From: Acidobacteriota bacterium
GTDB lineage: Bacteria > Acidobacteriota > Terriglobia > Terriglobales > Acidobacteriaceae
DNA: 64,000 nt
NCBI GenBank assembly: GCA_013289795.1
Contig: JABCZH010000011.1
Location: 1-64,000, forward strand
Direction of reading: 5' to 3'
Below are positions 1 to 64,000 of this stretch, in pieces. The notes below the pieces were generated by a model. That model had not been told where the DNA came from. It did no database searches and worked only from the letters and a program-made list of their open reading frames with translations. Each line of letters begins with the position of its first letter. Positions within the stretch are counted from its first letter, which is position 1. Both the position numbers and the translations under genes were made by a program.

Positions 1-123
1 TGCAAACATCCCGAGATCCCTTCGCCGCCGTGTTTTCGCAAAATCGCAGTTGGGAGCATCTAAGTGATGACGCAACAGGTGGTTAGAGATTTCCCAAACC
101 CGGGGTTCTGTCGGATCTGCCAT
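1..123 (-). CDS. Small membrane-protein gene, duplicate, cut by window edge
   Basis: Reads leftward from an ATG at 121-123 and encodes the same first 41 residues as the complete neighbour at 174-380, beginning MADPTEPRVWEISNH. It is open to the window edge, so its C-terminus cannot be seen. No family was recognised. Whether this copy keeps the C-terminal membrane helix of its twin is unknown. The exact duplication argues for recent amplification within the mobile element. It could also be a truncated remnant. Confidence 0.5.
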   Translation of the reverse strand, partial: MADPTEPRVWEISNHLLRHHLDAPNCDFAKTRRRRDLGMFA

Positions 124-127
124 GGTT
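1..127. repeat. Direct repeat, copy 1 (127 bp)
   Basis: These 127 bases recur exactly at 258-384, an offset of 257. The right border is visible: after the shared catggtt the copies diverge (aag here, tta at the other copy). The left border is cut by the window edge, so the repeat unit may be longer. Each copy holds the start codon and first 41 codons of the same small minus-strand gene, so this is a tandem gene duplication inside the integrative element. Confidence 0.95.
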
Positions 128-173
128 AAGCGAAGAAAGCAGACTCACATAAACCTGGGAACTTAGTGCATAA

Positions 174-380
174 CTAGGTTTCCACTGCCGTGGGGGTCGA
201 CGAAGCTTTGATAGCAAACACCGCGACTGGCAAGGCAATCAAGATGATCGGGTACGCTGCAAACATCCCGAGATCCCTTCGCCGCCGTGTTTTCGCAAAA
301 TCGCAGTTGGGAGCATCTAAGTGATGACGCAACAGGTGGTTAGAGATTTCCCAAACCCGGGGTTCTGTCGGATCTGCCAT
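174..380 (-). CDS. Small single-pass membrane protein, unknown function
   Basis: 68 residues, complete, ATG at 378-380 and TAG at 174-176. The N-terminal 40 residues are polar with a basic patch (KTRRRRD). Residues about 42-57 form one hydrophobic segment (YPIILIALPVAVFAI) followed by a short polar tail, so the protein is probably anchored by its C-terminal helix with the basic side in the cytoplasm. No family is recognised. Its first 41 codons are duplicated exactly at 1-123. It lies divergent from the excisionase/integrase pair, in the cargo of the element. A G8 tract (minus strand) sits about 12 bases before the start and could affect expression by slippage. Confidence 0.5.
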   Translation of the reverse strand: MADPTEPRVWEISNHLLRHHLDAPNCDFAKTRRRRDLGMFAAYPIILIALPVAVFAIKASSTPTAVET

Positions 381-384
381 GGTT
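258..384. repeat. Direct repeat, copy 2 (127 bp)
   Basis: Second copy of the repeat at 1-127, with no mismatch seen. Spacing of copies is 257 bp, with 130 bp of unique sequence between them that encodes the C-terminal membrane segment of the complete gene copy. A run of eight C (393-400) followed by five T lies just to the right, upstream of the encoded gene on the minus strand. Confidence 0.95.
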
Positions 385-464
385 TTAGGATACCCCCCCC
401 TTTTTGAAGAGAAAAGTTGCGCGCGCTATGCGAAACAGAGGGTGAACTCCTGGAAGGTCGACCA

Positions 465-674
465 ATGTGTGAACCGCTAATCACAGCGAACCAAGCAGCA
501 GTACTGCTGAAGGTGCACCCGAAAACAGTAAAGAGACTGGCCCAAGCGGGCGAGTTGCCGGGCATGAAAATCGGGCGTGTTTGGCGCTTTCGAGAATCGT
601 CCCTAGACGCATGGATGTCGGCGAAGTTAAAGTGTTGTGGCCACCCGAGTCCGGAAGGGGAAGCGATCTTATGA
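465..674 (+). CDS. Excisionase-like helix-turn-helix protein
   Basis: 69 residues from ATG 465, chosen over the upstream in-frame ATG at 417 because GGAAGG at 452-457 is well placed. It is a short MerR-like/HTH_17 DNA-binding protein: ITANQAAVLLKVHPKTVKRL is the helix-turn-helix, followed by GxxPGxKIGRVWRFRESSLDAWM, the wing typical of the excisionase (Xis) family. It should bind near the attachment site and steer integrase direction. The stop overlaps the integrase start (ATGA at 671-674), so the two are translationally coupled, as expected for a recombination directionality factor and its integrase. It could instead be a transcriptional regulator. Confidence 0.8.
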   Translation: MCEPLITANQAAVLLKVHPKTVKRLAQAGELPGMKIGRVWRFRESSLDAWMSAKLKCCGHPSPEGEAIL

Positions 675-1813
675 GGACTCGGTATCAACACGGAAGCTTG
701 CAACTAGACAAACGCAGGAACGGTCCTGATGTTTGGATTTATCGCTGGCGCGAATATTCGCCAACCGGCGAAATGCAGCGGCGGGGAGAGATGATCGGAA
801 CCATCGAGGAGTACCCAACCAAAGCAGACGCGCAAAGGGCCAGCGAACACCTGCGCTTAACCGCAAATAGTGATAACCCGGGAGCACTGAACCTTTCCTT
901 CGGAGCGCTCTTGGACCGTTACACAAAGGAGGAAATGCCGGAGCGGCACTCTACCAATTTGGCATATCGATCGTACATCGAGACCCACATCCGCCCGAGG
1001 TGGGCGCACCTGCCGCTCAGCAAGTTAGTGGCGCGGGGAGCTTCGTTCAGCGTGGAAGTATGGTTGAAATCGCTCGACCTGGCTCCGAAGACAAAGGGCA
1101 ACATCCGCAACGTGATGGCCGTGGTGCTCAACTGCGCCATGCGGTGGGGAATTATCGATCAGGGTATCAATCCCCTGTCGTTGGTAAGGGTCAAGGGCAT
1201 CAGTCGCAGGCAGACTGAGCCGCGGATCCTGGCTGCGAACGAGATCCAGTCGCTGATTTCTGCGCTGCCGACGGAGCCGTACCACACCATGGTGGTCATG
1301 GCTCTGAGCACCGGCTTGAGATGCAGCGAATTGTTCGCGCTGAAGTGGCACGACGTCGAATGGGAGAAGCTCACTCTCCTGGTCCGACGGGCGATCGTGG
1401 ACGGCGTGGTCGGAGAGGTGAAGACGAAGTACTCACAATCCGGCTTACCACTGGATCCAGTTCTCGCTGAAATCCTATTCACGTGGAAACGCTTATCTTC
1501 GTTCGGCCGGGAAACCGATTGGGTGTTTGCCAGCCCGTTGAAGGCCGGCGAACTTCCCCTGCGATCCACTGCAGTGCTGGCAAACCGCATCAAGCCAGCA
1601 GCGATCACCGCGGGGCTTGGCGGCAGTGTCGGATGGCACACCTTTCGGCACACCTACAGCTCCATGCTGCGACAGCTGGGCGTGGATTTGAAAGTCCAGC
1701 AGGAACTGCTGCGGCACGCTGATGTGCGAACCACGATGAACGTCTACACGCAGGCGGTCAGCGAACAAAAGCGCGCGGCCCATTCCAGTGTCGTGAGGAT
1801 GGTCCTGGCGTAA
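671..1813 (+). CDS. Tyrosine recombinase / phage-type integrase
   Basis: 380 residues from ATG 671, which overlaps the stop of the HTH gene. A longer in-frame start at 581 would run through that gene and is rejected. Residues about 70-165 are the SAM-like core-binding domain. Catalytic residues of the tyrosine recombinase domain are all present: Arg217 (STGLRCSEL), Lys253 (KTKYS), His323 and Arg326 (WHTFRHTYS), His349 (LLRHADV) and nucleophile Tyr359 (MNVYTQ). The gene reads toward the 3' end of tRNA-Val, 79 bases away, the classical arrangement for an element inserted in a tRNA gene. The protein looks intact and probably active. Confidence 0.93.
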   Translation: MRTRYQHGSLQLDKRRNGPDVWIYRWREYSPTGEMQRRGEMIGTIEEYPTKADAQRASEHLRLTANSDNPGALNLSFGALLDRYTKEEMPERHSTNLAYRSYIETHIRPRWAHLPLSKLVARGASFSVEVWLKSLDLAPKTKGNIRNVMAVVLNCAMRWGIIDQGINPLSLVRVKGISRRQTEPRILAANEIQSLISALPTEPYHTMVVMALSTGLRCSELFALKWHDVEWEKLTLLVRRAIVDGVVGEVKTKYSQSGLPLDPVLAEILFTWKRLSSFGRETDWVFASPLKAGELPLRSTAVLANRIKPAAITAGLGGSVGWHTFRHTYSSMLRQLGVDLKVQQELLRHADVRTTMNVYTQAVSEQKRAAHSSVVRMVLA

Positions 1814-1892
1814 ACGAAACGAGCGGAAATGGGCCAACTGGACATTTGTGGACATGGAGCACACGGTAGCTCCTGTCGAATCAGTTGGCTAA

Positions 1893-1967
1893 TGGTGGGC
1901 GCTATAGGATTCGAACCTATGACTTCCACCGTGTGAGGATGGCACTCTACCGCTGAGTTAAGCGCCC
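1893..1967 (-). tRNA. tRNA-Val (anticodon CAC)
   Basis: On the minus strand a full cloverleaf folds: acceptor GGGCGCT/AGCGCCC, D arm ACTC/GAGT, anticodon stem CCATC/GGTGG with one G-U pair, loop CTCACAC giving anticodon CAC (valine, GTG codons), T arm ATAGG/CCTAT with loop TTCGAAT, discriminator A and an encoded CCA. The 3' end (1893) points to the integrase, so the T arm and 3' half are the likely attachment core. Position 1961-1967 is the 5' acceptor strand. Confidence 0.95.
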
Positions 1968-2229
1968 CGCTTTCCTAAGTCGGTTTTCATATACTACAAG
2001 CAGCTGTGGCTTGCGGCAAACCCCGCGCCGAGGCGGTTTCCCGAATGGTAAAGTTGGGAGTGGCGCAGCTTTCGTGGTGACCCCGGTTTCCATTTCGCCT
2101 GGTTGCCCCGTACCGCGAGACACCCCGCAATCCCACCGTTTCCATCCCCGTAACTCCGTGTTAGGCTAGGGTTTGATCCGGCTTGGGACGAAGTTTCGCA
2201 CAGCTATCCCAGGCCTTCGACCTGTTTCC

Positions 2230-3012
2230 ATGAGCGGCAAACCCACTCCCGCGAAAGCGTCTCCAGACCCTTCTTCCCAAGGGACTTCCGGGCCGAATCC
2301 CATCCCGGGAAAGACGCAACTTTCACCGGGGGGAGGGGTTCATTCCAATGTGAGCACTACAGCCATGCAGCGCGGGTTGCTGGCCATGAGGTATGACGCG
2401 TCTTATGCCGAGGCGCAAGCGGCCGTGGCTCGTCCGCTGCCTACGGTCAGCGATGCCGACGTCATGCTGCGGGTGAAGGCTGGGGACGACGCAGCCTTCG
2501 AATATCTGGTGCAGAAATATCGCCGGCCCATGGTGAGTTACATGTACCGCATGTGCCACAACGCGGCGGCGGCGGAAGATCTGGCGCAGGAAGTTTTTCT
2601 GCGGGTGTACCGCTCGCGAGGCAATTACGAGCCCAGCGCGAAGTTCACCACCTGGCTGTATCGCATCGCGAGCAATCTGGCGGTAAACCACGCCCGCGAC
2701 TCGCGGCATGAACGCCCGGAGAATACCGTCAGCGTTGACGAGCCGGACCAGGAAACGGGACAGGTTTTAGATTTGCGGGATACTTCGCTGAGCGCCGAGG
2801 AAACCATCCTGCGCCGGGAGCGCATGGCGGCCATTCGCCAGCGGGTGCAAAGTTTGCCGGAGCGGCAGCGCACCGCCGTGGTCATGCATAAGTATCAGCA
2901 AATGGATTATCGGGAGATTGCGCAGGTTTTGAAGTTGAGTGAATCTGCCACTAAATCGCTGCTCTTCCGCGCGTATGAAACGCTGCGGGTGCAGCTGAAA
3001 GAGTTTTTGTGA
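2230..3012 (+). CDS. ECF-type RNA polymerase sigma factor
   Basis: 260 residues from ATG 2230. Region 2 (about 88-155) contains the -10 recognition and core-binding helices (AEDLAQEVFLRVYR, FTTWLYRIASNLAVNHAR). Region 4 (about 200-255) contains LPERQRTAVVMHKYQQMDYR and a helix-turn-helix ending SATKSLLFRAYETLR. Region 3 is absent, as in group IV sigma factors. It directs RNA polymerase to a stress or envelope regulon. The N-terminal 50 residues are Pro/Ser/Gly-rich, so the true start is uncertain: GTG 2350 (behind a GGGGAGGGG tract), ATG 2365 or an upstream TTG at 2173 are alternatives. The anti-sigma gene follows after 10 bases. Confidence 0.88.
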   Translation: MSGKPTPAKASPDPSSQGTSGPNPIPGKTQLSPGGGVHSNVSTTAMQRGLLAMRYDASYAEAQAAVARPLPTVSDADVMLRVKAGDDAAFEYLVQKYRRPMVSYMYRMCHNAAAAEDLAQEVFLRVYRSRGNYEPSAKFTTWLYRIASNLAVNHARDSRHERPENTVSVDEPDQETGQVLDLRDTSLSAEETILRRERMAAIRQRVQSLPERQRTAVVMHKYQQMDYREIAQVLKLSESATKSLLFRAYETLRVQLKEFL

Positions 3013-3022
3013 GGGTACGGTC

Positions 3023-3493
3023 ATGAAATGCAACGAAGTTTACGAACTGTTGCCGGATTTAGCCGCCGGGCTGGACACAATCGCGCCCGAGGTTGGTGAT
3101 CATTTGAAGGGTTGCGCTGCCTGCACCGGCAAGCTGGCCGAAGTTCGCCAGACCATGGCGTTGCTCGATGAATGGCGGGTGCCGGAGCCCTCGCCCTATT
3201 TCGATACGCGGTTGGTGGCGCGAGTGCGGGAAGAGAGAGGCCAGCCCAGCGGCTGGTGGCAATGGCTGCGCAGGCCGGCGCTGGCGGTTTCGCTGGCTGT
3301 GCTCATGGTGATGAGTGCAACCTTGATTCGCACCGACGGCCCCAAAGGGGGCCCGGATAGTTCGATGGCGGCGATTGAACCCGGCACTGCGGTTGGAGAT
3401 TTGCAGGCGCTCGACAAGAACAGCGACTTGTATTCCGATTCTGAAATACTGGACGATTTGCAGGTCCAAAGTGATGTGACGGCGAATCCGTAA
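3023..3493 (+). CDS. Zinc-finger anti-sigma factor, single-pass membrane protein
   Basis: 156 residues. The N-terminal cytoplasmic part has the zinc-finger anti-sigma signature: His27, Cys31 and Cys34 (HLKGCAAC), with an upstream conserved Cys3. One membrane helix follows at about 84-102 (RRPALAVSLAVLMVMSATL), then a roughly 50-residue extracytoplasmic tail. By family knowledge it holds the sigma factor inactive until a signal releases it. The 10-base gap from the sigma gene shows co-transcription. The downstream DUF3106 gene is a likely periplasmic partner. Confidence 0.85.
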   Translation: MKCNEVYELLPDLAAGLDTIAPEVGDHLKGCAACTGKLAEVRQTMALLDEWRVPEPSPYFDTRLVARVREERGQPSGWWQWLRRPALAVSLAVLMVMSATLIRTDGPKGGPDSSMAAIEPGTAVGDLQALDKNSDLYSDSEILDDLQVQSDVTANP

Positions 3494-3518
3494 GTGGCTG
3501 GACGGGGGGAATAGGGTA

Positions 3519-4151
3519 GTGCGGCTGAAATCAATAACGGCTTGGATCTTAGCGGGAGTTCTCGATCTCGCGCTGGTTGCTGCCGTTCCATCGGTCGCAC
3601 AGGAGCGTCGCGAGGAGCCGCCCCGGGGCAGGAATCAAGTTCCCCACCAAAATCAGGGACGTCCCCAAAACCGGCCCTATGGCGGCGGTCAAAATCCCGG
3701 GGCGCACGCGGGACAATGGTTGAACCAGCACCGCAACATGAGTCCGGAGCAGCAAAGGCGCGCTTTAGAGGGCGACCCACGCTTCCGCAATCTTCCCCCT
3801 CAGCAGCAACAGCGGTATCGCGATCAACTCGAGCGCTTCAACCACATGCCTGCGGAGCAGCAGCAGCGTGTATTGAATCGCATGGAGACGTGGGAGCACC
3901 TCACGCCCGAACAAAAAGGTCAGGTCAGTGAGTTTCACCAGCGGATGCAGCAGCTTTCGCCGGAGCGCCAACAGGCCGTACGCAGTGCCATCCAGTCGCT
4001 GCGGGCAATGCCGCCTGAGGCGCGACAACGTGCCATTGAGTCAGATGCCTACCGGCAGCATTTCTCGCCTCAGGAGCGACAGATGCTGGACAATGCTTCC
4101 CGGTTACCGCTCGCACCCGCCGAACCTAATGAGCGCGGGCCGGAAGAATAA
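3519..4151 (+). CDS. DUF3106 family secreted protein
   Basis: 210 residues from GTG 3519, with a GGGGGAATAGGG purine stretch upstream. Residues 1-27 are a signal peptide ending near SVAQE. After a Gly/Pro/Gln/Asn-rich linker come repeated short helices of the DUF3106 type, each with a core such as MSPEQQRRALEGDPRF, LPPQQQQRYRDQL, MPAEQQQRVLNRM, LTPEQKGQVSEF or LSPERQQAVRSA. The pattern resembles LTxxQ-type periplasmic sensor proteins. Position 25 bases after the anti-sigma gene suggests it is the periplasmic member of a three-gene signalling unit. That role is inference. Confidence 0.75.
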   Translation: MRLKSITAWILAGVLDLALVAAVPSVAQERREEPPRGRNQVPHQNQGRPQNRPYGGGQNPGAHAGQWLNQHRNMSPEQQRRALEGDPRFRNLPPQQQQRYRDQLERFNHMPAEQQQRVLNRMETWEHLTPEQKGQVSEFHQRMQQLSPERQQAVRSAIQSLRAMPPEARQRAIESDAYRQHFSPQERQMLDNASRLPLAPAEPNERGPEE

Positions 4152-4186
4152 CTCCGTGGCTTCCGTCTGACGTCCGCGAGTGAAGG

Positions 4187-5113
4187 TCACCTTCGCAGCA
4201 AATTCTTGGCGATGAACAGCGCGTTGGCGGGACGCTCGGCCAGCCGCCGCATCAGGTAGGGATACCACTCAGTCCCAAACGGAATATACACTCGCATCCT
4301 CCAGCCGTCCCTGACCAGGCTCTGCTGCAAATCACGACGGATGCCATAAAGCATCTGAAACTCGAATGCGTCGCGGGGGAGGTTCTCGCGAGTGGCGAAG
4401 GTCTTGGCCTGGTTGATGATGTTCTCGTCGTGCGTGGCCAGGCCGTGATAGGTCCCGCTCTTCATCAGGACCTTCATCAGCTTGACGTAGTTGTCATCCA
4501 CTTCTGATTTCTTCTGATACGCAAGCTCGGGCGGTTCCTTGTAGGCGCCCTTGCACAGACGGATGCGGATGCGTTCTCCGAGCAGCTTCTCGACGTCGCT
4601 CTCCGACCTTCGCATATACGACTGGATGACGGCGCCAACGCATCCTTGATTTCCCGGCAGGCGGTGTAGCTCGTGGACAAAGTCGAGAGTGCGCTGGGTG
4701 TAGGGCGAACCTTCCATATCGATGCGGGCAAAGTTGGGCGGCTTCATGGCCGCGGCTTTGGCCACCAGGCTGACCACCAGATCGCGCGCCAGCTTTTCGT
4801 CCACATCCAAGCCCATATGAGTGAGCTTCAGACTGATGTTGGCGTTCAGTTTTTGTGCGGCGATCTGGTCGAGCATCTGGTGATACAGCGCGGCGCTGGC
4901 CCGGGCCTCGTCGGCGTTGGTGACATTCTCGCCAAGATTGTCGATAGAAACGCTGGGACCCGACTGATTGACGGCACGAGTGGCACGGAGCGCGTCCTCG
5001 ACCTGCGTGCCGGCGACGAAGCGGCTGGAAAGTCTCTGTCCGATCGCAGAGCGTTCGGCCACGGCACGCAACCCGCGACTTTCAGAAAGAGAAATGAAGA
5101 ACGCCCTCAGCAC
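4187..5113 (-). CDS. Proline dehydrogenase (monofunctional)
   Basis: 308 residues, GTG start at 5113. It oxidises L-proline to 1-pyrroline-5-carboxylate with FAD reduction and passes electrons to the quinone pool. The TIM-barrel proline dehydrogenase fold is shown by NISLKLTHMG, FARIDMEGSPYTQRT, VGAVIQSYMRRS, RIRLCKGAYKEP and the C-terminal signature YIPFGTEWYPYLMRRLAERP, which holds the substrate-binding arginines. The length fits the stand-alone bacterial enzyme (about 300) rather than bifunctional PutA. No P5C dehydrogenase gene lies beside it. Downstream on the same strand order are Fe-S and thioredoxin-system genes, possibly a loose redox cluster. Confidence 0.92.
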   Translation of the reverse strand: MLRAFFISLSESRGLRAVAERSAIGQRLSSRFVAGTQVEDALRATRAVNQSGPSVSIDNLGENVTNADEARASAALYHQMLDQIAAQKLNANISLKLTHMGLDVDEKLARDLVVSLVAKAAAMKPPNFARIDMEGSPYTQRTLDFVHELHRLPGNQGCVGAVIQSYMRRSESDVEKLLGERIRIRLCKGAYKEPPELAYQKKSEVDDNYVKLMKVLMKSGTYHGLATHDENIINQAKTFATRENLPRDAFEFQMLYGIRRDLQQSLVRDGWRMRVYIPFGTEWYPYLMRRLAERPANALFIAKNLLRR

Positions 5114-5218
5114 GGGCAGCCCGCACCAGAGTGGAATGGAAATGTAAGAACGTCCGGCGCGTCCATGAAGGTCACAGAAATTTGTATCACAAACCGAAGC
5201 GCTTTGAGACCAACTCGA

Positions 5219-5869
5219 CTACTCAGGCTGAAATCCAATCCTCTGATGGCTGCCGTCACAGAACGGTTTGCTGCCGGATGCGCCGCAGCGGCACAGCCAA
5301 GTTTCCGTTCCTTCGAAGATCACCTGATCGGTGGCGTTGCGGATGGTGAGTTGTCCTTGCAGATGCAGTGGCCCGTTGGCCGTCCGAACTACCCGCAGCT
5401 TCCCGCTGGTTGCCATCTCTTTGCGGGCGTCCACGCCTGGCGCGGCTGTACCGGGGTCGGCGAATGCCACGGCGAAGTGACTGTTGTCGCAGAAGGGTTT
5501 GTTCTTCGAGGCCCCGCAGCGGCAAAGCGCGGCTCGCGTATCGGACAGCAACTCTTTTTCGTCTTCTGTCACCACCACGAAACTTCCCCGCAGGTACAGC
5601 GGTCCACGGGACGCGATGGTCAGCGTGTTCGACGGGTCGGCGCGTTCCGCCAGGCTGGAATCAGCCGCCTGGTAGTGCAGGGCTCCAGTCGGACAGCGCT
5701 TGATCACGGCTGCAATCGCCTTGGGTTCCGCGTTGTCGGGCCCCACCCACGGCTTGGCAGCAGGGTTGAAGACCTCAGGTGCTCCGTGCACGCATTCCTT
5801 GGCGTGGATGCAGCGCCGGGCGTCGTAAAGCACCGTGATCGCCTTGCCTTTATATTCTTGTTGCTTCAT
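5219..5869 (-). CDS. Double CDGSH iron-sulfur protein with N-terminal Fe-S domain
   Basis: 216 residues. Residues 8-66 resemble the divergent mono-cluster Fer4_19 domain (Cys20, Cys26, Cys59 in RCPTGAL). Two CDGSH (mitoNEET-type) 2Fe-2S motifs follow: Cys116, Cys118, Cys127, His131 (CRCGASKNKPFCDNSH, a CDNSH variant) and Cys193, Cys195, Cys204, His208 (CRCGASGSKPFCDGSH). Each supplies the 3Cys-1His ligand set of the family. It is probably a soluble cytoplasmic electron-transfer or redox-sensing protein. It lies 34 bases from the zinc-finger gene and is probably co-transcribed with it and trxB. The precise partner is unknown. Confidence 0.9.
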   Translation of the reverse strand: MKQQEYKGKAITVLYDARRCIHAKECVHGAPEVFNPAAKPWVGPDNAEPKAIAAVIKRCPTGALHYQAADSSLAERADPSNTLTIASRGPLYLRGSFVVVTEDEKELLSDTRAALCRCGASKNKPFCDNSHFAVAFADPGTAAPGVDARKEMATSGKLRVVRTANGPLHLQGQLTIRNATDQVIFEGTETWLCRCGASGSKPFCDGSHQRIGFQPE

Positions 5870-5902
5870 GGTGAAATTCTGTCGCGTGGGGCGTACTTCC
5901 GG

Positions 5903-6172
5903 TTATTGCAGAAAAACCTCATCCACGTAGCACCACTTCCAGTTCTCTCCCGGCTCAAACGATTGCATGATGGGATGTTTGGTCTTGTGAAAATGTTTGG
6001 TGGCGTGCTTGTTCTTCGACGAGTCGCAGCAGCCCACGTGGCCGCAAATGAGGCACTCCCGCAGGTGGACCCAGGTATCGCCGATCTCCAAACACTCTTT
6101 GCAACCTTTGCCGCTGGGCGTCACCTCGCGAATTTCCTTCACGTGCGGACAGCTGCTTTGTACCTGCGCCAT
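5903..6172 (-). CDS. UBP-type zinc finger protein
   Basis: 89 residues that are almost entirely one UBP (ZnF-UBP/PAZ) domain: CKECLEIGDTWVHLRECL, CGHVGCCDSSKNKHATKHF, H near KTKHPIMQSF and the end motif ENWKWCYVDEVF. In eukaryotic deubiquitinases this fold binds the free C-terminus of ubiquitin. Bacteria have it mostly as stand-alone small proteins of unknown function. The aromatic/Arg pocket residues look largely conserved. It sits between trxB (33 bases away) and the CDGSH gene in one minus-strand run, which hints at a redox or protein-tail-binding role. That is inference. Confidence 0.88.
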   Translation of the reverse strand: MAQVQSSCPHVKEIREVTPSGKGCKECLEIGDTWVHLRECLICGHVGCCDSSKNKHATKHFHKTKHPIMQSFEPGENWKWCYVDEVFLQ

Positions 6173-6205
6173 GGCTCACCTCGGTGGAGTATACAGCCTT
6201 GATGG

Positions 6206-7138
6206 TTAGCTTCCCTGCTCTTCCAGAAACTTCTCTGCCTCGAGCGCCGCCATGCATCCCGTGCCCGCCGCGGTAATCGCCTGGCGATAGCGCCGGTCCT
6301 GCACGTCACCGCAGGCATAGACCCCGTGGACTTTCGTGAAAACGTACTTCGTAGTTTTCAGGTAGCCGTCGGCGTCGGCATCGAGCTGACCTTCAAAAAT
6401 CTTGGCGTTTGGGATGTGGCCGATCCCGAGGAACAGGGCACTGGTGGGGAAATCCCACACTTTGCCGGTCTTGACGTTGCGCAGCTTCAGGCCGGTCACT
6501 TCTTTGTGGTTGACATCGTACACATCTTCCACAACCGTGTCGGTAAGGAACTGGATTTTCGGATTGTTCTGAGCTCGTTCCAACATGATCTTGGAAGCGC
6601 GGAAGGATTCGCGCCGATGAATGATGGTGACCTTGGTTGCAAAGCGCGTCAGGAAGGTGGCCTCTTCCATGGCGGAATCACCACCGCCGATGACGACGAT
6701 CTCCTTGCCGGAGAAGAAAAAGCCGTCACATGTGGCGCAGGAGGAAACTCCGTGACCGATGAGTTGCTGTTCGTGCGGCAGCCCCAGCCAGCGCGCCGAA
6801 GCTCCGCTGGCAATGATCAGCGTCTTGGTGTGGACGACTTCGTGACTGACATGCAATTTGAACGGGCGCTGGCTGAGATCAGCGCTGGTAACATGGCCAT
6901 GCTTATACTCGGCGCCAAAGCGCGTCGCCTGCTTGCGCATGTTCTCGACCAGCTCCGGCCCCTGGATGCCTTCCGGGAAACCGGGAAAGTTCTCTACTAG
7001 CGTGGTCAGAGAGAGCTGCCCCCCTGGCTCGTGCCCTTCCAGCAGCAGCGGCTTCAGGTTGGCGCGTGCGGTGTAGAGCGCAGCGGTGTGGCCGGCGCAG
7101 CCGGATCCGATGATGACGACGTTGCGAACGTTCTCCAT
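6206..7138 (-). CDS. trxB: Thioredoxin-disulfide reductase
   Basis: 310 residues, the normal length for low-Mr thioredoxin reductase. It reduces thioredoxin with NADPH through FAD. Motifs: FAD-binding GSGCAG at 11-16, redox-active CATC at Cys134-Cys137, NADPH-binding GGGDSA with following HRRESFRA, and the C-terminal FAD motif GVYACGDVQD. First gene of the minus-strand run trxB, UBP finger, CDGSH, with spacings of about 33 bases. Confidence 0.95.
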   Translation of the reverse strand: MENVRNVVIIGSGCAGHTAALYTARANLKPLLLEGHEPGGQLSLTTLVENFPGFPEGIQGPELVENMRKQATRFGAEYKHGHVTSADLSQRPFKLHVSHEVVHTKTLIIASGASARWLGLPHEQQLIGHGVSSCATCDGFFFSGKEIVVIGGGDSAMEEATFLTRFATKVTIIHRRESFRASKIMLERAQNNPKIQFLTDTVVEDVYDVNHKEVTGLKLRNVKTGKVWDFPTSALFLGIGHIPNAKIFEGQLDADADGYLKTTKYVFTKVHGVYACGDVQDRRYRQAITAAGTGCMAALEAEKFLEEQGS

Positions 7139-7186
7139 AGCAATATTGTTAGATTGCGAGCTTCATGATTTGGGTTCAACCCGGCG

Positions 7187-7933
7187 CTACTGCGGTTTCT
7201 TCTCCGGAGCAATCGGCTTAAGAACAGGGTTTCTTTTCTCTTTCATCGCTCCCACCCGCGCCAACTCCTCGGGCACGGTGTGACGCACGTTCAACAGGTC
7301 ACGGTAGTTGGCAGCGATCGCGGAGGCGCTGCGAAACAGCGGTTCGTAGGCGCTTTGGTCCGGCGGCTCTCCCTCTTTTCCCTGGCACCGCGCCAGCACA
7401 ATGGACGGCTTGCCAAACCGCTCCAGCTTAATGCGAGTGGCAGGTGTGTCAGTCGCCAGCATGTTCGCCGGAGTCGCAACCGCTGAGGTGCTGTCTTCGA
7501 TGGCAATCTGCAACAAATCCTTGGGATCGCGCACCCGGAAAACCAGGGTTTCCACCAGACTCTTGGAATCTTTGCTGAACGAATACTGCACGGTGGCGAA
7601 CTGCCCCGGTGCCGGGAATTCGCGGCGCACTCGCACCCAATCGGAGGTTCCCGGGTCGGATGCCATCTGTGCATTCTGCCCCAGCTGGCCCAATTTCAGG
7701 AGATCAGCACCCTGGTCCAGCAGCGAACGGCCACGGTCAATCTCAAAATCCTGTGTAAAAGAAGCCATGAGCGGAATCCGTTGCAGCGCGGCAGTAATTT
7801 GTTGCTGATCCTCCGCTGAGGGCGCACACACGTTGAGGACATTTAGTTTGACTTGCGGCTGCGGTGGTTGCTGTGCCGTCACCAGTTGCGCCACGGCAAG
7901 GACGATCACAATGGTCAGGTGTTTTTCGAGCAC
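7187..7933 (-). CDS. Secreted protein of unknown function
   Basis: 248 residues. The first 20 residues form a signal peptide (LTIVIVLAVAQLVTAQQ). The mature part contains Cys36, IPLMASFTQDFEIDRGR, a segment resembling a binding or scaffold domain (VQYSFSKDSKSLVETLVFRV) and a basic, Pro-rich C-terminus. No family was recognised. The start codon is GTG at 7933. It is separated by 48 bases from trxB and on the same strand, so it could lead that transcript. It is exported to the periplasm by inference from the leader. Confidence 0.65.
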   Translation of the reverse strand: MLEKHLTIVIVLAVAQLVTAQQPPQPQVKLNVLNVCAPSAEDQQQITAALQRIPLMASFTQDFEIDRGRSLLDQGADLLKLGQLGQNAQMASDPGTSDWVRVRREFPAPGQFATVQYSFSKDSKSLVETLVFRVRDPKDLLQIAIEDSTSAVATPANMLATDTPATRIKLERFGKPSIVLARCQGKEGEPPDQSAYEPLFRSASAIAANYRDLLNVRHTVPEELARVGAMKEKRNPVLKPIAPEKKPQ

Positions 7934-8065
7934 AGGGCATTCTAAACGAAAAGGCTCGACCGCAGATGGCGTTGACGCCGCAGGCGGTTGGTCGTCTGTT
8001 TACGAGGTGCCGACCGCCATCTGACTTCCGACTGAGTTCGCGCACAATACTTTCACTCGGCTACG

Positions 8066-9058
8066 CTAAAGCTTCCCCACAGCATTCAGGCCGAACCCCG
8101 CCACCCAAATGTTGGCCCCGTCAAAAGCAACACCGACGGTCGGCTGCGTGGTATTGACATAACCCAATAACGCGCCGTCGCGTGCGCGTAGTACCGTCAC
8201 AGCGAAATCGGTCGATACCCAGACGCTCTCTCCGTCAAAGGCGATGCCGTACGGGTCTAATGGGACGTTGAATGTTCCCAACACCGTGCCATCACTCGCC
8301 CGCAGCTTGGTAACGGTCTGGCTCCCCCGATTGGCTGTCCAGATGTTAGCCCCGTCGAAAGCAATGCCGAGCGGGCCTGGCGAAGTCTGAAATGTGCCTA
8401 GGAGCTTTCCATCGCTGGCCCGCAGCTTCATAACGGTGTTGTCGGTGCCGTTCGTCACCCAGACGTTTGCCCCATCAAACGCTGTGGCTATTGGGCTGTT
8501 GCCGACAGTGAAGCTGCCTAAGTTCTGGCCGTCGCTGGCTCGCAGTTTGGTCAATGTGTTGCTGCCATTTGGCACCCAGATGTTTGCTCCATCAAACGTC
8601 ATCCATGTGGCGGGAACGTTCAGCTTGAAAACGCCAAGGTTCTTGCCGTCGCTGGCTCGCAGCTTATCGACCGTACCGTCCCCAACGTTCGACACCCAAA
8701 TGTTGGCCCCATCGAATGTGACACCATACGGCTCGATCCCGGCTTGGAAAGTCCCCAGCACCTGGCCGTCATTCGCACGGACCTTGGTCACCGTGTCGTC
8801 GCCAAAATTGGCGGTCCAAATATTTTCCCCATCGAAACAAACTCCATACGGGGAGTTGCCTACTGGGAATGTCGTTGTCTGGTTCGCTAGATACCACTTC
8901 AGCAGCGCCACCTTCAGCGGGTTTGACAGCGGCGGCGCACCGTTTCCGGCGGGCGGGAGTGCGTGATCACCCGCAGAGTTTTGCGCCTGTCCCGCAATGA
9001 AGCTGGCCAGGGTCAAAACTGCCAATACCAGCGAGATTCCAACTACAGCCCGTTTCAT
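8066..9058 (-). CDS. Secreted seven-bladed beta-propeller protein (YVTN/NHL-like)
   Basis: 330 residues from the ATG at 9058, preceded by a strong GGGGAGGT ribosome site. The longer frame to 9208 adds an unlikely 50-residue leader. Residues 1-25 are a signal peptide (MKRAVVGISLVLAVLTLASF). About seven repeats of 40 residues follow, each with GVxFDGANIWVxN, TVTKLRASDG and LGTF. This is the pattern of Vgb/YVTN/SMP-30 propellers. Blade sequences are very alike, suggesting recent internal duplication. It is probably a periplasmic or extracellular binding scaffold. Enzymatic function cannot be claimed. Confidence 0.82.
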   Translation of the reverse strand: MKRAVVGISLVLAVLTLASFIAGQAQNSAGDHALPPAGNGAPPLSNPLKVALLKWYLANQTTTFPVGNSPYGVCFDGENIWTANFGDDTVTKVRANDGQVLGTFQAGIEPYGVTFDGANIWVSNVGDGTVDKLRASDGKNLGVFKLNVPATWMTFDGANIWVPNGSNTLTKLRASDGQNLGSFTVGNSPIATAFDGANVWVTNGTDNTVMKLRASDGKLLGTFQTSPGPLGIAFDGANIWTANRGSQTVTKLRASDGTVLGTFNVPLDPYGIAFDGESVWVSTDFAVTVLRARDGALLGYVNTTQPTVGVAFDGANIWVAGFGLNAVGKL

Positions 9059-9309
9059 GATCTCGTACCTCCCCAGGGACAACAGCAGAAAACCAGAAAA
9101 CCACCAACCGGAGCCTATATATAAGTGCGGGATCTCGCGCGTTCGAATCGGGCAAGCGCCAGCGACGCTCTTAGAACCAGCCAGATTCTGTTCCAGGCCT
9201 GGCCGCAAATCAAGCTGAAAATGAAGGAATCGCAGAGATTAGCCAAACTGCACTGCCACGGGGAGGATTGACCGGCACGGCCTACGTCAAAAATCGCTAG
9301 AATCCTGTC

Positions 9310-9510
9310 ATGGCAAATCTAACTCTGGTTTACGGATTGCGGCTGCTTCCGGCAGAAGAAGTGGAGCAAGTTGGCGACGCTACCCTCAAGCTGAAGAACG
9401 GGCGCGAAGCTCACGTGACCATGCACGTGCTCGAAGGCAGCAAGGATGAAATCGAAAAACAGCTCAAGACCAGCCTGGAGGCGTTTTTCGACTTCTACCC
9501 GGAAATCTGA
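9310..9510 (+). CDS. Small conserved-looking acidic protein, unknown
   Basis: 66 residues, no signal peptide or membrane helix. It has an alternating strand region (LTLVYGLRLLPAEEV, ATLKLKNGREAHVTMHVL) and an amphipathic C-terminal helix (SKDEIEKQLKTSLEAFFDF). There is no Shine-Dalgarno. TAGAAT at 9298-9303 ends six bases before the ATG, as expected for a leaderless start. The next gene (SpoIIE phosphatase) begins 66 bases on with its own TATAAT, so the two may be separate transcripts. No family was recognised. Codon-position bias and strand structure support real coding. Confidence 0.6.
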   Translation: MANLTLVYGLRLLPAEEVEQVGDATLKLKNGREAHVTMHVLEGSKDEIEKQLKTSLEAFFDFYPEI

Positions 9511-9559
9511 GCCGCCGGTGCCGCTTTCTTGCTGGAACCCTGCAGCTCGGTTCACCATC

Positions 9560-9565
9560 TATAAT
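9560..9565 (+). promoter_or_regulatory. TATAAT -10 element of the SpoIIE-phosphatase gene
   Basis: A perfect TATAAT lies 11 bases before ATG 9577, which would place transcription start only 4-5 bases before the start codon. No -35 consensus was seen at 16-18 bases upstream and no Shine-Dalgarno lies in the gap. Confidence 0.5.
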
Positions 9566-9576
9566 TCGATTGGAAC

Positions 9577-11748
9577 ATGACCCTGTCTCCTCGCTATCTC
9601 CGCATGAAGCTCGCTGACGCGGGCCTTTTACCCACCACCAAGGTGGCGCGGGTGGCTTCGTACGTGCTGGCTGTCGATGTGCTGTTGTTTGCGCTGCAAA
9701 AGGTGGGCGGCTGGCTCAAGCTGTCTTTTGCCGACAGTCTCGGCGGATGGGTCAGCTTCCTGAGCTTCGTTGCCATTGTCCTATTTCTGGTTCTGGCTTT
9801 CCGCTGGGTGAAGGCCAAGATGCTGTGGCGCCTGCGCAACCGCTTGATTGTCACCTACGTTTTCATTGGTGTGATTCCAGTGGTTTTGCTGGTGGCGCTC
9901 GCGGTGGGTTCCTTCTACTTGTTTGCCGGCCAGTTCGCTACTTTCATTGTCACCACCGGTTTGAATTCGGAATTGGTGAGCCTGGAGTCCGCCAACTCCG
10001 CCATCGCCCAACAGGTCGCTGCCCAAATGAAACATGGACGCGGCGGCCTCGAGGCGTTTCAAGATGTCCGTGAGGAAGATAAGATCTGGGCCGACCGCCA
10101 GATTTGCGTCTGGCTGGGCAAGAAAGTCGTTCTGAACAGCACCCCCGCCGGAGACAACTCTGCTCCTCCGGTTCTAACTCCCCACCTGGGCAACTCGTTC
10201 CGCGGCATCGTACGTGATCACGAGGTTCTCTATCTACGCGCGGTGCAGAGGGTCCCTGTCGGCGGGGATACGATGACCGTCCTTTCGAGCGAGCCTTTCA
10301 ATCAGCGCATGCTGCAAGAGTTAGCTGCCAACCTGGGTGAAATCTCGCTGTACACCACCGGACTCAACCTCCACAAGGTGGAACGCGGACAAGGCAAGAA
10401 CGCAGTATCCGACGATGGCTCGGGAATGTCGATTTCGCTAAGCAAGCCAGAAGGTGACTACGTACTGGACACCGGCCAAAAAGAGCTCCGGCCCACTTAC
10501 ACCGCCGGAACTGTGCCACCGCCGGCAGCGCCGGTGGATCCTCAAGTCCCCTTTGGTACCACGGTGTCGGTGGTTGATTGGGACACCGGCGACAAGCTTA
10601 AACCGGCAGCCATCGGGGTGCAGACCCGCGTGTCCAGGATCTATCAGCGCCTGTTTGCAGCCCTGGGCGACTTCGCGCCGGCGGTCGAATTTGGTTTGTT
10701 GTTCGTGGCCATTTCCTTTGGAGTCATCGAGATGGTCGCGCTCATCATCGGCGCCAGCTTAACCCGGACCGTGACCGGCACCGTGGCCCAACTCTACGAC
10801 GCCACCACCCACATCAATCGCGGCGACTTCAGCCATCGCATTCCGGTGAAGTCGAACGATCAGGTCGCCGCTCTGGCCAATTCCTTCAACTCGATGACGG
10901 CATCGCTTGAGAAGCTGATCGAAGAGCAGAAAGAAAAACAGAAGCTGGAGAACGAACTGGTGATTGCGCAGGAGGTCCAGGCGCAACTCTTCCCTCGCCA
11001 TATCTTGCAACTGGAATCGCTGGAGGTTCATGGCTTCTGCCGCCCGGCGAGCACGGTGAGTGGAGACTATTACGACTTTCTGACCCTGGATTCCGACAGA
11101 ATGATCCTGGCCGTCGGCGATATCAGCGGCAAAGGAATCTCGGCGGCATTGCTGATGGCCACCATCCATTCGGCCGTGCGCGCGTACAGTCTTCAAGACA
11201 TCCCCGCGCTGCGGGAACCTATGGCCGTAGGCGTAGCCTCCGGCTCGGCAATGATGGTCGCTTCCCGTTTGCATAATCTGGATGTGTCGCCTTCGGCGTT
11301 GCTTTCATTGTTGAACCACCAGCTCTACGAAAGCACGCCCTCGGAAAAATACGCGACTTTATTCCTCGGCATTTATAACGGAACCGAGCGCCAGCTCACC
11401 TATACCAACGGTGGACACTTGCCGCCCATCGTGATGAGCGAAGACGGAAGTATCCGGCGGCTGGACTGCGGTGGAACCGTGGTCGGCTTGTTCGATCACG
11501 TTACCTACGAAGAGAGTTCGGTGCAACTGCGGAAGGGCGAACTCTTTCTGGCCTACAGCGACGGGGTCACCGAACCGGAGAATGATTTCGGGGAATTCGG
11601 TGAGCACCGGCTGATCGAACTGCTGCGCGAAAACCGCGAGCAGCCGCTGGCACACATTAGCGAAATTGTAACTGCCGCGGTGGATGACTGGATCGGCGCC
11701 AACAAACAGCCGGATGACGTGACCCTGGTGCTGGCTAGGGCGAGGTAG
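9577..11748 (+). CDS. HAMP-domain SpoIIE/RsbU-type serine phosphatase
   Basis: 723 residues. N-terminal helices at about 25-45, 57-76 and 87-115 precede an extracytoplasmic sensor region. Another helix follows near 370-395 (FGLLFVAISFGVIEMVALII), then a HAMP linker (VTGTVAQLYDATTHINRGDF) and a coiled coil (LEKLIEEQKEKQKLENELVI). The C-terminal PP2C-like SpoIIE domain begins with AQEVQAQLFPRH and has metal-binding motifs SGDYYDF, AVGDISGKGISAALLMA, LTYTNGGHLPP and AYSDGVTEPEN. It probably dephosphorylates an anti-sigma antagonist (partner switching) in response to an envelope signal. No STAS or RsbW-like gene is nearby. Confidence 0.9.
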   Translation: MTLSPRYLRMKLADAGLLPTTKVARVASYVLAVDVLLFALQKVGGWLKLSFADSLGGWVSFLSFVAIVLFLVLAFRWVKAKMLWRLRNRLIVTYVFIGVIPVVLLVALAVGSFYLFAGQFATFIVTTGLNSELVSLESANSAIAQQVAAQMKHGRGGLEAFQDVREEDKIWADRQICVWLGKKVVLNSTPAGDNSAPPVLTPHLGNSFRGIVRDHEVLYLRAVQRVPVGGDTMTVLSSEPFNQRMLQELAANLGEISLYTTGLNLHKVERGQGKNAVSDDGSGMSISLSKPEGDYVLDTGQKELRPTYTAGTVPPPAAPVDPQVPFGTTVSVVDWDTGDKLKPAAIGVQTRVSRIYQRLFAALGDFAPAVEFGLLFVAISFGVIEMVALIIGASLTRTVTGTVAQLYDATTHINRGDFSHRIPVKSNDQVAALANSFNSMTASLEKLIEEQKEKQKLENELVIAQEVQAQLFPRHILQLESLEVHGFCRPASTVSGDYYDFLTLDSDRMILAVGDISGKGISAALLMATIHSAVRAYSLQDIPALREPMAVGVASGSAMMVASRLHNLDVSPSALLSLLNHQLYESTPSEKYATLFLGIYNGTERQLTYTNGGHLPPIVMSEDGSIRRLDCGGTVVGLFDHVTYEESSVQLRKGELFLAYSDGVTEPENDFGEFGEHRLIELLRENREQPLAHISEIVTAAVDDWIGANKQPDDVTLVLARAR

Positions 11749-12820
11749 GTCCCGTCACAACCGACTTGGGCTTCGCCTCTTTCGACAGCACTCTTATTTT
11801 GGCCGTAACCGCTTGCCCTTTTTCCATCCCGCCGATCATGACCAGGTTGGTTTTCGTCACCAACAATCCCCGGTGGTCCATGGTTGGGTTAGGGATGTTC
11901 TCGTCGATCGTCTCCCACTTGCGGGTACGCAGGTTGAAGGCAAAGGTCACGGGCGAAGGCTCGGACGGCTTGCCGTCGTAGCCCAGACCAGCGTTGTCGT
12001 GTGGGTTGTCGCTGCCCCCGGAGAAGTAGATCATTTCATCCTTTTCCGATTCCCCCGCGGCAATGCGGAAGCGGCCTGTTCCCGGATGCGCGGGCAATTT
12101 TGTCCATTCAATCTTCGTAGGATCGTGATGGTTGATCTTGCCGCTCCAGCATTCATCGGATGCGACAAAACGCGGCGAGTTTCCCTCCGAATTCCGGACC
12201 GCTCCATCCACATAAACAATGGTGTCCCCGACCAGGGCACCCGCGTGTCCGAACACCGCCGTACCAATCGGTGTGGCCTTCGACCACCGGTTCTTCTCCA
12301 GATCGTACATTTGGACATCCGTCACTGGTCCGCCGTTGGTGCGTCCCCCGACAAGATAGATATAACGATCCCGGTAAACTCCGATGACTGCCTCGCCCAC
12401 CGCAACCAGCATGTCATTTTGTCGAAACCAGCGGTCGTTGGCAGGCTCATACTTCCCGACATCCGGGACCGCCATGCCTCCGCCCTGGAACAGCACGTAG
12501 CCGCCCATAAGATACACGTGGTTCGCAGCTCCCACGGCCATGGCTCCAACCCTCCCAGCGGTGCCAGGGACGGCATGGACGCTGTAAACCTTCCCCGAAT
12601 CTGCATCTAATTGATAAGCCGCATTGCTGACCGCATCCCATGTTTTCTTGGGGCCGATGCCCATCATGGAAAAGAGTTCGAGTTGCCCCTTTACCTTCAG
12701 AATGGCGACGGCATTATTCGAGAGCGGCTCCGGCAGCGGCTCGACTCCGGGGTTGGCTGCCGCAAACAGGAGGACGACGGGAAGCATCAGCAGCAGCGGT
12801 GCGAAAACCATCCTTTTCAT
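11735..12820 (-). CDS. Secreted kelch-repeat beta-propeller protein
   Basis: 361 residues from ATG 12820 (MKRMVFAPLLLMLPVVLLF signal peptide). The longer frame to 12970 has no leader logic. Kelch-type blades contain VYLMGGYVLF, DRYIYLVGGRTNGG, DVQMYDLEKNRWSKATPI, MIYFSGGSD and NLVMIGGMEKG, the GG-x6-12-W pattern of kelch repeats. Likely a periplasmic or extracellular binding protein. Its last 14 bases overlap the end of the convergent SpoIIE-phosphatase gene. Confidence 0.8.
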   Translation of the reverse strand: MKRMVFAPLLLMLPVVLLFAAANPGVEPLPEPLSNNAVAILKVKGQLELFSMMGIGPKKTWDAVSNAAYQLDADSGKVYSVHAVPGTAGRVGAMAVGAANHVYLMGGYVLFQGGGMAVPDVGKYEPANDRWFRQNDMLVAVGEAVIGVYRDRYIYLVGGRTNGGPVTDVQMYDLEKNRWSKATPIGTAVFGHAGALVGDTIVYVDGAVRNSEGNSPRFVASDECWSGKINHHDPTKIEWTKLPAHPGTGRFRIAAGESEKDEMIYFSGGSDNPHDNAGLGYDGKPSEPSPVTFAFNLRTRKWETIDENIPNPTMDHRGLLVTKTNLVMIGGMEKGQAVTAKIRVLSKEAKPKSVVTGPTSP

Positions 12821-12917
12821 CGTCGATCCATTTCTGTGGGAAGTTAAGATCCAAAATATCATGCAACCGTGGCCGGGTGGGGCTCCCCGGGCAAACAGCA
12901 ATTGGTAAAGTTCAGGT

Positions 12918-14093
12918 TCACAACCCTTCCCTGGCTGCGAGCCGGCTGATTTCCGCACGGGTCGCGGCAAAAAGGAGCAGTATCAGCGCCCCGGTAATGG
13001 CATAGAGGTGCAAGTGCAGAAACCAGAGATGCGCCGGTGGCAGCGCCAGTACGCCCAGGCTCGAGAATAACCAGATTCTTGACCCGTCCGGAATGCCAGG
13101 GCTGGATAACAGGTGATGAAGGATCAGCGCCATTGGCAGGAGCAGGAGGGTGAGGTCGTGTGGACTGAGGTGATAGCCGATCAGGATTGCCGCGAGAATC
13201 GCATTGGCGAAGATCAACCGCCCGCAGCTCTTGGCGTTCGCAGTGTTTCTTCGGGGAGGCAACGCAAAGTAGAGGACAAGAAGTGAACCCAGAACTGTAA
13301 GCCACAGCGCAGTTCGCGGTGAACCCGGTACCACAACGGAGACAAGTCCGCGTAGGTTTGCCATCTGTGAGCTGTTCATGCCCGCCAGAGGCAAGCCGCT
13401 CACCTGCCGGAGAAACCCTGCGTAGGGAACCGGCCAATTCCAACCAGAGATGCCAGCCGAAAGCACCATTAGACCGCCGGCAACTGCGATAAACCCGCCG
13501 GCCATTTTCCTCGAAGCCCGAGCAACGGTCAGCAACGCCACCGGCAGCACCAAATGGAACTTGAATAGTCCGCAGGCCAGGATGCAACCCGCAGCAAGAT
13601 CACTCTTCTGTTCCGCTGCCACCAGGGCCAAAGTTGGCAAGAACAAGAGAATCAGCGAGTCTTGGCCCTGCATGAAATTGAGCAGCAAGGGAACGAACAC
13701 CAGAGAACAGGAAAGCAAAATTCGCCAATTCCACCTGGGCAAAACGTACTTTGACACCAGGGCCGCGGTTGCGCCCAGCAGTGTCGCGTTCGCGCAGCAC
13801 CACAGTGCATAGGCGGAGTAGAGCGGAAAAAGAGCAAATGGCAGATAGATCAGGGTTTCAAACGGGGGATGAATGAAGTAGGTTCCCACCCGGCCCGCGT
13901 ACTTCTTCAGGTATTCGTCCTGCGCAAGCGGGTCATAGATCTCGGCGCCTCTGCCATCGTGCACCATTCGTGCCGCGATGTAAAAGTCGGCGAAATCCCT
14001 CCCCTTTTGTGTCTGCGGAAAACGTTGTGCGAAGTAACCCACCAGGAGAGACAGTGCGAAAACGACGAGCAAGTTTTTTGCCAGCCCTTGCAT
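12918..14093 (-). CDS. GT87 / DUF2029 family polytopic glycosyltransferase
   Basis: 391 residues with about ten hydrophobic helices. The first loop carries the acidic GRDFADFYIAARMVHDGRG motif and the downstream IHPPFETLIYLPFALFPL characteristic of DUF2029 (GT87, alpha-mannosyltransferase-like) proteins. Members use polyprenyl-phosphate sugars as donors and act on the extracytoplasmic face. The acceptor cannot be deduced. It lies 97 bases upstream of the kelch gene on the same strand, with no other glycan genes adjacent. Confidence 0.8.
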   Translation of the reverse strand: MQGLAKNLLVVFALSLLVGYFAQRFPQTQKGRDFADFYIAARMVHDGRGAEIYDPLAQDEYLKKYAGRVGTYFIHPPFETLIYLPFALFPLYSAYALWCCANATLLGATAALVSKYVLPRWNWRILLSCSLVFVPLLLNFMQGQDSLILLFLPTLALVAAEQKSDLAAGCILACGLFKFHLVLPVALLTVARASRKMAGGFIAVAGGLMVLSAGISGWNWPVPYAGFLRQVSGLPLAGMNSSQMANLRGLVSVVVPGSPRTALWLTVLGSLLVLYFALPPRRNTANAKSCGRLIFANAILAAILIGYHLSPHDLTLLLLPMALILHHLLSSPGIPDGSRIWLFSSLGVLALPPAHLWFLHLHLYAITGALILLLFAATRAEISRLAAREGL

Positions 14094-14156
14094 GGTGGGT
14101 TGTGTTTTGAGCGAGGCCCGCGCTGCCCGGCGATCATACTACAAGGGGCTTTTGAT

Positions 14157-14627
14157 CTATTCTACGAAGCCCTGCCGCACCGCCTGAATGAAGTCGGTGT
14201 AAACCGGGGTCAATCCCGCGGCGCGCATGTCGGCGGCAATCTGCCCGCGATGATAAGCGGAATGCATGACCACGTGCATCAGGATGTCCTGTTTCGAACT
14301 GCTGAAGCTTTCTCCTTTGGTGTTCTCGTAGCTGAGCGAGCGCGTCAGACCGTCCTCCTTGAGCGACTGCAGGTAGGCCTTCCAAAGCTTTGGCAACTCT
14401 TCGGCCTCGAGCTTGCAAAGCTCAAGCGACAAGTCAGGCCACACCGGATAGGTCTGCTTCTGCAACTGTAGGCGCTGATACCACAACTTCTCAGCGGAGA
14501 GAATGTGCGCCAGCAGCTTCACCGAGCGCGGCGGAGCAACCTCCAAAGCCTGCAACGCACTCAGAATCTCGCGGTTCGCCCAGTCGTCATAAGAAAACAA
14601 ACGCTGCATGTGTTCGATCATGGCCAT
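14157..14627 (-). CDS. DinB-like metal-binding four-helix protein
   Basis: 156 residues from ATG 14627, which has AGAGAGG upstream. MIEHMQ two codons later is an equal alternative, and the longer frame to 14714 is unlikely. The protein has the DinB/YfiT four-helix pattern: MQRLFSYDDWANREILSAL, metal-ligand His in LLAHILSAEKLWYQRL, and two more His in DILMHVVMHSAYHRGQI. The family binds Ni/Zn and includes thiol-S-transferases (bacillithiol or mycothiol type). The particular reaction is unknown. It stands alone between convergent and divergent neighbours. Confidence 0.85.
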   Translation of the reverse strand: MAMIEHMQRLFSYDDWANREILSALQALEVAPPRSVKLLAHILSAEKLWYQRLQLQKQTYPVWPDLSLELCKLEAEELPKLWKAYLQSLKEDGLTRSLSYENTKGESFSSSKQDILMHVVMHSAYHRGQIAADMRAAGLTPVYTDFIQAVRQGFVE

Positions 14628-14778
14628 AGCACAAACTGCCTCTCTTGACATCATAGCTCCGTCCGAACGCCGATTCGAAGCGCCCCCGGCCAGGGCCGGT
14701 ATGCACCAAGCCATCCTCCGCCCACAGAACTTCCGTTAATATCTTGGCAACCACTAAACTCCGGAAACCGAGGGACGC

Positions 14779-16719
14779 ATGCCTCTCACCGCAACCGATT
14801 GGATCGTCATCGTCGGCTACCTGCTGATCAATTTGCTGATCAGCATGTACTACCGCCGGCGTTCCAGCGGAAACACGGAAGAATTCTTCGTCTCCGGCCG
14901 CGATGTCTCCTGGTGGCTCGCCGGCACCTCGATGGTCGCTACCACGTTCGCCGCTGATACTCCTTTATTGGTATGCGGCCTGGTGGCCAAATCGGGTATC
15001 GCCGGCAACTGGATCTGGTGGGGCCTGTGCGTCGGCGGTATGTTGACGGTGTTCTTCTTCGCGCGGTACTGGCGCCGTGCGGAGATCCTCACCGACGTGC
15101 AGTTTGTCGAGATTCGCTATAGCGGCAAGGCCGCCGCCTTTCTGCGCGGATTCAAAGCCGTCTATCTCGGCCTGTTCATGAACTGCTTCATCCTGGGGTG
15201 GGTCACCCAAGCCATGATCAACATCATCACCGTCTTGCTTGGCCCGGCGATTGCACAAGGACGCGTTGTGCAGCTCACTTTCGCTGGCCACACTTTTCAG
15301 TACACGCTCGGAGATCCTCATACCACGTCGTTGCTCATCTGCATCTTTGTCCTGATTCCCTTCACCGGGATTTACACCTTCATCGGCGGACTCTGGGGTG
15401 TGCTGGTTACCGATCTGTTTCAGTTCGCGCTGAAGATGACCATGATTGTGGTGCTGGCCTGGGTGGCCGTCGCAAAGGTCGGCGGAATGCAGGCGCTGCA
15501 AGTTCAACTGCAAGTGGTCGAGAACAATGTTCGCCAGACGGGAGTGCATGCTGCCGATCCAGTGGCTTTCCTGCCCGATTTCCATCTCGGCTGGACGGCG
15601 GATGCGCTATGGACCCTGCCATTACTGACTTTCTTCGTTTATTTGTGCATGCAATGGTGGCTGGCTTGGTATCCGGGCGCAGAGCCTGGTGGCGGCGGGT
15701 ACGTCGCCCAGCGCATGTTCAGCGCTAAGGACGAAAAGAATTCCCTCGGCGCGACCCTGTGGTTCAACATTGCGCATTATGCGCTGCGTCCGTGGCCGTG
15801 GATTGTTACCGGACTCGTTGCCATGGCGGTGTACTCACCGAATGGCGGGCTTCATCCCAGCGCTGCCTTTGCGCAAAACCCCGAGCAGGGGTACGTCATG
15901 GTGCTGCGGGATTATTTGCCGCCTGCCTTGCGCGGGCTGATGGTTGCTGCATTTCTGGCGGCGTTCATGTCCACGGTGGGCACGCAATTGAATTGGGGAT
16001 GCTCGTATCTGGTCAACGACCTTTACAAACGTTTTCTGGTGCGGAATTCGACCGAGAAACATTACGTGCTAATCAGCAAACTGTTCACGGTCCTGCTGGT
16101 GCTCGCGAGCGGCTGCACCGCCATGCAGTTGACCTCGATCAAACAAGGGTGGGACCTGGTACTGAACATCGGTTTCGGAACGGGTGCGGTGTACATCCTC
16201 CGTTGGTATTGGTGGCGCATCAACGCCTGGAGTGAGATTTCTGCCATGGTCGCCGCAGCAGCAGTAACGGTCGCACTCAACGGGGTCGCATTCACTGGCA
16301 ACAGCGCGCTGGTCTATGCCAAGAAGGCGCTTATCACCGGCGGGATCACAACCGTAGCATGGCTGATCGCGACCTTTGTGACTAAACCCGAGTCCGAATC
16401 AACGCTCGTGTCGTTCTACCGGCGGGTGTATCCAAGCGTGTATGGCTGGAAACATATTGCTCGATCGGTGCCAGAACTGCCCGAAGTTCGCGACCTGGCC
16501 AGCAACGCCTTTAACTGGGTGATGGGCGTCATCCTAGTTTACGGATGTCTCTTCGGGATCGGCAAGCTCGTCTTTCAGCAGTGGTTCTGGGGAATCAGTT
16601 TGCTGGTGGTAGCGGGTGTGGCTGGCTATTTGATCTTTTGGGACCTCACGCGACGAGGCTGGGAGACACTGTCGGGAAGTGGGGCTCCGATAGCCGTGCG
16701 GCCAGCGCGAACCGATTAG
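14779..16719 (+). CDS. Sodium:solute symporter (SSS) family transporter
   Basis: 646 residues, about 13-14 membrane helices. Family signs: N-terminal WIVIVGYLLINLLISMYYRRR, the FFVSGRDVSWWLAGTSMVATTFAADTP block of helix 2 with Na-site residues, GIYTFIGGLWGVLVTDLFQF and FMSTVGTQLNWGCSYLVNDLYKRF. It imports an organic solute with sodium. The subgroup with long C-termini includes putative sugar or amino-acid carriers, but the substrate cannot be read from sequence. No catabolic genes are adjacent. Confidence 0.9.
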   Translation: MPLTATDWIVIVGYLLINLLISMYYRRRSSGNTEEFFVSGRDVSWWLAGTSMVATTFAADTPLLVCGLVAKSGIAGNWIWWGLCVGGMLTVFFFARYWRRAEILTDVQFVEIRYSGKAAAFLRGFKAVYLGLFMNCFILGWVTQAMINIITVLLGPAIAQGRVVQLTFAGHTFQYTLGDPHTTSLLICIFVLIPFTGIYTFIGGLWGVLVTDLFQFALKMTMIVVLAWVAVAKVGGMQALQVQLQVVENNVRQTGVHAADPVAFLPDFHLGWTADALWTLPLLTFFVYLCMQWWLAWYPGAEPGGGGYVAQRMFSAKDEKNSLGATLWFNIAHYALRPWPWIVTGLVAMAVYSPNGGLHPSAAFAQNPEQGYVMVLRDYLPPALRGLMVAAFLAAFMSTVGTQLNWGCSYLVNDLYKRFLVRNSTEKHYVLISKLFTVLLVLASGCTAMQLTSIKQGWDLVLNIGFGTGAVYILRWYWWRINAWSEISAMVAAAAVTVALNGVAFTGNSALVYAKKALITGGITTVAWLIATFVTKPESESTLVSFYRRVYPSVYGWKHIARSVPELPEVRDLASNAFNWVMGVILVYGCLFGIGKLVFQQWFWGISLLVVAGVAGYLIFWDLTRRGWETLSGSGAPIAVRPARTD

Positions 16720-16740
16720 CGCGTCGGGTTTCGCTTTGCG

Positions 16741-16827
16741 CTCTTAGCGGCTGTTCTTCGCGGCCTTTGCGGTTCAAGAACTTAACCGCCAAGATCGCTA
16801 AGCATTCGCAAAGGTCGCTAAGAAAAC
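16741..16827. repeat. Intergenic inverted low-complexity repeat
   Basis: The gap after the symporter contains CTTAGCGGCTGTTC and CGCGGCCTTTGCGG facing AACCGCCAAGATCGCTAAG and CGCAAAGGTCGCTAAG, an imperfect inverted repeat of roughly 35-base arms. A related segment (GCGATCTTTGCGTTTCAAG) occurs at 44919-44937. The type is common as spacer sequence and has no coding capacity. Confidence 0.55.
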
Positions 16828-16940
16828 AACAGGCAAGCTCCAAACTCAACCGATTGGGCCTTTCACGGGCGCATTCTGAACAATATTAGATAAACTGGTT
16901 TACTCAGCATCTTTTACTTGGCAAGAAAGGCTCTAAGCCC

Positions 16941-18866
16941 GTGTGCGGTATTGTCGGCTTTACACATAGAGACTGGATTCCCGATCCCGAGCGCATCCGT
17001 AGTGCCACCGACACGCTGATTCATCGCGGGCCGGATGAGCAAGGTGTGTTCGAATCCAAAGTCGTCTCGCTGGGAGCCACTCGGCTGAAGATCATCGATC
17101 TGCACGGAGGCGACCAGCCCATCACCGCCGTCGACGCCCGCACCACTATTGTTTTCAACGGCGAGATCTACAACCATCTCGAAATCCGCGCCGAACTGGA
17201 AAAGCTCGGGCATCGCTTCGAATCCCACTGCGACACCGAGACCGTTTTGCGCGCCTTTCTCCAGTGGGATACCGGCTGCTTTTCCCGTCTGCGCGGCATG
17301 TTTGCAATCGCGCTCTGGACGGAATCGAATCGCCGTCTGGTCTTGGCCCGCGATCGTATGGGCATCAAGCCGCTCTACTTCGCCCGCCGTGGAGAAGATC
17401 TGTATTTTGGTTCGGAACTCAAAGCCATTTTCATCCATCCCGAGATTGAGCGCCGCCTGAGTCTCGACGGCCTCGACTGCTTGCTGTCCCTGAACTACAT
17501 TCCTTCCCCGTGGACTCTGGTCGAGGGAATCGAAAAGCTCCCTCCCGGACGATGGCTGGAATGGAAAGATGGCAAAGTTCGCTCGGATGCCTACTGGACT
17601 CTGCCTTTCCCCGAGCCTAGCGAGCGCAGCCTGGATTCGGCCAAAGAAGAACTCGATGCCCTGCTCCGCCAGTCGATTCGCGAACACCTCGTCTCCGACG
17701 TTCCGCTCGGCATGTGGCTCAGCGGCGGCATTGATTCTTCGACCATCCTGCATTACGCGGCGACGGAATCAAGTTCCCCGTTGAAGACGTTTTCCATTTC
17801 CTTTCGCGGGCGCAGCTTTGACGAAACCGCCTACATCAAGGAAGTCGCCAGTCTCTATCAAACCGATCACGAACAACTCGATCTGAACCCGGAGTGCGAC
17901 CTTCAAAGCGCAATCGAGGAATTTGCCTACTACTCTGACGAGCCCAGCGCGGATGCCGGCGCACTTCCGGTTTGGTTCCTTTCGAAACTCAGTAAAACCA
18001 AGACAACGGTCAGCCTGAGCGGCGAGGGCGCCGATGAGTTGTTCGCCGGATATCTCACTCATCGCGCCAATCAGTTGGCACAGACCGCGCGATGGCTGCC
18101 CAGCTGGGGATTTCGTTCCGCGGCCGCAGGGCTGGGCCTATGGCCGGTTTCCGACGAGAAGATCGGATTCGAGTACAAAGCCAGCCGCTTCCTCGAAGGT
18201 TGCCAGATGCCGCCGGAGCGGGCGCATGTGCATTGGAACGGAACGTTTGCCGATGGGCCGAAACAACGGCTACTGAAGTCCCAACTTCCTGATGCACTGC
18301 ACCGGAAGCTGGAAGAATTACGTAGACTGCTTCCCGGAGACGGGCTTTCTCCCTACTTATGGTTCGATCAGAAGTATTATTTGCCAGACGACATTCTGAC
18401 CAAGACCGACCGCATGAGCATGGCGCATTCTCTCGAAGTGCGTCCGCCTTTTCTCGACCATCGCATCGTGGAATTCGCCGCGACCCTGCCGGCTTCGCTC
18501 AAAATTCACGGTTCCCGGCAAAAGTTTCTTCTCAAGGAACTGATGAAAGGCAAGCTGCCATCCTCGGTTTTGAGCAGGAAGAAAGTCGGCTTCGACATTC
18601 CCGCTCATGAATGGCTGCGCGGACCGCTCCGCTCCCTGCTGCTCGAGACCGTGACCGCAGGCGCGTCCGAACACTCCGGGTTGTTCGACTCCGCTGTGAT
18701 CGATGCCGTCATGCAGCGTCACCTGGCAAAGCGCGCGAATCTCGGCTACCAATTATGGGGACTGCTGGTTCTATTCCTGTGGATGAAAAAATGGCGAATT
18801 CAGACGGCTACGGCTCCCACGGCGGTGAAGGATTGGGTACAGGAAAAAACTGGCACCTATATCTAG
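16941..18866 (+). CDS. asnB: Asparagine synthetase (glutamine-hydrolysing)
   Basis: 641 residues, GTG start at 16941 fixed by the requirement for Cys2 (MCGIVGF), the glutaminase nucleophile. The N-terminal class-II amidotransferase domain (to about 190) has HRGPDEQG and VFNGEIYNH. The C-terminal synthetase domain has the PP-loop WLSGGIDSSTILHYAA and LSGEGADELFAGY. It converts aspartate, glutamine and ATP to asparagine. Members of this family beside glycosyltransferases sometimes amidate surface polysaccharides, and the next gene is a GT39 overlapping its end, so both roles remain possible. Confidence 0.9.
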   Translation: MCGIVGFTHRDWIPDPERIRSATDTLIHRGPDEQGVFESKVVSLGATRLKIIDLHGGDQPITAVDARTTIVFNGEIYNHLEIRAELEKLGHRFESHCDTETVLRAFLQWDTGCFSRLRGMFAIALWTESNRRLVLARDRMGIKPLYFARRGEDLYFGSELKAIFIHPEIERRLSLDGLDCLLSLNYIPSPWTLVEGIEKLPPGRWLEWKDGKVRSDAYWTLPFPEPSERSLDSAKEELDALLRQSIREHLVSDVPLGMWLSGGIDSSTILHYAATESSSPLKTFSISFRGRSFDETAYIKEVASLYQTDHEQLDLNPECDLQSAIEEFAYYSDEPSADAGALPVWFLSKLSKTKTTVSLSGEGADELFAGYLTHRANQLAQTARWLPSWGFRSAAAGLGLWPVSDEKIGFEYKASRFLEGCQMPPERAHVHWNGTFADGPKQRLLKSQLPDALHRKLEELRRLLPGDGLSPYLWFDQKYYLPDDILTKTDRMSMAHSLEVRPPFLDHRIVEFAATLPASLKIHGSRQKFLLKELMKGKLPSSVLSRKKVGFDIPAHEWLRGPLRSLLLETVTAGASEHSGLFDSAVIDAVMQRHLAKRANLGYQLWGLLVLFLWMKKWRIQTATAPTAVKDWVQEKTGTYI

Positions 18867-20626
18867 GCGTCCTGCTGGTGGCCGGAGCTGTTTATCTGGG
18901 TTGCATTGTTTCTCCTCCCTCGCTCATGGACGATGTGGACGCGGTCCAGGCGCAGATCGCACGCAATATGCTCATCTCGGGCGATTGGGTCACGGCCCGG
19001 CTCGACGGCGTGGTCTATATGGAAAAAGCGCCGCTGATCTACTGGGCGATTGCGCTCTCCTACAAAGTCTTTGGCGTGCACGACTGGGCCGCGCGCATCC
19101 CCATCGCGCTCTCGGTCATGGCCCTGGCATGGCTGACTGCGGCGTTCGGAGTCTGGGCCTTTGGCAAACGCGCGGGACTCTACGCCGGCCTTTGCATGGC
19201 AACGTGCATCGGCATTTTTCTCTTCACTCGCATTCTGATCCCCGACGTGATGATCACCCTCACCGTGGCGCTGGCCATGTGGGCATTTCTGCGCGCACTC
19301 GATGAGCAGGAGCCGCATCCGCGTTTCTGGGCCTTTCTCTTGGCTGCCAGCCTTGGGCTCGGCTTGTTACTGAAAAGCCTGATCGGGATCGTCTTTCCCA
19401 TCGCTGCGGGCTTAATCTACCTCTTCATCACGAGCCAGCTATTCTCTGCCAGAGCCTGGAAGAGGCTTCGCCCGTTCAGCGGAGCGTTGATCGTGATTGC
19501 GATTGCGGCGCCCTGGCACGTTCTAGGTACCTTGCGTAACCCGCCCTATTTCGCCTTTACTTTGCACAGCGGCCCGGGAGAATATCACGGATTCCTCTGG
19601 TTCTTCTTCATCAACGAACAACTGCTGCGCTTCCTGAATCTGCGCTATCCGCGCGATTACGACACCGTGCCCCGGCTCTATTTCTGGCTTTTTCACCTGC
19701 TGTGGCTGTTCCCCTGGAGTGTCTATTTTCCCGCCATCGCAAAACTTTCTTATAGGCCAGTCGATCGTGCGGGGCGAACGCGCCTGCTCGCCTTATGTTG
19801 GATCGGCTTCATCCTCATATTCTTTACCTTCTCCACCACGCAGGAATATTATTCGATGCCCTGCTACCCAGCGCTGGCTCTGCTGCTAGGCTCCGCACTG
19901 GCCACCGAAGGTGTCTGGATACGCCGTGGTACGCGTGTCCTCTTAGTGATCGCGGGATGCGCTGCCCTGGCGGGAATCATCATCCTCTTCCTCAGTCGCG
20001 GCAGACCCGCCGGTAGCGACATTTCGTCCGCCCTGAGCTCGAACCCGAAAGCTTACAAATTGTCCCTCGGGCACATGGAGGACCTGACCCTCTCCTCTTT
20101 TGCATACCTTCGTCTGCCCCTGGCGATGGCCGTATTAGCCTTTGCTCTGGGTGCAGTCGGGACTTTCAAGGCCAGCGCTCAGCGTGCAGCCATTTCAGCT
20201 GCACTCATGATGGTCATCTTCTTTCACGCCGCGCGTGTAGCCATGGTGGCTTTCGATCCCTACCTGTCCTCGTGGCCACTGGCCGAGGCCATCCAGAAAG
20301 CTCCGCCAGGGACGCTGATCGTCGACCATCACTACTACACTTTCTCTTCCGTCTTCTTTTACACCAATCGCTCAGCTTTGCTATTGAACGGCCGCTTCAT
20401 GAACCTCGAATATGGAGCGTATGCGCCCGGCGTTCCGGATGTCTTCATCGACGATGCGCAATTCAGGGATATCTGGCTGCGGCCGCAGACGGCCTACATT
20501 GTGGCTAAGGACTCCGCCGTCCCGCGCCTCGAAGCCCTGGTGGGCCGCGACCAACTCCACGTTTTGGCAGCGAGTGGCGGAAAGTTTGTGATCACCAACC
20601 TCCCGCTGCCGGACTCGGGCCGGTGA
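18791..20626 (+). CDS. GT39 / ArnT-like membrane glycosyltransferase
   Basis: 611 residues from ATG 18791, which overlaps the asnB 3' end by 76 bases. The longer frame to 18611 runs deep inside asnB and is rejected. The PMT/ArnT fold is indicated by an acidic first loop (SLMDDVDAVQAQIARNML), GDWVTARLDGVVYMEKAPLIYW and about 11 helices, with a soluble C-terminal part after about 500. Such enzymes transfer a sugar from polyprenyl phosphate to lipid A or other periplasmic acceptors. The overlap shows coupling to asnB, and the next gene makes UDP-sulfoquinovose, so all three may serve surface glycolipid synthesis. Confidence 0.85.
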   Translation: MANSDGYGSHGGEGLGTGKNWHLYLGVLLVAGAVYLGCIVSPPSLMDDVDAVQAQIARNMLISGDWVTARLDGVVYMEKAPLIYWAIALSYKVFGVHDWAARIPIALSVMALAWLTAAFGVWAFGKRAGLYAGLCMATCIGIFLFTRILIPDVMITLTVALAMWAFLRALDEQEPHPRFWAFLLAASLGLGLLLKSLIGIVFPIAAGLIYLFITSQLFSARAWKRLRPFSGALIVIAIAAPWHVLGTLRNPPYFAFTLHSGPGEYHGFLWFFFINEQLLRFLNLRYPRDYDTVPRLYFWLFHLLWLFPWSVYFPAIAKLSYRPVDRAGRTRLLALCWIGFILIFFTFSTTQEYYSMPCYPALALLLGSALATEGVWIRRGTRVLLVIAGCAALAGIIILFLSRGRPAGSDISSALSSNPKAYKLSLGHMEDLTLSSFAYLRLPLAMAVLAFALGAVGTFKASAQRAAISAALMMVIFFHAARVAMVAFDPYLSSWPLAEAIQKAPPGTLIVDHHYYTFSSVFFYTNRSALLLNGRFMNLEYGAYAPGVPDVFIDDAQFRDIWLRPQTAYIVAKDSAVPRLEALVGRDQLHVLAASGGKFVITNLPLPDSGR

Positions 20627-20652
20627 AAATTCTCCATCTAGAAACGCGGTGA

Positions 20653-22017
<1,365 letters not shown>

Positions 22018-22128
22018 CCGCTATCCCAGCGCCGACTGCCGCACCCCTCTGCCACGCGGACGGTGACCAACGGCTACCAACTAACGGCAGGTAGTTCTAG
22101 CTCCACCCTCATCTAAACTATCCTCAGC

Positions 22129-23109
22129 ATGCGTGCCTTTTTCACATTTCTGCTGATCGCCGCTCTCGTCGTAGGGGGGTGGCTGGCATGGGCCCTGTAT
22201 TTACCGCTGACGCCGTACCGGCTGACCTTCGTGCTTTTGCACCCCGGCTACTCCACTCGGCGCATCGCCGCCGAACTGAAATCCGCAGGCGTGATCCGCA
22301 GCACGACTGCTTTTGTTCTCTGGCATCGGTTGCATCATAAGCACTCGCTCAAAGCAGGAGAGTATCTGTTCGACAAGACGGCCACGTCGCTCGATGTCCA
22401 CGAGCGCCTGGTGCGGGGTGATGTCTTCGTTCATACCGTGGTCATCCCGGAAGGCTTCAACAAGTTTGAGATCGCGCAAGCCATTCAGGATGCGGGCCTC
22501 GGATCGAGCCAGGATTTCCTGCGCGTCGTCGAATCACAAACCGGGCTGATTGCCGACCTCGCGCCCGAAGCCACAAGCCTCGAAGGTTATTTGTTCCCCA
22601 ATACCTACGAGTTCACCCGCACCCAGACTCTGGAAGAGATGGCGGCGGCGATGGTCAAACAGTTCCGCCAGGTAGCGCGCGAAATCGGCCTCACCTCCGA
22701 CTCACAGAAGACGGTCACGCTGGCGTCGATCATCGAAAAGGAGACTGCCGCGCCGGAGGAGCGACCGATGGTGGCCAGCGTCTACGGCAACCGGCTGGCG
22801 AAGAAGGTCCCGCTCCAGGCCGACCCCAGCGTGATCTACGCCGAACTGCTGCAAGGGGCTTACACCGGTGCGTTGCACCATCAGGACATGCAGTTTCCCT
22901 CCGCCTACAACACCTACGTTCACGCCGGACTGCCGCCGGGGCCAATTGGCAATCCGGGAAAGATATCGCTTGAAGCCGCGATGCATCCCGCCGATACGCC
23001 GTATCTCTACTTTGTGAGTGACGGGAATAGTCACCACCGCTTTGCCCGCAGCCTGGAGGAACATAACCGCAATGTGGCGGAGTATCGAAAAGCGGTGGCG
23101 CGGCGCTGA
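22129..23109 (+). CDS. mltG: Endolytic murein transglycosylase MltG
   Basis: 326 residues. A single N-terminal helix (FLLIAALVVGGWLAWALYL) anchors it in the inner membrane, followed by a LysM-like region and the YceG/MltG catalytic domain with VVIPEGFNKFEIAQ, EGYLFPNTYEF, LASIIEKETAAPEER (catalytic Glu) and VPLQADPSVIYAEL. It cuts nascent peptidoglycan strands and limits glycan length. TAAACT at 22114-22119 lies nine bases before the ATG and no Shine-Dalgarno is seen. The RuvX partner common in other bacteria is absent here. Confidence 0.93.
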   Translation: MRAFFTFLLIAALVVGGWLAWALYLPLTPYRLTFVLLHPGYSTRRIAAELKSAGVIRSTTAFVLWHRLHHKHSLKAGEYLFDKTATSLDVHERLVRGDVFVHTVVIPEGFNKFEIAQAIQDAGLGSSQDFLRVVESQTGLIADLAPEATSLEGYLFPNTYEFTRTQTLEEMAAAMVKQFRQVAREIGLTSDSQKTVTLASIIEKETAAPEERPMVASVYGNRLAKKVPLQADPSVIYAELLQGAYTGALHHQDMQFPSAYNTYVHAGLPPGPIGNPGKISLEAAMHPADTPYLYFVSDGNSHHRFARSLEEHNRNVAEYRKAVARR

Positions 23110-23154
23110 CGCAGTCTCGGCCCAACTCTTAAGCGGTGGTACAGCCCGGCGGGA

Positions 23155-23190
23155 ACCTTAACCACAGGGGTCACAGAGGATCACAGGGGC
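23155..23190. repeat. Intergenic ACCACAGGGG-type repeat
   Basis: CTTAACCACAGGGGTCACAG and its continuation AGGATCACAGGGG form a tandem of about 10-base units. Related spacers occur at 29881-29914 and, in the opposite orientation, at 44964-44998 (CTCTGTGTTCTCTGTGGTTA). It is non-coding. Confidence 0.6.
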
Positions 23191-23280
23191 TAGCAACTGG
23201 GCGTGGCCACGTGACCGGAATCGGTGTATTGCTTGATGTCGCTTATACTCATCTGATTGAGTTTTCAGTCACCGTCTCGA

Positions 23281-24213
23281 ATGTTTGTTCCCTGCCGATA
23301 TCGCGCTGCTTTGTTCTTGCTGGTTTTGCTGATTGAACTCCCGTTGACGGGCTGTTTATTTCGTTCGCGCAAAGTCCAGCCTCCGCTCGCTGCGGGCCCA
23401 GTCAAAACCGCGACCCAGCAGGAGTTGATTGCCTACATCAATACCCAGGCGGCTCGCATCCAGAGCGTGCAGGCGACGGTGGATATTGACACCTCGGTGG
23501 GGGGCGCCAAGAAGGGCAAGATCACCGACTACCAACAGATTCGTGGATATGTGCTTGTCCGCAAACCGTCCATGCTGCGCATGGTGGGTTTGGCTCCCGT
23601 GGTTCGTACGACTGCATTCGACATGATGAGCGACGGGAAGGACTTCAAGCTCTCGATTCCGCCGAAGAGCCGCTTTGTAGTCGGCCGCAACGACGTGGAG
23701 AGTCACAGTGTCACGCAGCCGCTGGAGAATCTTCGACCGCGGCACATTTACGACGCGCTGCTGATCCGGGAGATCGCGCCCAGCGAAATTGCAGTCCTCG
23801 AGACTGAAACCGAAACCGTGATTATTTCGAAGAAACGCAGGGTGGAACAGCCGGAATACATCCTCGACGTGATCAGACCAGACGGCCAGGGCTGGGTGCT
23901 GGCCCGCAAGATCGTCTTTAACCGCAGTGACCTGCTGCCGCACCGTCAAATTCTTTACGACGACCAAGGGGAAATTGCAACGGATGCGAGCTATGAGGAC
24001 TACAAGGCGCAGGACGGCGTGAGTTTCCCCTGGCAGATTGAGATCTCGCGCCCCAAGGAAGAGTACGACATCACGCTGACCATGGTGAAGCTGGACCTTA
24101 ATCGCCCGCTTGGCGACGACAAGTTCGTGCTTGAGCAGCCGCCGGGCGCCGAGTTGGTACATTTGGATAAGACAGGTGCAAATACGGCATCTGGACCACA
24201 GAATCGCCGGTAG
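23281..24213 (+). CDS. Outer-membrane lipoprotein, DUF4292 / LolA-like
   Basis: 310 residues from ATG 23281 (a TTG eight codons earlier is possible). The signal peptide FLLVLLIELPLTGC ends in a clear lipobox, LTGC. The mature part has LIAYINTQAARIQSVQATVDI, GYVLVRKPSMLRMVGLAPV and KIVFNRSDLLPHRQILYDDQG, the beta-strand pattern of the LolA/LolB/DUF4292 superfamily that binds lipoprotein acyl chains. It probably sits in the outer membrane facing the periplasm. The FtsX-type permease gene follows on the same strand after 94 bases, which suggests a lipid or lipoprotein transport pair. Confidence 0.8.
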   Translation: MFVPCRYRAALFLLVLLIELPLTGCLFRSRKVQPPLAAGPVKTATQQELIAYINTQAARIQSVQATVDIDTSVGGAKKGKITDYQQIRGYVLVRKPSMLRMVGLAPVVRTTAFDMMSDGKDFKLSIPPKSRFVVGRNDVESHSVTQPLENLRPRHIYDALLIREIAPSEIAVLETETETVIISKKRRVEQPEYILDVIRPDGQGWVLARKIVFNRSDLLPHRQILYDDQGEIATDASYEDYKAQDGVSFPWQIEISRPKEEYDITLTMVKLDLNRPLGDDKFVLEQPPGAELVHLDKTGANTASGPQNRR

Positions 24214-24307
24214 GAGCCTTCGGCAGGGGCTGCCCAGAAGCACGATGATCATGTAGGCTTGCAGGGCCAGCTCAACCGCAAACAACGATCGACCGACGAC
24301 TGGACTC

Positions 24308-25408
24308 ATGATGAACAAAATGATTGTCGCCAACCTGGCGCACCGTCCGATGCGGTCTTTGATTAGCATCGTGGCCATCGCTCTGGAAGTGACCCTAATC
24401 CTGCTCATTGTGGGCTTGTGCCTGGGGTTGCTGAGTGACTCGCGCCAGCGGCAGGCGGGCATTGGCGCTGACGTAGTGGTGATGCCGCCGGGCTCGTCGT
24501 TCATTGTCGGGCTTACGGGCTCGCCCATGTCCATCAAGGTGGGCAACCTGCTGGCCAAGATTCCCCACGTGATCAACGTGGCCCCGGTGGTCCAGAGTGT
24601 CTCCGCTCAGGGCGCAATTGAGGTCATCGCGGGCATCGATCTGGAGAGTTATCAAAAGCTGTCAGGCCCATTTCGCTATGTGCAGGGCGGGCCGTTCCGG
24701 AGTCCCAATGATTGCCTGGTGGATGAGATTTTTGCCCGGTCTCACCACGTGAAGGCGGGTGACACCATCGAGATCCTCGACAACAAGTTTCGGGTGGCGG
24801 GAATCGTTGAGCCGGGTAAGGGGGCGCGCAAGTTCCTGGAGATCGGCGTCATGCAGGACTTGATCGGCGCGCAGGGCAAGGCCACTCTCTTTTATTTGAA
24901 GCTCGACAATCCCGCGAATGCCGATCAGGTGGTGGATGACATCAAGCAGGCCGGGATGGACCGTTACGTGGTGACGTCCATGTCTTACTACCTTTCCATG
25001 ATGACCACCAGCAACTATCCGGGTGTCTCGAAGTTCATTGATTTCGTGATTGCCATTTCGGTGATCATCGGTTTCATCGTGATTTTTCAGGCCATGTACA
25101 CTGCGGTGATGGAGCGTACGCGCGAGATTGGGATCTTGAAGTCGCTGGGGGCTTCGAAGTTTTACATTGTGAACGTGATCTTGCGGGAGACCGTGTTACT
25201 GGCCATGGCCGGCGTTCTGGTGGGGATTATTTTCAGCCTGACGGTGCGGGCGGGAATCGATCGCCGCTCCACGCTGCGGGTAATCGTGACCGGGGGCTGG
25301 ATCATAAAGGCCACGGCGATAGCCATTGTGGGGGCCATTCTGGGGGCGTTGTATCCTGCCTACAAAGCGGCGCAAAAGGACCCGATTGACGCCTTGGCGT
25401 ATGAGTAG
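24308..25408 (+). CDS. FtsX/MacB-type ABC transporter permease
   Basis: 366 residues with a helix at about 17-42, a periplasmic domain to about 235 and three C-terminal helices. MERTREIGILKSLGASKFYI is the FtsX-domain signature, and the end AYKAAQKDPIDALAYE is typical of MacB/LolC-like permeases. It would act with an ATPase of the LolD/MacB type, but none is encoded next to it. Together with the preceding LolA-like lipoprotein it may take part in envelope lipid or lipoprotein handling. Confidence 0.88.
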   Translation: MMNKMIVANLAHRPMRSLISIVAIALEVTLILLIVGLCLGLLSDSRQRQAGIGADVVVMPPGSSFIVGLTGSPMSIKVGNLLAKIPHVINVAPVVQSVSAQGAIEVIAGIDLESYQKLSGPFRYVQGGPFRSPNDCLVDEIFARSHHVKAGDTIEILDNKFRVAGIVEPGKGARKFLEIGVMQDLIGAQGKATLFYLKLDNPANADQVVDDIKQAGMDRYVVTSMSYYLSMMTTSNYPGVSKFIDFVIAISVIIGFIVIFQAMYTAVMERTREIGILKSLGASKFYIVNVILRETVLLAMAGVLVGIIFSLTVRAGIDRRSTLRVIVTGGWIIKATAIAIVGAILGALYPAYKAAQKDPIDALAYE

Positions 25409-25464
25409 GGCTGCGGCGGTATCGATCACGGATGGGGTTATGGACAAACGTAATATCGCTTGCG

Positions 25465-25494
25465 TTGACAATAACCGCCGCCCTACGTTATCTT
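25465..25494 (+). promoter_or_regulatory. Promoter of the rplM-rpsI operon
   Basis: Perfect -35 TTGACA at 25465-25470 and TATCTT (4 of 6) at 25489-25494 with an 18-base spacer. An untranslated leader of about 105 bases follows before rplM, long enough to hold an autoregulatory RNA structure; none was folded with confidence. Confidence 0.65.
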
Positions 25495-25604
25495 TAAGTC
25501 TTTAGCAGTCCTGCGGTTGCCCGCCTGATGACCCTGCGCGTTCAGCGCTTGCTTGGGTACTGAGCGGTTTTCATTTTGTTTTTTTAATTTTCTGGGAGAT
25601 TTTC

Positions 25605-26045
25605 ATGTCTACCTATTTCCCCAAAGCGGGGGAAATTGTGCGCAAGTGGTACGTTGTCGATGCTTCCGGGCAAACTCTCGGAAGGCTGGCGTCACAAGTA
25701 GCCCGCATTTTGATGGGCAAAGAAAACCCGAGATACACAACCTTCCTCGACACAGGCGATCATGTTGTAGTGATCAACGCCGAAAAGGTGAAGACGACAG
25801 GAATGAAGTCGGAGCAGAAGGTGTATCAGCATTACACCGGCTACCCTGGCGGGTTGCGCACCGAAGAGTTTAATAAGCGGATGGCGCGCAAGCCCGAGTT
25901 GATCGTCGAGCAGGCAGTGTTGCGCATGCTGCCCAAGTCGAAACTGGGACGGCAGATGATCACCAAGTTAAATGTGTATCGCGGCGAGAAGCATCCGCAT
26001 CAGGCGCAGAAGCCGGAAGTCCGGGCGTTGGAAGTGAGAGCGTAG
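25605..26045 (+). CDS. rplM: 50S ribosomal protein L13
   Basis: 146 residues, ATG 25605 with GGGAGA before it. L13 signatures: [63 protein letters not shown] and [15 protein letters not shown]. It binds 23S rRNA early in large-subunit assembly. The gene is followed by rpsI, the usual pairing. Confidence 0.98.
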
Positions 26046-26115
26046 TTTAAATTTCTAAAGAGTCGGCTCGCTCCTGTTTTGGTTGGGAGCTGGAAGCTTA
26101 GGAGCTAGAAGCGAA

Positions 26116-26511
26116 ATGGCAGAATTAGTTCAATACTACGGAACGGGACGCCGCAAGCGGGCGATCGCGCGCGTGTATCTGCGTCCGGGCAGCGGCGAGT
26201 TTAAGGTTAATGGGCGGCCCTTTGAGCAGTATTTCGTCACCGAGTCGCAGCGCGTGAGCGCCAAGCAGCCGCTGGTCTCGACCGAATCGTCGGCCGCGTT
26301 TAACGTGGTCGCTCGCGTCACCGGCGGCGGCGTGAACGGACAGGCAGACGCCGTGAAACTCGGCATTGCTCGTGCTCTCATGCTTTTTAACATTGAGTTG
26401 CGCAAGAAGCTCAAAGCTGAAGGCATGGTCAGCCGCGACTCGCGTTCGAAAGAACGCAAGAAGTACGGACAGAAGGGCGCTCGTAAGCGCTTCCAGTACA
26501 GCAAGCGCTAA
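26116..26511 (+). CDS. rpsI: 30S ribosomal protein S9
   Basis: 131 residues from ATG 26116 (TTAGGAGC upstream); the frame opens 11 codons earlier but that part is spacer repeat. S9 signatures: [38 protein letters not shown] and the C-terminal KRFQYSKR tail that reaches the decoding centre. The 70-base gap from rplM contains AGCTGGAAGCTTAGGAGCTA, a short repeated spacer motif also seen after the gene. Confidence 0.97.
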
Positions 26512-26560
26512 AGGTTTAGCTAAAAGCCAGCTAACAGCTAGAAGCTAGTTTTATGTGTTC

Positions 26561-26640
26561 AATTCTTCCCGTGCCGCTTAGCGCGGGGACGGGAATGGCA
26601 ATCGGCGGCAAGTGACTTAAAGTTGCCGATGCAGACCAAC
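26561..26640 (+). promoter_or_regulatory. Structured leader upstream of rpsB (candidate)
   Basis: Two stem-loops can be drawn: CCCGT (26568-26572) with ACGGG (26589-26593), and ATCGGC (26601-26606) with GCCGAT (26625-26630). They lie directly before the rpsB ribosome site. Many bacteria autoregulate rpsB/tsf through a leader RNA bound by S2. This region is a candidate for such an element, judged by position and pairing only. Confidence 0.35.
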
Positions 26641-26652
26641 TGAGGAGGTTGA

Positions 26653-27564
26653 TTGGCTAACATCACCATGAAGGAGTTGCTCGAAGCGGGGGTCCACTTC
26701 GGGCACCAGACCAAGCGCTGGAATCCCAAGATGAAGGAGTACATCTTCGGCGAGCGCAACGGGATTTACATCATTGACCTGCAGAAGACGCTGAAAATGT
26801 TCAAAGAAGCGTCGAAGTTCGTGCAGGACCTGGCCGCCGAAGGGAAGATCATCCTTTTCGTGGGCACCAAACGTCAGGCACAAGACGCCATCGCCGAGGA
26901 AGCTACTCGCTGCGGCGGGTTCTACGTGAACCAGCGCTGGCTGGGTGGCCTGCTCACCAACTGGGTGACAGTGCAGAAGTCGGTGAAGCGCCTGAAAGAA
27001 CTCGACGAGATGGCCACGGATGGCCGCTACGAGTTGCTGCCCAAGAAGGAAGTCATCAAGCTGGAGCGCGAGCGCAAGCACTTGCAGGCCAACCTGGCCG
27101 GCATCAAAAACATGACGCGGCTCCCGGATGCGGTGTTTGTCATCGACTCCAACAAGGAACAGATTGCGGTGCGCGAGTCGCGCAAGCTGGGCATTCCCGT
27201 GGTCGCCGTGGTTGACACCAACTGTGACCCCAGCGAAGTGGATTACGTAATTCCGGGCAATGACGATGCGCTACGGGCGATTCGCCTGTTCGCATCCAAG
27301 ATCGCCGATTCGGTTGCTGAAGGCGCCCAGTTCATGACCGACAAGCAGGTCGCCGACTTGTCAGCCGCCGCGGACGCGGCCCAACAAGCTGCCGCCGCCA
27401 GGGAGATTCCAGTGGAGGGCACCGCGGACATTTCCGCCGTGGCAGATGGTGAGGGCGAAGACATCAGTATGGAGGACGTTCTTGGCGCCCCGGCCCGCAA
27501 GCAGCCCTCCGGAACCAAGGAAGCCGCTGCCGACCCGGTCGAGATCGAACATCAGACTTTCTAG
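26653..27564 (+). CDS. rpsB: 30S ribosomal protein S2
   Basis: 303 residues, TTG start at 26653 directly after the strong ribosome site GAGGAGGTTGAT. S2 signatures: [60 protein letters not shown] and [20 protein letters not shown]. The family core ends near residue 235; an acidic/Ala-rich extension of about 65 residues follows, longer than in E. coli (241 residues). A strong hairpin lies just after the stop, before tsf. Confidence 0.97.
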
Positions 27565-27594
27565 GACGAGGTTGGTCCTTCGTTTCGGATTCCA

Positions 27595-27622
27595 GACCCG
27601 CGCGGGCTGTCCGGCGCGGGTC
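27595..27622 (+). terminator. Strong hairpin between rpsB and tsf (attenuator-like)
   Basis: GACCCGCGC (27595-27603) and GCGCGGGTC (27614-27622) form a perfect nine-base stem with a ten-base loop. AAAATTTG follows, not a proper T-run, so it may act as a weak terminator, processing site or stability element rather than a full stop. Confidence 0.5.
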
Positions 27623-27637
27623 AAAATTTGTAGAGAG

Positions 27638-27718
27638 CAGTTTCGAGTTTCTAGTTTCCGGTTTCTAGAAGGGCTTGTCCCAGGTCTAGGTTTACTGGAA
27701 ACTAGAAACTGGAAACTG
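27638..27718. repeat. Inverted GTTTCTAG-type repeat before tsf
   Basis: Left arm 27638-27659 and right arm 27697-27718 are 22 bases each and complementary except at one position, made of iterated GTTTCTA/GAAACTA units. In RNA this is a long hairpin with a 37-base loop that ends five bases before the tsf start codon, covering the ribosome-binding region. A related repeat lies at 28377-28448. Confidence 0.85.
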
Positions 27719-27723
27719 AATTT

Positions 27724-28377
27724 ATGAGCACATCTACTTTGAATATCTCCGCTACCCAGGTAAAAGAACTGCGCGAGAAGACCGGCGCGCCCATGATGGA
27801 CTGCAAACAGGCCCTGACCGAAGCCAAGGGAGACATGGAGCAGGCGGTGGTCGTGCTGCGCAAGAAGGGCGTATCGGTTGCGGCCAAAAAGTCGGCCCGC
27901 GTCACCAGCGAAGGCTCGGTCACCAGCTACATCCACGCTGGCGGCAAAATCGGAGTGCTGGTGGAAGTCAATTGCGAGAGCGATTTCGTGGCCCGCACCG
28001 ACGACTTCAAAGAGCTGGTGCATGACATCGCCATGCACATCGCGGCCAGCGACCCCAAGTACATCCGCAAGGAAGACGTTACCGCGGACGATTTCGCCCG
28101 CGAAAAGGACATCGCGCTTGCCCGTGCCATCGCCAGCGGCAAGCCGGCAGGTATCGCGGAGAAGATGGTTGCCGGCAAAATGGAGAAGTTCTACGAGGAA
28201 GTCTGCCTCTACGAGCAGCCTTTCATCAAAGACCAGACGGTCAGCATCTCGCAGCTTGTAGCCACTAAGATTGGCAAGCTGGGCGAGAATATCTCGGTTC
28301 GCCGCTTCGCCCGCTTTAAAGTCGGCGAGGCAGGCGAGACCATCGCCATCAGCCGGCCGGAACAAAAGAGCGAATAA
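27724..28377 (+). CDS. tsf: Elongation factor Ts
   Basis: 217 residues. It is the EF-Tu nucleotide exchange factor: VKELREKTGAPMMDCKQALT in the UBA-like N-terminal domain, then the core with GGKIGVLVEVNCESDFVART and QPFIKDQTVSISQL. It is shorter than E. coli EF-Ts (283) and near the compact Thermus form, so it has a reduced core. It is flanked on both sides by inverted GTTTCTAG-type repeats, and no Shine-Dalgarno is visible outside the repeat arm (GGAAACTGAATTTATG). Confidence 0.96.
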   Translation: MSTSTLNISATQVKELREKTGAPMMDCKQALTEAKGDMEQAVVVLRKKGVSVAAKKSARVTSEGSVTSYIHAGGKIGVLVEVNCESDFVARTDDFKELVHDIAMHIAASDPKYIRKEDVTADDFAREKDIALARAIASGKPAGIAEKMVAGKMEKFYEEVCLYEQPFIKDQTVSISQLVATKIGKLGENISVRRFARFKVGEAGETIAISRPEQKSE

Positions 28378-28448
28378 GTTTCTAGTTTCTGGTTTCTAGT
28401 TTCTGCTGACGGGGAAGCTGGAAACCGGAAACTGGAAACTGGAAACCA
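28377..28448. repeat. Inverted GTTTCTAG-type repeat between tsf and pyrH
   Basis: Left arm AGTTTCTAGTTTCTGGTTTC and following bases (28377-28404) pair with GGAAACCGGAAACTGGAAAC and following bases (about 28420-28447). Most mismatches become G-U pairs in RNA. The unit is the same as at 27638-27718, so the two spacers on either side of tsf share a repeat family. Confidence 0.75.
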
Positions 28449-28456
28449 GGTTCTGA

Positions 28457-29173
28457 ATGGCAACTCCCGTCTTCAAACGCATTCTGCTGAAGCTCTCCGG
28501 CGAAGCTCTCGCCGCTAACCAGGGTTTCGGTGTGGATTCCCCGCGCATTCACGAAATCGCCGCCGAACTGGCGGACGTTCACTCCCTGGGCATCCAGATC
28601 GCCATTGTCGTCGGCGGAGGCAATTTCTTCCGCGGTGTCGCCGAACAAGCCAAGGAAATGGACCGGGTGTCCGCCGATCACATGGGAATGCTGGCCACGG
28701 TGATCAACGCGCTCGCCTTGCAGGACGCGCTCGAGAAACAGGGAGTCTACACTCGTGTCCAATCGGCGATTGAGATGAACCAGGTCGCCGAGCCTTTCAT
28801 CCGCCGCCGCGCCATTCGCCACCTCGAAAAGGGCCGTGTAGTGATTTTTGCCGGTGGCACTGGCAATCCCTATTTCTCAACCGACACTGCCGCCTCGCTG
28901 CGCGCCATGGAGATTAAAGCCGAGGCTATTCTGAAAGCCACCAAAGTGGATGGCATTTACGACGCCGATCCCATGCTGGTAAAGAACGCCAAGAAGTTCA
29001 CCCAGATCACCTACCTCGACGTGCTGAAAAAGGGCTTGAAGGTGATGGACTCGACCGCCATCTCACTCTGCCAGGACAACAACCTGCCCATCATCATCTT
29101 CAACCTCAATCAGCATGGAAACATCAAGAAAGTTGTGACTGGCGAGAAGGTGGGTTCGCTGGTGTGCGCCTAG
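28457..29173 (+). CDS. pyrH: Uridylate (UMP) kinase
   Basis: 238 residues. It phosphorylates UMP to UDP with ATP. Amino-acid-kinase fold motifs: [71 protein letters not shown] and [18 protein letters not shown]. Size and order (rpsB-tsf-pyrH-frr) are canonical. Confidence 0.97.
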
Positions 29174-29278
29174 CCCGTTGTCCGCCGCAGATTCACGCAG
29201 GGCAACGCAGATCAACCTTTTGCTTTCCAGGGTTTATAATTCAACGTTCTTGACCATTACTTTCCCAGGGAGCTGACC

Positions 29279-29869
29279 ATGGCTCAAGCCGGTATGGCCG
29301 CGATTCCGGGCCTCAAAGATACTTACATCCAACTCAAGACCCGCATGGACAAGGCGGTCGAAGACTTCCGCAAAGCCATGGCGGCGACACGGACGGGGCG
29401 CGCCAACGTGCACATGCTCGACGCTGTCCACGTCGATTACTACGGCTCGCAGATGCCGCTGAATCAGATTGCCCAAGTGCACGCCCCAGAACCGCAGCTC
29501 ATCACCATCCAGCCCTTCGACCCTACTGCGCTGCCCGCGATTGAAAAGGCCATACGTTCCGCCGATCTCGGGCTGAATCCAATGAACGATGGCAAGATCG
29601 TCCGCGTGCCGGTGCCCGCGCTTACCGAGGAGCGTCGCAAAGATATGGTCAAACACCTGCACAAGGTGCTCGAGGACCATCGTACCGCCGTGCGCAACAT
29701 TCGGCGCGACGGCAATGACGGCATCAAAAAGGCCATGAAAGACAAGATAATCTCCGAAGACGACGAAAAGCGAGCTATGGACGAGATTCAGAAACTCACC
29801 GACGACGAAATCAAGAAGATGGAAGAAATGAGCAAGGGTAAAGAAAAGGAAGTGATGGAAATAAAATAG
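29279..29869 (+). CDS. frr: Ribosome recycling factor
   Basis: 196 residues, ATG 29279 with GGGAGC upstream; ATG 29294 is a possible shorter start. RRF signatures: KAMAATRTGRANVHMLDAV, YYGSQMPLNQIAQV, PFDPTALPAIEKAI, NDGKIVRVPVPALTEERRKD and VRNIRRDGNDGIKK. With EF-G it splits the post-termination ribosome. TATAAT at 29235-29240 upstream suggests its own promoter within the cluster. Confidence 0.97.
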   Translation: MAQAGMAAIPGLKDTYIQLKTRMDKAVEDFRKAMAATRTGRANVHMLDAVHVDYYGSQMPLNQIAQVHAPEPQLITIQPFDPTALPAIEKAIRSADLGLNPMNDGKIVRVPVPALTEERRKDMVKHLHKVLEDHRTAVRNIRRDGNDGIKKAMKDKIISEDDEKRAMDEIQKLTDDEIKKMEEMSKGKEKEVMEIK

Positions 29870-29880
29870 TGCTCGGTTTT

Positions 29881-29914
29881 CCCCCTGTGCCACCCTGTGG
29901 CCTCTGTGGTGGGG
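29881..29914. repeat. Intergenic CTGTGG-type repeat
   Basis: CCCCCTGTGCCACCCTGTGG followed by CCTCTGTGGTGGGG is the reverse-orientation relative of the ACCACAGGGG repeat at 23155-23190. It fills most of the 69-base gap after frr. Confidence 0.55.
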
Positions 29915-29938
29915 TTTTGATCTCTTATTCCTATTCCT

Positions 29939-31117
29939 ATGTCCGCGCCCGCGGGTAGCTCTTTCGACGTCATAGTTCTCGGGGGCGGCGCTGCCGGCCT
30001 GATGTGCGCTATCGAAGCTGGCAAGCGCGGACGCCGCGTTGCCGTTCTAGAACACGCCGACCGCTGCGGCAAGAAAATCCTCATCTCGGGCGGCGGACGC
30101 TGCAACTTCACCAATCTGCACTGTCGTCCCGAAAACTTCATCTCGGCGAATCCACATTTTGCCAAGTCGGCGCTGGCCCGTTACACTCCGGCGGACTTCA
30201 TCGCTTTGGTCGAAAAACATGGCATCTGTTATCACGAGAAGACTCTAGGCCAGCTTTTCTGCGACCGATCTTCCCGCGAAATCCTGCAGATGCTGGAAAC
30301 AGAATGTCAGGCCGCCAGCGTCGAGATTCTTGTGAGTACGAAGGTCTTGGATGTCACCAAGACCACCGAATTCATCATTCGAACCGAACGCGCCGAATTT
30401 CGTTCGACGGCGTTGGTGGTCGCGACTGGCGGCCTGTCCATCCCCAAGATGGGTGCAACCAGTTTCGGCTACGATCTGGCGCGGCAATTCGGGCTTAAGA
30501 TTCGCGAGCCGTGGCCGGCTCTGGTCCCGTTGTTGCTCCCCCCGGAAGATCGCAACCACTATTGCGATCTCGCGGGAGTATCGGCAGAAGTGATTGCTTC
30601 GTGCGACGGCGTGCGTTTCAGAGAAGGGATGCTGATCACGCACCGCGGGCTGAGCGGTCCGGCCATCTTGCAAATTTCGTCCTACTGGAGACCGCCGACG
30701 CCGATTGTCATCGATCTGGCTCCTGGGAAGGCCGTAACGGCAACGTTCAACGACACGCAGTCTCCGCGCAACATCAAAACCCTGAACGCTACCTTCCGGG
30801 CGTTCCTGCCCAATCGCCTGGCGGATCGCTGGTTGGAGCTCAACCCTCCTTCTTCATTTACGAATCAGTCGCTCGCCGATCTGGAACGCCGCGCTCATGG
30901 CTGGGAACTTCATCCTGCGGGAACCGAAGGCTACGAAAAAGCAGAAGTCACTGCGGGAGGAGTCGACACCGACGAGCTCTCCGCCAAAACCATGGAGAGC
31001 CCCAGAGTCCCAGGACTGTTCTTCATCGGCGAAGTTGTCGACGTCACAGGCCAGCTTGGCGGATTCAACTTTCAGTGGGCTTGGGCATCGGGCGCTTGCG
31101 CCGGACGTGCGGTTTGA
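29939..31117 (+). CDS. BaiN/YhiN-type FAD-dependent oxidoreductase
   Basis: 392 residues. HI0933/YhiN-family flavoprotein: FAD-binding VIVLGGGAAGLMCAIEAGKR, then GKKILISGGGRCNFTN (family signature), LFCDRSSREILQML, VATGGLSIPKMGATSFGY, LITHRGLSGPAILQIS and C-terminal GLFFIGEVVDVTGQLGGFN. Gut relatives (BaiN) reduce C=C bonds of steroid enones, but most members are uncharacterised. No obvious ribosome site precedes the ATG, and the upstream gap is repeat sequence. Confidence 0.9.
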   Translation: MSAPAGSSFDVIVLGGGAAGLMCAIEAGKRGRRVAVLEHADRCGKKILISGGGRCNFTNLHCRPENFISANPHFAKSALARYTPADFIALVEKHGICYHEKTLGQLFCDRSSREILQMLETECQAASVEILVSTKVLDVTKTTEFIIRTERAEFRSTALVVATGGLSIPKMGATSFGYDLARQFGLKIREPWPALVPLLLPPEDRNHYCDLAGVSAEVIASCDGVRFREGMLITHRGLSGPAILQISSYWRPPTPIVIDLAPGKAVTATFNDTQSPRNIKTLNATFRAFLPNRLADRWLELNPPSSFTNQSLADLERRAHGWELHPAGTEGYEKAEVTAGGVDTDELSAKTMESPRVPGLFFIGEVVDVTGQLGGFNFQWAWASGACAGRAV

Positions 31118-31168
31118 TCGGGTGAGCGTCTAGACGTAGCAGCTACGTCCCTACCGGGCAACTCCCCG

Positions 31169-31174
31169 TATAAT
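31169..31174 (+). promoter_or_regulatory. TATAAT -10 element, leaderless start of the molybdoenzyme gene
   Basis: Perfect TATAAT ending seven bases before the GTG start at 31182, so the predicted transcription start falls on or next to the start codon. The context TATAATCG-5N-GTG is the same as before alr at 38225. No -35 consensus or Shine-Dalgarno is present. Confidence 0.6.
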
Positions 31175-31181
31175 CGAAACA

Positions 31182-33302
31182 GTGAAGCAGACCGTCCACG
31201 CCGCTTGTCCCCATGATTGTCCAGACGCTTGCGGCGTCTTGATTACCGTCGACAACGGCCGTGCTACGCGGATTCAGGGTGATCCGGCGCATCCGGTGAC
31301 TCGCGGCTTCCTGTGCGCGAAAGTTGCCAAGTATCTCGACCGCGTGTACTCGCCGGATCGCCTGTTGTATCCCATGCGAAGGATCGCGCCCAAGGGCCCT
31401 GTGGGCGGGGGCGTCCGCGCCACGCCAACATTCCAACGCATCACTTGGGACCAAGCTCTCGACGAGATCACTTCTCGCTTCAAGCAAATCAGCTCCGAGT
31501 TTGGCAGCGAAGCTATTCTCCCGTACTCCTATGGCGGTACTCTCGGAGTCTTAAACGGCGCTTCCATGGACCGCCGCTTCTTTCACCGGTTAGGAGCATC
31601 GCAACTCGATCGGACGATCTGTTCCACGGCCGGCGAAGCTGGTCTAAAGTCGGTTCTTGGCATCAAACTGGCCACCGAGCCGGAACAATTCGTACATTCC
31701 CGCTACATCATTGCGTGGGCGTCGAACATTCACGGCAACAATGTGCACCTGTGGCCATTTATCGTTGAAGCCCGCCGCAAGGGTGCAAAGCTCGTCGTCA
31801 TCGATCCCTACCGCACCCGCACGGCCGCCTGCGCCGACTGGTATTTGCCAATCAACCCCGGCACTGATGCCGCGCTCGCGCTTGGCATGATGAACGTCAT
31901 CATCAATGAGAATCTGCATGACGCAGATTACGTCGAGCACTACACCGTCGGTTTCGAGCAACTCCGAACCAACGTTCAGGGGTACAGTCCAGAACGCGTA
32001 TCGAAGTGGACTGGGATCTCAGTCGCAGATATCACAAAGTTAGCGCGGGAATACGCTACGATCCGGCCCGCCGTCATTCGAGTGAACGACGGCGTGCAGC
32101 GCTCTGAAGGGGGCGGCATGGCCATGCGCGCGATTACCATGTTGCCCTGCATTACCGGCTCGTGGAAGGAGGTCGGAGGCGGCCTGCAGTACGCTACCAG
32201 CGGGGCATTCGCGGCGGCACTCGACAAAGAGACCTTGAAGCGCCCTGACCTGATGGACGCGGCCCTGGGCCGGCCGGCTCGCACTATAAATATGGTCGAG
32301 CTGGGGAAGGCTTTGAACATCCTTTCCGATCCGCCCGTCAAAGCGCTACTGGTTTACAACTCCAATCCGGCGGCGGTTTGCCCCGATCAGAACGAAGTGA
32401 CTCGCGGCTTGCGGCGCCCCGACCTGTTCACGGTGGTCCACGAACAATTCTTTACAGATACCACGGATTACGCCGACATTGTCCTTCCCGCGACCACATT
32501 CTTTGAGCACAAGGACCTGCAAGGCGCTTACGGACACTACTTTCTACAGATGTCTGACCAGGCCATCGAACCCTTGGGCGAATGCCGGTCGAATGTTGAT
32601 CTGTTCCGCACCCTCGCCGAGCGCATGGGATTCCGCGATGAATGTTTCCGTGAATCGGTCGATCAGATGATCGACGTTGCACTGAACACGAAAAACCCCT
32701 GGCTGGAAGGCATCGACCGCAAACGTTTGGAAGCTGAAGGGCACATCCGGCTGAATTTTCACGCAGACAAGACCGGGCCTTTTCTTCCCTTTGCTCACGG
32801 AAACTTCGGGACCGCGAGTGGCAAAGCCGAACTTTATAGTGAGCCGTTGAAGTCTCAAGGGCTTGACCCCGTTGTGCAATTCACACCACCGGAGGAATCG
32901 CGGCATGGTGAGCAAGCCAAGACTTTTCCTTTGGAGTTGCTGGCGCGCAAGGCCGACAATTTCCTCAATACGACGTTTTCGAATCTGTCTTCGATTCAGG
33001 AGATGGAAGAACCCGGCCTGCTCGAGCTGAACGCAACCGACGCCCGCAGCCGGGGAATCGTTGAAGGTGACACGGTGCGCGTATTCAACCGCCGCGGAGA
33101 CGTACGTCTGATCGCGAAGATCAATGGCGCTGTGCAGACCGGCGTAGTGTGTGCCAAACTCGCCTGGGCCAAGCTTTCACCGGGCGGACAAAACATTAAC
33201 GTGCTTACATCACAAAAACTTACGGACTTGGGCAACTCGGCCACGTTTTATTCCGTCTTGGTTGAGGTGGAGCTTTTCAAGCCGGCGGCTGCGAGCAACT
33301 GA
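31182..33302 (+). CDS. Molybdopterin-dependent oxidoreductase
   Basis: 706 residues, GTG start. DMSO-reductase superfamily: an N-terminal 4Fe-4S site Cys9, Cys13, Cys17, Cys45 (ACPHDCPDACG), then TICSTAGEAGLKSVLG in the Mo-ligand region, VVIDPYRTRTAACADWYLPI, PGTDAALALGMMNVII, DYADIVLPATTFFEHKDLQ and a C-terminal molydopterin-binding beta-barrel (VEGDTVRVFNRRGDVRL). No twin-arginine leader is present, so it is probably cytoplasmic. No electron-transfer subunit or cofactor gene is adjacent. The substrate is unknown; formate dehydrogenase-like and other anaerobic-type members share this layout. Confidence 0.9.
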   Translation: MKQTVHAACPHDCPDACGVLITVDNGRATRIQGDPAHPVTRGFLCAKVAKYLDRVYSPDRLLYPMRRIAPKGPVGGGVRATPTFQRITWDQALDEITSRFKQISSEFGSEAILPYSYGGTLGVLNGASMDRRFFHRLGASQLDRTICSTAGEAGLKSVLGIKLATEPEQFVHSRYIIAWASNIHGNNVHLWPFIVEARRKGAKLVVIDPYRTRTAACADWYLPINPGTDAALALGMMNVIINENLHDADYVEHYTVGFEQLRTNVQGYSPERVSKWTGISVADITKLAREYATIRPAVIRVNDGVQRSEGGGMAMRAITMLPCITGSWKEVGGGLQYATSGAFAAALDKETLKRPDLMDAALGRPARTINMVELGKALNILSDPPVKALLVYNSNPAAVCPDQNEVTRGLRRPDLFTVVHEQFFTDTTDYADIVLPATTFFEHKDLQGAYGHYFLQMSDQAIEPLGECRSNVDLFRTLAERMGFRDECFRESVDQMIDVALNTKNPWLEGIDRKRLEAEGHIRLNFHADKTGPFLPFAHGNFGTASGKAELYSEPLKSQGLDPVVQFTPPEESRHGEQAKTFPLELLARKADNFLNTTFSNLSSIQEMEEPGLLELNATDARSRGIVEGDTVRVFNRRGDVRLIAKINGAVQTGVVCAKLAWAKLSPGGQNINVLTSQKLTDLGNSATFYSVLVEVELFKPAAASN

Positions 33303-33337
33303 GGCCTGGTTCTTGGACGCTCTCCATCGCACTACCG

Positions 33338-33343
33338 TATAAT
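33338..33343 (+). promoter_or_regulatory. TATAAT -10 element overlapping the bamA open frame
   Basis: Perfect TATAAT whose last base is the first base of the only upstream in-frame start codon (TTG 33343). If used, transcription starts near 33350, downstream of that TTG. A weak TTGGAC lies 19 bases upstream. Confidence 0.45.
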
Positions 33344-36297
33344 TGCGGTTTTCCATACTCCCAGTCGCTGAGGTAGAGGAGATTCTGCGCTCTCATCAGG
33401 ATAACCCTGCGATCGCCCAGGGCAAGCATAGCCGCGCACCCCGAAGTCTGGCATCACGCTTCGGCCCATCTCCTTCATTTATAAAGTGTTGGGGTCGATG
33501 CCGTGGTTCGCTTCTGGGGCTTTTACTGGGAATTGTTGTGCTGAGTTCGCTGGCTGCGGCGCAGCAGGAACTAGTTGCAGGGATCGAAGTCCACGGTAAC
33601 CGCCGGATTCCGGCTGAAACCATCCGCGCCCGGATCTTCACCCGTCCCGGGGACGTGTATGACGAGGCCGCTCTCGAACGTGACTTCAATTCGCTGTGGA
33701 ATACCGGGTACTTCGAGGATCTCCGCTTCGAGCGCGAAAACACTCCCAAAGGCCCAGTCCTTCACATCTACGTCAAGGAACGGCCGACGATTCGCGAGAT
33801 CAACTATGAGGGTCTGAACTCAGTTACCAAGAGCGATGTGCTCGACCGTTTCAAGGAACGTAAAGTCGGGCTTTCGGTCGAAAGCCAGTATGACCCGACC
33901 AAGGTCAAGCACGCGGAGGTGGTCATCAAGGAACTGCTCTCCGAGCATGGCCGTCAATTCTCCACCATCCGTACCGAGATTCGGCCCATTCCTCCCGCCG
34001 CTTTGAGCCTTACCTTCGTGATCAAGGAAGGTCCTAAGGTCAAAGTGGGCAAGATTATTTTCACCGGCAACAATCACGTGAAGACCCGTTTGCTGCGCGG
34101 GGCGATGAAGAACCTGAGGCCGATCGGCATTCCCCACTCCATCTTCCTCGAAAACCTGTTCGCCCGCACCTACGATGCCACCAAGCTCGATGAAGACACC
34201 GAGCGGGTGCGTTCCGAATTTCAAAATCGGGGCTACTTCAAAGCCACGGTCAACGAGCCCAAGACCGACATCCACGACAGCGGGCACAAGGGCTTTCACA
34301 TTCCGTTCCTGCAACCGGGCACGGGCAAGGCGATAGACATTACCATGCCCATCGATGAAGGTGAAAAATACACACTGGGCGAAATCACCTTCAAGGGAAA
34401 CAAGGCGGTCACCAACACAAAAGCACTGCGGGCGCTGTTCCCCATCAAAGATGGCGATGTGTTTGACCGCAGCAAGATTGCCAAGGGTCTGGACAACTTG
34501 GGGAAAGCTTATGGTCAACAGGGTTATATCAACTTCACTTCGGTCCCCGGCACCACATTCGACGAGGACAAGAAACAGATCTTTATCGACATCGACGTGG
34601 ATGAGGGCAAACCGTTTGTGGTCCGGCGCATCGAGTTTCAGGGCAACACCACCACCCGCGACAAAGTGATCCGCCGCGAAATCCTGCTGGAAGAAGGCCA
34701 GACCTATAGCTCGCAGCTCTGGGAAGTCAGCCTGCAGCGTCTGAATCAGTTGGGCTTCTTCGATGTGCTGAAGGCCGACGATCCCAGCACTACCGAACGC
34801 CATCTTGACGAAAAAGCCGGCACTGTCGACCTGCTTCTCAAAGTGCACGAGAAAGGGAAAAACAGCATCGGATTGACCGGAGGTGTGAGCGGCCTTGCTG
34901 GCTCCTTTATCGGGCTCAGTTACAGTACCAACAACTTTCTGGGTAAGGGTGAAACCCTGACCGTTTCGGCCAACATCGGCAACCTTGAGCGCGACCTGAT
35001 GTTTGGCTTCACAGAGCCTTACTTATTTGATCGCCCGCTGCAGTTCGGATTTACGGTTTACGGACGCCGATTCATCTACGACCAGGCACGACAGGCCGCA
35101 ATCTTAACCGGCCAAGCGATCAATCTGCCCTCGGCCCTGGAGCAGAATCTTCAGAACTACACTCAATCCAGCAAAGGCTTCACCCTCAATTTGTCCTATC
35201 CTTTGCGCCATCACTCGTTCAAACGGATCGGCGTCAGCTATCAGTTGGACGACTCCTCGATTGTGGCTCTGACCAACGCCTCCAAGACCCTGTTCGATTT
35301 CCTGTCCTTCCGTGGAATCAGCGGCCCCAACTCTCTGAACGGCATTGTCACCAGCAAGATCATTCCCAGCCTTTCCAAGAACTCTTTGGATCGGGCGCTC
35401 TTTCCCCACAAGGGCACGAGCTACTACCTGGCAACGGAATTTGCAGGCATCGGGGGGAACGTGAGGACGATTCGGCCAATCGTGCAATACAAGCGTTTCA
35501 CTCCAGTTCAGAACGGGCGCAACACCGTAGGCTTCCAGGTGACCGGCTCCTTCCTGACCGGCTACGGCGGCCTGGTGCCACCTCCCTTCCAGCGTTTTTA
35601 TGACGGAGGCGAGAATGACTTGCGCGGCTTCGATATCCGTTCGATATCGCCGGTCGCCTTTTTACCTAGCACCACCACGGTTCAACTGCGCAATCCGGAT
35701 GGTTCGATTGTGCCTAAGAACCCCGCCAATCCCCTCCAGGGGGCTTACACCATTCCTGTCCCCGTCTCGCAGATCGTGTTTCCCGGCGGAGATCTGAGCT
35801 TGATCGGCAACCTCGAATACCGCATCACCATTGCCGGGCCAGTCAGTTTTGCGCCTTTCATGGATGCCGGGGTCGAGCCCATCTTGCGCGATTCCCAATT
35901 GAAAATCTCCAGCAGCGAGCAGCAACTGCTCAACAGCACGGTGTATGGCTGCCCCACCGTTGACGTCGCCCTGAACTGCACCGGCGGCAGCAAGCTTTCC
36001 TTCTCCCAGTTCCTTACTCCCCTAAGCAGCACCAATTGGACCCCCAGGATGTCCACCGGAATCGAGTTCCAGGTCTTCTTGCCCGTTATCAATGCTCCCT
36101 TCCGAGTGTATTGGGCGTACAACCCCCTGCGCCTCGACACCACCACCAATTCTCCGGTTCCCATTACCCGCAGCATGTTCCCGGCCGGAGCCGCGGGAGA
36201 CTACACCTTCCAACTCGCTAAGAACGCGTTCGCCCCGCAGTATCTGTTGCGCGAACCGCGCAAGACTTTCCGCTTCACTGTAGCTACTACGTTCTGA
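33343..36297 (+). CDS. bamA: Outer-membrane assembly factor BamA (Omp85)
   Basis: Up to 984 residues. A signal-like segment (LLGLLLGIVVLSSLAAAQQ) precedes five POTRA domains, with motifs such as VHGNRRIPAETIRARIFT, NYEGLNSVTKSDVL, EGEKYTLGEITFKGNKAVT and RRIEFQGNTTTRDKVIRRE, then an Omp85 beta-barrel with the GGENDLRGFDIRSISP (VRGF-like) motif and a C-terminal FRFTVATTF with final Phe. It inserts beta-barrel proteins into the outer membrane. The start is unresolved: no ATG or GTG is in frame before the signal peptide. TTG 33343 overlaps a TATAAT, and GAGGTAGAGGAG just before ATT 33382/CTG 33385 could mark a rare start. The skp-like gene follows. Confidence 0.93.
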   Translation: MRFSILPVAEVEEILRSHQDNPAIAQGKHSRAPRSLASRFGPSPSFIKCWGRCRGSLLGLLLGIVVLSSLAAAQQELVAGIEVHGNRRIPAETIRARIFTRPGDVYDEAALERDFNSLWNTGYFEDLRFERENTPKGPVLHIYVKERPTIREINYEGLNSVTKSDVLDRFKERKVGLSVESQYDPTKVKHAEVVIKELLSEHGRQFSTIRTEIRPIPPAALSLTFVIKEGPKVKVGKIIFTGNNHVKTRLLRGAMKNLRPIGIPHSIFLENLFARTYDATKLDEDTERVRSEFQNRGYFKATVNEPKTDIHDSGHKGFHIPFLQPGTGKAIDITMPIDEGEKYTLGEITFKGNKAVTNTKALRALFPIKDGDVFDRSKIAKGLDNLGKAYGQQGYINFTSVPGTTFDEDKKQIFIDIDVDEGKPFVVRRIEFQGNTTTRDKVIRREILLEEGQTYSSQLWEVSLQRLNQLGFFDVLKADDPSTTERHLDEKAGTVDLLLKVHEKGKNSIGLTGGVSGLAGSFIGLSYSTNNFLGKGETLTVSANIGNLERDLMFGFTEPYLFDRPLQFGFTVYGRRFIYDQARQAAILTGQAINLPSALEQNLQNYTQSSKGFTLNLSYPLRHHSFKRIGVSYQLDDSSIVALTNASKTLFDFLSFRGISGPNSLNGIVTSKIIPSLSKNSLDRALFPHKGTSYYLATEFAGIGGNVRTIRPIVQYKRFTPVQNGRNTVGFQVTGSFLTGYGGLVPPPFQRFYDGGENDLRGFDIRSISPVAFLPSTTTVQLRNPDGSIVPKNPANPLQGAYTIPVPVSQIVFPGGDLSLIGNLEYRITIAGPVSFAPFMDAGVEPILRDSQLKISSSEQQLLNSTVYGCPTVDVALNCTGGSKLSFSQFLTPLSSTNWTPRMSTGIEFQVFLPVINAPFRVYWAYNPLRLDTTTNSPVPITRSMFPAGAAGDYTFQLAKNAFAPQYLLREPRKTFRFTVATTF

Positions 36298-36336
36298 CCC
36301 TGCGTCGAGTCCATGCCTGAGAATTGGGAACTGGTG

Positions 36337-36353
36337 TCAAACCGCAGGTTTGA
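36337..36353. promoter_or_regulatory. Perfect palindrome overlapping a -35 element
   Basis: TCAAACC-GCA-GGTTTGA is a seven-base perfect inverted repeat. Its right arm supplies the first four bases of the -35 TTGACG of the skp-like gene promoter. It lacks a T-run, so it is more likely an operator or a mild 3' hairpin of bamA than a terminator. Confidence 0.45.
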
Positions 36354-36379
36354 CGGTGGAGCTGCTATCTCCCTATAAT
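36350..36379 (+). promoter_or_regulatory. Promoter of the skp/ompH-like gene
   Basis: TTGACG (36350-36355) and perfect TATAAT (36374-36379) with an 18-base spacer, one of the best sigma-70-type promoters in the window. It leaves a leader of about 190 bases before ATG 36579. Confidence 0.75.
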
Positions 36380-36452
36380 GTTAGCTTCGCGCCCTGAAAA
36401 TGAAATGTGCGGGGTGGTCGTCTCGTTTGTGCGTTCGAACGTGACAGGCTGG

Positions 36453-36470
36453 GACTAGGCCTGCCTAGTC
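36453..36470 (+). promoter_or_regulatory. Perfect hairpin in the leader of the skp-like gene
   Basis: GACTAGGC-CT-GCCTAGTC, an eight-base perfect stem with a two-base loop, lies within the long untranslated leader between the promoter and ATG 36579. It is followed by G+C-rich sequence without a T-run. It could be part of a regulatory RNA fold or a protein-binding palindrome. Confidence 0.4.
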
Positions 36471-36578
36471 GCCGGCGATGGCGAGGCGGGATGATAGACG
36501 GTGGGCCGCAGCGTGGTGAAGAGAGAAAGATCTGAGCAAAATTCCCGGAAAGCTTCCAAGGAGTTCAAAATTAACCCC

Positions 36579-37316
36579 ATGAAAAGCAAGTTTACGTGTT
36601 TTGTTCTGGCCGCAGTGTTTGCCTTTTCCGTTTGTGTCCTGGCCCAGATCGGCAAACCGGACGCACCGTTACCCGCAGCGCCCAGCGCCTCCACTCCCCC
36701 CGTCACGACCCCAGCCGACCCGGCGGCGGCAACCGGTGGCGGCAGCCGCGTTGGCACCATCAATATCGAGCAGGCAATTTATGCCAGCAATGAAGGCCAG
36801 CGCGATTTCGAGGCCCTGAGCAAGAAGCTTGAACCCAAGCAGACCGAACTGAAGAACCTGAACGACGAAGTCGAGAGCCTGAAGAAGCAGCTGACCAGTT
36901 CCGGCGACAAGCTCAGCGAAGACGCCCGCGGCAACCTGGTTAAGCAGATCGAGCAGAAACAAAAATCCCTGGAACGCTCGGTGCAGGATGCCCGCGACGA
37001 TGCCCAGGCCCAGCAAAATGAGATTGCCCAGCGCATCCTCCAGAAAATGGCACCGGTGATCGTGAGCTACGCCCAGACTGCCGGCTTTGGCATGATCGTG
37101 GATACATCGAATCCCTGGCCGCAAGGTCCCATACTGTGGGCCTTGCCTTCCATGGATATCACCCGGTCGGTTGTCGAGGCCTACAACACCAAGTCCGGCG
37201 TGCCCGCCCCGGCCAAGGGTAGCGCTCCGGTGCAGAAGTCCGGCACTGGAACTGGCGCCAAGCCGACAGCGCCTGCCCAGCCGAAGCCGCAAACCGCCAC
37301 TCCGCCGCCGAAGTAA
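36579..37316 (+). CDS. Skp/OmpH-like periplasmic chaperone
   Basis: 245 residues from ATG 36579 (MKSKFTCFVLAAVFAFSVCVLA signal peptide). Earlier in-frame ATG 36501 lies in the leader. After a Pro/Ala/Gly linker the Skp pattern follows: RVGTINIEQAIYASNEGQRDF, a long coiled coil (KKLEPKQTELKNLNDEVESL to AQQNEIAQRILQKM) and a closing strand GFGMIVDTSNPWPQG. Skp holds unfolded outer-membrane proteins, and its place after bamA is standard. Longer than E. coli Skp (161) by the linker and a Pro/Ala/Lys-rich tail of about 40 residues. Confidence 0.87.
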   Translation: MKSKFTCFVLAAVFAFSVCVLAQIGKPDAPLPAAPSASTPPVTTPADPAAATGGGSRVGTINIEQAIYASNEGQRDFEALSKKLEPKQTELKNLNDEVESLKKQLTSSGDKLSEDARGNLVKQIEQKQKSLERSVQDARDDAQAQQNEIAQRILQKMAPVIVSYAQTAGFGMIVDTSNPWPQGPILWALPSMDITRSVVEAYNTKSGVPAPAKGSAPVQKSGTGTGAKPTAPAQPKPQTATPPPK

Positions 37317-37350
37317 CCGGCGACACCAGAGTGTCGAAAATGGTTCCAAT

Positions 37351-37378
37351 AAGGCCGCTAAATCGCGGCCTTTTTCTT
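37351..37378 (+). terminator. Rho-independent terminator after the skp-like gene
   Basis: GGCCGC (37353-37358), loop TAAATC, GCGGCC (37365-37370), then TTTTTCTTT. A perfect six-pair G+C stem with a T-run, 35 bases after the stop codon. Confidence 0.9.
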
Positions 37379-37447
37379 TACTAAAGTTTCTCCCGTAGCC
37401 TGCTCTGCCGGTGTCTTTATAGAAGGCACGGGTTTGAGGAGGCCACC

Positions 37448-38167
37448 ATGTTCGCTGACTACATCTCCGACAACACTTGGGCCAACCGCTCGCATCGCGG
37501 CTGGACCGCTCTGGCTTCGTTCGCAGCCCAAGCAGTGGCCATCGCTGGATTGCTGGTTCTGCCCTTGTTTTACACCCAGGCAATGCCACGCCTGGCGTTG
37601 CTGGGATCAGTAATTGCTCCGACGCCGCCGGCGCCGCCGGGTGGGGCGAGAGCCGCTCAGAGCCATGTCGTCAGCAGAATTGATGAACACGCTCTGCGAT
37701 TTCCGGCGCCGATTCCGCAACCATCTAGTTTTCTCGGCGGTCGTGATGATTCAGTGGCAGAGCCTCCAGGCGGGCCGGGAGTTGTGGGCATCGTGGGCGA
37801 TCATCCAGGCGGAAGTGATGTGCTGACAGCGATCGGAAGTGGCATGAGACCTGCCATGCCGGTTACTCCCTCGCTCCGTCCGCCACGGATCTCCCGCGTG
37901 ATGGAAGGAAATCTAATTCGTCGCGTCCAGCCCGAGTATCCGGCATTGGCAAAGCAGGCTCGCATTCAGGGAACTGTCGTACTGCGGGCTGTCATCGATC
38001 GCGAAGGGACAATCCAGGATCTGCAGGTGATCAGCGGCCATCCTCTGCTGGTACAAGCCGCCGTCAATGCTGTCCGCCTATGGCGCTACCGGCCCTATTA
38101 TTTAAACGACCAGCCGGTCGAGGTCGAAACCCAGGTGACGGTAAACTTCAGCCTGTCGGGAGGGTAG
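37448..38167 (+). CDS. TonB-family energy transducer
   Basis: 239 residues, ATG 37448 with GAGGAGG nearby. One membrane helix at about 25-45 (SFAAQAVAIAGLLVLPLFY), a Pro-rich periplasmic linker and the C-terminal TonB domain of about 80 residues: VQPEYPALAKQARIQGTVVL, VIDREGTIQDLQVISGHPLL and AVNAVRLWRYRPYYLN. It transfers proton-motive energy to outer-membrane receptors. ExbB, ExbD and a receptor are not adjacent. It stands between the skp terminator and alr. Confidence 0.9.
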   Translation: MFADYISDNTWANRSHRGWTALASFAAQAVAIAGLLVLPLFYTQAMPRLALLGSVIAPTPPAPPGGARAAQSHVVSRIDEHALRFPAPIPQPSSFLGGRDDSVAEPPGGPGVVGIVGDHPGGSDVLTAIGSGMRPAMPVTPSLRPPRISRVMEGNLIRRVQPEYPALAKQARIQGTVVLRAVIDREGTIQDLQVISGHPLLVQAAVNAVRLWRYRPYYLNDQPVEVETQVTVNFSLSGG

Positions 38168-38224
38168 ATGAACTGTGCACGGGGTGTAGCCCACCCGTAA
38201 CCTCAGGCCTGCGCATGTGCCCGC

Positions 38225-38230
38225 TATAAT
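38225..38230 (+). promoter_or_regulatory. TATAAT -10 element, leaderless start of alr
   Basis: Perfect TATAAT ending seven bases before GTG 38238 (TATAATCGACCCAGTG). This spacing puts the transcription start at the start codon. The arrangement is the same as at 31169. No -35 consensus is seen. Confidence 0.6.
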
Positions 38231-38237
38231 CGACCCA

Positions 38238-39407
38238 GTGGCCACCATCGAACTTGCCAAGCGCGTCGCAACCCGTCCCACCTGGGCCGAAGTATCTCTG
38301 ACTGCGCTCCGGCAGAATTTCCGCACGGTGCAGAAACACATTGGCTCCGGCGTCACAGTGTGCGCGATCGTGAAGGCTGACGCCTACGGCCACGGCGCGG
38401 TCGAATGTTCCCGTGCCCTGGAAGAAGAAGGAGTGCGCTGGTTTGGCGTCACTTCGCTCGATGAAGCGATTCCGCTTCGCGAAGCCGGTATCCGCGGCCG
38501 CATTCTGTTACTGACTGGTTTCTGGCGCGGGGAAGAAGAAGAGATTGTCCGCCTCCACCTGACCCCAACCGTTTGGGAGCCGGGACAGATCGAGCTGTTC
38601 GAAAAGGCCGCTGCGCGTCTCTCGGCGAAACACTCCGTACACCTCAAAGTCGACACCGGCATGGGACGCCTCGGGGCTTCGCCTCAAGACCTGCGGCATA
38701 TTTCTGCCGCCCTGAAGTCGGCGGCACATCTCGTGGTCGAAGGGCTTTCGACCCATCTGGCTTCTTCCGAAATTCTCGACGCGCCTTCCGTTGCCGAACA
38801 GTTGCAGTCGTTCGAGCAGGTACGCCAATTCCTGCGCAATGAGGGCATTGACCCGCCACTGGTTCACGCTGCCAACACCGGTGCGGTCATCTCGCGCCGC
38901 GAATCGTGGAACACCATGGTGCGGCCCGGCATCGCGCTTTATGGTTATTTCTTGCCCTTTGAGCGGGCGGGACGGGAAGTAAGCGGCAGCGGTCTGCGGC
39001 TTGGGGTCAAACCCGTTCTCACTTGGAAGACTCGCATCCTTTCTCTGCGTGACGTGCGCGCCAACCAGGCCCTCGGATACGGCGGCATCTACGTCACCAA
39101 GGCACCCGCGCGCATCGCCGTGCTTCCCGTGGGATACGCCGACGGCTTCAATCGCGCGCTGTCTTCTCGCGGTCGCGTCATTGTGCGCGAGCACTATGCC
39201 CCCATCGTAGGCCGCATTTCCATGGACCTCACTCTAGTTGATGTCACTGGCTTGCCGGGTATCGAAGTTGGAGACGAAGCTATTCTGCTGGGATCTTCAG
39301 AAGGCCTTAGCGTAGACGCTCGCGAGCATGCTGCCCTGGCTAATACTGTGCTCTATGAGATTTTGTGCGGGATTTCGAAGCGCGTGCCCAGAAGGCACGT
39401 CAGCTAG
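38238..39407 (+). CDS. alr: Alanine racemase
   Basis: 389 residues from GTG 38238. It interconverts L- and D-alanine with PLP for peptidoglycan. The N-terminal TIM barrel has PLP Lys46 in VCAIVKADAYGHGAVE, VDTGMGRLG and VEGLSTHLASSE. The C-terminal barrel has NQALGYGGIYVT (catalytic Tyr region), LPVGYADGFNRAL and PIVGRISMDLTLVDVT. GTG 38217 is a possible upstream start but precedes the TATAAT. Its last four bases overlap the end of the convergent unknown gene at 39404. Confidence 0.95.
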   Translation: MATIELAKRVATRPTWAEVSLTALRQNFRTVQKHIGSGVTVCAIVKADAYGHGAVECSRALEEEGVRWFGVTSLDEAIPLREAGIRGRILLLTGFWRGEEEEIVRLHLTPTVWEPGQIELFEKAAARLSAKHSVHLKVDTGMGRLGASPQDLRHISAALKSAAHLVVEGLSTHLASSEILDAPSVAEQLQSFEQVRQFLRNEGIDPPLVHAANTGAVISRRESWNTMVRPGIALYGYFLPFERAGREVSGSGLRLGVKPVLTWKTRILSLRDVRANQALGYGGIYVTKAPARIAVLPVGYADGFNRALSSRGRVIVREHYAPIVGRISMDLTLVDVTGLPGIEVGDEAILLGSSEGLSVDAREHAALANTVLYEILCGISKRVPRRHVS

Positions 39408-39805
39408 CCACCACCTGCGCCACCAAACTTCGCGGATTCCTTCTCAGCTTCAGCGCGCGTAAGAAATATTTCGGCCCAGCCAATGAGTTCTACCTGATCC
39501 CCTGTGAAAACCAAGGTCTGAGCAACGAACTGATCCAACATCCGAGTCACATAAACATGCGACGGCCACTCCGTGACGGGGAACAGAGTGAAACCTTTGT
39601 GGCGCGTCGAGATTATCAGTTCCGTGACGTCCTGGTCGCCGAGTCCAAACTGTTGTCCAATCACCGGAGGGTCAACTTCGATGAGCATGTAATCGTCGCG
39701 AACCTCGTCTCTTAGGCGGGCCTTTGACCAACATGCGCGGATGGTGGCAAGATCTCCTCGCATTTCGCCGGCTGCCGACAAGAAGAAATCAGGATTCGCT
39801 CCCAT
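39404..39805 (-). CDS. Unknown protein in BrnA-antitoxin islet
   Basis: 133 residues, no signal or membrane segment. Its ATG (39803-39805) directly follows the stop codon of the BrnA-type gene (TAAATG), so the two are surely co-transcribed and coupled. Visible features: LATIRACWSKARLRDEVRDD, YMLIEVDPPVIGQQFGLGDQ, a run of short strands (TELIISTRHKGFTLF) and an acidic/basic C-terminal helix. It is not BrnT-like. It could be a toxin partner, an immunity-type protein or an unrelated cargo gene. It ends four bases inside the convergent alr gene. Confidence 0.65.
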   Translation of the reverse strand: MGANPDFFLSAAGEMRGDLATIRACWSKARLRDEVRDDYMLIEVDPPVIGQQFGLGDQDVTELIISTRHKGFTLFPVTEWPSHVYVTRMLDQFVAQTLVFTGDQVELIGWAEIFLTRAEAEKESAKFGGAGGG

Positions 39806-40138
39806 TTAACCCGCCCGCCCCTTCTGGGCCTCCACGTATTTACGCAGGACGGCGTTGATCGTGGTCTGATAGCCTCTACCGTGCTTACGAAAGAAGGCTA
39901 GCACGTCGGGGTCGATTCGCAGAGTGATCTGCTTCTTCGGCCCCGGCCAGAGGATGGCGTTGGCAAAGAAGTCGGGGCCTAGCTCGGGGAATTCGGAGAG
40001 ATCTATGTCCGAATCCCGCATCGCATCAATTCGTTTCCAGTCTGTCCTGGATCGCCTTTTCGGGTTGGTGGCTTTCCGATTACTTGCTTTGTTCAGCATT
40101 CGCGGCCTAGAGAGCGATTGCATTTTCATATTCGACAC
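39806..40138 (-). CDS. BrnA-type antitoxin
   Basis: 110 residues. From residue 32 on it matches the BrnA pattern: TDWKRIDAMRDSDIDLSEFP, FFANAILWPGPKKQITLRID, DVLAFFRKHGRGYQTTINAV and LRKYVEAQ, a short linker plus ribbon-helix-helix DNA-binding/dimer domain. The N-terminal 30 residues are basic. ATG 40138 overlaps the upstream gene by 32 bases, and ATG 40099 (just after the upstream stop) is an alternative start. BrnA normally neutralises the RelE-fold toxin BrnT encoded directly upstream. Here the upstream gene is not BrnT, so it is an orphan or has swapped partner. Confidence 0.88.
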   Translation of the reverse strand: MSNMKMQSLSRPRMLNKASNRKATNPKRRSRTDWKRIDAMRDSDIDLSEFPELGPDFFANAILWPGPKKQITLRIDPDVLAFFRKHGRGYQTTINAVLRKYVEAQKGRAG

Positions 40139-40454
40139 AATACGTAGTGAGTTTAGCTGATAACTTGAGGGCCAGGTTCTCCGTCGTCAAAGCCTCACCC
40201 AGCGACGCGACAAACCATTGATTGCCGTCCTGCTGGGGCTCAAAAATCCATCGGATTCGGGGTGGAGAATCTTCAGGACCAACGGCCGTCTTCGGTTTGC
40301 GACCGAATCTAACTTCGTAGCGCTTTCCGTAAACCCCGAATTCTACAGCTACGTTTTGCAGGGCCACGCAATTCTCTGAAATGCCCTGAGATCCCTTTGT
40401 CGCCGCCTTCACGAGTTGCGGAAGGTGGCTCCATTCACGTTCAAGATGGGTCAT
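40107..40454 (-). CDS. Unknown protein upstream of BrnA-type antitoxin
   Basis: 115 residues, cytoplasmic by composition. It takes the toxin position of a brnT-brnA operon and overlaps the antitoxin gene by up to 32 bases, but it lacks the BrnT core (FEWDxxKAxxNxxKHG). Features: helical N-terminus (LEREWSHLPQLVKAATKG), FGVYGKRYEVRFGRKPKT, IRWIFEPQQDGNQWFV and a C-terminal helix (LALKLSAKLTTYCVEYENA). No family was recognised. Candidate new toxin by position only. Confidence 0.6.
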   Translation of the reverse strand: MTHLEREWSHLPQLVKAATKGSQGISENCVALQNVAVEFGVYGKRYEVRFGRKPKTAVGPEDSPPRIRWIFEPQQDGNQWFVASLGEALTTENLALKLSAKLTTYCVEYENAIAL

Positions 40455-40543
40455 CGCTATTTCGCCTCCACCTCCAACATTTCACTTACTCGTGCAAGAT
40501 GCAACAGGACATAAATGGAGAAGGATAATGTCCGGGTCAGAAT

Positions 40544-40993
40544 CTATCGTGAGGATTTGCCCGGGTGCCGTTTCAGCAATTTTCGGAGGGCTTCCGATGT
40601 AGTAGTGCCTTGGCCGTGGCATTTGTTCAACTCTGCTGTCATCTGGGGATAGTTCATTCCGGCCCGCTGCAAACCTGCTGCTTCCTCCGCAAGGGCACTC
40701 TTGGTTGGCCTCCCGGGCCTCCCTTCCGGCACCAGCAGTCGATCTAGAGAGTTCCGCATCAGCTTCTTGCGATATTCCCTCCACGTAGCGGGGATTTGCT
40801 GCAGAATTCGCTGGTATTCGTGTCTTAGTTCGTACACCCTATCTTGATTGTTGATCCACTCCAGGTTTTCATCGCGCGAAAATGAGGAAAAATCCTCTTG
40901 GAGCACGCGCTGCATCCAAGCGGGCTTAGACGCCAAGAACTTCTTAAGCTCTTTTTCCGGCCCCTTGAGCAATTTCGTCTCCCTAACCGTCAT
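40544..40993 (-). CDS. Unknown basic protein with AT-hook-like and HTH-like C-terminus
   Basis: 149 residues from ATG 40993, with GGGAG before it. The frame extends to 41095 but that part overlaps the previous gene. The N-terminal two-thirds is charged and helical (GPEKELKKFLASKPAWMQRV, YELRHEYQRILQQIPATWRE). Then GRPGRPTKSALAEEAAGLQR, with an AT-hook-like GRP core, is followed by MNYPQMTAELNKCHGQGTTT and SEALRKLLKRH, which looks like a helix-turn-helix. It is possibly a DNA-binding regulator of the islet. Start/stop overlap (ATGA) couples it to the upstream membrane-protein gene. Confidence 0.6.
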   Translation of the reverse strand: MTVRETKLLKGPEKELKKFLASKPAWMQRVLQEDFSSFSRDENLEWINNQDRVYELRHEYQRILQQIPATWREYRKKLMRNSLDRLLVPEGRPGRPTKSALAEEAAGLQRAGMNYPQMTAELNKCHGQGTTTSEALRKLLKRHPGKSSR

Positions 40994-41313
40994 AGTCTCC
41001 CTTTTAACTCTTCGAGCGTTGCCTTTACCTCGGCCAGCCTGCCGTTTATCTCTTTGGTTCGTGTGCGGAGTTCCGTGAATTCCGTGCCGATCCAATTAAA
41101 AACGCAGCCACTGGTGAAAACGATCACGAAGCCTAGTATCCAACTCGTGATCATAGATACTCCAGAACCACCAAGTATCCAATGGGATAACCTGTCTCCT
41201 GCGATGGACGCAAGAGCGACGACGCCGGCCAGCAGCATGTATTTCCCATCCTTGTTCCTTTGCGCCCGGGCAACTTTCTCGGCTTTGTCTTCTGCTTCAA
41301 GGACTAATGTCAT
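40990..41313 (-). CDS. Small two-helix membrane protein with coiled-coil tail
   Basis: 107 residues from ATG 41313 (GAGGGT upstream); a longer frame to 41415 is less likely. N-terminal charged stretch (LEAEDKAEKVARAQRNKDGK), two hydrophobic helices (YMLLAGVVALASIAG and MITSWILGFVIVFTSGCVF) and a C-terminal heptad-like helix (FTELRTRTKEINGRLAEVKA). No family was recognised. It is the first gene of the islet's minus-strand run and shares an ATGA overlap with the next. This architecture is common among small effector or anchor proteins, but function is not claimed. Confidence 0.6.
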   Translation of the reverse strand: MTLVLEAEDKAEKVARAQRNKDGKYMLLAGVVALASIAGDRLSHWILGGSGVSMITSWILGFVIVFTSGCVFNWIGTEFTELRTRTKEINGRLAEVKATLEELKGRL

Positions 41314-41534
41314 ATCCGACCCTCGCTTTCCAAACCCAAGATGCGGCCGTTTCGGGGGCGACCCCAGTTCACTCACAGCAAGATTAACCCGGCCCGCGTC
41401 GTGGCGGAATAGCATTTCGCAGCTTACTCGAACCTAGGCGGAATCCCAACTCTTCCATGCTCTTATCCGGTGAACACCGTCGCGGTTTGCTGTCCCCAGG
41501 GTGATTGTCCACCTAGGGCGTCCACATACTTGCT
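41314..41534. other. Non-coding stretch in islet
   Basis: About 220 bases between the divergent membrane-protein gene and the zinc-ribbon remnant. No convincing gene, repeat, promoter pair or hairpin was seen. It must contain the promoter of the minus-strand islet genes, but no clear -10/-35 pair stands out. Confidence 0.4.
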
Positions 41535-41537
41535 TAG

Positions 41538-41783
41538 TTCCGGTTCTCACGGGACTTCGGTAACTGCGCTGAAGAAATACTCGTCGACGCCAGGAAATGC
41601 AAGCATTGCGGCGAGTTTGTTAAGGAGACGATTTCCAAGAGTGTGGGAGCGATATTTGCCGCAGGAGTGGTGATTGCTTGTATCTTGGCAGGGATGCTGC
41701 CAGCGCCTGCGGAAGCCGTTATCACCGTAGGGGTCTGGGCGATCTTCGCGATCATGTTTGCGAAGATGTTCGCCAGAGGCTGA
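41538..41783 (+). pseudogene. Decayed zinc-ribbon membrane protein gene
   Basis: In the + frame after TAG 41535-41537 the translation reads NCAEEILVDARKCKHCGEFV followed by a hydrophobic region (AIFAAGVVIACILAGML, VITVGVWAIFAIMF) and a stop at 41781-41783. CAEEIxxDARKCKHCGE is the second half of a widespread zinc-ribbon motif (CPxCAEEIL...CxxCG). The first Cys pair and any start codon are missing, because an in-frame stop lies just upstream. Probably a truncated remnant. A frameshifted N-terminus upstream was not found. Confidence 0.5.
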
Positions 41784-41938
41784 CCACTCTCCCGGCAGCC
41801 GCCGCAAGTTGAGTGAGCGCGAGCGATACGTGTCCCCCTCCCGCTAACCTCCAATCTTCCCTGCTCAATGCCTATCCACGCCGTTGGCTGCCTTCGCTCT
41901 ATTCACACCGTCGCTCCCTGCGATATCGTTAAAGACTC

Positions 41939-43060
41939 ATGCCCTCTTACTACGCCCAATGGATGTATGACTGGGAACACCGGCTCATATCGGTGGACAA
42001 CAACCGCGTGGTCCGTCCGCTGGAGTGGGGTGTGGAGTGGGCACGGGACTGGCCCTGCCGCAATGGCTTCGCTCCCGGCCACATGCCCGAGGATGGCGAG
42101 AAATTCCTTCGCGACTTCAATCGGCGGATTGTGGCCGCGAGCGACGACTTTTACTCCTACCGCAAGCCAACCGATTTTCGCTTGGAGCGACGCGAAGTTC
42201 AGGTCTTCAGCACCCGCGAAGTTCCCGATCAGAAGCTGGAGAAAAGAGTCCGTGGCACCTACGCCGACTTCCTGCGCTTCACCTCACCAGTCCGAACTCC
42301 GTTTCCGGAAAATAATCTGGTCAATGCGCGTTGGTTCCCAACTCGCGGACAACGTGCCGTCGTTCTCATGCCGCACTGGAACGCCGATGCCCTCGCCTAC
42401 ACCAGCCTGTGCCAGGCACTCAATCTGATTGGAATTTCGGTGTTGCGGCTGACCATGCCTTATCACGACATTCGCATGCCCACCGAGATCAAACGCGCCG
42501 ACTACGCCGTCTCCGCCAACATCGGCCGCACTCTCGACGCTTGTCGGCAGGGCGTGATTGATGCCCGCTGCTGTTTCGACTGGCTCGAATCCCAGGGTTA
42601 CAGCCGTCTCGGCATTGTCGGCACGAGCCTCGGTTCCTGCTATGCCTTTCTCGCTGCCGCGCACGAGCCTCGCATCCGCGTGGCCGCTTTCAATCACGCC
42701 TCTACCTATGTCGCGGACGTGGTCTGGCACGGGCAATCCACGCGCCATATTCGCGAGGGGATCGAGTCGCAGATCGACCTCGACCGGCTGCGTCAACTGT
42801 GGAGCGCGGTCAGCCCTATGTCATATTTCGATCAGTTCGCGCGCTGGCCCAAGAAGTCACTCATTATTTATGCCAACTACGATCTGACTTTCCTTCCCGA
42901 GTTCTCCCGTGATGCGGTCAATGAGTTTCAAAGACGCGGATTGGATCACAAGGTCGTGGTGCTACCCTGCGGGCACTACACGACTGGTGAAACTCCCTAC
43001 AAGTTCATCGATGGTTGGCAGATTGCCTCATTCCTGCGAACGGCATTCGATAGCGTCTAG
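41939..43060 (+). CDS. Alpha/beta hydrolase, ABHD18-like
   Basis: 373 residues. Hydrolase fold with nucleophile elbow GTSLGSCYAF (Ser), preceded by PHWNADALAYTSLCQALNL and LRLTMPYHDIRMP, a late acidic residue in YANYDLTFLPEFS and a catalytic-type His in LPCGHYTTGETP. The layout resembles ABHD18-like/abhydrolase proteins of unknown substrate. There is no signal peptide. TATCGT nine bases before the ATG and the lack of Shine-Dalgarno fit a leaderless start. The gene resumes host-like composition after the islet. Confidence 0.85.
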   Translation: MPSYYAQWMYDWEHRLISVDNNRVVRPLEWGVEWARDWPCRNGFAPGHMPEDGEKFLRDFNRRIVAASDDFYSYRKPTDFRLERREVQVFSTREVPDQKLEKRVRGTYADFLRFTSPVRTPFPENNLVNARWFPTRGQRAVVLMPHWNADALAYTSLCQALNLIGISVLRLTMPYHDIRMPTEIKRADYAVSANIGRTLDACRQGVIDARCCFDWLESQGYSRLGIVGTSLGSCYAFLAAAHEPRIRVAAFNHASTYVADVVWHGQSTRHIREGIESQIDLDRLRQLWSAVSPMSYFDQFARWPKKSLIIYANYDLTFLPEFSRDAVNEFQRRGLDHKVVVLPCGHYTTGETPYKFIDGWQIASFLRTAFDSV

Positions 43061-43101
43061 CCGTTCCGCCGTTAAAACGCAGCCCATCCCACGGGTTTAC
43101 A

Positions 43102-43599
43102 ATGAAGCCTCGACTTATGCCCGAGGGAGTGGGAAACACCATCGAGGAACGCCGCGGCGAGTTCCTGCTGAGCACCAACCGCGACCGGCTGGATTTGAAC
43201 GTGATCCACGGTTTCCTGACCGCATCCTATTGGGCAAAGGGGATTCCGTGTGAACTTGTGGCCCGTTCCATCCAGAACTCGTTGTGTTTTGGCGTCTACA
43301 AACAAGCGCAGCAGGTAGGATTTGCGCGAGTGATCTCCGACTTCGCCACGTACGCATACATCGCCGACGTGTTTGTGCTCGATACACATCGCGGGCACGG
43401 CTTGGGAAAATGGATGATGGAGGCAATCATGCGGCATCCGCAGTTACAGGGTCTGCGGCGCTGGACTCTGGCCACGCGCGATGCTCACCGGCTTTACTTA
43501 CAATTCGGATTCACGCCGCTGAAAAAGCCGGGGAACTTCATGGAATTGCATAATCCGAACGTGTACCAAGAAACAAGCTCGCCTGGAGAAGTGGAATGA
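43102..43599 (+). CDS. GNAT-family N-acetyltransferase
   Basis: 165 residues. It has the GNAT core: [20 protein letters not shown] (strands 3-4) and the acetyl-CoA loop [18 protein letters not shown], followed by [15 protein letters not shown]. The acceptor is unknown. Its stop overlaps the glyA start (ATGA at 43596-43599), so it is translationally coupled to glyA, which is an unusual pairing. Confidence 0.88.
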
Positions 43600-44888
43600 A
43601 TAAGCCGAATCCAATGTCGCTTCCGCTGCTGGATGTCGATCCCGAAATCGCCGCTGCTATTGACAACGAAGTTCGCCGCCAGCATGAAGGCCTGGAACTG
43701 ATCGCCTCCGAGAACTTCGTCAGCGAAGCCGTACTTGAGGCCATGGGCTCGGTGTTTACTAATAAGTACGCCGAGGGCTATCCCGGCAAACGCTATTACG
43801 GCGGCTGCGAGTACGCGGACATCGTCGAGAACCTGGCACGCGACCGTGCCAAGAACCTGTTCGGCGCCGAGTATGCCAACGTGCAACCGCACGCGGGATC
43901 GCAGGCCAACATGGAAGCCTATTCTGCGGTGATCCAGCCCGGCGATACTGTTCTTGGCTTGAATCTGGCACACGGCGGACACCTTACCCATGGCCATCAT
44001 CTTAATTTTTCTGGCAAGACTTACAAGATCGTGCCCTACGGCGTCACCAAAGACACTGAAACCATCGACTACGACGACCTTGAAAAGCTAGCCGAAAAAG
44101 AGCACCCCAAGCTCATCATCGGCGGAGGCAGCGCCTATCCCCGCATCATTGACTTCGCGCGCATGCGCAAGATTGCCGACAAAGTTGGTGCACTCTTCCT
44201 GGTGGATATGGCCCACTTTGCCGGACTGGTAGCCGGCGGGGCACACCCGTCGCCCGTGCCGCACGCCCACATCGTTACTTCGACAACCCATAAGACATTA
44301 CGCGGCCCCCGCGCCGGCATGATTCTAGCGAAACAAGAATTCGGGGCCGCGATCGACAAAGTGGTCTTTCCCGGCATGCAAGGCGGCCCGCTGGTCCATA
44401 TCATTGCCGCCAAGGCAGTTTGTTTCCTCGAAGCTATGCAGCCGTCTTTCCGGGACTATGCGCGGCAGGTCGTCGCCAATGCCAAAGTTTTGGCCGAAAC
44501 GCTTGCCGCCGAAGGCTTCCGCATTATTTCAGGAGGCACCGACACGCATCTCATGCTAGTGGACGTCTTCGCCAAAGGCATGTTGGGCAGTGAAGCCGAG
44601 AAGGCATTAGGAGATGCCGGCATCACCGTCAACAAGAATGCGATTCCGTTCGACACCAACCCGCCCATGAAGCCGAGTGGCATCCGCATCGGCACGCCGG
44701 CCTTAACCACACGCGGAATGAAAGAGACCGAGATGAAGCAAGTCGGTCGCTGGATCTCTGAAGCACTACAGCACCGCTCTGATGCGGCGGTACTGGCGAA
44801 AATCCGCAAGCAGGTTTTGAAACTGGCCGACGCTTTTCCACTGTATCCCGAGCGCCGAGCGAAAGCGCAGGCTGAACTTAAGGCCTGA
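43596..44888 (+). CDS. glyA: Serine hydroxymethyltransferase
   Basis: 430 residues. It converts serine and tetrahydrofolate to glycine and methylene-THF with PLP. Motifs: [72 protein letters not shown], the PLP-lysine region [15 protein letters not shown] preceded by [12 protein letters not shown], and [20 protein letters not shown]. Length is normal. Coupled to the upstream GNAT gene. Confidence 0.97.
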
Positions 44889-44892
44889 GAGA

Positions 44893-44998
44893 TCTTCTCC
44901 GCGACCTCCACGGCATTTCTCTGCGATCTTTGCGTTTCAAGCTTTGAGGTTGGGTCAGGCACAATTTCTCTGTGCCCCTCTGTGTTCTCTGTGGTTAA
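44893..44998. repeat. Intergenic repeat patch between glyA and GT4 gene
   Basis: The gap contains two spacer-repeat types in sequence: TCCGCGACCTCCACGGCATT..GCGATCTTTGCGTTTCAAG (relative of 16741-16827) and CTCTGTGCCCCTCTGTGTTC..TCTGTGGTTA (reverse relative of 23155-23190). It is non-coding. The GT4 start codon follows directly. Confidence 0.55.
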
Positions 44999-45006
44999 AT
45001 CACTCC

Positions 45007-46188
45007 GTGAAGGTCGCCATCGACATTCGGCGCATCACCGAGTTCGGAGTTGGCACCTATACTCGCAATGTCGTCCGGGCCCTCGGCCGGCTCGACCATA
45101 CCAATCAGTATTTCCTGATCGGTTCGCCACAGAAAGTCACAGAAATCGGCCCGCTGCCCGAGAGTTTTCAAACCATCCCGCTCCTCGACGATGGCACCAG
45201 CGCCAAGGGCTACCTCGAGTTCCGCGCCATTCTCAAGCGCCTGCAGTGCGACCTGGTCCACATCCCTCACCTCTACTGGATGCCCCGCACCCTGCCCTGC
45301 CCCTACGTTATGACGGTGCACGATCTTTTGGAGCACCTGTATAGCGCCCGCGAGCGCTCCAGCCTGCGGCGGTCCTTGCATCTGTATTTCACCAGGAGAG
45401 TGTTGAAGGGCGCCGGCAAAATTCTGGCCGTCTCCAATTTCACCAGGAACGAAATCGAGAACCTCTTTGGAATTCCGCCATCCCGCATTGAAGTGGTGTA
45501 CAACGCCATCGATGAGCGCTTCCTAAGCGGGCATGCGACCGACGCCGACCGCCAGATTCTCGCCGAACGCTACCTCATCAAGTATCCGTTCTTGCTCTAT
45601 GCGGGCCGCATCAGTCCTCACAAGAACCTGGTGAGGATCATCGAAGCGTTCTCCGCCCTGAAAGCTGAATTGGAGAAGGAAGGCAAATTCCCTGACTTGA
45701 AGCTCATCATCATCGGCGATGAGCTTTCCAAGCATCCTGACCTACGCCGCACCGTGATCCGCAGCGGGGTGCAGAACGATGTGCGCTTCCTCGGCTTCAT
45801 TCCCATCGAAATGTTGCGGGTCTTTTATGACGCCGCCAAGATCTTCGTTTTCCCCTCACTCTACGAGGGTTTCGGCCTGCCGCCTTTGGAAGCCATGGCC
45901 CACGGCACTCCGGTCGTCACTTCCAATACTTCGTCGTTGCCTGAGGTGGTGGGCAATGCCGCTGTACTGGTGAATCCGGAGAATGTTTTTGAGATTATGC
46001 GGGCGTTGCTCCACCTGCTGCTGGACCAACCGGTTCGTGACCAGATCAAGAAGCGCTGCTACGAACAGGCGAAGAAATTCTCGTGGGACGCCTCAGCTCG
46101 CCGCATTCTCGAAATCTATGCCGAAGTTGCGGCCGAGCCGCACACCGCGGCTGACCGGCGTCAGGCTGCGGAAACCATCGCCAGTTGA
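45007..46188 (+). CDS. GT4-family glycosyltransferase
   Basis: 393 residues from GTG 45007, since the upstream 21 codons lie in repeat sequence. GT-B fold: N-terminal VAIDIRRITEFGVGTYTRNV and VHIPHLYWMPRTLPCPYVMT. C-terminal domain has LLYAGRISPHKNLVRIIEAF, DVRFLGFIPIEMLRVFYDAA and the donor-binding EGFGLPPLEAMAHGTPVV. It transfers a sugar from a nucleotide donor, probably for exopolysaccharide or O-antigen type glycans. No glycan gene cluster is adjacent. Confidence 0.92.
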   Translation: MKVAIDIRRITEFGVGTYTRNVVRALGRLDHTNQYFLIGSPQKVTEIGPLPESFQTIPLLDDGTSAKGYLEFRAILKRLQCDLVHIPHLYWMPRTLPCPYVMTVHDLLEHLYSARERSSLRRSLHLYFTRRVLKGAGKILAVSNFTRNEIENLFGIPPSRIEVVYNAIDERFLSGHATDADRQILAERYLIKYPFLLYAGRISPHKNLVRIIEAFSALKAELEKEGKFPDLKLIIIGDELSKHPDLRRTVIRSGVQNDVRFLGFIPIEMLRVFYDAAKIFVFPSLYEGFGLPPLEAMAHGTPVVTSNTSSLPEVVGNAAVLVNPENVFEIMRALLHLLLDQPVRDQIKKRCYEQAKKFSWDASARRILEIYAEVAAEPHTAADRRQAAETIAS

Positions 46189-46212
46189 GCCAGGCTTAGG
46201 GAAGCGAGGCAT

Positions 46213-46392
46213 TTACGCACTCTTGATCAGCGGAGTTCCAGGCGACACTAAGCCTTGGCGGTGCAGCTTCTGCTCAATGCGCTTGCGGTCGGCTTCCGCG
46301 GTGGCGGTGGCCAGGCGTTTTCGCAGCTTGACTATTTTTTCCTTGCGGGTACGGCGCCGGCGAATCTCCGGCCTTCGGCTGGGTGCTGACAT
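46213..46392 (-). CDS. Small basic protein, unknown
   Basis: 59 residues from ATG 46392, with AGGAGT upstream; the longer frame to 46476 lacks a ribosome site. It is strongly basic: SRRPEIRRRRTRKEKIVKLR, KRLATATAEADRKRIEQKLH. Predicted to be one or two charged helices, probably nucleic-acid or ribosome associated. It resembles small Arg/Lys-rich hypothetical proteins found in acidobacterial and planctomycete genomes, but the family name is not certain. Confidence 0.65.
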   Translation of the reverse strand: MSAPSRRPEIRRRRTRKEKIVKLRKRLATATAEADRKRIEQKLHRQGLVSPGTPLIKSA

Positions 46393-46576
46393 ATAAGGAC
46401 GACTCCTGGTGGATGGCTTGAGAACCGTGGCTTTTCGCCACTCTGCCATCATAGCCGCAGAGTGCTGATCGCGCAAAGGTGCTCAGCTACTGGGAACTGA
46501 GACCTGACAACTGGCTCTCGATGAAGCAAGCCCCTAAAGGCGCGCTGATTGCAGGTGGGATTCCTTCGCCGCCCGA

Positions 46577-47335
46577 CTACGACTCGGCGGGTTTCTGGAA
46601 CTTGCTGGCTACCGCTTCCGGCAGCACTTCTTCCAAACGGTGGGAGAGCCATCCTTGTAGTTCCGTTTTCTGCGGCAACGGCAGATTCAGAAACTGCAAG
46701 CCAGTGCGGCCGGTTGGGTCACTCCAGCAAATCTTCGATTGGACCGCGAATTGGGTTTGGTTCTCCGGAAGCTTGAATTGCACTGCCACTTCCGCTCCGG
46801 CTTTCACTGGGGTGGGAATACGGATCGCGATCCCGCTCTCGCTGATATTGATGGTCACGTATTCAGCTTCCTGGCCTTCCTGGTTGCGCACCGCCACCGG
46901 AATCGTCACCGGACAACGGAAGTAGCGGCGGCGTTCCCGCATGATGATCCCGTACGCCGCCCTTAAACTGCGGCTCAGCGACTCCTCCGAAAGCGGCCTC
47001 TCCAGCACAAAATTCGCCCTGGCGCTGAACACCGACGCCGATTCCGCCCCTGGCCCTTCGGTGACGGCAAAGGTCGTCGCCGTCTGGTTCGAAGGGGCGC
47101 TGCGCACGCGCTCCATGATCTCTTTGGCCTGGTACATCTTCAGGTCAACCACTACCGCCTCGTAATGCCGCCGATTCAACGACTGCATGGCAATCCCAGC
47201 GTCTCGACACACTTCAGCCGAGATCGCGAACTGCTGCATGCTCTCCGTCAGTTGCCGGACGGTCGCCTCATCGTCTGAGATGACCAGCGCGGTTGCGACC
47301 GGAGATGGTTTGGCGGAAGCGCCTGTGTTCGTCAT
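46577..47335 (-). CDS. PilZ-domain protein with degenerate receiver domain
   Basis: 252 residues. Residues about 14-125 follow a receiver fold (ALVISDDEATVRQL, YEAVVVDLKM), but the conserved Lys is replaced (FVLERPLS in place of xKP), so phosphorylation is doubtful. The C-terminal PilZ domain has the c-di-GMP motif RERRRYFRCPV and NISESGIAIRI (N in place of the usual D in DxSxxG). It probably links c-di-GMP to motility, adhesion or exopolysaccharide by protein contact. Monocistronic by spacing. Confidence 0.87.
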   Translation of the reverse strand: MTNTGASAKPSPVATALVISDDEATVRQLTESMQQFAISAEVCRDAGIAMQSLNRRHYEAVVVDLKMYQAKEIMERVRSAPSNQTATTFAVTEGPGAESASVFSARANFVLERPLSEESLSRSLRAAYGIIMRERRRYFRCPVTIPVAVRNQEGQEAEYVTINISESGIAIRIPTPVKAGAEVAVQFKLPENQTQFAVQSKICWSDPTGRTGLQFLNLPLPQKTELQGWLSHRLEEVLPEAVASKFQKPAES

Positions 47336-47494
47336 GTTTTGAAACTCTTTCGCGCCGGGCTGCGTGCACGTCCGGCACGGTCGAGAGCTACCTTCTTTTC
47401 TTGTAGTTATGGTGATTCTTGCGTCCCGTAACCCACCCTGTCAAGGGAATTGGCGAGACGCAAGAATCTTTGGTTTTGTGGAGCCCGCTCAGGC

Positions 47495-48400
47495 TCAGCG
47501 GTGCTTGATGAAGCTGCCGGTCTGTAGCTCGGCGACCGCCTGGCGTAGCTGCTCCTGTGTGTTCATCACGATAGGGCCGTACCAAGCCACCGGCTCCTCG
47601 ATCGGCTTGCCTGAAACCAACAAGAAGCGGATGCCCTCGTCGCCAGCCTGCACCACGATCTCATCGCCACGGTCGAACAACACCAGAGAGCGATTACCGA
47701 CGTCGTACTTGGCCGGGGCGGTTGGGTCTGCAGCCTGTTCCGTCAACACCGCGCGGGGATCCGAAGAGTCGCGGAACGTGCCGGAGCCCGCAAACACGTA
47801 GGCGAAGGCGTTTCGCGTAGTCTCGATCTTGAGCCGCTTCCGCTGTCCCGGTCGGACGGAGACGTCGAGGTAATTTGGATCAGCGGCAACGCCCTCCACC
47901 GGACCTTTCTTGCCCCAGAATTCCCCGCAGACCACGCGGACGCGGGTACCGTCATCGTCGGTGACCTCGGGAATCGCACTCGAGGGAATATCCTGGTAGC
48001 GCGGATCCGTCATTTTTAGAGATGCCGGCAGGTTCGCCCACAACTGGAAACCGTGCATGTGGCCGTGCTGGTCACCTTTCGGCATCTCCTGGTGCATGAT
48101 TCCGCTGCCGGCGGTCATCCATTGCACGTCGCCCGCGGTCATTTTGCCCTTGTTGCCCAGGCTGTCGCCGTGCTCGACCGAGCCCGCAAGCACATAGGTG
48201 ATGGTCTCGATCCCCCGGTGCGGATGCCATGGAAATCCTGCCAGATAGTCTTCCGGCTTGTCGTTGCGGAAATCATCCAGCAACAAAAAGGGATCGAATT
48301 CCTTGGTCTTGCCGAAGCCAAAAGCTCGCTGCAGCTTGACCCCAGCACCCTCCATCGTCAGCTTCGGTTGAATAACCTGTTTAACGGGTCGGAGTGACAT
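47495..48400 (-). CDS. Pirin family protein
   Basis: 301 residues, ATG 48400 with AGAGGAAC before it. Bicupin: N-terminal cupin with the metal-binding pattern DFRNDKPEDYLAGFPWHPHR, ETITYVLAGSVEHGDSLGNK and GSGIMHQEMP (three His and one Glu), plus the C-terminal cupin. Some bacterial pirins have quercetin 2,3-dioxygenase activity, others bind regulators. It lies 54 bases after yceI and downstream of marR on one strand, so likely part of a MarR-controlled stress unit. Confidence 0.93.
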   Translation of the reverse strand: MSLRPVKQVIQPKLTMEGAGVKLQRAFGFGKTKEFDPFLLLDDFRNDKPEDYLAGFPWHPHRGIETITYVLAGSVEHGDSLGNKGKMTAGDVQWMTAGSGIMHQEMPKGDQHGHMHGFQLWANLPASLKMTDPRYQDIPSSAIPEVTDDDGTRVRVVCGEFWGKKGPVEGVAADPNYLDVSVRPGQRKRLKIETTRNAFAYVFAGSGTFRDSSDPRAVLTEQAADPTAPAKYDVGNRSLVLFDRGDEIVVQAGDEGIRFLLVSGKPIEEPVAWYGPIVMNTQEQLRQAVAELQTGSFIKHR

Positions 48401-48454
48401 GAGTTCCTCTTCTCTGCCGCGCAGCGGTTTCGCATCGGCTGCGGGGCGGCTGAT

Positions 48455-49012
48455 TTAGGCTCTTACGAATTCGACTTCCAGCGTGATGGCGACCTCTTCG
48501 CCGATGAGAATGCCACCGGTCTCGAGCGCCGCGTTGTAGACCAAGCCAAAGTCTTTCCGGTTGATCTTCGTGGTCGCCGAAAGCCCCATACGGGTGTTTC
48601 CCCATGGATCTTTCGCCGGAGGGGTTGGTCCCTCGACCGTGAAAACCACGTTGCGAGTAACACCATGAATAGTCAGGTCACCGGCCACCGCCAGCTCTCC
48701 GTCGCTAAGTCGGTCGATCTGCGTTGAGTTGAACGATAGCGCCGGGAACTTCTCCACGTCGAAGAAATCCGCGCTCTTGAGATGCGTGTCCCGCTGGGGA
48801 TCGCGAGTATTGATGGAAGCCGCATCAATCGTGGCCTCCACACGAGAGTTTGTTAAGGCACTCGTATCCAGCGTCAGGACGCCTTTGACGGCGGTGAAGT
48901 GCCCCTTCACGTTGGAGACCATCATGTGCTTGACTTTGAACTCGGCTGCGGTATGAACCGGGTCGATGTTCCAGGTTGAAACTGCGGTTTGCGGAGTTGC
49001 GAGTGCGCTCAT
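48455..49012 (-). CDS. YceI-family protein (cytoplasmic variant)
   Basis: 185 residues from ATG 49012 with AAAGGAGC upstream; the frame continues to 49105 without a ribosome site. Lipocalin-like YceI fold: WNIDPVHTAAEFKVKHMMVS, VKGHFTAVKGVLTLD, VEATIDAASINTRDPQRDTH, FDVEKFPALSFNSTQ and GDLTIHGVTRNVVFTVEG. The family binds polyisoprenoids. No signal peptide, so this member is cytoplasmic. Between marR and pirin. Confidence 0.93.
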   Translation of the reverse strand: MSALATPQTAVSTWNIDPVHTAAEFKVKHMMVSNVKGHFTAVKGVLTLDTSALTNSRVEATIDAASINTRDPQRDTHLKSADFFDVEKFPALSFNSTQIDRLSDGELAVAGDLTIHGVTRNVVFTVEGPTPPAKDPWGNTRMGLSATTKINRKDFGLVYNAALETGGILIGEEVAITLEVEFVRA

Positions 49013-49071
49013 GGTAAAGCTCCTTTCTAACGGATGTGAGGTACAGGAGATTTGATGCGTTACACCAATAA

Positions 49072-49083
49072 TCGTTGCAACAA
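49072..49083. promoter_or_regulatory. Operator-like motif before yceI
   Basis: TCGTTGCAACAA, a near-palindrome containing GTTGCAAC. It matches the TCGTTTTAACGA motif at 49583-49594 in the marR promoter at all but three positions (consensus TCGTTNNAACRA). On the minus strand it lies just downstream of a TTGATA (49090-49085) that could be a -35. Likely a MarR-binding site. Confidence 0.5.
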
Positions 49084-49101
49084 CTATCAAAACCCAATAA
49101 A

Positions 49102-49566
49102 TCAAAGCACTTGGCTGCGCGCAACCAGCAACAGGTCGGTCAAGGACCGCAGGCGCTCCCGCCCCAGGTGGCCTAGTTGTTTGCGATGGCCGGCCTGTAC
49201 CGGCTCATCGAGCCTGGCCAGGAGTTGTAGACCATCCGCTGTGATCCGGACCATCACCGTTCGCCGGTCTTTGGTCTCGCGGCAGCGCGAGATCAGCTTG
49301 CGCTTTTCCAACCGGTCAAGCAGGCGAGTAACATCGGGGTCGCGGGTAATCATTCGGCTGGCGATCTCTCCACAGGGGAGTCCGTCCGGCGCACCGCGCA
49401 GGATTCGCAGCACGTTGTACTGGGTCGAGGAGAGGTCTTCGCTCTTGAGAATCCCGGCCAGCCCCCGCGACAACATGTCGGTAGTGCGCGTCAACTCCAG
49501 GAACACCGTTTCCTCGGGGCTGCCGATGCGCCGATCCCCTTTGTCTGACTTGACCGTAGCCTTCAT
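49102..49566 (-). CDS. MarR-family transcriptional regulator
   Basis: 154 residues. Winged helix-turn-helix: LEEL-type N-terminal helices (TVFLELTRTTDMLSRGLAGI), LSSTQYNVLRILRGAP, CGEIASRMITRDPDVTRLLD and wing KRKLISRCRETKDRRTVMVR, then dimer helices. MarR proteins are usually repressors released by phenolic or oxidant ligands. The gene is first in a minus-strand run marR-yceI-pirin, and its promoter carries an operator-like palindrome between -35 and -10, which suggests autorepression. Confidence 0.93.
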   Translation of the reverse strand: MKATVKSDKGDRRIGSPEETVFLELTRTTDMLSRGLAGILKSEDLSSTQYNVLRILRGAPDGLPCGEIASRMITRDPDVTRLLDRLEKRKLISRCRETKDRRTVMVRITADGLQLLARLDEPVQAGHRKQLGHLGRERLRSLTDLLLVARSQVL

Positions 49567-49575
49567 ACATCTCCA

Positions 49576-49604
49576 ACCATACTCGTTTTAACGACTATTG
49601 TCAA
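49576..49604 (-). promoter_or_regulatory. marR promoter with embedded operator
   Basis: Minus strand: TTGACA (49604-49599), 17-base spacer, TATGGT (49581-49576). The spacer holds TCGTTAAAACGA (49594-49583), an almost perfect palindrome exactly between the two hexamers, an ideal repressor site. The predicted transcription start is only a few bases before the ATG at 49566. Confidence 0.7.
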
Positions 49605-49770
49605 GACGACGGTTGGAGGCGTTGCCTTTAGTCGTTGTCTATTCCTGTCGCTGCTCCACGCGGCAGACTCCAGGAGACAAGGATCCACCTGTTATTCGAT
49701 GATTTCAACGAGCGGTGCTCCGAGGGATTGGATTTGAATCGGAATAGCGGAGGCCAACTCGATACCTTCA

Positions 49771-49800
49771 TTGACTTTGCCTGTTTCAGGTAACTAAGAT
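49771..49800 (+). promoter_or_regulatory. Promoter of the Ser/Thr kinase gene
   Basis: TTGACT (49771-49776), 18-base spacer, TAAGAT (49795-49800). GTG 49810 lies nine bases after the -10, implying a leader of about three bases and translation without Shine-Dalgarno. Confidence 0.6.
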
Positions 49801-49809
49801 TCTCTGCCA

Positions 49810-52428
49810 GTGATCGGCCAGACCATCTCGCACTACCGCATCGTCGAGAAACTTGGGGGCGGTGGTATGGGCGTGGTTTACCGGGCCGAGGACACCAAAC
49901 TAGGCCGCTTCGTTGCACTCAAGTTTCTACCCGAAGAACTCGCCAAAGATCGCCAGGCTTTGGATCGTTTTCAACGGGAAGCACGCGCCGCGTCGGCGCT
50001 CAACCATCCCAACATTTGCACCATTCACGAGATTGACGAGGAAGACGGCCAGGCTTTCATCGTCATGGAGTTTCTCGAAGGACTAACGCTGAAACACCGT
50101 ATCGCGGGCCGTCCGCTGGACACTGAAACGCTGCTGCACCTGGCGATTGAGATTGCCGACGGCCTGGACGCGGCGCATTCCAAAGGCATCATCCATCGCG
50201 ATATCAAGCCGGCGAACATTTTTGTTACCAAGCGGGGGCAGGCCAAGATACTGGATTTCGGCCTGGCGAAGCTGGCTCCGGGAAACCGTAGCAGTTCGGA
50301 ATCCGGCCTGAACACAGCTACCGAGGGGGCGCTGATGACCACACCCGGCGCAACCGTGGGCACGGTCGCGTACATGTCTCCGGAGCAGGTTCGAGCCGAG
50401 GAACTCGACGTGCGCACTGACTTGTTCGCGTTCGGATCAGTGCTCTACGAAATGGCCACGGGAGGCTTGGCGTTTTCCGGCAGCAGCACCGGTGTAGTTT
50501 CCGAGGCCATTCTGAACCGCACACCGCCGGCGCCCTCGAGTGCGAATCCGGCGCTGCCCCCAAAACTCGAAGAAGTGATTTTCAAGGCGTTCGAGAAGGA
50601 GCGCGAGTTTCGTTACCAGACGGCAGCCGAGCTGCGGGGAGACTTGAAGCGCATCAAGCGTTCTTTAGATACGTCACGCGCCAGCTCCGCCTCCGCCGTC
50701 TCCTTGCGCATGGCAGTAACCCCCGCCGCGGAAGCCGTGATGCCACGAAGCCGAGGCATACCGGTCGCGACCTTGTCGGTTGCTGCCATCGCGCTGGTCG
50801 CCGGCCTTGCCCTTGGCCGGTTCTTGCTGCAACGTCCAGCGCAGTCTTCGCTGCCGGTTTACCATCCGCTGACCTTCCGCCGCGGCATGGTTCACGCGGC
50901 GCGTTTTGCGCCTGACGGAAAAACCATCATCTATAGCGCCGCCTGGGAAGGGAAACCTTTACAGCTGTTCACCACTCGGCCAGAGAGTCCTGAATCGCAC
51001 GAACTGGAACCTGCAGGAGCGGACGTGCTGGCAGTCTCATCTTCAGGCGAAATGGCGCTCTCCCTGGCCAGCCATCCCAAAGCCGGATTCCTCTATTCCG
51101 GCACCCTAGCGCGCGTGCCTCTGGTCGGCGGTGCTCCACGAGAAGTCCTGGAGGGCGCCGAATGGGCCGATTGGGCTCCGGACGGAAGCACTTTGGCGAT
51201 CGTGCGGCAAGAACAAGGGCGGCACCGCCTGGAGTTCCCCCTGGGCAAGGTGCTCTATGAGGCGGACGGATGGATCGGCCACATTCGCATTGCCCCGAAA
51301 GCAGATGTTATCGCCTTCATTGACCATCCCCAATTGGGGGATGACGGCGGCGCTATTACCGTGGTTGATATGGCGGGTAAGAAAACGACGCTTTCGACCG
51401 GTTGGGACAGCGTTCAAGGAGTGGCATGGTCGCCCAGTGGCGACGAGATCTGGTTTACCGCCACCCGCACCGGTGGCGACCGGTCGTTGTACGCCGTCAG
51501 CCTTTCGGGAGCGGTAAGACTGCTGGCACGTGTTCCTGGAGAACTGACACTGCTCGATGTTGGCCGGGATGGGAATGTGCTCCTGACTCGCGGCAACGAT
51601 CGTGCGGGAATGATCGGACTTACTCCGGGCGAGGCCAAGGAGCATGATCTGTCCTGGCTCGATTGGTCGGTGCCCAACGACGTGTCCGCCGACGGCCGCA
51701 CCGTCTTGTTCACGGAATCAGGAGAGGGCGGAGGGCCGAAGTATGCGGTCTACCTGCGCAAGACCGATGGCTCGCCGGCCATTCGCCTCAGCGAAGGAGC
51801 CGGTATGGCGCTATCTCCTGACGGAAAGTGGGCGTTGGCGCGATCGAGCACTACGCCGGCGCCGTTGTTCGTGCTCCCGACGGGTGTCGGCGAGGCCAAG
51901 CCGCTTTCGCATGACGCGATGAACCACCTCTCGGGCAGGTGGCTTCCCGACGGGAAGCGAGTCGTGTTTTCAGGTAACGAGACCGGACACGGATTTCGTC
52001 TCTATGTGGAATCTCCCGAGGAAGGCAAGCCGCGCCCCATCAGCCCGGAAGGTGTGAACCCCTCATTCGTGATCTCTCCCAAAGGCGATTTTGCGGCCGC
52101 CGTCGGTCCGGACCACAAGATGTACCTCTATCCCGTTGCCAGCGGCGAACCTGTACCCGTCTCCGGCGCGGAGCCAGATGAGGCTCCGACGGGCTGGTCC
52201 GGCGATGGCCGATCGCTTTACGTTTTTCGTTTTGGACAGATTCCAGCCAAAGTGTTTGAGCTGGAGTTGGCGACCGGGAAGAGAAAGCTATGGAAAGAAG
52301 TGGTTCCGGCCGACGCCGCCGGAATCGACACTATTCGCGGCGTCGAAATCACCCCCGATGCTAGGGCGTACGTGTACGGCTATATCCGCACTCTCTCTGA
52401 TCTCTACCTCGTCGAAGGCCTGAAATAA
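49810..52428 (+). CDS. Ser/Thr protein kinase with TolB/WD40-like C-terminus
   Basis: 872 residues, GTG start. N-terminal Hanks-type kinase (about 9-280): [13 protein letters not shown] glycine loop, Lys38 (FVALKFL), catalytic HRDIKPAN (Asp131), DFGLAKLAP and [20 protein letters not shown]. One membrane helix at about 310-335 ([20 protein letters not shown]). The extracytoplasmic part is a beta-propeller of PD40/TolB-like repeats ([48 protein letters not shown]). It is a receptor kinase that probably senses an envelope ligand through the propeller. Convergent with the next kinase gene. Confidence 0.93.
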
Positions 52429-52466
52429 CAGCAGCGGCGCCGATCGCGCCGGGGCTCATACCTATG

Positions 52467-55226
52467 TCAGGCGGCAGCCGAAAAACAGGATTGAAGGTCA
52501 GCCCAGAATTCAGCCATGGATCCGGGCCGGTCATTTTCCGAGCGGGCAAGCGCACGATTGAAGAATTCCTGCCAGTGCGGCGCACCTTGAATGCGCGAGG
52601 AGACGCGGGGGACACTGCCTGCGAGAATCGCATTCTGGAGAGATGGGAAGTCAGGGCCGAGAAAAGGCGGGACGCCGCATAATGTTTCATAGGCGATCAC
52701 GGAAAGGGCCCATAAGTCCCAGCGAGGGGAAAGTGGCTCCCCGCGCAACTGTTCTGGGGACATATAAGGCAGGCTTCCGACGAACACGCCGGTCAATGTG
52801 CTGCTGGTATCTGGGGAAACTTGGGGAAGGAACTTGGCGATCCCGAAGTCGGTGATCTTTACAATCTCGGCGCTGCCGGCACGAACCAGAAAGATATTTT
52901 CAGGCTTCAGATCGCGATGCACCAGGCCCCTGAGATGGGCCGCCCCGACGCCCGCGCAAATGGCTTCGAAGAGCTGCACCGTGCGTGACGGAGCTAATCT
53001 CTTTTGAGCGCGCAACTCATCCCGAAGAGTGATGCCTTCGAGAAACTCCATCACCAGAAAGGCGCGCTGATTGGGATCCAGGCCAAAGTCGTGGACCGTG
53101 ACGATATTGGGATGCGAGAAACCACCAGCGGCACGGGACTCGCGTCGAAATCGCTCAAACACTTCCTGGTCCGAGAAGAACTCGTCGCGGATCATTTTGA
53201 CCGCCACGGACCTGTCAAGTGAGACGTCGGTGGCGCGATAGACCTTTCCCATGCCACCCTGACCGAGACGCTTTTCCAGGCGGTAACGCTCGACCAAAAG
53301 TCGAGGACTTGCCACCAGACTCAGCGTCCTGCCTTCTACTTCGCAGCGCGTCGTTCCAGTGTCGTAGCACGCGCCGCACTGGGGACACTCCTCAAAGGCC
53401 CGGCCAGAGAGGCTCGCAGGGCCGCGAGAGACAAGAAGCGCAATGGTGCTGGCAACATTTTCCAGTAGCGCCACGTCTTCCCGGCTATAGGGTTCTTCCG
53501 AGAGCTTCATGCCCAGCACGAGCAGAGCTTCGGTGTGGCCTTCGTCCAGAGCCACTGGCACCAGCAGATCAATGCGCGCGTTGTGCAGGAAATCCTTGTC
53601 GACTTGCGGCAATTGCTGCCCGAGCCATCCGGTTTCTGCAAGCAGGATGGGAACGGAGGTATCCAGAGCCCGAACCAGAGGAATCACTTTGTTGGTCGCT
53701 GGCAGATCCGACGCAAGCGCTCCTTCTGGTGAGGCGCTGATCACCCGGTAGAGAGTTTCGCCGGGTCTACGCAGCAGCAGCGCGCAAAACTCAGCGTGAA
53801 GAGCATCCGCAATGCGAGAAACAACCTGAGGAGCGACTTGCTGGATGCTGACGGCGCGGCGAATTTCTTCCACAATCTCGCGGAACAGCCGCTGAGCATC
53901 GTACTTGTCGCGGAAGAACCTGCGATCGAGCCAAGATAGCCAGGACCGACGCCGGAGGTAAGCCACTCCCGTCAGGGCAGCGACGCTTCCATAAAACCAA
54001 ACTCGCCGGTTCAGAACGGTGAAAAGGGGATCGTGGCCGTGGAGCAGCACCAGGTCAGCCGCAAGCAGTCCCGCCATTAGAGGCGGTATAGCCAACAGCA
54101 CCCGGCGCGCCAGAGCATACTGCAGCCCGCGACGGATGATGACACGGACGTCGAAGAGACGGTGCCGCTGGATGGCGTATGCGAAGGAAAGAGGGAAAAC
54201 CAGAAATCCCAAACTGCAAATCAAGTTTCCCGTGGGCGAAGACAGTAGATCGGCGATCGCAGGGCTGAAATCAACCAGAGCGGTACCCAGGACGCGAGGC
54301 AGATAGAACAGCAGACCGATCAGCGTACCCAAAAAGAGGACACGAAATCGGCGCTGCTCGGTGAGCGTTTCGAGCCGCCAGTACCCGACCGGCAGAACCA
54401 GTAATCCCCCCAGCAGGTAGACCAGGCTTTGTACGCCAAACGCGATCAGTACCCAAGGAGGAGCCAGCGATGCCAAATGCCCCGGGTCATAAACCGTGCG
54501 GTCGAAAAGATACAGCGCATAGATGGTGGCAACGGCAGGACCGGCCATAAGTACAACCCAGGCCCAGCGTGCACGAATCAGTCTCCTCGGAAAAAGGCAA
54601 AAAAAAGCGAACAGCAAGGGCGGCCGAAAAGCGGCGCTCACGTATACCAGCATTACTGGCCACTGAAGAAGGAACGGAAGCGAGCGGAGGGAGGATGCCA
54701 TTCCCCACTGAAAGGCCTCAAAAACCGTTGCCATGACCACCAGAACCCAACCGCCGAGCCGTGAAACAAAATCGCGCGGCCGGTGGAAGACAACGAAGAG
54801 ACCGATCACCAAGGTGATTAGTTTGTTCGCCAGAAAAATGATTTCGGAGGCGCGCGAACGAGCACTGTAGTCCCTCCAAATGGTCCCATGGAGGGTCATG
54901 GTCAGGTCGAGACGCCGCCCGTCACGCTCGACACCGATACGAATGGGGCGGTCAGCGACGAAGTTCATGCGATGCGCCAGCCAATCCACCACATTACCGA
55001 TCGGCTGGCCATCCACGGCCACTATGGAATCTCCAACCGCCAGGCCGGCACGGGCTGCCGGCTCTCCGCTTTCCAGGTAGGAAACAACTGCGTGGCCGGA
55101 TTTATCGTCGACATCCATCCCGCCCGGCGCCAGGCCAAAGAGAACGAGGTAGGCAAGATAAAAGTAGCCGACGATGCTGATGACCGCGGCCGCCACCATC
55201 CGCCAGGAATAGGATGTGGATGACAT
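52467..55226 (-). CDS. PDZ / multi-TM / GAF / zinc-ribbon Ser/Thr protein kinase
   Basis: 919 residues with an unusual order: membrane helix at about 12-32; PDZ domain (30-110: SYLESGEPAARAGLAVGDSI, VDGQPIGN); about eight further helices (130-425) ending AIQRHRLFDVRVIIRRGLQY, as in multi-TM sensor histidine kinases; GAF domain (455-600); zinc ribbon Cys614, Cys617, Cys620, Cys628 (CPQCGACYDTGTTRC); C-terminal Hanks kinase (647-905) with RLGQGGMGKVYRATD, VAVKM, HRDLKPEN, DFGIAK and YMSPEQL. All key kinase residues are present. It probably couples an envelope signal to phosphorylation. The kinase module replaces the histidine kinase expected after this kind of sensor. Confidence 0.92.
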   Translation of the reverse strand: MSSTSYSWRMVAAAVISIVGYFYLAYLVLFGLAPGGMDVDDKSGHAVVSYLESGEPAARAGLAVGDSIVAVDGQPIGNVVDWLAHRMNFVADRPIRIGVERDGRRLDLTMTLHGTIWRDYSARSRASEIIFLANKLITLVIGLFVVFHRPRDFVSRLGGWVLVVMATVFEAFQWGMASSLRSLPFLLQWPVMLVYVSAAFRPPLLFAFFCLFPRRLIRARWAWVVLMAGPAVATIYALYLFDRTVYDPGHLASLAPPWVLIAFGVQSLVYLLGGLLVLPVGYWRLETLTEQRRFRVLFLGTLIGLLFYLPRVLGTALVDFSPAIADLLSSPTGNLICSLGFLVFPLSFAYAIQRHRLFDVRVIIRRGLQYALARRVLLAIPPLMAGLLAADLVLLHGHDPLFTVLNRRVWFYGSVAALTGVAYLRRRSWLSWLDRRFFRDKYDAQRLFREIVEEIRRAVSIQQVAPQVVSRIADALHAEFCALLLRRPGETLYRVISASPEGALASDLPATNKVIPLVRALDTSVPILLAETGWLGQQLPQVDKDFLHNARIDLLVPVALDEGHTEALLVLGMKLSEEPYSREDVALLENVASTIALLVSRGPASLSGRAFEECPQCGACYDTGTTRCEVEGRTLSLVASPRLLVERYRLEKRLGQGGMGKVYRATDVSLDRSVAVKMIRDEFFSDQEVFERFRRESRAAGGFSHPNIVTVHDFGLDPNQRAFLVMEFLEGITLRDELRAQKRLAPSRTVQLFEAICAGVGAAHLRGLVHRDLKPENIFLVRAGSAEIVKITDFGIAKFLPQVSPDTSSTLTGVFVGSLPYMSPEQLRGEPLSPRWDLWALSVIAYETLCGVPPFLGPDFPSLQNAILAGSVPRVSSRIQGAPHWQEFFNRALARSENDRPGSMAEFWADLQSCFSAAA

Positions 55227-55335
55227 GCGCAGCGCCTGAGGCTGAAGTGATTGGAATTATAGGAGCAATCCGCCGCCCTTACCACAAGGTTAAGGTGCTG
55301 GCCATACGCGAAGCCAGAGTCCTTAAACGAGGGGC

Positions 55336-56388
55336 CTATTCCATCGCCGCGTTCGCCCGAATGAACCATCCGGCCTCGGCGCAGTAGAAGGGCCAGGGGA
55401 AATCGGGCGTCACATTCATATACTTCTTCTGTATGGTCGTGATGTACTTGTTTACGCTCGATGTATCTCCGCCAATATACGCCGCGTAGGAGACGACCGC
55501 CCAAGGGAACGGGGTCTGCGAGTTGAATGACAAGTTCGTCCAACCCGGCCAGGCGGCGTTGAAGGCGATATAAGAGCTCTTCGCCTGTTTGCTGGAAGCA
55601 GCCACCACGCCCTGCACGGACGGGTAGAGTTGGGATACCGCATCTGGGTAGAACCTGGACATGTTGGGCGCAGACGACCCTGCATACGGGTAATAGAGCT
55701 TGGTCGACGAAATGTAGAGGACGCTCTGAATGCCGGACTGGATACTCGATGCGTGAGCTTGATACCAGGACGATGCGCTGGTGTCGCGCCATGCCTGAAT
55801 CGCAAGATTTGCAACATCTTCCAACCCGCGATAATCCTCGGAGTTATCCATCAGGTACTCGATGCGGTAATCAGGCTTCGCCAAGACCAAACCGTTGCTC
55901 TGCTGGAGGTTGGTGATAATGTTTCCGGTCACGTTGAGAATGTATTCGCCAACCGTGTTCTGCACGAAGGATTGTGCGCCAGAGTTCCCCGTGTTATACA
56001 GGGCTTCGGCAAGAGTCAGAAAGGTCGCTGCGCTGGAGTCAGCGGAGTCGTAGCTGTTGGTCGAAGTCTCGATGCCGTCGCTATAGCTGTAGTTGTAGAC
56101 CGTCCCGTAGAGGCCGTTGTTGTCAGGCCAATTGACGTGGTCAATGTACCATTGCATCCATGCTTCCACATGTGGGATTTTCGAGCGATCTTTGAGCCAG
56201 CCTATGGCGGCAAGGTTGGCAAAATACGGGCTAATTCCGTTGGCCGAATACAGAATTGCTCCGTCAGGCAACTGCTGCCCTTTCAGCCATGCCGATGTCT
56301 TGGTGATGTCGGAAGAATAGTTTTGGGCACAGACTGGCGTGACCGCAAATCCCACCACCAGGAACAGGGAGAGAACACTCTTAATCAT
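55336..56388 (-). CDS. Secreted protein, possible alpha/alpha-toroid fold
   Basis: 350 residues with a signal peptide (MIKSVLSLFLVVGFAVTPVC, cleaved near AQN). The mature part has repeated helical and aromatic-rich segments: ITKTSAWLKGQQLPDGAILY, NLAAIGWLKDRSKIPHVEAW, SSAATFLTLAEALYNTGN, VANLAIQAWRD, FPWAVVSYAAYIGG. This recalls six-hairpin glycosidase or terpenoid-cyclase-like toroids, but no catalytic signature was recognised. It starts 18 bases after the 3' end of the RNase P RNA gene on the same strand, so it may be read through from rnpB. Confidence 0.7.
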   Translation of the reverse strand: MIKSVLSLFLVVGFAVTPVCAQNYSSDITKTSAWLKGQQLPDGAILYSANGISPYFANLAAIGWLKDRSKIPHVEAWMQWYIDHVNWPDNNGLYGTVYNYSYSDGIETSTNSYDSADSSAATFLTLAEALYNTGNSGAQSFVQNTVGEYILNVTGNIITNLQQSNGLVLAKPDYRIEYLMDNSEDYRGLEDVANLAIQAWRDTSASSWYQAHASSIQSGIQSVLYISSTKLYYPYAGSSAPNMSRFYPDAVSQLYPSVQGVVAASSKQAKSSYIAFNAAWPGWTNLSFNSQTPFPWAVVSYAAYIGGDTSSVNKYITTIQKKYMNVTPDFPWPFYCAEAGWFIRANAAME

Positions 56389-56406
56389 ACGAAATAAAAC
56401 CTTTGT

Positions 56407-56820
56407 GGCAGCCGGACCTGTAAGCCGAATTTTGTCTGCGGGATTGCTCCCGCAGGACGGTCATTCCTCTGGGCCGTGCATTACTGCGCGGCTCTAGCGA
56501 CCTACCCGGAGGTTCGGACGCGCCGAGCCGGCACGTGTCCCGGGCGAACCCGAAACTCCCTCCCTATTTGGTCTTGCTCCGTGTGGGGTTTGCCCTGCCC
56601 GCCGCATTACTGCGGCGGCGGTGCGCTCTTACCGCACCTTTTCACCCTTACCCCGCGCATCCGAAGATGCACCAGGTGGTATGTTTTCTGTGGCACTAGC
56701 CGTCGACCGGGCTTGAACCCGGCCTCCCGGACGTTATCCGGCACACTGCTCTGCGGAGTTCGGACTTTCCTCCCGCGTCGTCCCGAAAGACGCCGCGAGC
56801 GACCGTCCGGTCCAGCTGCC
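56407..56820 (-). ncRNA. rnpB: RNase P RNA (bacterial type A)
   Basis: Minus strand, about 414 nt. 5' GGCAGC (56820-56815) pairs with 3' GCTGCC (56412-56407) as helix P1. The universal GAGGAAAGTCCGAACTCC segment is at about 56773-56756 and the 3' conserved AATTCGGCTTACAGGTCCGG at about 56431-56412, pairing to form P4. G+C-rich stems with closing loops fill the middle. It is the catalytic RNA that matures tRNA 5' ends. Apparent reading frames across it are artefacts. Confidence 0.95.
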
Positions 56821-56952
56821 AACGCTTCCCATTATAAGCGAGGCTACCGGTATTGACCGTTGAAACCCGCCGGCCGACTGCTGCGTATCTTCTTTGTTAG
56901 ACTCTAGGGGTCGCAGGCCAGTGACCAACAACGAACGACCAACGACGGTCCC

Positions 56953-58182
56953 ATGACCACTCTCGAAGCCATTCGCATTGCGTTGCAGTCGCTGTGGGCT
57001 AATAAACTGCGCTCGGTGCTCACTCTGCTTGGCGTCGTCATCGGGGTGGCGGCGGTCATTGCGGTCGTCACTTTCGTAAACGGGATCAATGGCTACGTGG
57101 CCGAGAAGATATTCAACCTAGGAGCCGACGTCTTTGTGGTCAGCAAGGCCACTGCGGTCATCACCAACGTTGACCAGTTGCTTGAGAGCCAGAAACGCAA
57201 AGACCTCACTGTGGAAGATTTCGAGGCGGTGCGCGATTCTTGCCGGCAGTGTGCGCTGGTCGGAGCTTCTACCATCAAGGCCGACGGCCACGTGAAACGC
57301 GGAGAGCAATCGGTCAGCGACTGCTGGATTCGCGGATTTACCCCCTCCATGGCGGCGATTCTCGATGTCGATCTAACCGCTGGCCGCATGGTGACCGACA
57401 ATGACGACAACAACCGTTCCAACGTTGCCGTCATCGGCACCGACGTTGTCGACAATCTCTTCCCCGGCTCCGACCCCATTAACCAGGAGATCCGCGTCGA
57501 AGGCGAAGTTTACACCGTGGTTGGGGTCGGCAAGAAGCAGGGGAAGACCCTGGGCCAGAGCCGCGACAACTACGTCGCCATTCCGATCACGACCTATTTG
57601 AAGCAATTCGGCACGCACAGCAACATCCGCATCTTTGGAAAAGCCAACGGAGTCGGCGCTCAACTCGAATCGGCAATGGACGAGGCCCGCGTCATCGTGC
57701 GCGCCCGCCGTCACGATCTACCCGGTAAACCCGATAGCTTCGCGGCCGAAACCAACCAGGGTTTCCTTAGCATCTGGTCCAGCCTTAGTAGCACGTTTTT
57801 CATCGCCATGGTCGCGATTGCCGCCATTTCGCTGGTGGTGGGCGGTATTGTCATCATGAACATCATGCTGGTGTCGGTGACCGAGCGCACCCGCGAGATC
57901 GGCATTCGCAAAGCTATGGGAGCGCGCAGTCAAGACGTTCTTCTACAATTCCTGATCGAGTCCGGGACCATGGCGCTGGTCGGCGGTATGTTGGGCGTGA
58001 TTTTTGGAATTGCATTTGCCAAGGGCATTACGGCGCTGATCGGCATGCCCTCCTCAATCGAACTCTGGGCGGTGGCCGCTGGACTGATTGTTTCGACCAG
58101 CGTTGGCGTTTTCTTTGGCGTCTATCCCGCCAAGCGGGCAGCCCGGCTCGATCCGATTGCGGCCCTTAGGTTCGAACTATGA
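56953..58182 (+). CDS. MacB-type ABC transporter permease (first of pair)
   Basis: 409 residues. MacB_PCD layout: N-terminal ALQSLWANKLRSVLTLLGVV and helix with GVVIGVAAVIAVVTFVNG, a periplasmic domain (about 45-275), then the FtsX domain with three helices and the signature [20 protein letters not shown], ending AKRAARLDPIAALRFEL. It would work with a MacB-like ATPase to extrude or mechanically transmit. None is encoded beside it. The second permease follows after 55 bases. Confidence 0.9.
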   Translation: MTTLEAIRIALQSLWANKLRSVLTLLGVVIGVAAVIAVVTFVNGINGYVAEKIFNLGADVFVVSKATAVITNVDQLLESQKRKDLTVEDFEAVRDSCRQCALVGASTIKADGHVKRGEQSVSDCWIRGFTPSMAAILDVDLTAGRMVTDNDDNNRSNVAVIGTDVVDNLFPGSDPINQEIRVEGEVYTVVGVGKKQGKTLGQSRDNYVAIPITTYLKQFGTHSNIRIFGKANGVGAQLESAMDEARVIVRARRHDLPGKPDSFAAETNQGFLSIWSSLSSTFFIAMVAIAAISLVVGGIVIMNIMLVSVTERTREIGIRKAMGARSQDVLLQFLIESGTMALVGGMLGVIFGIAFAKGITALIGMPSSIELWAVAAGLIVSTSVGVFFGVYPAKRAARLDPIAALRFEL

Positions 58183-58186
58183 GACT

Positions 58187-58226
58187 TGACTTGATCAGCG
58201 TTGATCAGCGCAAATCTGCGGCGCGG
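58187..58226. repeat. Intergenic CGCAGATTT..GATCAA repeat
   Basis: TTGATCAGCGTTGATCAGCG and CAAATCTGCGGCGCGG fill the gap between the two permease genes. The reverse complement resembles CGCCGCAGATTCACGCAGGG..AACGCAGATCAA at 29181-29216 between pyrH and frr. It is non-coding spacer repeat. Confidence 0.5.
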
Positions 58227-58237
58227 TTTCCTTAAAC

Positions 58238-59497
58238 ATGATGCGCAGGGGCGATTACGGCGAGATAGTCCGAATGGCGGTAGACACCATTCGCAGCAAT
58301 AAGCTGCGCTCCGCCCTGACCGTACTCGGCATCGTCATCGGAGTGGCCGTCGTCATCGGGATTTCTTCGATCGTCCGCGGCATGAACAATCAATTCCAGC
58401 AGGCGATCACGAGTTTTGGCTCGAACATTATTTTTGCCTTTCATCAGCCCCTCGCTTTCGGACGGCCCACCGAAGAGATTCGCAAGCGCCGGGAGCTGAC
58501 CTTCGACGATGCCATGGCCATGAAAGACCTGCCCCACGTCAAGGCCGTGGACGCTACCTTGCAATTCATCCAGCTGGAATTTGGCCAGGGCACGTACGTG
58601 GTGAAATACGGCGACCACCGCGCCAAAAACACCATTCTCGAAGGCGATTCCGGCTCCTTGAAAGACGTTTACGACCTCGCGCTGACCTCGGGCCGGTGGT
58701 TCAACGAAACCGATGACGAGCATCACTCTGCGGTCATTCTTCTGGGATCTGAAACGGCGGCGGCACTGTTTCCGAAAAGCGAAGCGCTGGGCAAGGAAAT
58801 CAACATCGAAGGCCAGATGTTTACCGTGATCGGAGTGGTGGAACCACAGAAGAATGTGTTCAACAGCGGCAGCAATCCCAACGACAATATCGTGTACTTC
58901 CCGCTGACAACCTTCCGCAAGCTGCACCCGGAACTGAAGCAGTACTGGATCACCATCAAGGCCACCACCCACGACGACATGCCGAAGGCCATTGATGAGA
59001 TGCGTGAACTCCTGCGCCGCCGCCGCAAAGTGGCGCCCAACGCTCCCGACAACTTCAATATCTTCACCCAAGATTCGCTTTCCGACGTTTGGAACCAGAT
59101 CACGGGCGCGGTGTTCATTTTCATGTTCGCGGTGTCGAGTGTAGGGCTGATCGTGGGCGGCGTGGGCGTGATGAACATCATGCTGGTTTCAGTCACCGAG
59201 CGCACCCGCGAGATCGGAGTGCGGAAAGCGATTGGCGCGCGCAAGCGAGATATCCTTCTCCAATTCACCCTGGAAGCTATTACGTTGACCGCGATGGGTG
59301 GAATTCTCGGCGTGCTGCTGGGAGCAATCATTACCTGGACGATCCCGGCAATCTGGAGTTCGCTGCCCGCGCAGATGTCGGTCTTCTGGACCATCTTTGG
59401 TATCGCCTCGGCGGCGGTGGAGGGTCTGGTTTTCGGAATTTATCCGGCGTGGAAGGCCGCGAACCTGGATCCCATCGAGTCGCTACGCTACGAATAG
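58238..59497 (+). CDS. MacB-type ABC transporter permease (second of pair)
   Basis: 419 residues, same fold as the preceding gene: [21 protein letters not shown] with [18 protein letters not shown] helix, a periplasmic domain, and [20 protein letters not shown] in the FtsX part, ending [16 protein letters not shown]. The two permeases are clear paralogues and probably form a heterodimeric transporter. The ATPase is not in this window. Confidence 0.9.
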
Positions 59498-59550
59498 TGT
59501 CCAGGTGCTTTGAAGGGGCGTGGCTTCAGGCTGCGCCTAAGTCCGCCTCA

Positions 59551-60717
59551 ATGATCTATCAAACCGTCCGAGTTCTGGAAATCGTTGCGGCTCTGGCCAC
59601 AGCGGGCAGCCTCGCCTACTACGCTCTCTGTCTGTGGAGCGCAGCGCAGTTTCTGCGAGAACGAAGAACCGGGGGCGCACGCGCCACCCAGGCTAACCCG
59701 CCCGTCTCCATCCTCAAACCGCTCAAAGGTATCGACCCCGAGATGTACGAGAACTTCCGCAGCCACTGCCTGCAGGATTATCCCGAGTACGAAATCATCT
59801 TCGGCGTCAGCGACCCCGACGATCCCGCTATCAAGCTGGTGGAGCAACTGAAGTCCGAATTCCCGCAAAACCCGATCCGGTTGATGGTCTGTCCCAGGCA
59901 GCTCGGCACAAATACCAAAGTCAGCAATCTTGCTCAGATGCTGCCTGAGGCGCGCTATGACTACCTGGTCGTGAATGACAGCGATATTCGTGTCGAGCCC
60001 AACTACCTGCGTCGCCTGCTCGCCCCCTTGGCGGATTCCGGCACTGGCTTGGTTACATGCCTCTATCGCGGTGTAGCGAATTCGACCTTGGGCTCTCGTC
60101 TGGAAGCGCTCGGAATCAGCACCGATTTTTGCCCGGGAGTGCTGATAGCCAGAGAACTGGAAGGCAGCAAGTTTGCCCTGGGATCCACCATGGCATTCCG
60201 CCGCCCCGATCTCGCCGCCATCGGCGGCTTCGACGCACTGGTCGACTACCTCGCTGACGATTATCAACTCGGCCGACGCATCGCCGCGCTGGGCCTGAAA
60301 GTTGAACTGTCGGATGTCGTGGTTGAGACCTTCCTGCCGCGGTACACGGCGAGCGAATTTCTGACTCACCAGCTGCGCTGGGCGCGGGCGGTCCGCGATT
60401 CGCGCTTCTGGGGCTACTTTGGCCTCGGAATCAGCTTCGGCCTGGTGTGGGCGCTGCTGACGCTGATTCTCGCCAGCGGCGCTGGCTGGGCCTGGGAACT
60501 ATTGGGTGTCACGGTGGCCATGCGCTTCGCCGTTGCTCTCTTCGTCGGCGGGCGATTGTTACGCGACCGCTATGTCATGCGCTGGCTCCCCATGATTCCT
60601 CTCCGCGATGCCATCGCGATGATGGTCTGGCTGATGAGTTTCGCAGGCCACACGGTTTCATGGCGTGGGGAGCTCTTCAAACTACAGCATGGACAACTGA
60701 AGAAGATCGGCCGCTAG
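59551..60717 (+). CDS. GT21 glycosyltransferase, HpnI-like
   Basis: 388 residues from ATG 59551; the open frame upstream lies within the permease gene. It has N-terminal helix IVAALATAGSLAYYALCLW, then the GT21 (ceramide glucosyltransferase) core: VSILKPLKGIDPEMYENFRS, IFGVSDPDDPAIKL, VVNDSDIRVEPNYLRRL, DYLADDYQLGRRIAALGLKV, and EFLTHQLRWARAVRDSRFWG (QxxRW), then C-terminal helices. HpnI adds N-acetylglucosamine to hopanoids in bacteriohopanepolyol synthesis, and other members glycosylate ceramide. Hopanoid genes are not adjacent, so the lipid acceptor is inferred only. Confidence 0.88.
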   Translation: MIYQTVRVLEIVAALATAGSLAYYALCLWSAAQFLRERRTGGARATQANPPVSILKPLKGIDPEMYENFRSHCLQDYPEYEIIFGVSDPDDPAIKLVEQLKSEFPQNPIRLMVCPRQLGTNTKVSNLAQMLPEARYDYLVVNDSDIRVEPNYLRRLLAPLADSGTGLVTCLYRGVANSTLGSRLEALGISTDFCPGVLIARELEGSKFALGSTMAFRRPDLAAIGGFDALVDYLADDYQLGRRIAALGLKVELSDVVVETFLPRYTASEFLTHQLRWARAVRDSRFWGYFGLGISFGLVWALLTLILASGAGWAWELLGVTVAMRFAVALFVGGRLLRDRYVMRWLPMIPLRDAIAMMVWLMSFAGHTVSWRGELFKLQHGQLKKIGR

Positions 60718-61862
60718 TTGGTGGCGAATTCCGTGTTTGCCGGCTCCGCCGGCGTGAGCAACTCGAAACGTCCGTCGGAGTGCAGGCGATAGCGATGTCC
60801 CCGCCAAACCACCGTATTGCCGAAAAATCCCGCAATCCAGAAACACAATCCCGCCAGATCCTCGAGCGGCAGCAAGGCCCAGTCCAAGCGGGCGCGGAGC
60901 ACCTTGCCCGAAACTACACTCGCCGCCAGCATGCGCACTGCCAGAGTCAGGAGCAGCACTGGCCACCACGCCCGATGCACTGCGCAGAGCAGCAGCGCCA
61001 AAGGCAGCGGCATGGTGAACAACTGGCCCAGATAACCCAGCGGCCGCGAACGGCGCGTGCTTCGCGCCCAGCGCAAACGGTGCGCCGCGTTGCGAACCAG
61101 ATCACTGCCGCCAATGTGGTGCTCGATCACATAAGAAGAGAGCATCACCCCGAAGCCCGCCCGCGCCGCGAACTTTCCCATCACGAAGTCTTCGGCCAGA
61201 TAGTCCTTGAGCCGGCTGAACCCCCCAATCGAATGCAGTACCGAGCGTCGAGCCGCAATCGTCGGCCCCACCGCAAACCGCATTCCCTCAATCATCCTGG
61301 CTGCCAGAATTCCAGCCATGAAATTGGCATTCAACCCAGTAGCTTCCAACCGTGACCAGAAACTTGGTCCGGGAATCGCGCGGTAAGGGCAAGTGGAGAT
61401 GCCAACTCGAGGATCCTGGAATTCCGCTCCCACCGTGCGCAACATGTTGGGGTCCACCCGCGTGTCGCTGTCGCTCATTACCACCAGATCGTTGGCCGCA
61501 GCTTCGAGCATCAACTCCAAGCTGTAAACCTTGGCATTAGAGTACCGGGGCTCGCCTGTCACCAGCAGGCGTGACGGAACCTGCGCATATTCGCCACGCA
61601 GCCTCTCGACCACCGCTACCGCCGGATCATCGGCTGAGCGAACCGCGAACAGAATCTCAAAGTCTGGGTACTTTTGTTCAAAGAACGTGCGAAGGTTGGA
61701 TTCGAGTTCCAGGTCCAGACCGGAGAGTGGCTTTAAAATGCTGATCGGCTGCGGCGTCCCGAGCGCGGGTGGGCGCACGGAAAGGTAGCCCAGCGCAGCG
61801 ACAATGGAGAGCAGAGAATACACCAAGGCGCAGCCGAGCAACGCGAGTAAAACGGCCGTCAC
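60714..61862 (-). CDS. GT21 glycosyltransferase, HpnI-like (convergent paralogue)
   Basis: 382 residues from GTG 61862, which has AGGAGGGG six bases before it. The ATG 61928 at the frame's head lies upstream of an internal TATAAT (61920-61915) that looks like the promoter. Same motifs as the neighbour: ISILKPLSGLDLELESNLRT, ILFAVRSADDPAVAV, VVMSDSDTRVDPNMLRTV, DYLAEDFVMGKFAARAGFGV and HRLRWARSTRRSRPLGYLG. The two genes converge and overlap by four bases. They are divergent enough to be old duplicates, perhaps using different sugars or lipids. Confidence 0.88.
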   Translation of the reverse strand: MTAVLLALLGCALVYSLLSIVAALGYLSVRPPALGTPQPISILKPLSGLDLELESNLRTFFEQKYPDFEILFAVRSADDPAVAVVERLRGEYAQVPSRLLVTGEPRYSNAKVYSLELMLEAAANDLVVMSDSDTRVDPNMLRTVGAEFQDPRVGISTCPYRAIPGPSFWSRLEATGLNANFMAGILAARMIEGMRFAVGPTIAARRSVLHSIGGFSRLKDYLAEDFVMGKFAARAGFGVMLSSYVIEHHIGGSDLVRNAAHRLRWARSTRRSRPLGYLGQLFTMPLPLALLLCAVHRAWWPVLLLTLAVRMLAASVVSGKVLRARLDWALLPLEDLAGLCFWIAGFFGNTVVWRGHRYRLHSDGRFELLTPAEPANTEFATN

Positions 61863-61947
61863 GTCAATCCCCTCCTGGCTGCGGGCAAATGAACTTACCC
61901 AATCGGGACAGTTAATTATACGGGACATCCCACCCAGTAGGACACTG

Positions 61948-63927
61948 CTAGGAGGAGGTAGCGGCGTAGGCCAGTGACTCCGAGGTTTCCACGACTTCTC
62001 GAATTTTGTTGGCCAGCGCCCCTAAACTGAAGGGCTTTGACAGAAACCGCACGGTGACGTCAATGTTCCCGTGCCGCAAAACCGTGTTTTCTGCGTAGCC
62101 GGAGACAAACAGGGTCTTCATGTCTGGCCGCTCAGCGGCTAGTTGTGCAGCCAGTTGCGGGCCGCTCATTTTCGGCATCACCACGTCGGAAATCATCAAA
62201 TGGATTGGCCCACTGTACTCCCGCGAGACCCGTAGCGCATCGACTCCATTCTCAGCTGTGATCACGGTGTAACCACAGCTAACCAGGAATTCATTAGTGG
62301 ACGCGCGCACCGCGGCTTCGTCCTCTACCAACAGCACCGTCTCCCGCCCGCGAGGTGAAGTTTGCCCCATCTGGGGGGGCCGTTCCACCTCGCTCGCGCG
62401 GTGCACCCGTGGCAGATAGATCTTGAACGTGGTGCCGAGTCCGGGTTCACTGTACACCCAAATAAACCCCTCACTCTGCTTCACGATTCCGTAAGCTGTC
62501 GCCAGCCCCAGCCCCGTGCCTTTGCCCGCTTCTTTGGTGGTGTAAAAGGGTTCAAAGATGTGATTCAAGTGTTCCGCTGGAATCCCCTCGCCGGAATCTG
62601 AGACTGCCAGCAAGGCATATTCTCCTGCGGGAACGACCACATGTTTCTGCACGTAGGTTTGGTCGAGCGTAACGTTCGACGTCTCGATGGTCAGCTTGCC
62701 GCCCCGCGGCATGGCATCCCGCGCGTTGGTCGCAAGGTTCATCACCACCTGCTCAATCTGCGCCGGGTCCGCCTTCACTTTCACCAGATCTTGTCCCGGA
62801 ACAAATAGCAACTGAATATCTTCCCCGATCAAGCGCGGCAGCATGTGGACAATGTCCTCCACCACTTTGTTCAAGTCGAGCACTCGCAGCGATTGCATCT
62901 GTTTGCGTCCAAAGGCCAGCAGTTGGCGCGTTAATTCCGCCGCCCGCCGCGTGGCGGTGATGATTTCGTCAATCTTCTTTCGGGATGGGTCTTCTGCTCC
63001 CAGCGAATCCAGCACCAACTCGGCATACGCGCTGATTACCAGCAGCAGATTGTTGAAATCGTGGGCCACGCCACCCGCCAGCAATCCGATGGCGTCCATC
63101 TTCTGCGCTTGCTGAAGCTGCGATTCCAGATTCCTTTGGTCGGTGATGTCCCGTCCGGTGGAAATGAAGTGGCTGATTCGTCCCGCTGGGTTTCGCATCG
63201 GCGTGATCATCTTTTCAATGATGAAGGTATCGCCGTTTTTCTTCCGGTTCATCACCGTCCCGTGGAACACTTTTCCCGAAAGCACCGTGTTCCACATTTC
63301 TTCGTAGAGTTCCCCGGCTTGTTGGTCGGACTTCAGGATTCCCAACGTCTGCCCAATCACTTCGTCACTCGTATATCCGGTCAGCTTTTCAAACGCCGGG
63401 TTCACGTATTCCAAAACACCGGCGCTGTTGGTGATCATCACCAGGTCCGGGGATTGTTCCACGCTGCTTCTGAGCTTTTGCAGTGTCTCTTCTGAAGTGC
63501 GGTGTTGCCGTTGCTTGAGGTGGGCTTCAATCCCGCTCAGAATATAGAGAGCCAGGCAGGGGCCGGTCCGGTTACACCCCTGGGGCTGGCTGCAGGCTGC
63601 GGCCTGGATCGCAGCCTCCATCCCCCCGTGGTTGAAGTACTCTCCCAGAAAAACCGCGGGAATGCGAACCTCAGTTCCATCCGGATGACGCAACCAATGT
63701 CGCGCGCCCCCATTCCCCTCGGGGTAGTCAACCAACAACAGGTCATACTCCGACGCCTTTAGCTGAGACCGGGTTTCTTCCCGGGTGTGGACGCAGTCGA
63801 TTTTCATCTGCTCTGTCCCGGCGCGCAGCAGCAGATCACGCAGGTCGGTGAGGTCCGCCTGGCCTTCCCCGGCCAGCAAGATCCGCAGTCGCTTGCTGCC
63901 GTTTCCGTTAGTCTTTGTCCCTTTCAT
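61948..63927 (-). CDS. Hybrid sensor histidine kinase (PAS, HisKA, HATPase, receiver)
   Basis: 659 residues, cytoplasmic. N-terminal receiver-like domain (about 14-110, possible Asp in YDLLLVDYPE) with Cys112, Cys118 and Cys124 just after; PAS domain (about 145-262: DLVMITNSAGVLEYVNPAFE, FISTGRDITDQ); HisKA with His289 (GLLAGGVAHDFNNLLLVISA); HATPase with NLATNARDAMPRGG, SDSGEGIPAEHL and GKGTGLGLATAYGIVKQ; C-terminal receiver (530-645) with Asp581 (MISDVVMP) and Lys in FLSKPFS. It autophosphorylates and relays to its own receiver. No phosphotransfer protein or regulator is adjacent. Confidence 0.93.
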   Translation of the reverse strand: MKGTKTNGNGSKRLRILLAGEGQADLTDLRDLLLRAGTEQMKIDCVHTREETRSQLKASEYDLLLVDYPEGNGGARHWLRHPDGTEVRIPAVFLGEYFNHGGMEAAIQAAACSQPQGCNRTGPCLALYILSGIEAHLKQRQHRTSEETLQKLRSSVEQSPDLVMITNSAGVLEYVNPAFEKLTGYTSDEVIGQTLGILKSDQQAGELYEEMWNTVLSGKVFHGTVMNRKKNGDTFIIEKMITPMRNPAGRISHFISTGRDITDQRNLESQLQQAQKMDAIGLLAGGVAHDFNNLLLVISAYAELVLDSLGAEDPSRKKIDEIITATRRAAELTRQLLAFGRKQMQSLRVLDLNKVVEDIVHMLPRLIGEDIQLLFVPGQDLVKVKADPAQIEQVVMNLATNARDAMPRGGKLTIETSNVTLDQTYVQKHVVVPAGEYALLAVSDSGEGIPAEHLNHIFEPFYTTKEAGKGTGLGLATAYGIVKQSEGFIWVYSEPGLGTTFKIYLPRVHRASEVERPPQMGQTSPRGRETVLLVEDEAAVRASTNEFLVSCGYTVITAENGVDALRVSREYSGPIHLMISDVVMPKMSGPQLAAQLAAERPDMKTLFVSGYAENTVLRHGNIDVTVRFLSKPFSLGALANKIREVVETSESLAYAATSS

Positions 63928-64000
63928 GGGCGCGCTGCTCCAGCTACCCTTTACATCGGAACGCAGCCGCTACAGCTTCGCCTCAGGAGGACAGATTCGA
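63928..64000. other. Window end, no gene seen
   Basis: 73 bases upstream of the histidine-kinase start codon. Nothing recognised apart from its presumed upstream region. Confidence 0.4.

Follow-up and report, generated by a model that had tools for sequence, protein, structure and literature searches.

A predicted receptor Ser/Thr kinase of Acidobacteriota and its input module shared with other signalling outputs

The window analyzed here, a stretch of 64,000 nucleotides of contig JABCZH010000011.1 from a member of the Acidobacteriaceae, encodes a 919-residue membrane protein in which a sensor resembling those of two-component systems precedes a Hanks-type Ser/Thr kinase. The locus raises the question of whether this is a genuine receptor, how its input and output came together and what it may perceive. 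To our knowledge, what triggers a bacterial Ser/Thr kinase has been established in few cases.

Architecture and distribution of the receptor kinase

Open reading frame analysis, Pfam and helix prediction bore out the order given in the initial annotation, namely PDZ, membrane helices, GAF, four-Cys ribbon and C-terminal kinase (Table 1). The figure of about eight helices given there was slightly low. Hydropathy and the positive-inside rule predicted ten in a 1+7+2 arrangement, one before the PDZ domain, seven after it and a pair before GAF, and the AlphaFold2 model agreed. By the positive-inside rule PDZ is predicted to face the periplasm, with GAF, ribbon and kinase in the cytosol. The AlphaFold2 model, built from a 30-row alignment, has a mean pLDDT of 85 with confident strands in the ribbon block (89-94); its pTM of 0.53 is low, so that the relative placement of the domains is unreliable. 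No PDB structure matched the seven-helix membrane domain, the matches being confined to PDZ; this domain may be the ligand-binding part.

Table 1. Parts of the receptor kinase gene and their positions in the window
Feature	Residues	Position	Strand	Basis
Whole gene, 919-residue membrane receptor Ser/Thr kinase		52467..55226	-	Intact ORF, ATG to stop; purifying selection
TM helix 1	8-30	55137..55205	-	AlphaFold2, hydropathy
PDZ, predicted periplasmic	36-112	54891..55121	-	Pfam 1.9e-8; nearest solved folds DegS/HtrA
Seven-helix membrane domain, TM2-8	~122-353	54168..54863	-	Hydropathy, AlphaFold2
Linker: RHRLFD...RRGLQYALAR segment, TM9-10, DRRFFRxxYD signature	353-445	53892..54170	-	
GAF, terminating in SEEPYSxxD	460-599	53430..53849	-	Pfam 1.4e-6; signature
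Four-Cys ribbon CX2CX2CX7C	611-640	53307..53396	-	Cys codons between 53343 and 53387
Hanks-type (PknB-like) Ser/Thr kinase domain	648-888	52563..53285	-	Pfam 2.3e-46; PDB sequence match; Foldseek

The kinase domain reached 158.8 bits with PF00069 against a curated cut-off of 31.7, and PknB was its best match both in sequence (PDB search, 3.7e-47) and in fold (Foldseek). The catalytic residues K677 and E696 and the motifs HRDLKPEN and DFG are intact; the motifs are kept in 14 aligned homologues, with Lys, Glu and HRDLK invariant. From its sequence, the domain is predicted to be an active PknB-like kinase. It is one of about 30 Ser/Thr kinase domains in this 4.7 Mb genome, most of which lack a ribbon.

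Homologues with the identical order of parts occur at 79%, 71% and 63% overall identity, the first two being the nearest named ones, from Candidatus Sulfotelmatobacter. Because such homologues exist and dN/dS is 0.13-0.15 over the whole gene, the architecture is not a product of chance. Every part is under purifying selection. By values that are approximate, since synonymous change is near saturation (dS ~1), constraint is strongest in the ribbon (dN/dS 0.04-0.08), the values for other parts being ~0.1 (kinase), 0.10 (PDZ) and 0.16-0.18 (membrane part); the comparison with homologue L074 gave 0.13 overall, 0.04 for the ribbon, 0.09 for the kinase, 0.10 for PDZ and 0.16 for the membrane part.

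Full-length homologues are present in other families of the class and of the phylum. Counted as matches reaching the ribbon, with few candidates scored per genome, they are patchy in Acidobacteriota, with lower bounds of at least ~23 of 399 class genomes and at least ~33 of 396 phylum genomes. Among the matches listed in the gene scan, only a SpoIIE form was seen beyond Acidobacteriota (Gemmatimonadota, Eiseniibacteriota), and none of the plasmid-borne copies cover the sensor. No description of a PDZ-membrane-GAF-ribbon-kinase protein was found in the open-licence literature, although older or closed reports may exist. The idea that the architecture is already common and characterized in Acidobacteriota, which the initial annotation had named as what would speak against its view, holds in its first half, as the architecture recurs there; no characterization was found.

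As originally claimed, the order departs from the PknB/PrkC layout. Like PknB, PrkC and StkP, the protein joins a PknB-like kinase to a membrane receptor with an outside sensor (here predicted), but its kinase is C-terminal instead of N-terminal, ten predicted helices replace one, PDZ stands in place of PASTA, and GAF and ribbon lie between membrane and kinase. No PASTA repeats were detected in the Pfam scan of the protein, and NCBIfam PknB_PASTA gave 265 bits against a cut-off of 450. In prokaryotes, GAF is one of the domains most often attached to kinases (PMC2877116), and the cyanobacterial cbSTKIII dual kinases (HstK) likewise pair GAF input with a Hanks kinase, mixing two-component and eukaryotic-type parts (PMC2176072). 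In those proteins, however, the kinase is N-terminal and a histidine kinase C-terminal, neither arrangement being present in the window's protein according to Pfam, and PDZ goes unmentioned in PMC2176072.

No operon or conserved partner genes were seen at the loci examined. Genes near the homologues examined are unrelated, and hence nothing there points to a kinase substrate. In the window, a second Ser/Thr kinase gene (49810-52428, + strand), encoding an N-terminal kinase with PD40 propeller repeats, converges on the receptor kinase gene at a distance of 38 bases; a kinase neighbour is also present at the homologous loci L081 and L053. Upstream lies a gene for a secreted-looking protein (55336-56388, - strand) with no Pfam match above cut-off. 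A promoter and terminator scan found sites no more numerous than in shuffles.

One input on several outputs

Receptor Ser/Thr kinases as a kind are already known; what stands out here is the shared, swappable input. A search of the genome itself returned 41 matching places, mostly kinases alone, and three that match the sensor without a kinase: two PDZ-membrane-GAF-SpoIIE proteins (L009, L010) and one PDZ-membrane-GAF-PAS-HisKA-HATPase protein (L011). In the SpoIIE pair the input is homologous to that of the receptor kinase over its full length and carries both signatures described below, but GAF is followed immediately by the output, a SpoIIE/PP2C phosphatase, with no ribbon. The histidine kinase paralogue (C9:96548-98215) adjoins a response regulator resembling a sigma-54 activator and is the only sensor paralogue with an obvious partner gene. 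Its presence agrees with the initial annotation that a two-component-like input had been joined to a Hanks-type output. The narrower label of a histidine-kinase-type sensor fits in part: the input does occur on one histidine kinase, but its commonest partner is the SpoIIE/PP2C phosphatase.

In an alignment of 68 inputs R439 and Y442 are invariant irrespective of output, and D434, F437, F438 and SEEPYS...D almost so. Most residues invariant between outputs lie in linker and GAF, and the window's protein contains everything that defines the input family: PDZ, 7+2 helices, a linker with the near-invariant DRxFFRxxY and a GAF domain with the equally conserved SEEPYSxxD. By Pfam, the outputs comprise SpoIIE, HisKA with HATPase, Trans_reg_C (L079), and a kinase at the C-terminus or at the N-terminus, the latter in L061 and in a second, cut-off example, L134. 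In L079 (2553-4811, identical to the gene L057), which lies outside this genome, the sensor is followed C-terminally by a winged-helix domain of OmpR type (Trans_reg_C, 4.8e-17), which makes the protein a membrane-bound DNA-binding receptor. The input is a transferable module, shared and exchanged between outputs, which suggests that in these bacteria a single sensor passes back and forth between signalling outputs of opposite effect. One speculative extension, to which we give little weight, is that, in a cell carrying one envelope-sensing module both on a Ser/Thr kinase and on phosphatases of PP2C type, the two kinds of receptor would be matched as writer and eraser: they would perceive related signals and overlap in the phosphosites they act on, and evolution would exchange the membrane half between them.

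Origin of the ribbon-kinase and its joining to the sensor

C614, C617, C620 and C628 are kept in every one of 14 aligned homologues, and the four Cys are present in 46 of 47 sensor kinases selected by the ribbon pattern, a pattern blind to ribbon-less members; one such member (L140, with its remaining parts kept) and the permuted L061 and L134, in which a kinase precedes the sensor and the ribbon is absent, do exist. The motif has a first knuckle CPxCG, a second C-x2-[D/E] and an extra Cys at p+6, and no Pfam ribbon model matched it. In L151, which has no recognizable PDZ, a classic CX2CX10CX2C ribbon stands at the same place. The same CX2CX2CX7C is found near the N-terminus of the soluble kinases L152, L154 and L161, so that a ribbon unique to sensor kinases was rejected; other soluble kinases carry CX2CX10CX2[C/H/D] or no ribbon. 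A ligand swap, in which the Cys at p+17 was lost as that at p+6 was gained, was not supported, as three-Cys ribbons already have Asp at p+17.

The kinase tree comprised 121 rows; like the others it was computed quickly, with moderate support and several long branches. A single group in it (SH-aLRT 88, not starred) takes in all four-Cys kinases of the tree, 46 sensor kinases and three soluble ones, together with one member that lacks the ribbon. Relative to three-Cys ribbons, a Cys was gained at p+6. The ribbon arrived with the kinase, and the two share a common history. The initial view of the ribbon as part of the sensor's input did not stand, given the soluble ribbon-kinases of the same clade and the ribbon-less, permuted L061.

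For linker plus GAF a single kinase-type clade was not rejected (p-AU 0.62), and in the membrane-part tree, chimeras left out, the kinase type falls on one side of a branch with support 83. The chimeras are two loci (L058, L081) in which a SpoIIE-type PDZ and membrane part precede linker, GAF, ribbon and kinase of the kinase type: their membrane helices are 57-64% identical to the SpoIIE type and ~20% to other kinase-type proteins, and their GAF domain is up to 81% identical to the kinase type. This composition puts the exchange point near residue 352, at the start of the linker. The kinase of L061 groups with ordinary soluble or PD40-type kinases, apart from the sensor kinases, which indicates a separate, independent fusion. 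By the kinase, linker plus GAF and membrane trees, the three clades of sensor kinases do not require a kinase fusion each. The whole-sensor tree alone would imply more changes, for part of which chimeras and long branches account. The phylogeny of the separate parts, proposed at the outset as a way to date the fusion, fits one old joining of a soluble ribbon-kinase, with its added Cys, to a GAF-bearing sensor; we favour this history, which is not proven, followed by swaps that gave two loci combining a membrane half of phosphatase type with a kinase-type GAF-ribbon-kinase half, one DNA-binding tail and two N-terminal kinases.

Proposed mechanism and alternatives

We propose, with a probability of roughly 0.6, that the protein is an orphan transmembrane receptor Ser/Thr kinase in which envelope state is read by PDZ and membrane domain and relayed through linker and GAF to the kinase. 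What the periplasmic PDZ and the seven-helix domain most likely respond to would be C-termini or peptides that envelope proteins expose. The signal would cross the conserved two-helix linker to the cytosolic GAF domain, which may contribute a small-molecule input; GAF and ribbon together would set the activity of the PknB-like kinase, which would phosphorylate cytosolic targets. Ligand, direction of signalling and targets, as well as dimerization and a metal in the ribbon, are what we infer. An envelope-protein end is proposed as the signal because the closest solved folds of the PDZ domain are those of DegS and HtrA, and the PDZ domain of DegS recognizes peptides from misfolded outer-membrane proteins (PMC7593790). 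DegS is likewise envelope-anchored with a periplasmic PDZ of the same fold class, but is a protease, whereas here PDZ is on a kinase. Gly36-hydrophobic in the carboxylate loop is conserved across outputs; the first residue of this loop is G in the window's protein instead of the usual L, which counts against the envelope-peptide reading.

Thiol oxidation or metal loss at the ribbon might instead toggle the kinase directly, with envelope sensing secondary; metal or redox sensing at the ribbon, put forward as a possibility in the initial annotation, found no direct support. The four Cys kept in nearly all ribbon-bearing sensor kinases, the strongest constraint of all parts and the Cys gained at p+6 favour such a metal or redox switch, as does PknG of actinobacteria, in which a Cys-rich metal-type domain also immediately precedes the kinase, the adjacent rubredoxin lowers catalysis and damage to the metal center alters activity (PMC8546545). 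By analogy, the ribbon would occupy the place of this catalysis-restraining rubredoxin. PknG differs, however, in its two CxxCG motifs, TPR and lack of a membrane sensor; the window's protein has one CX2CGxC plus a single Cys, and its Pfam scan gave neither PknG_rubred nor TPR, with only one CX2CX2CX7C. Since a structural zinc site would also account for this conservation, and some soluble kinases that lack the sensor have the ribbon whereas L140 is missing it, we consider a direct switch improbable.

Somewhat less probable still is that GAF is the main sensor, of a small cytosolic ligand, with PDZ and membrane domain mainly positioning the protein at the envelope or at partners. Linker and GAF do accompany the kinase in exchanges of the membrane half, and hold most of the residues invariant between outputs, but the membrane half is itself under purifying selection and kept in nearly all members, and PDZ-less cases such as L151 are rare. 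We give hardly any credence to a kinase in name only, a vestigial domain on a membrane scaffold or PDZ-dependent chaperone: the lack of nearby partner genes would suit it, but the conserved catalytic motifs, the low kinase dN/dS and the strong match to active PknB argue against it.

The family offers natural swap experiments, in which one input is coupled to four outputs (Ser/Thr kinase, phosphatase, histidine kinase, DNA-binding domain), plus two natural chimeras. These allow direct tests of how a membrane sensor can drive a Hanks kinase and of a possible common signal for kinase and phosphatase receptors, and they suggest a route from a soluble ribbon-kinase to a receptor.
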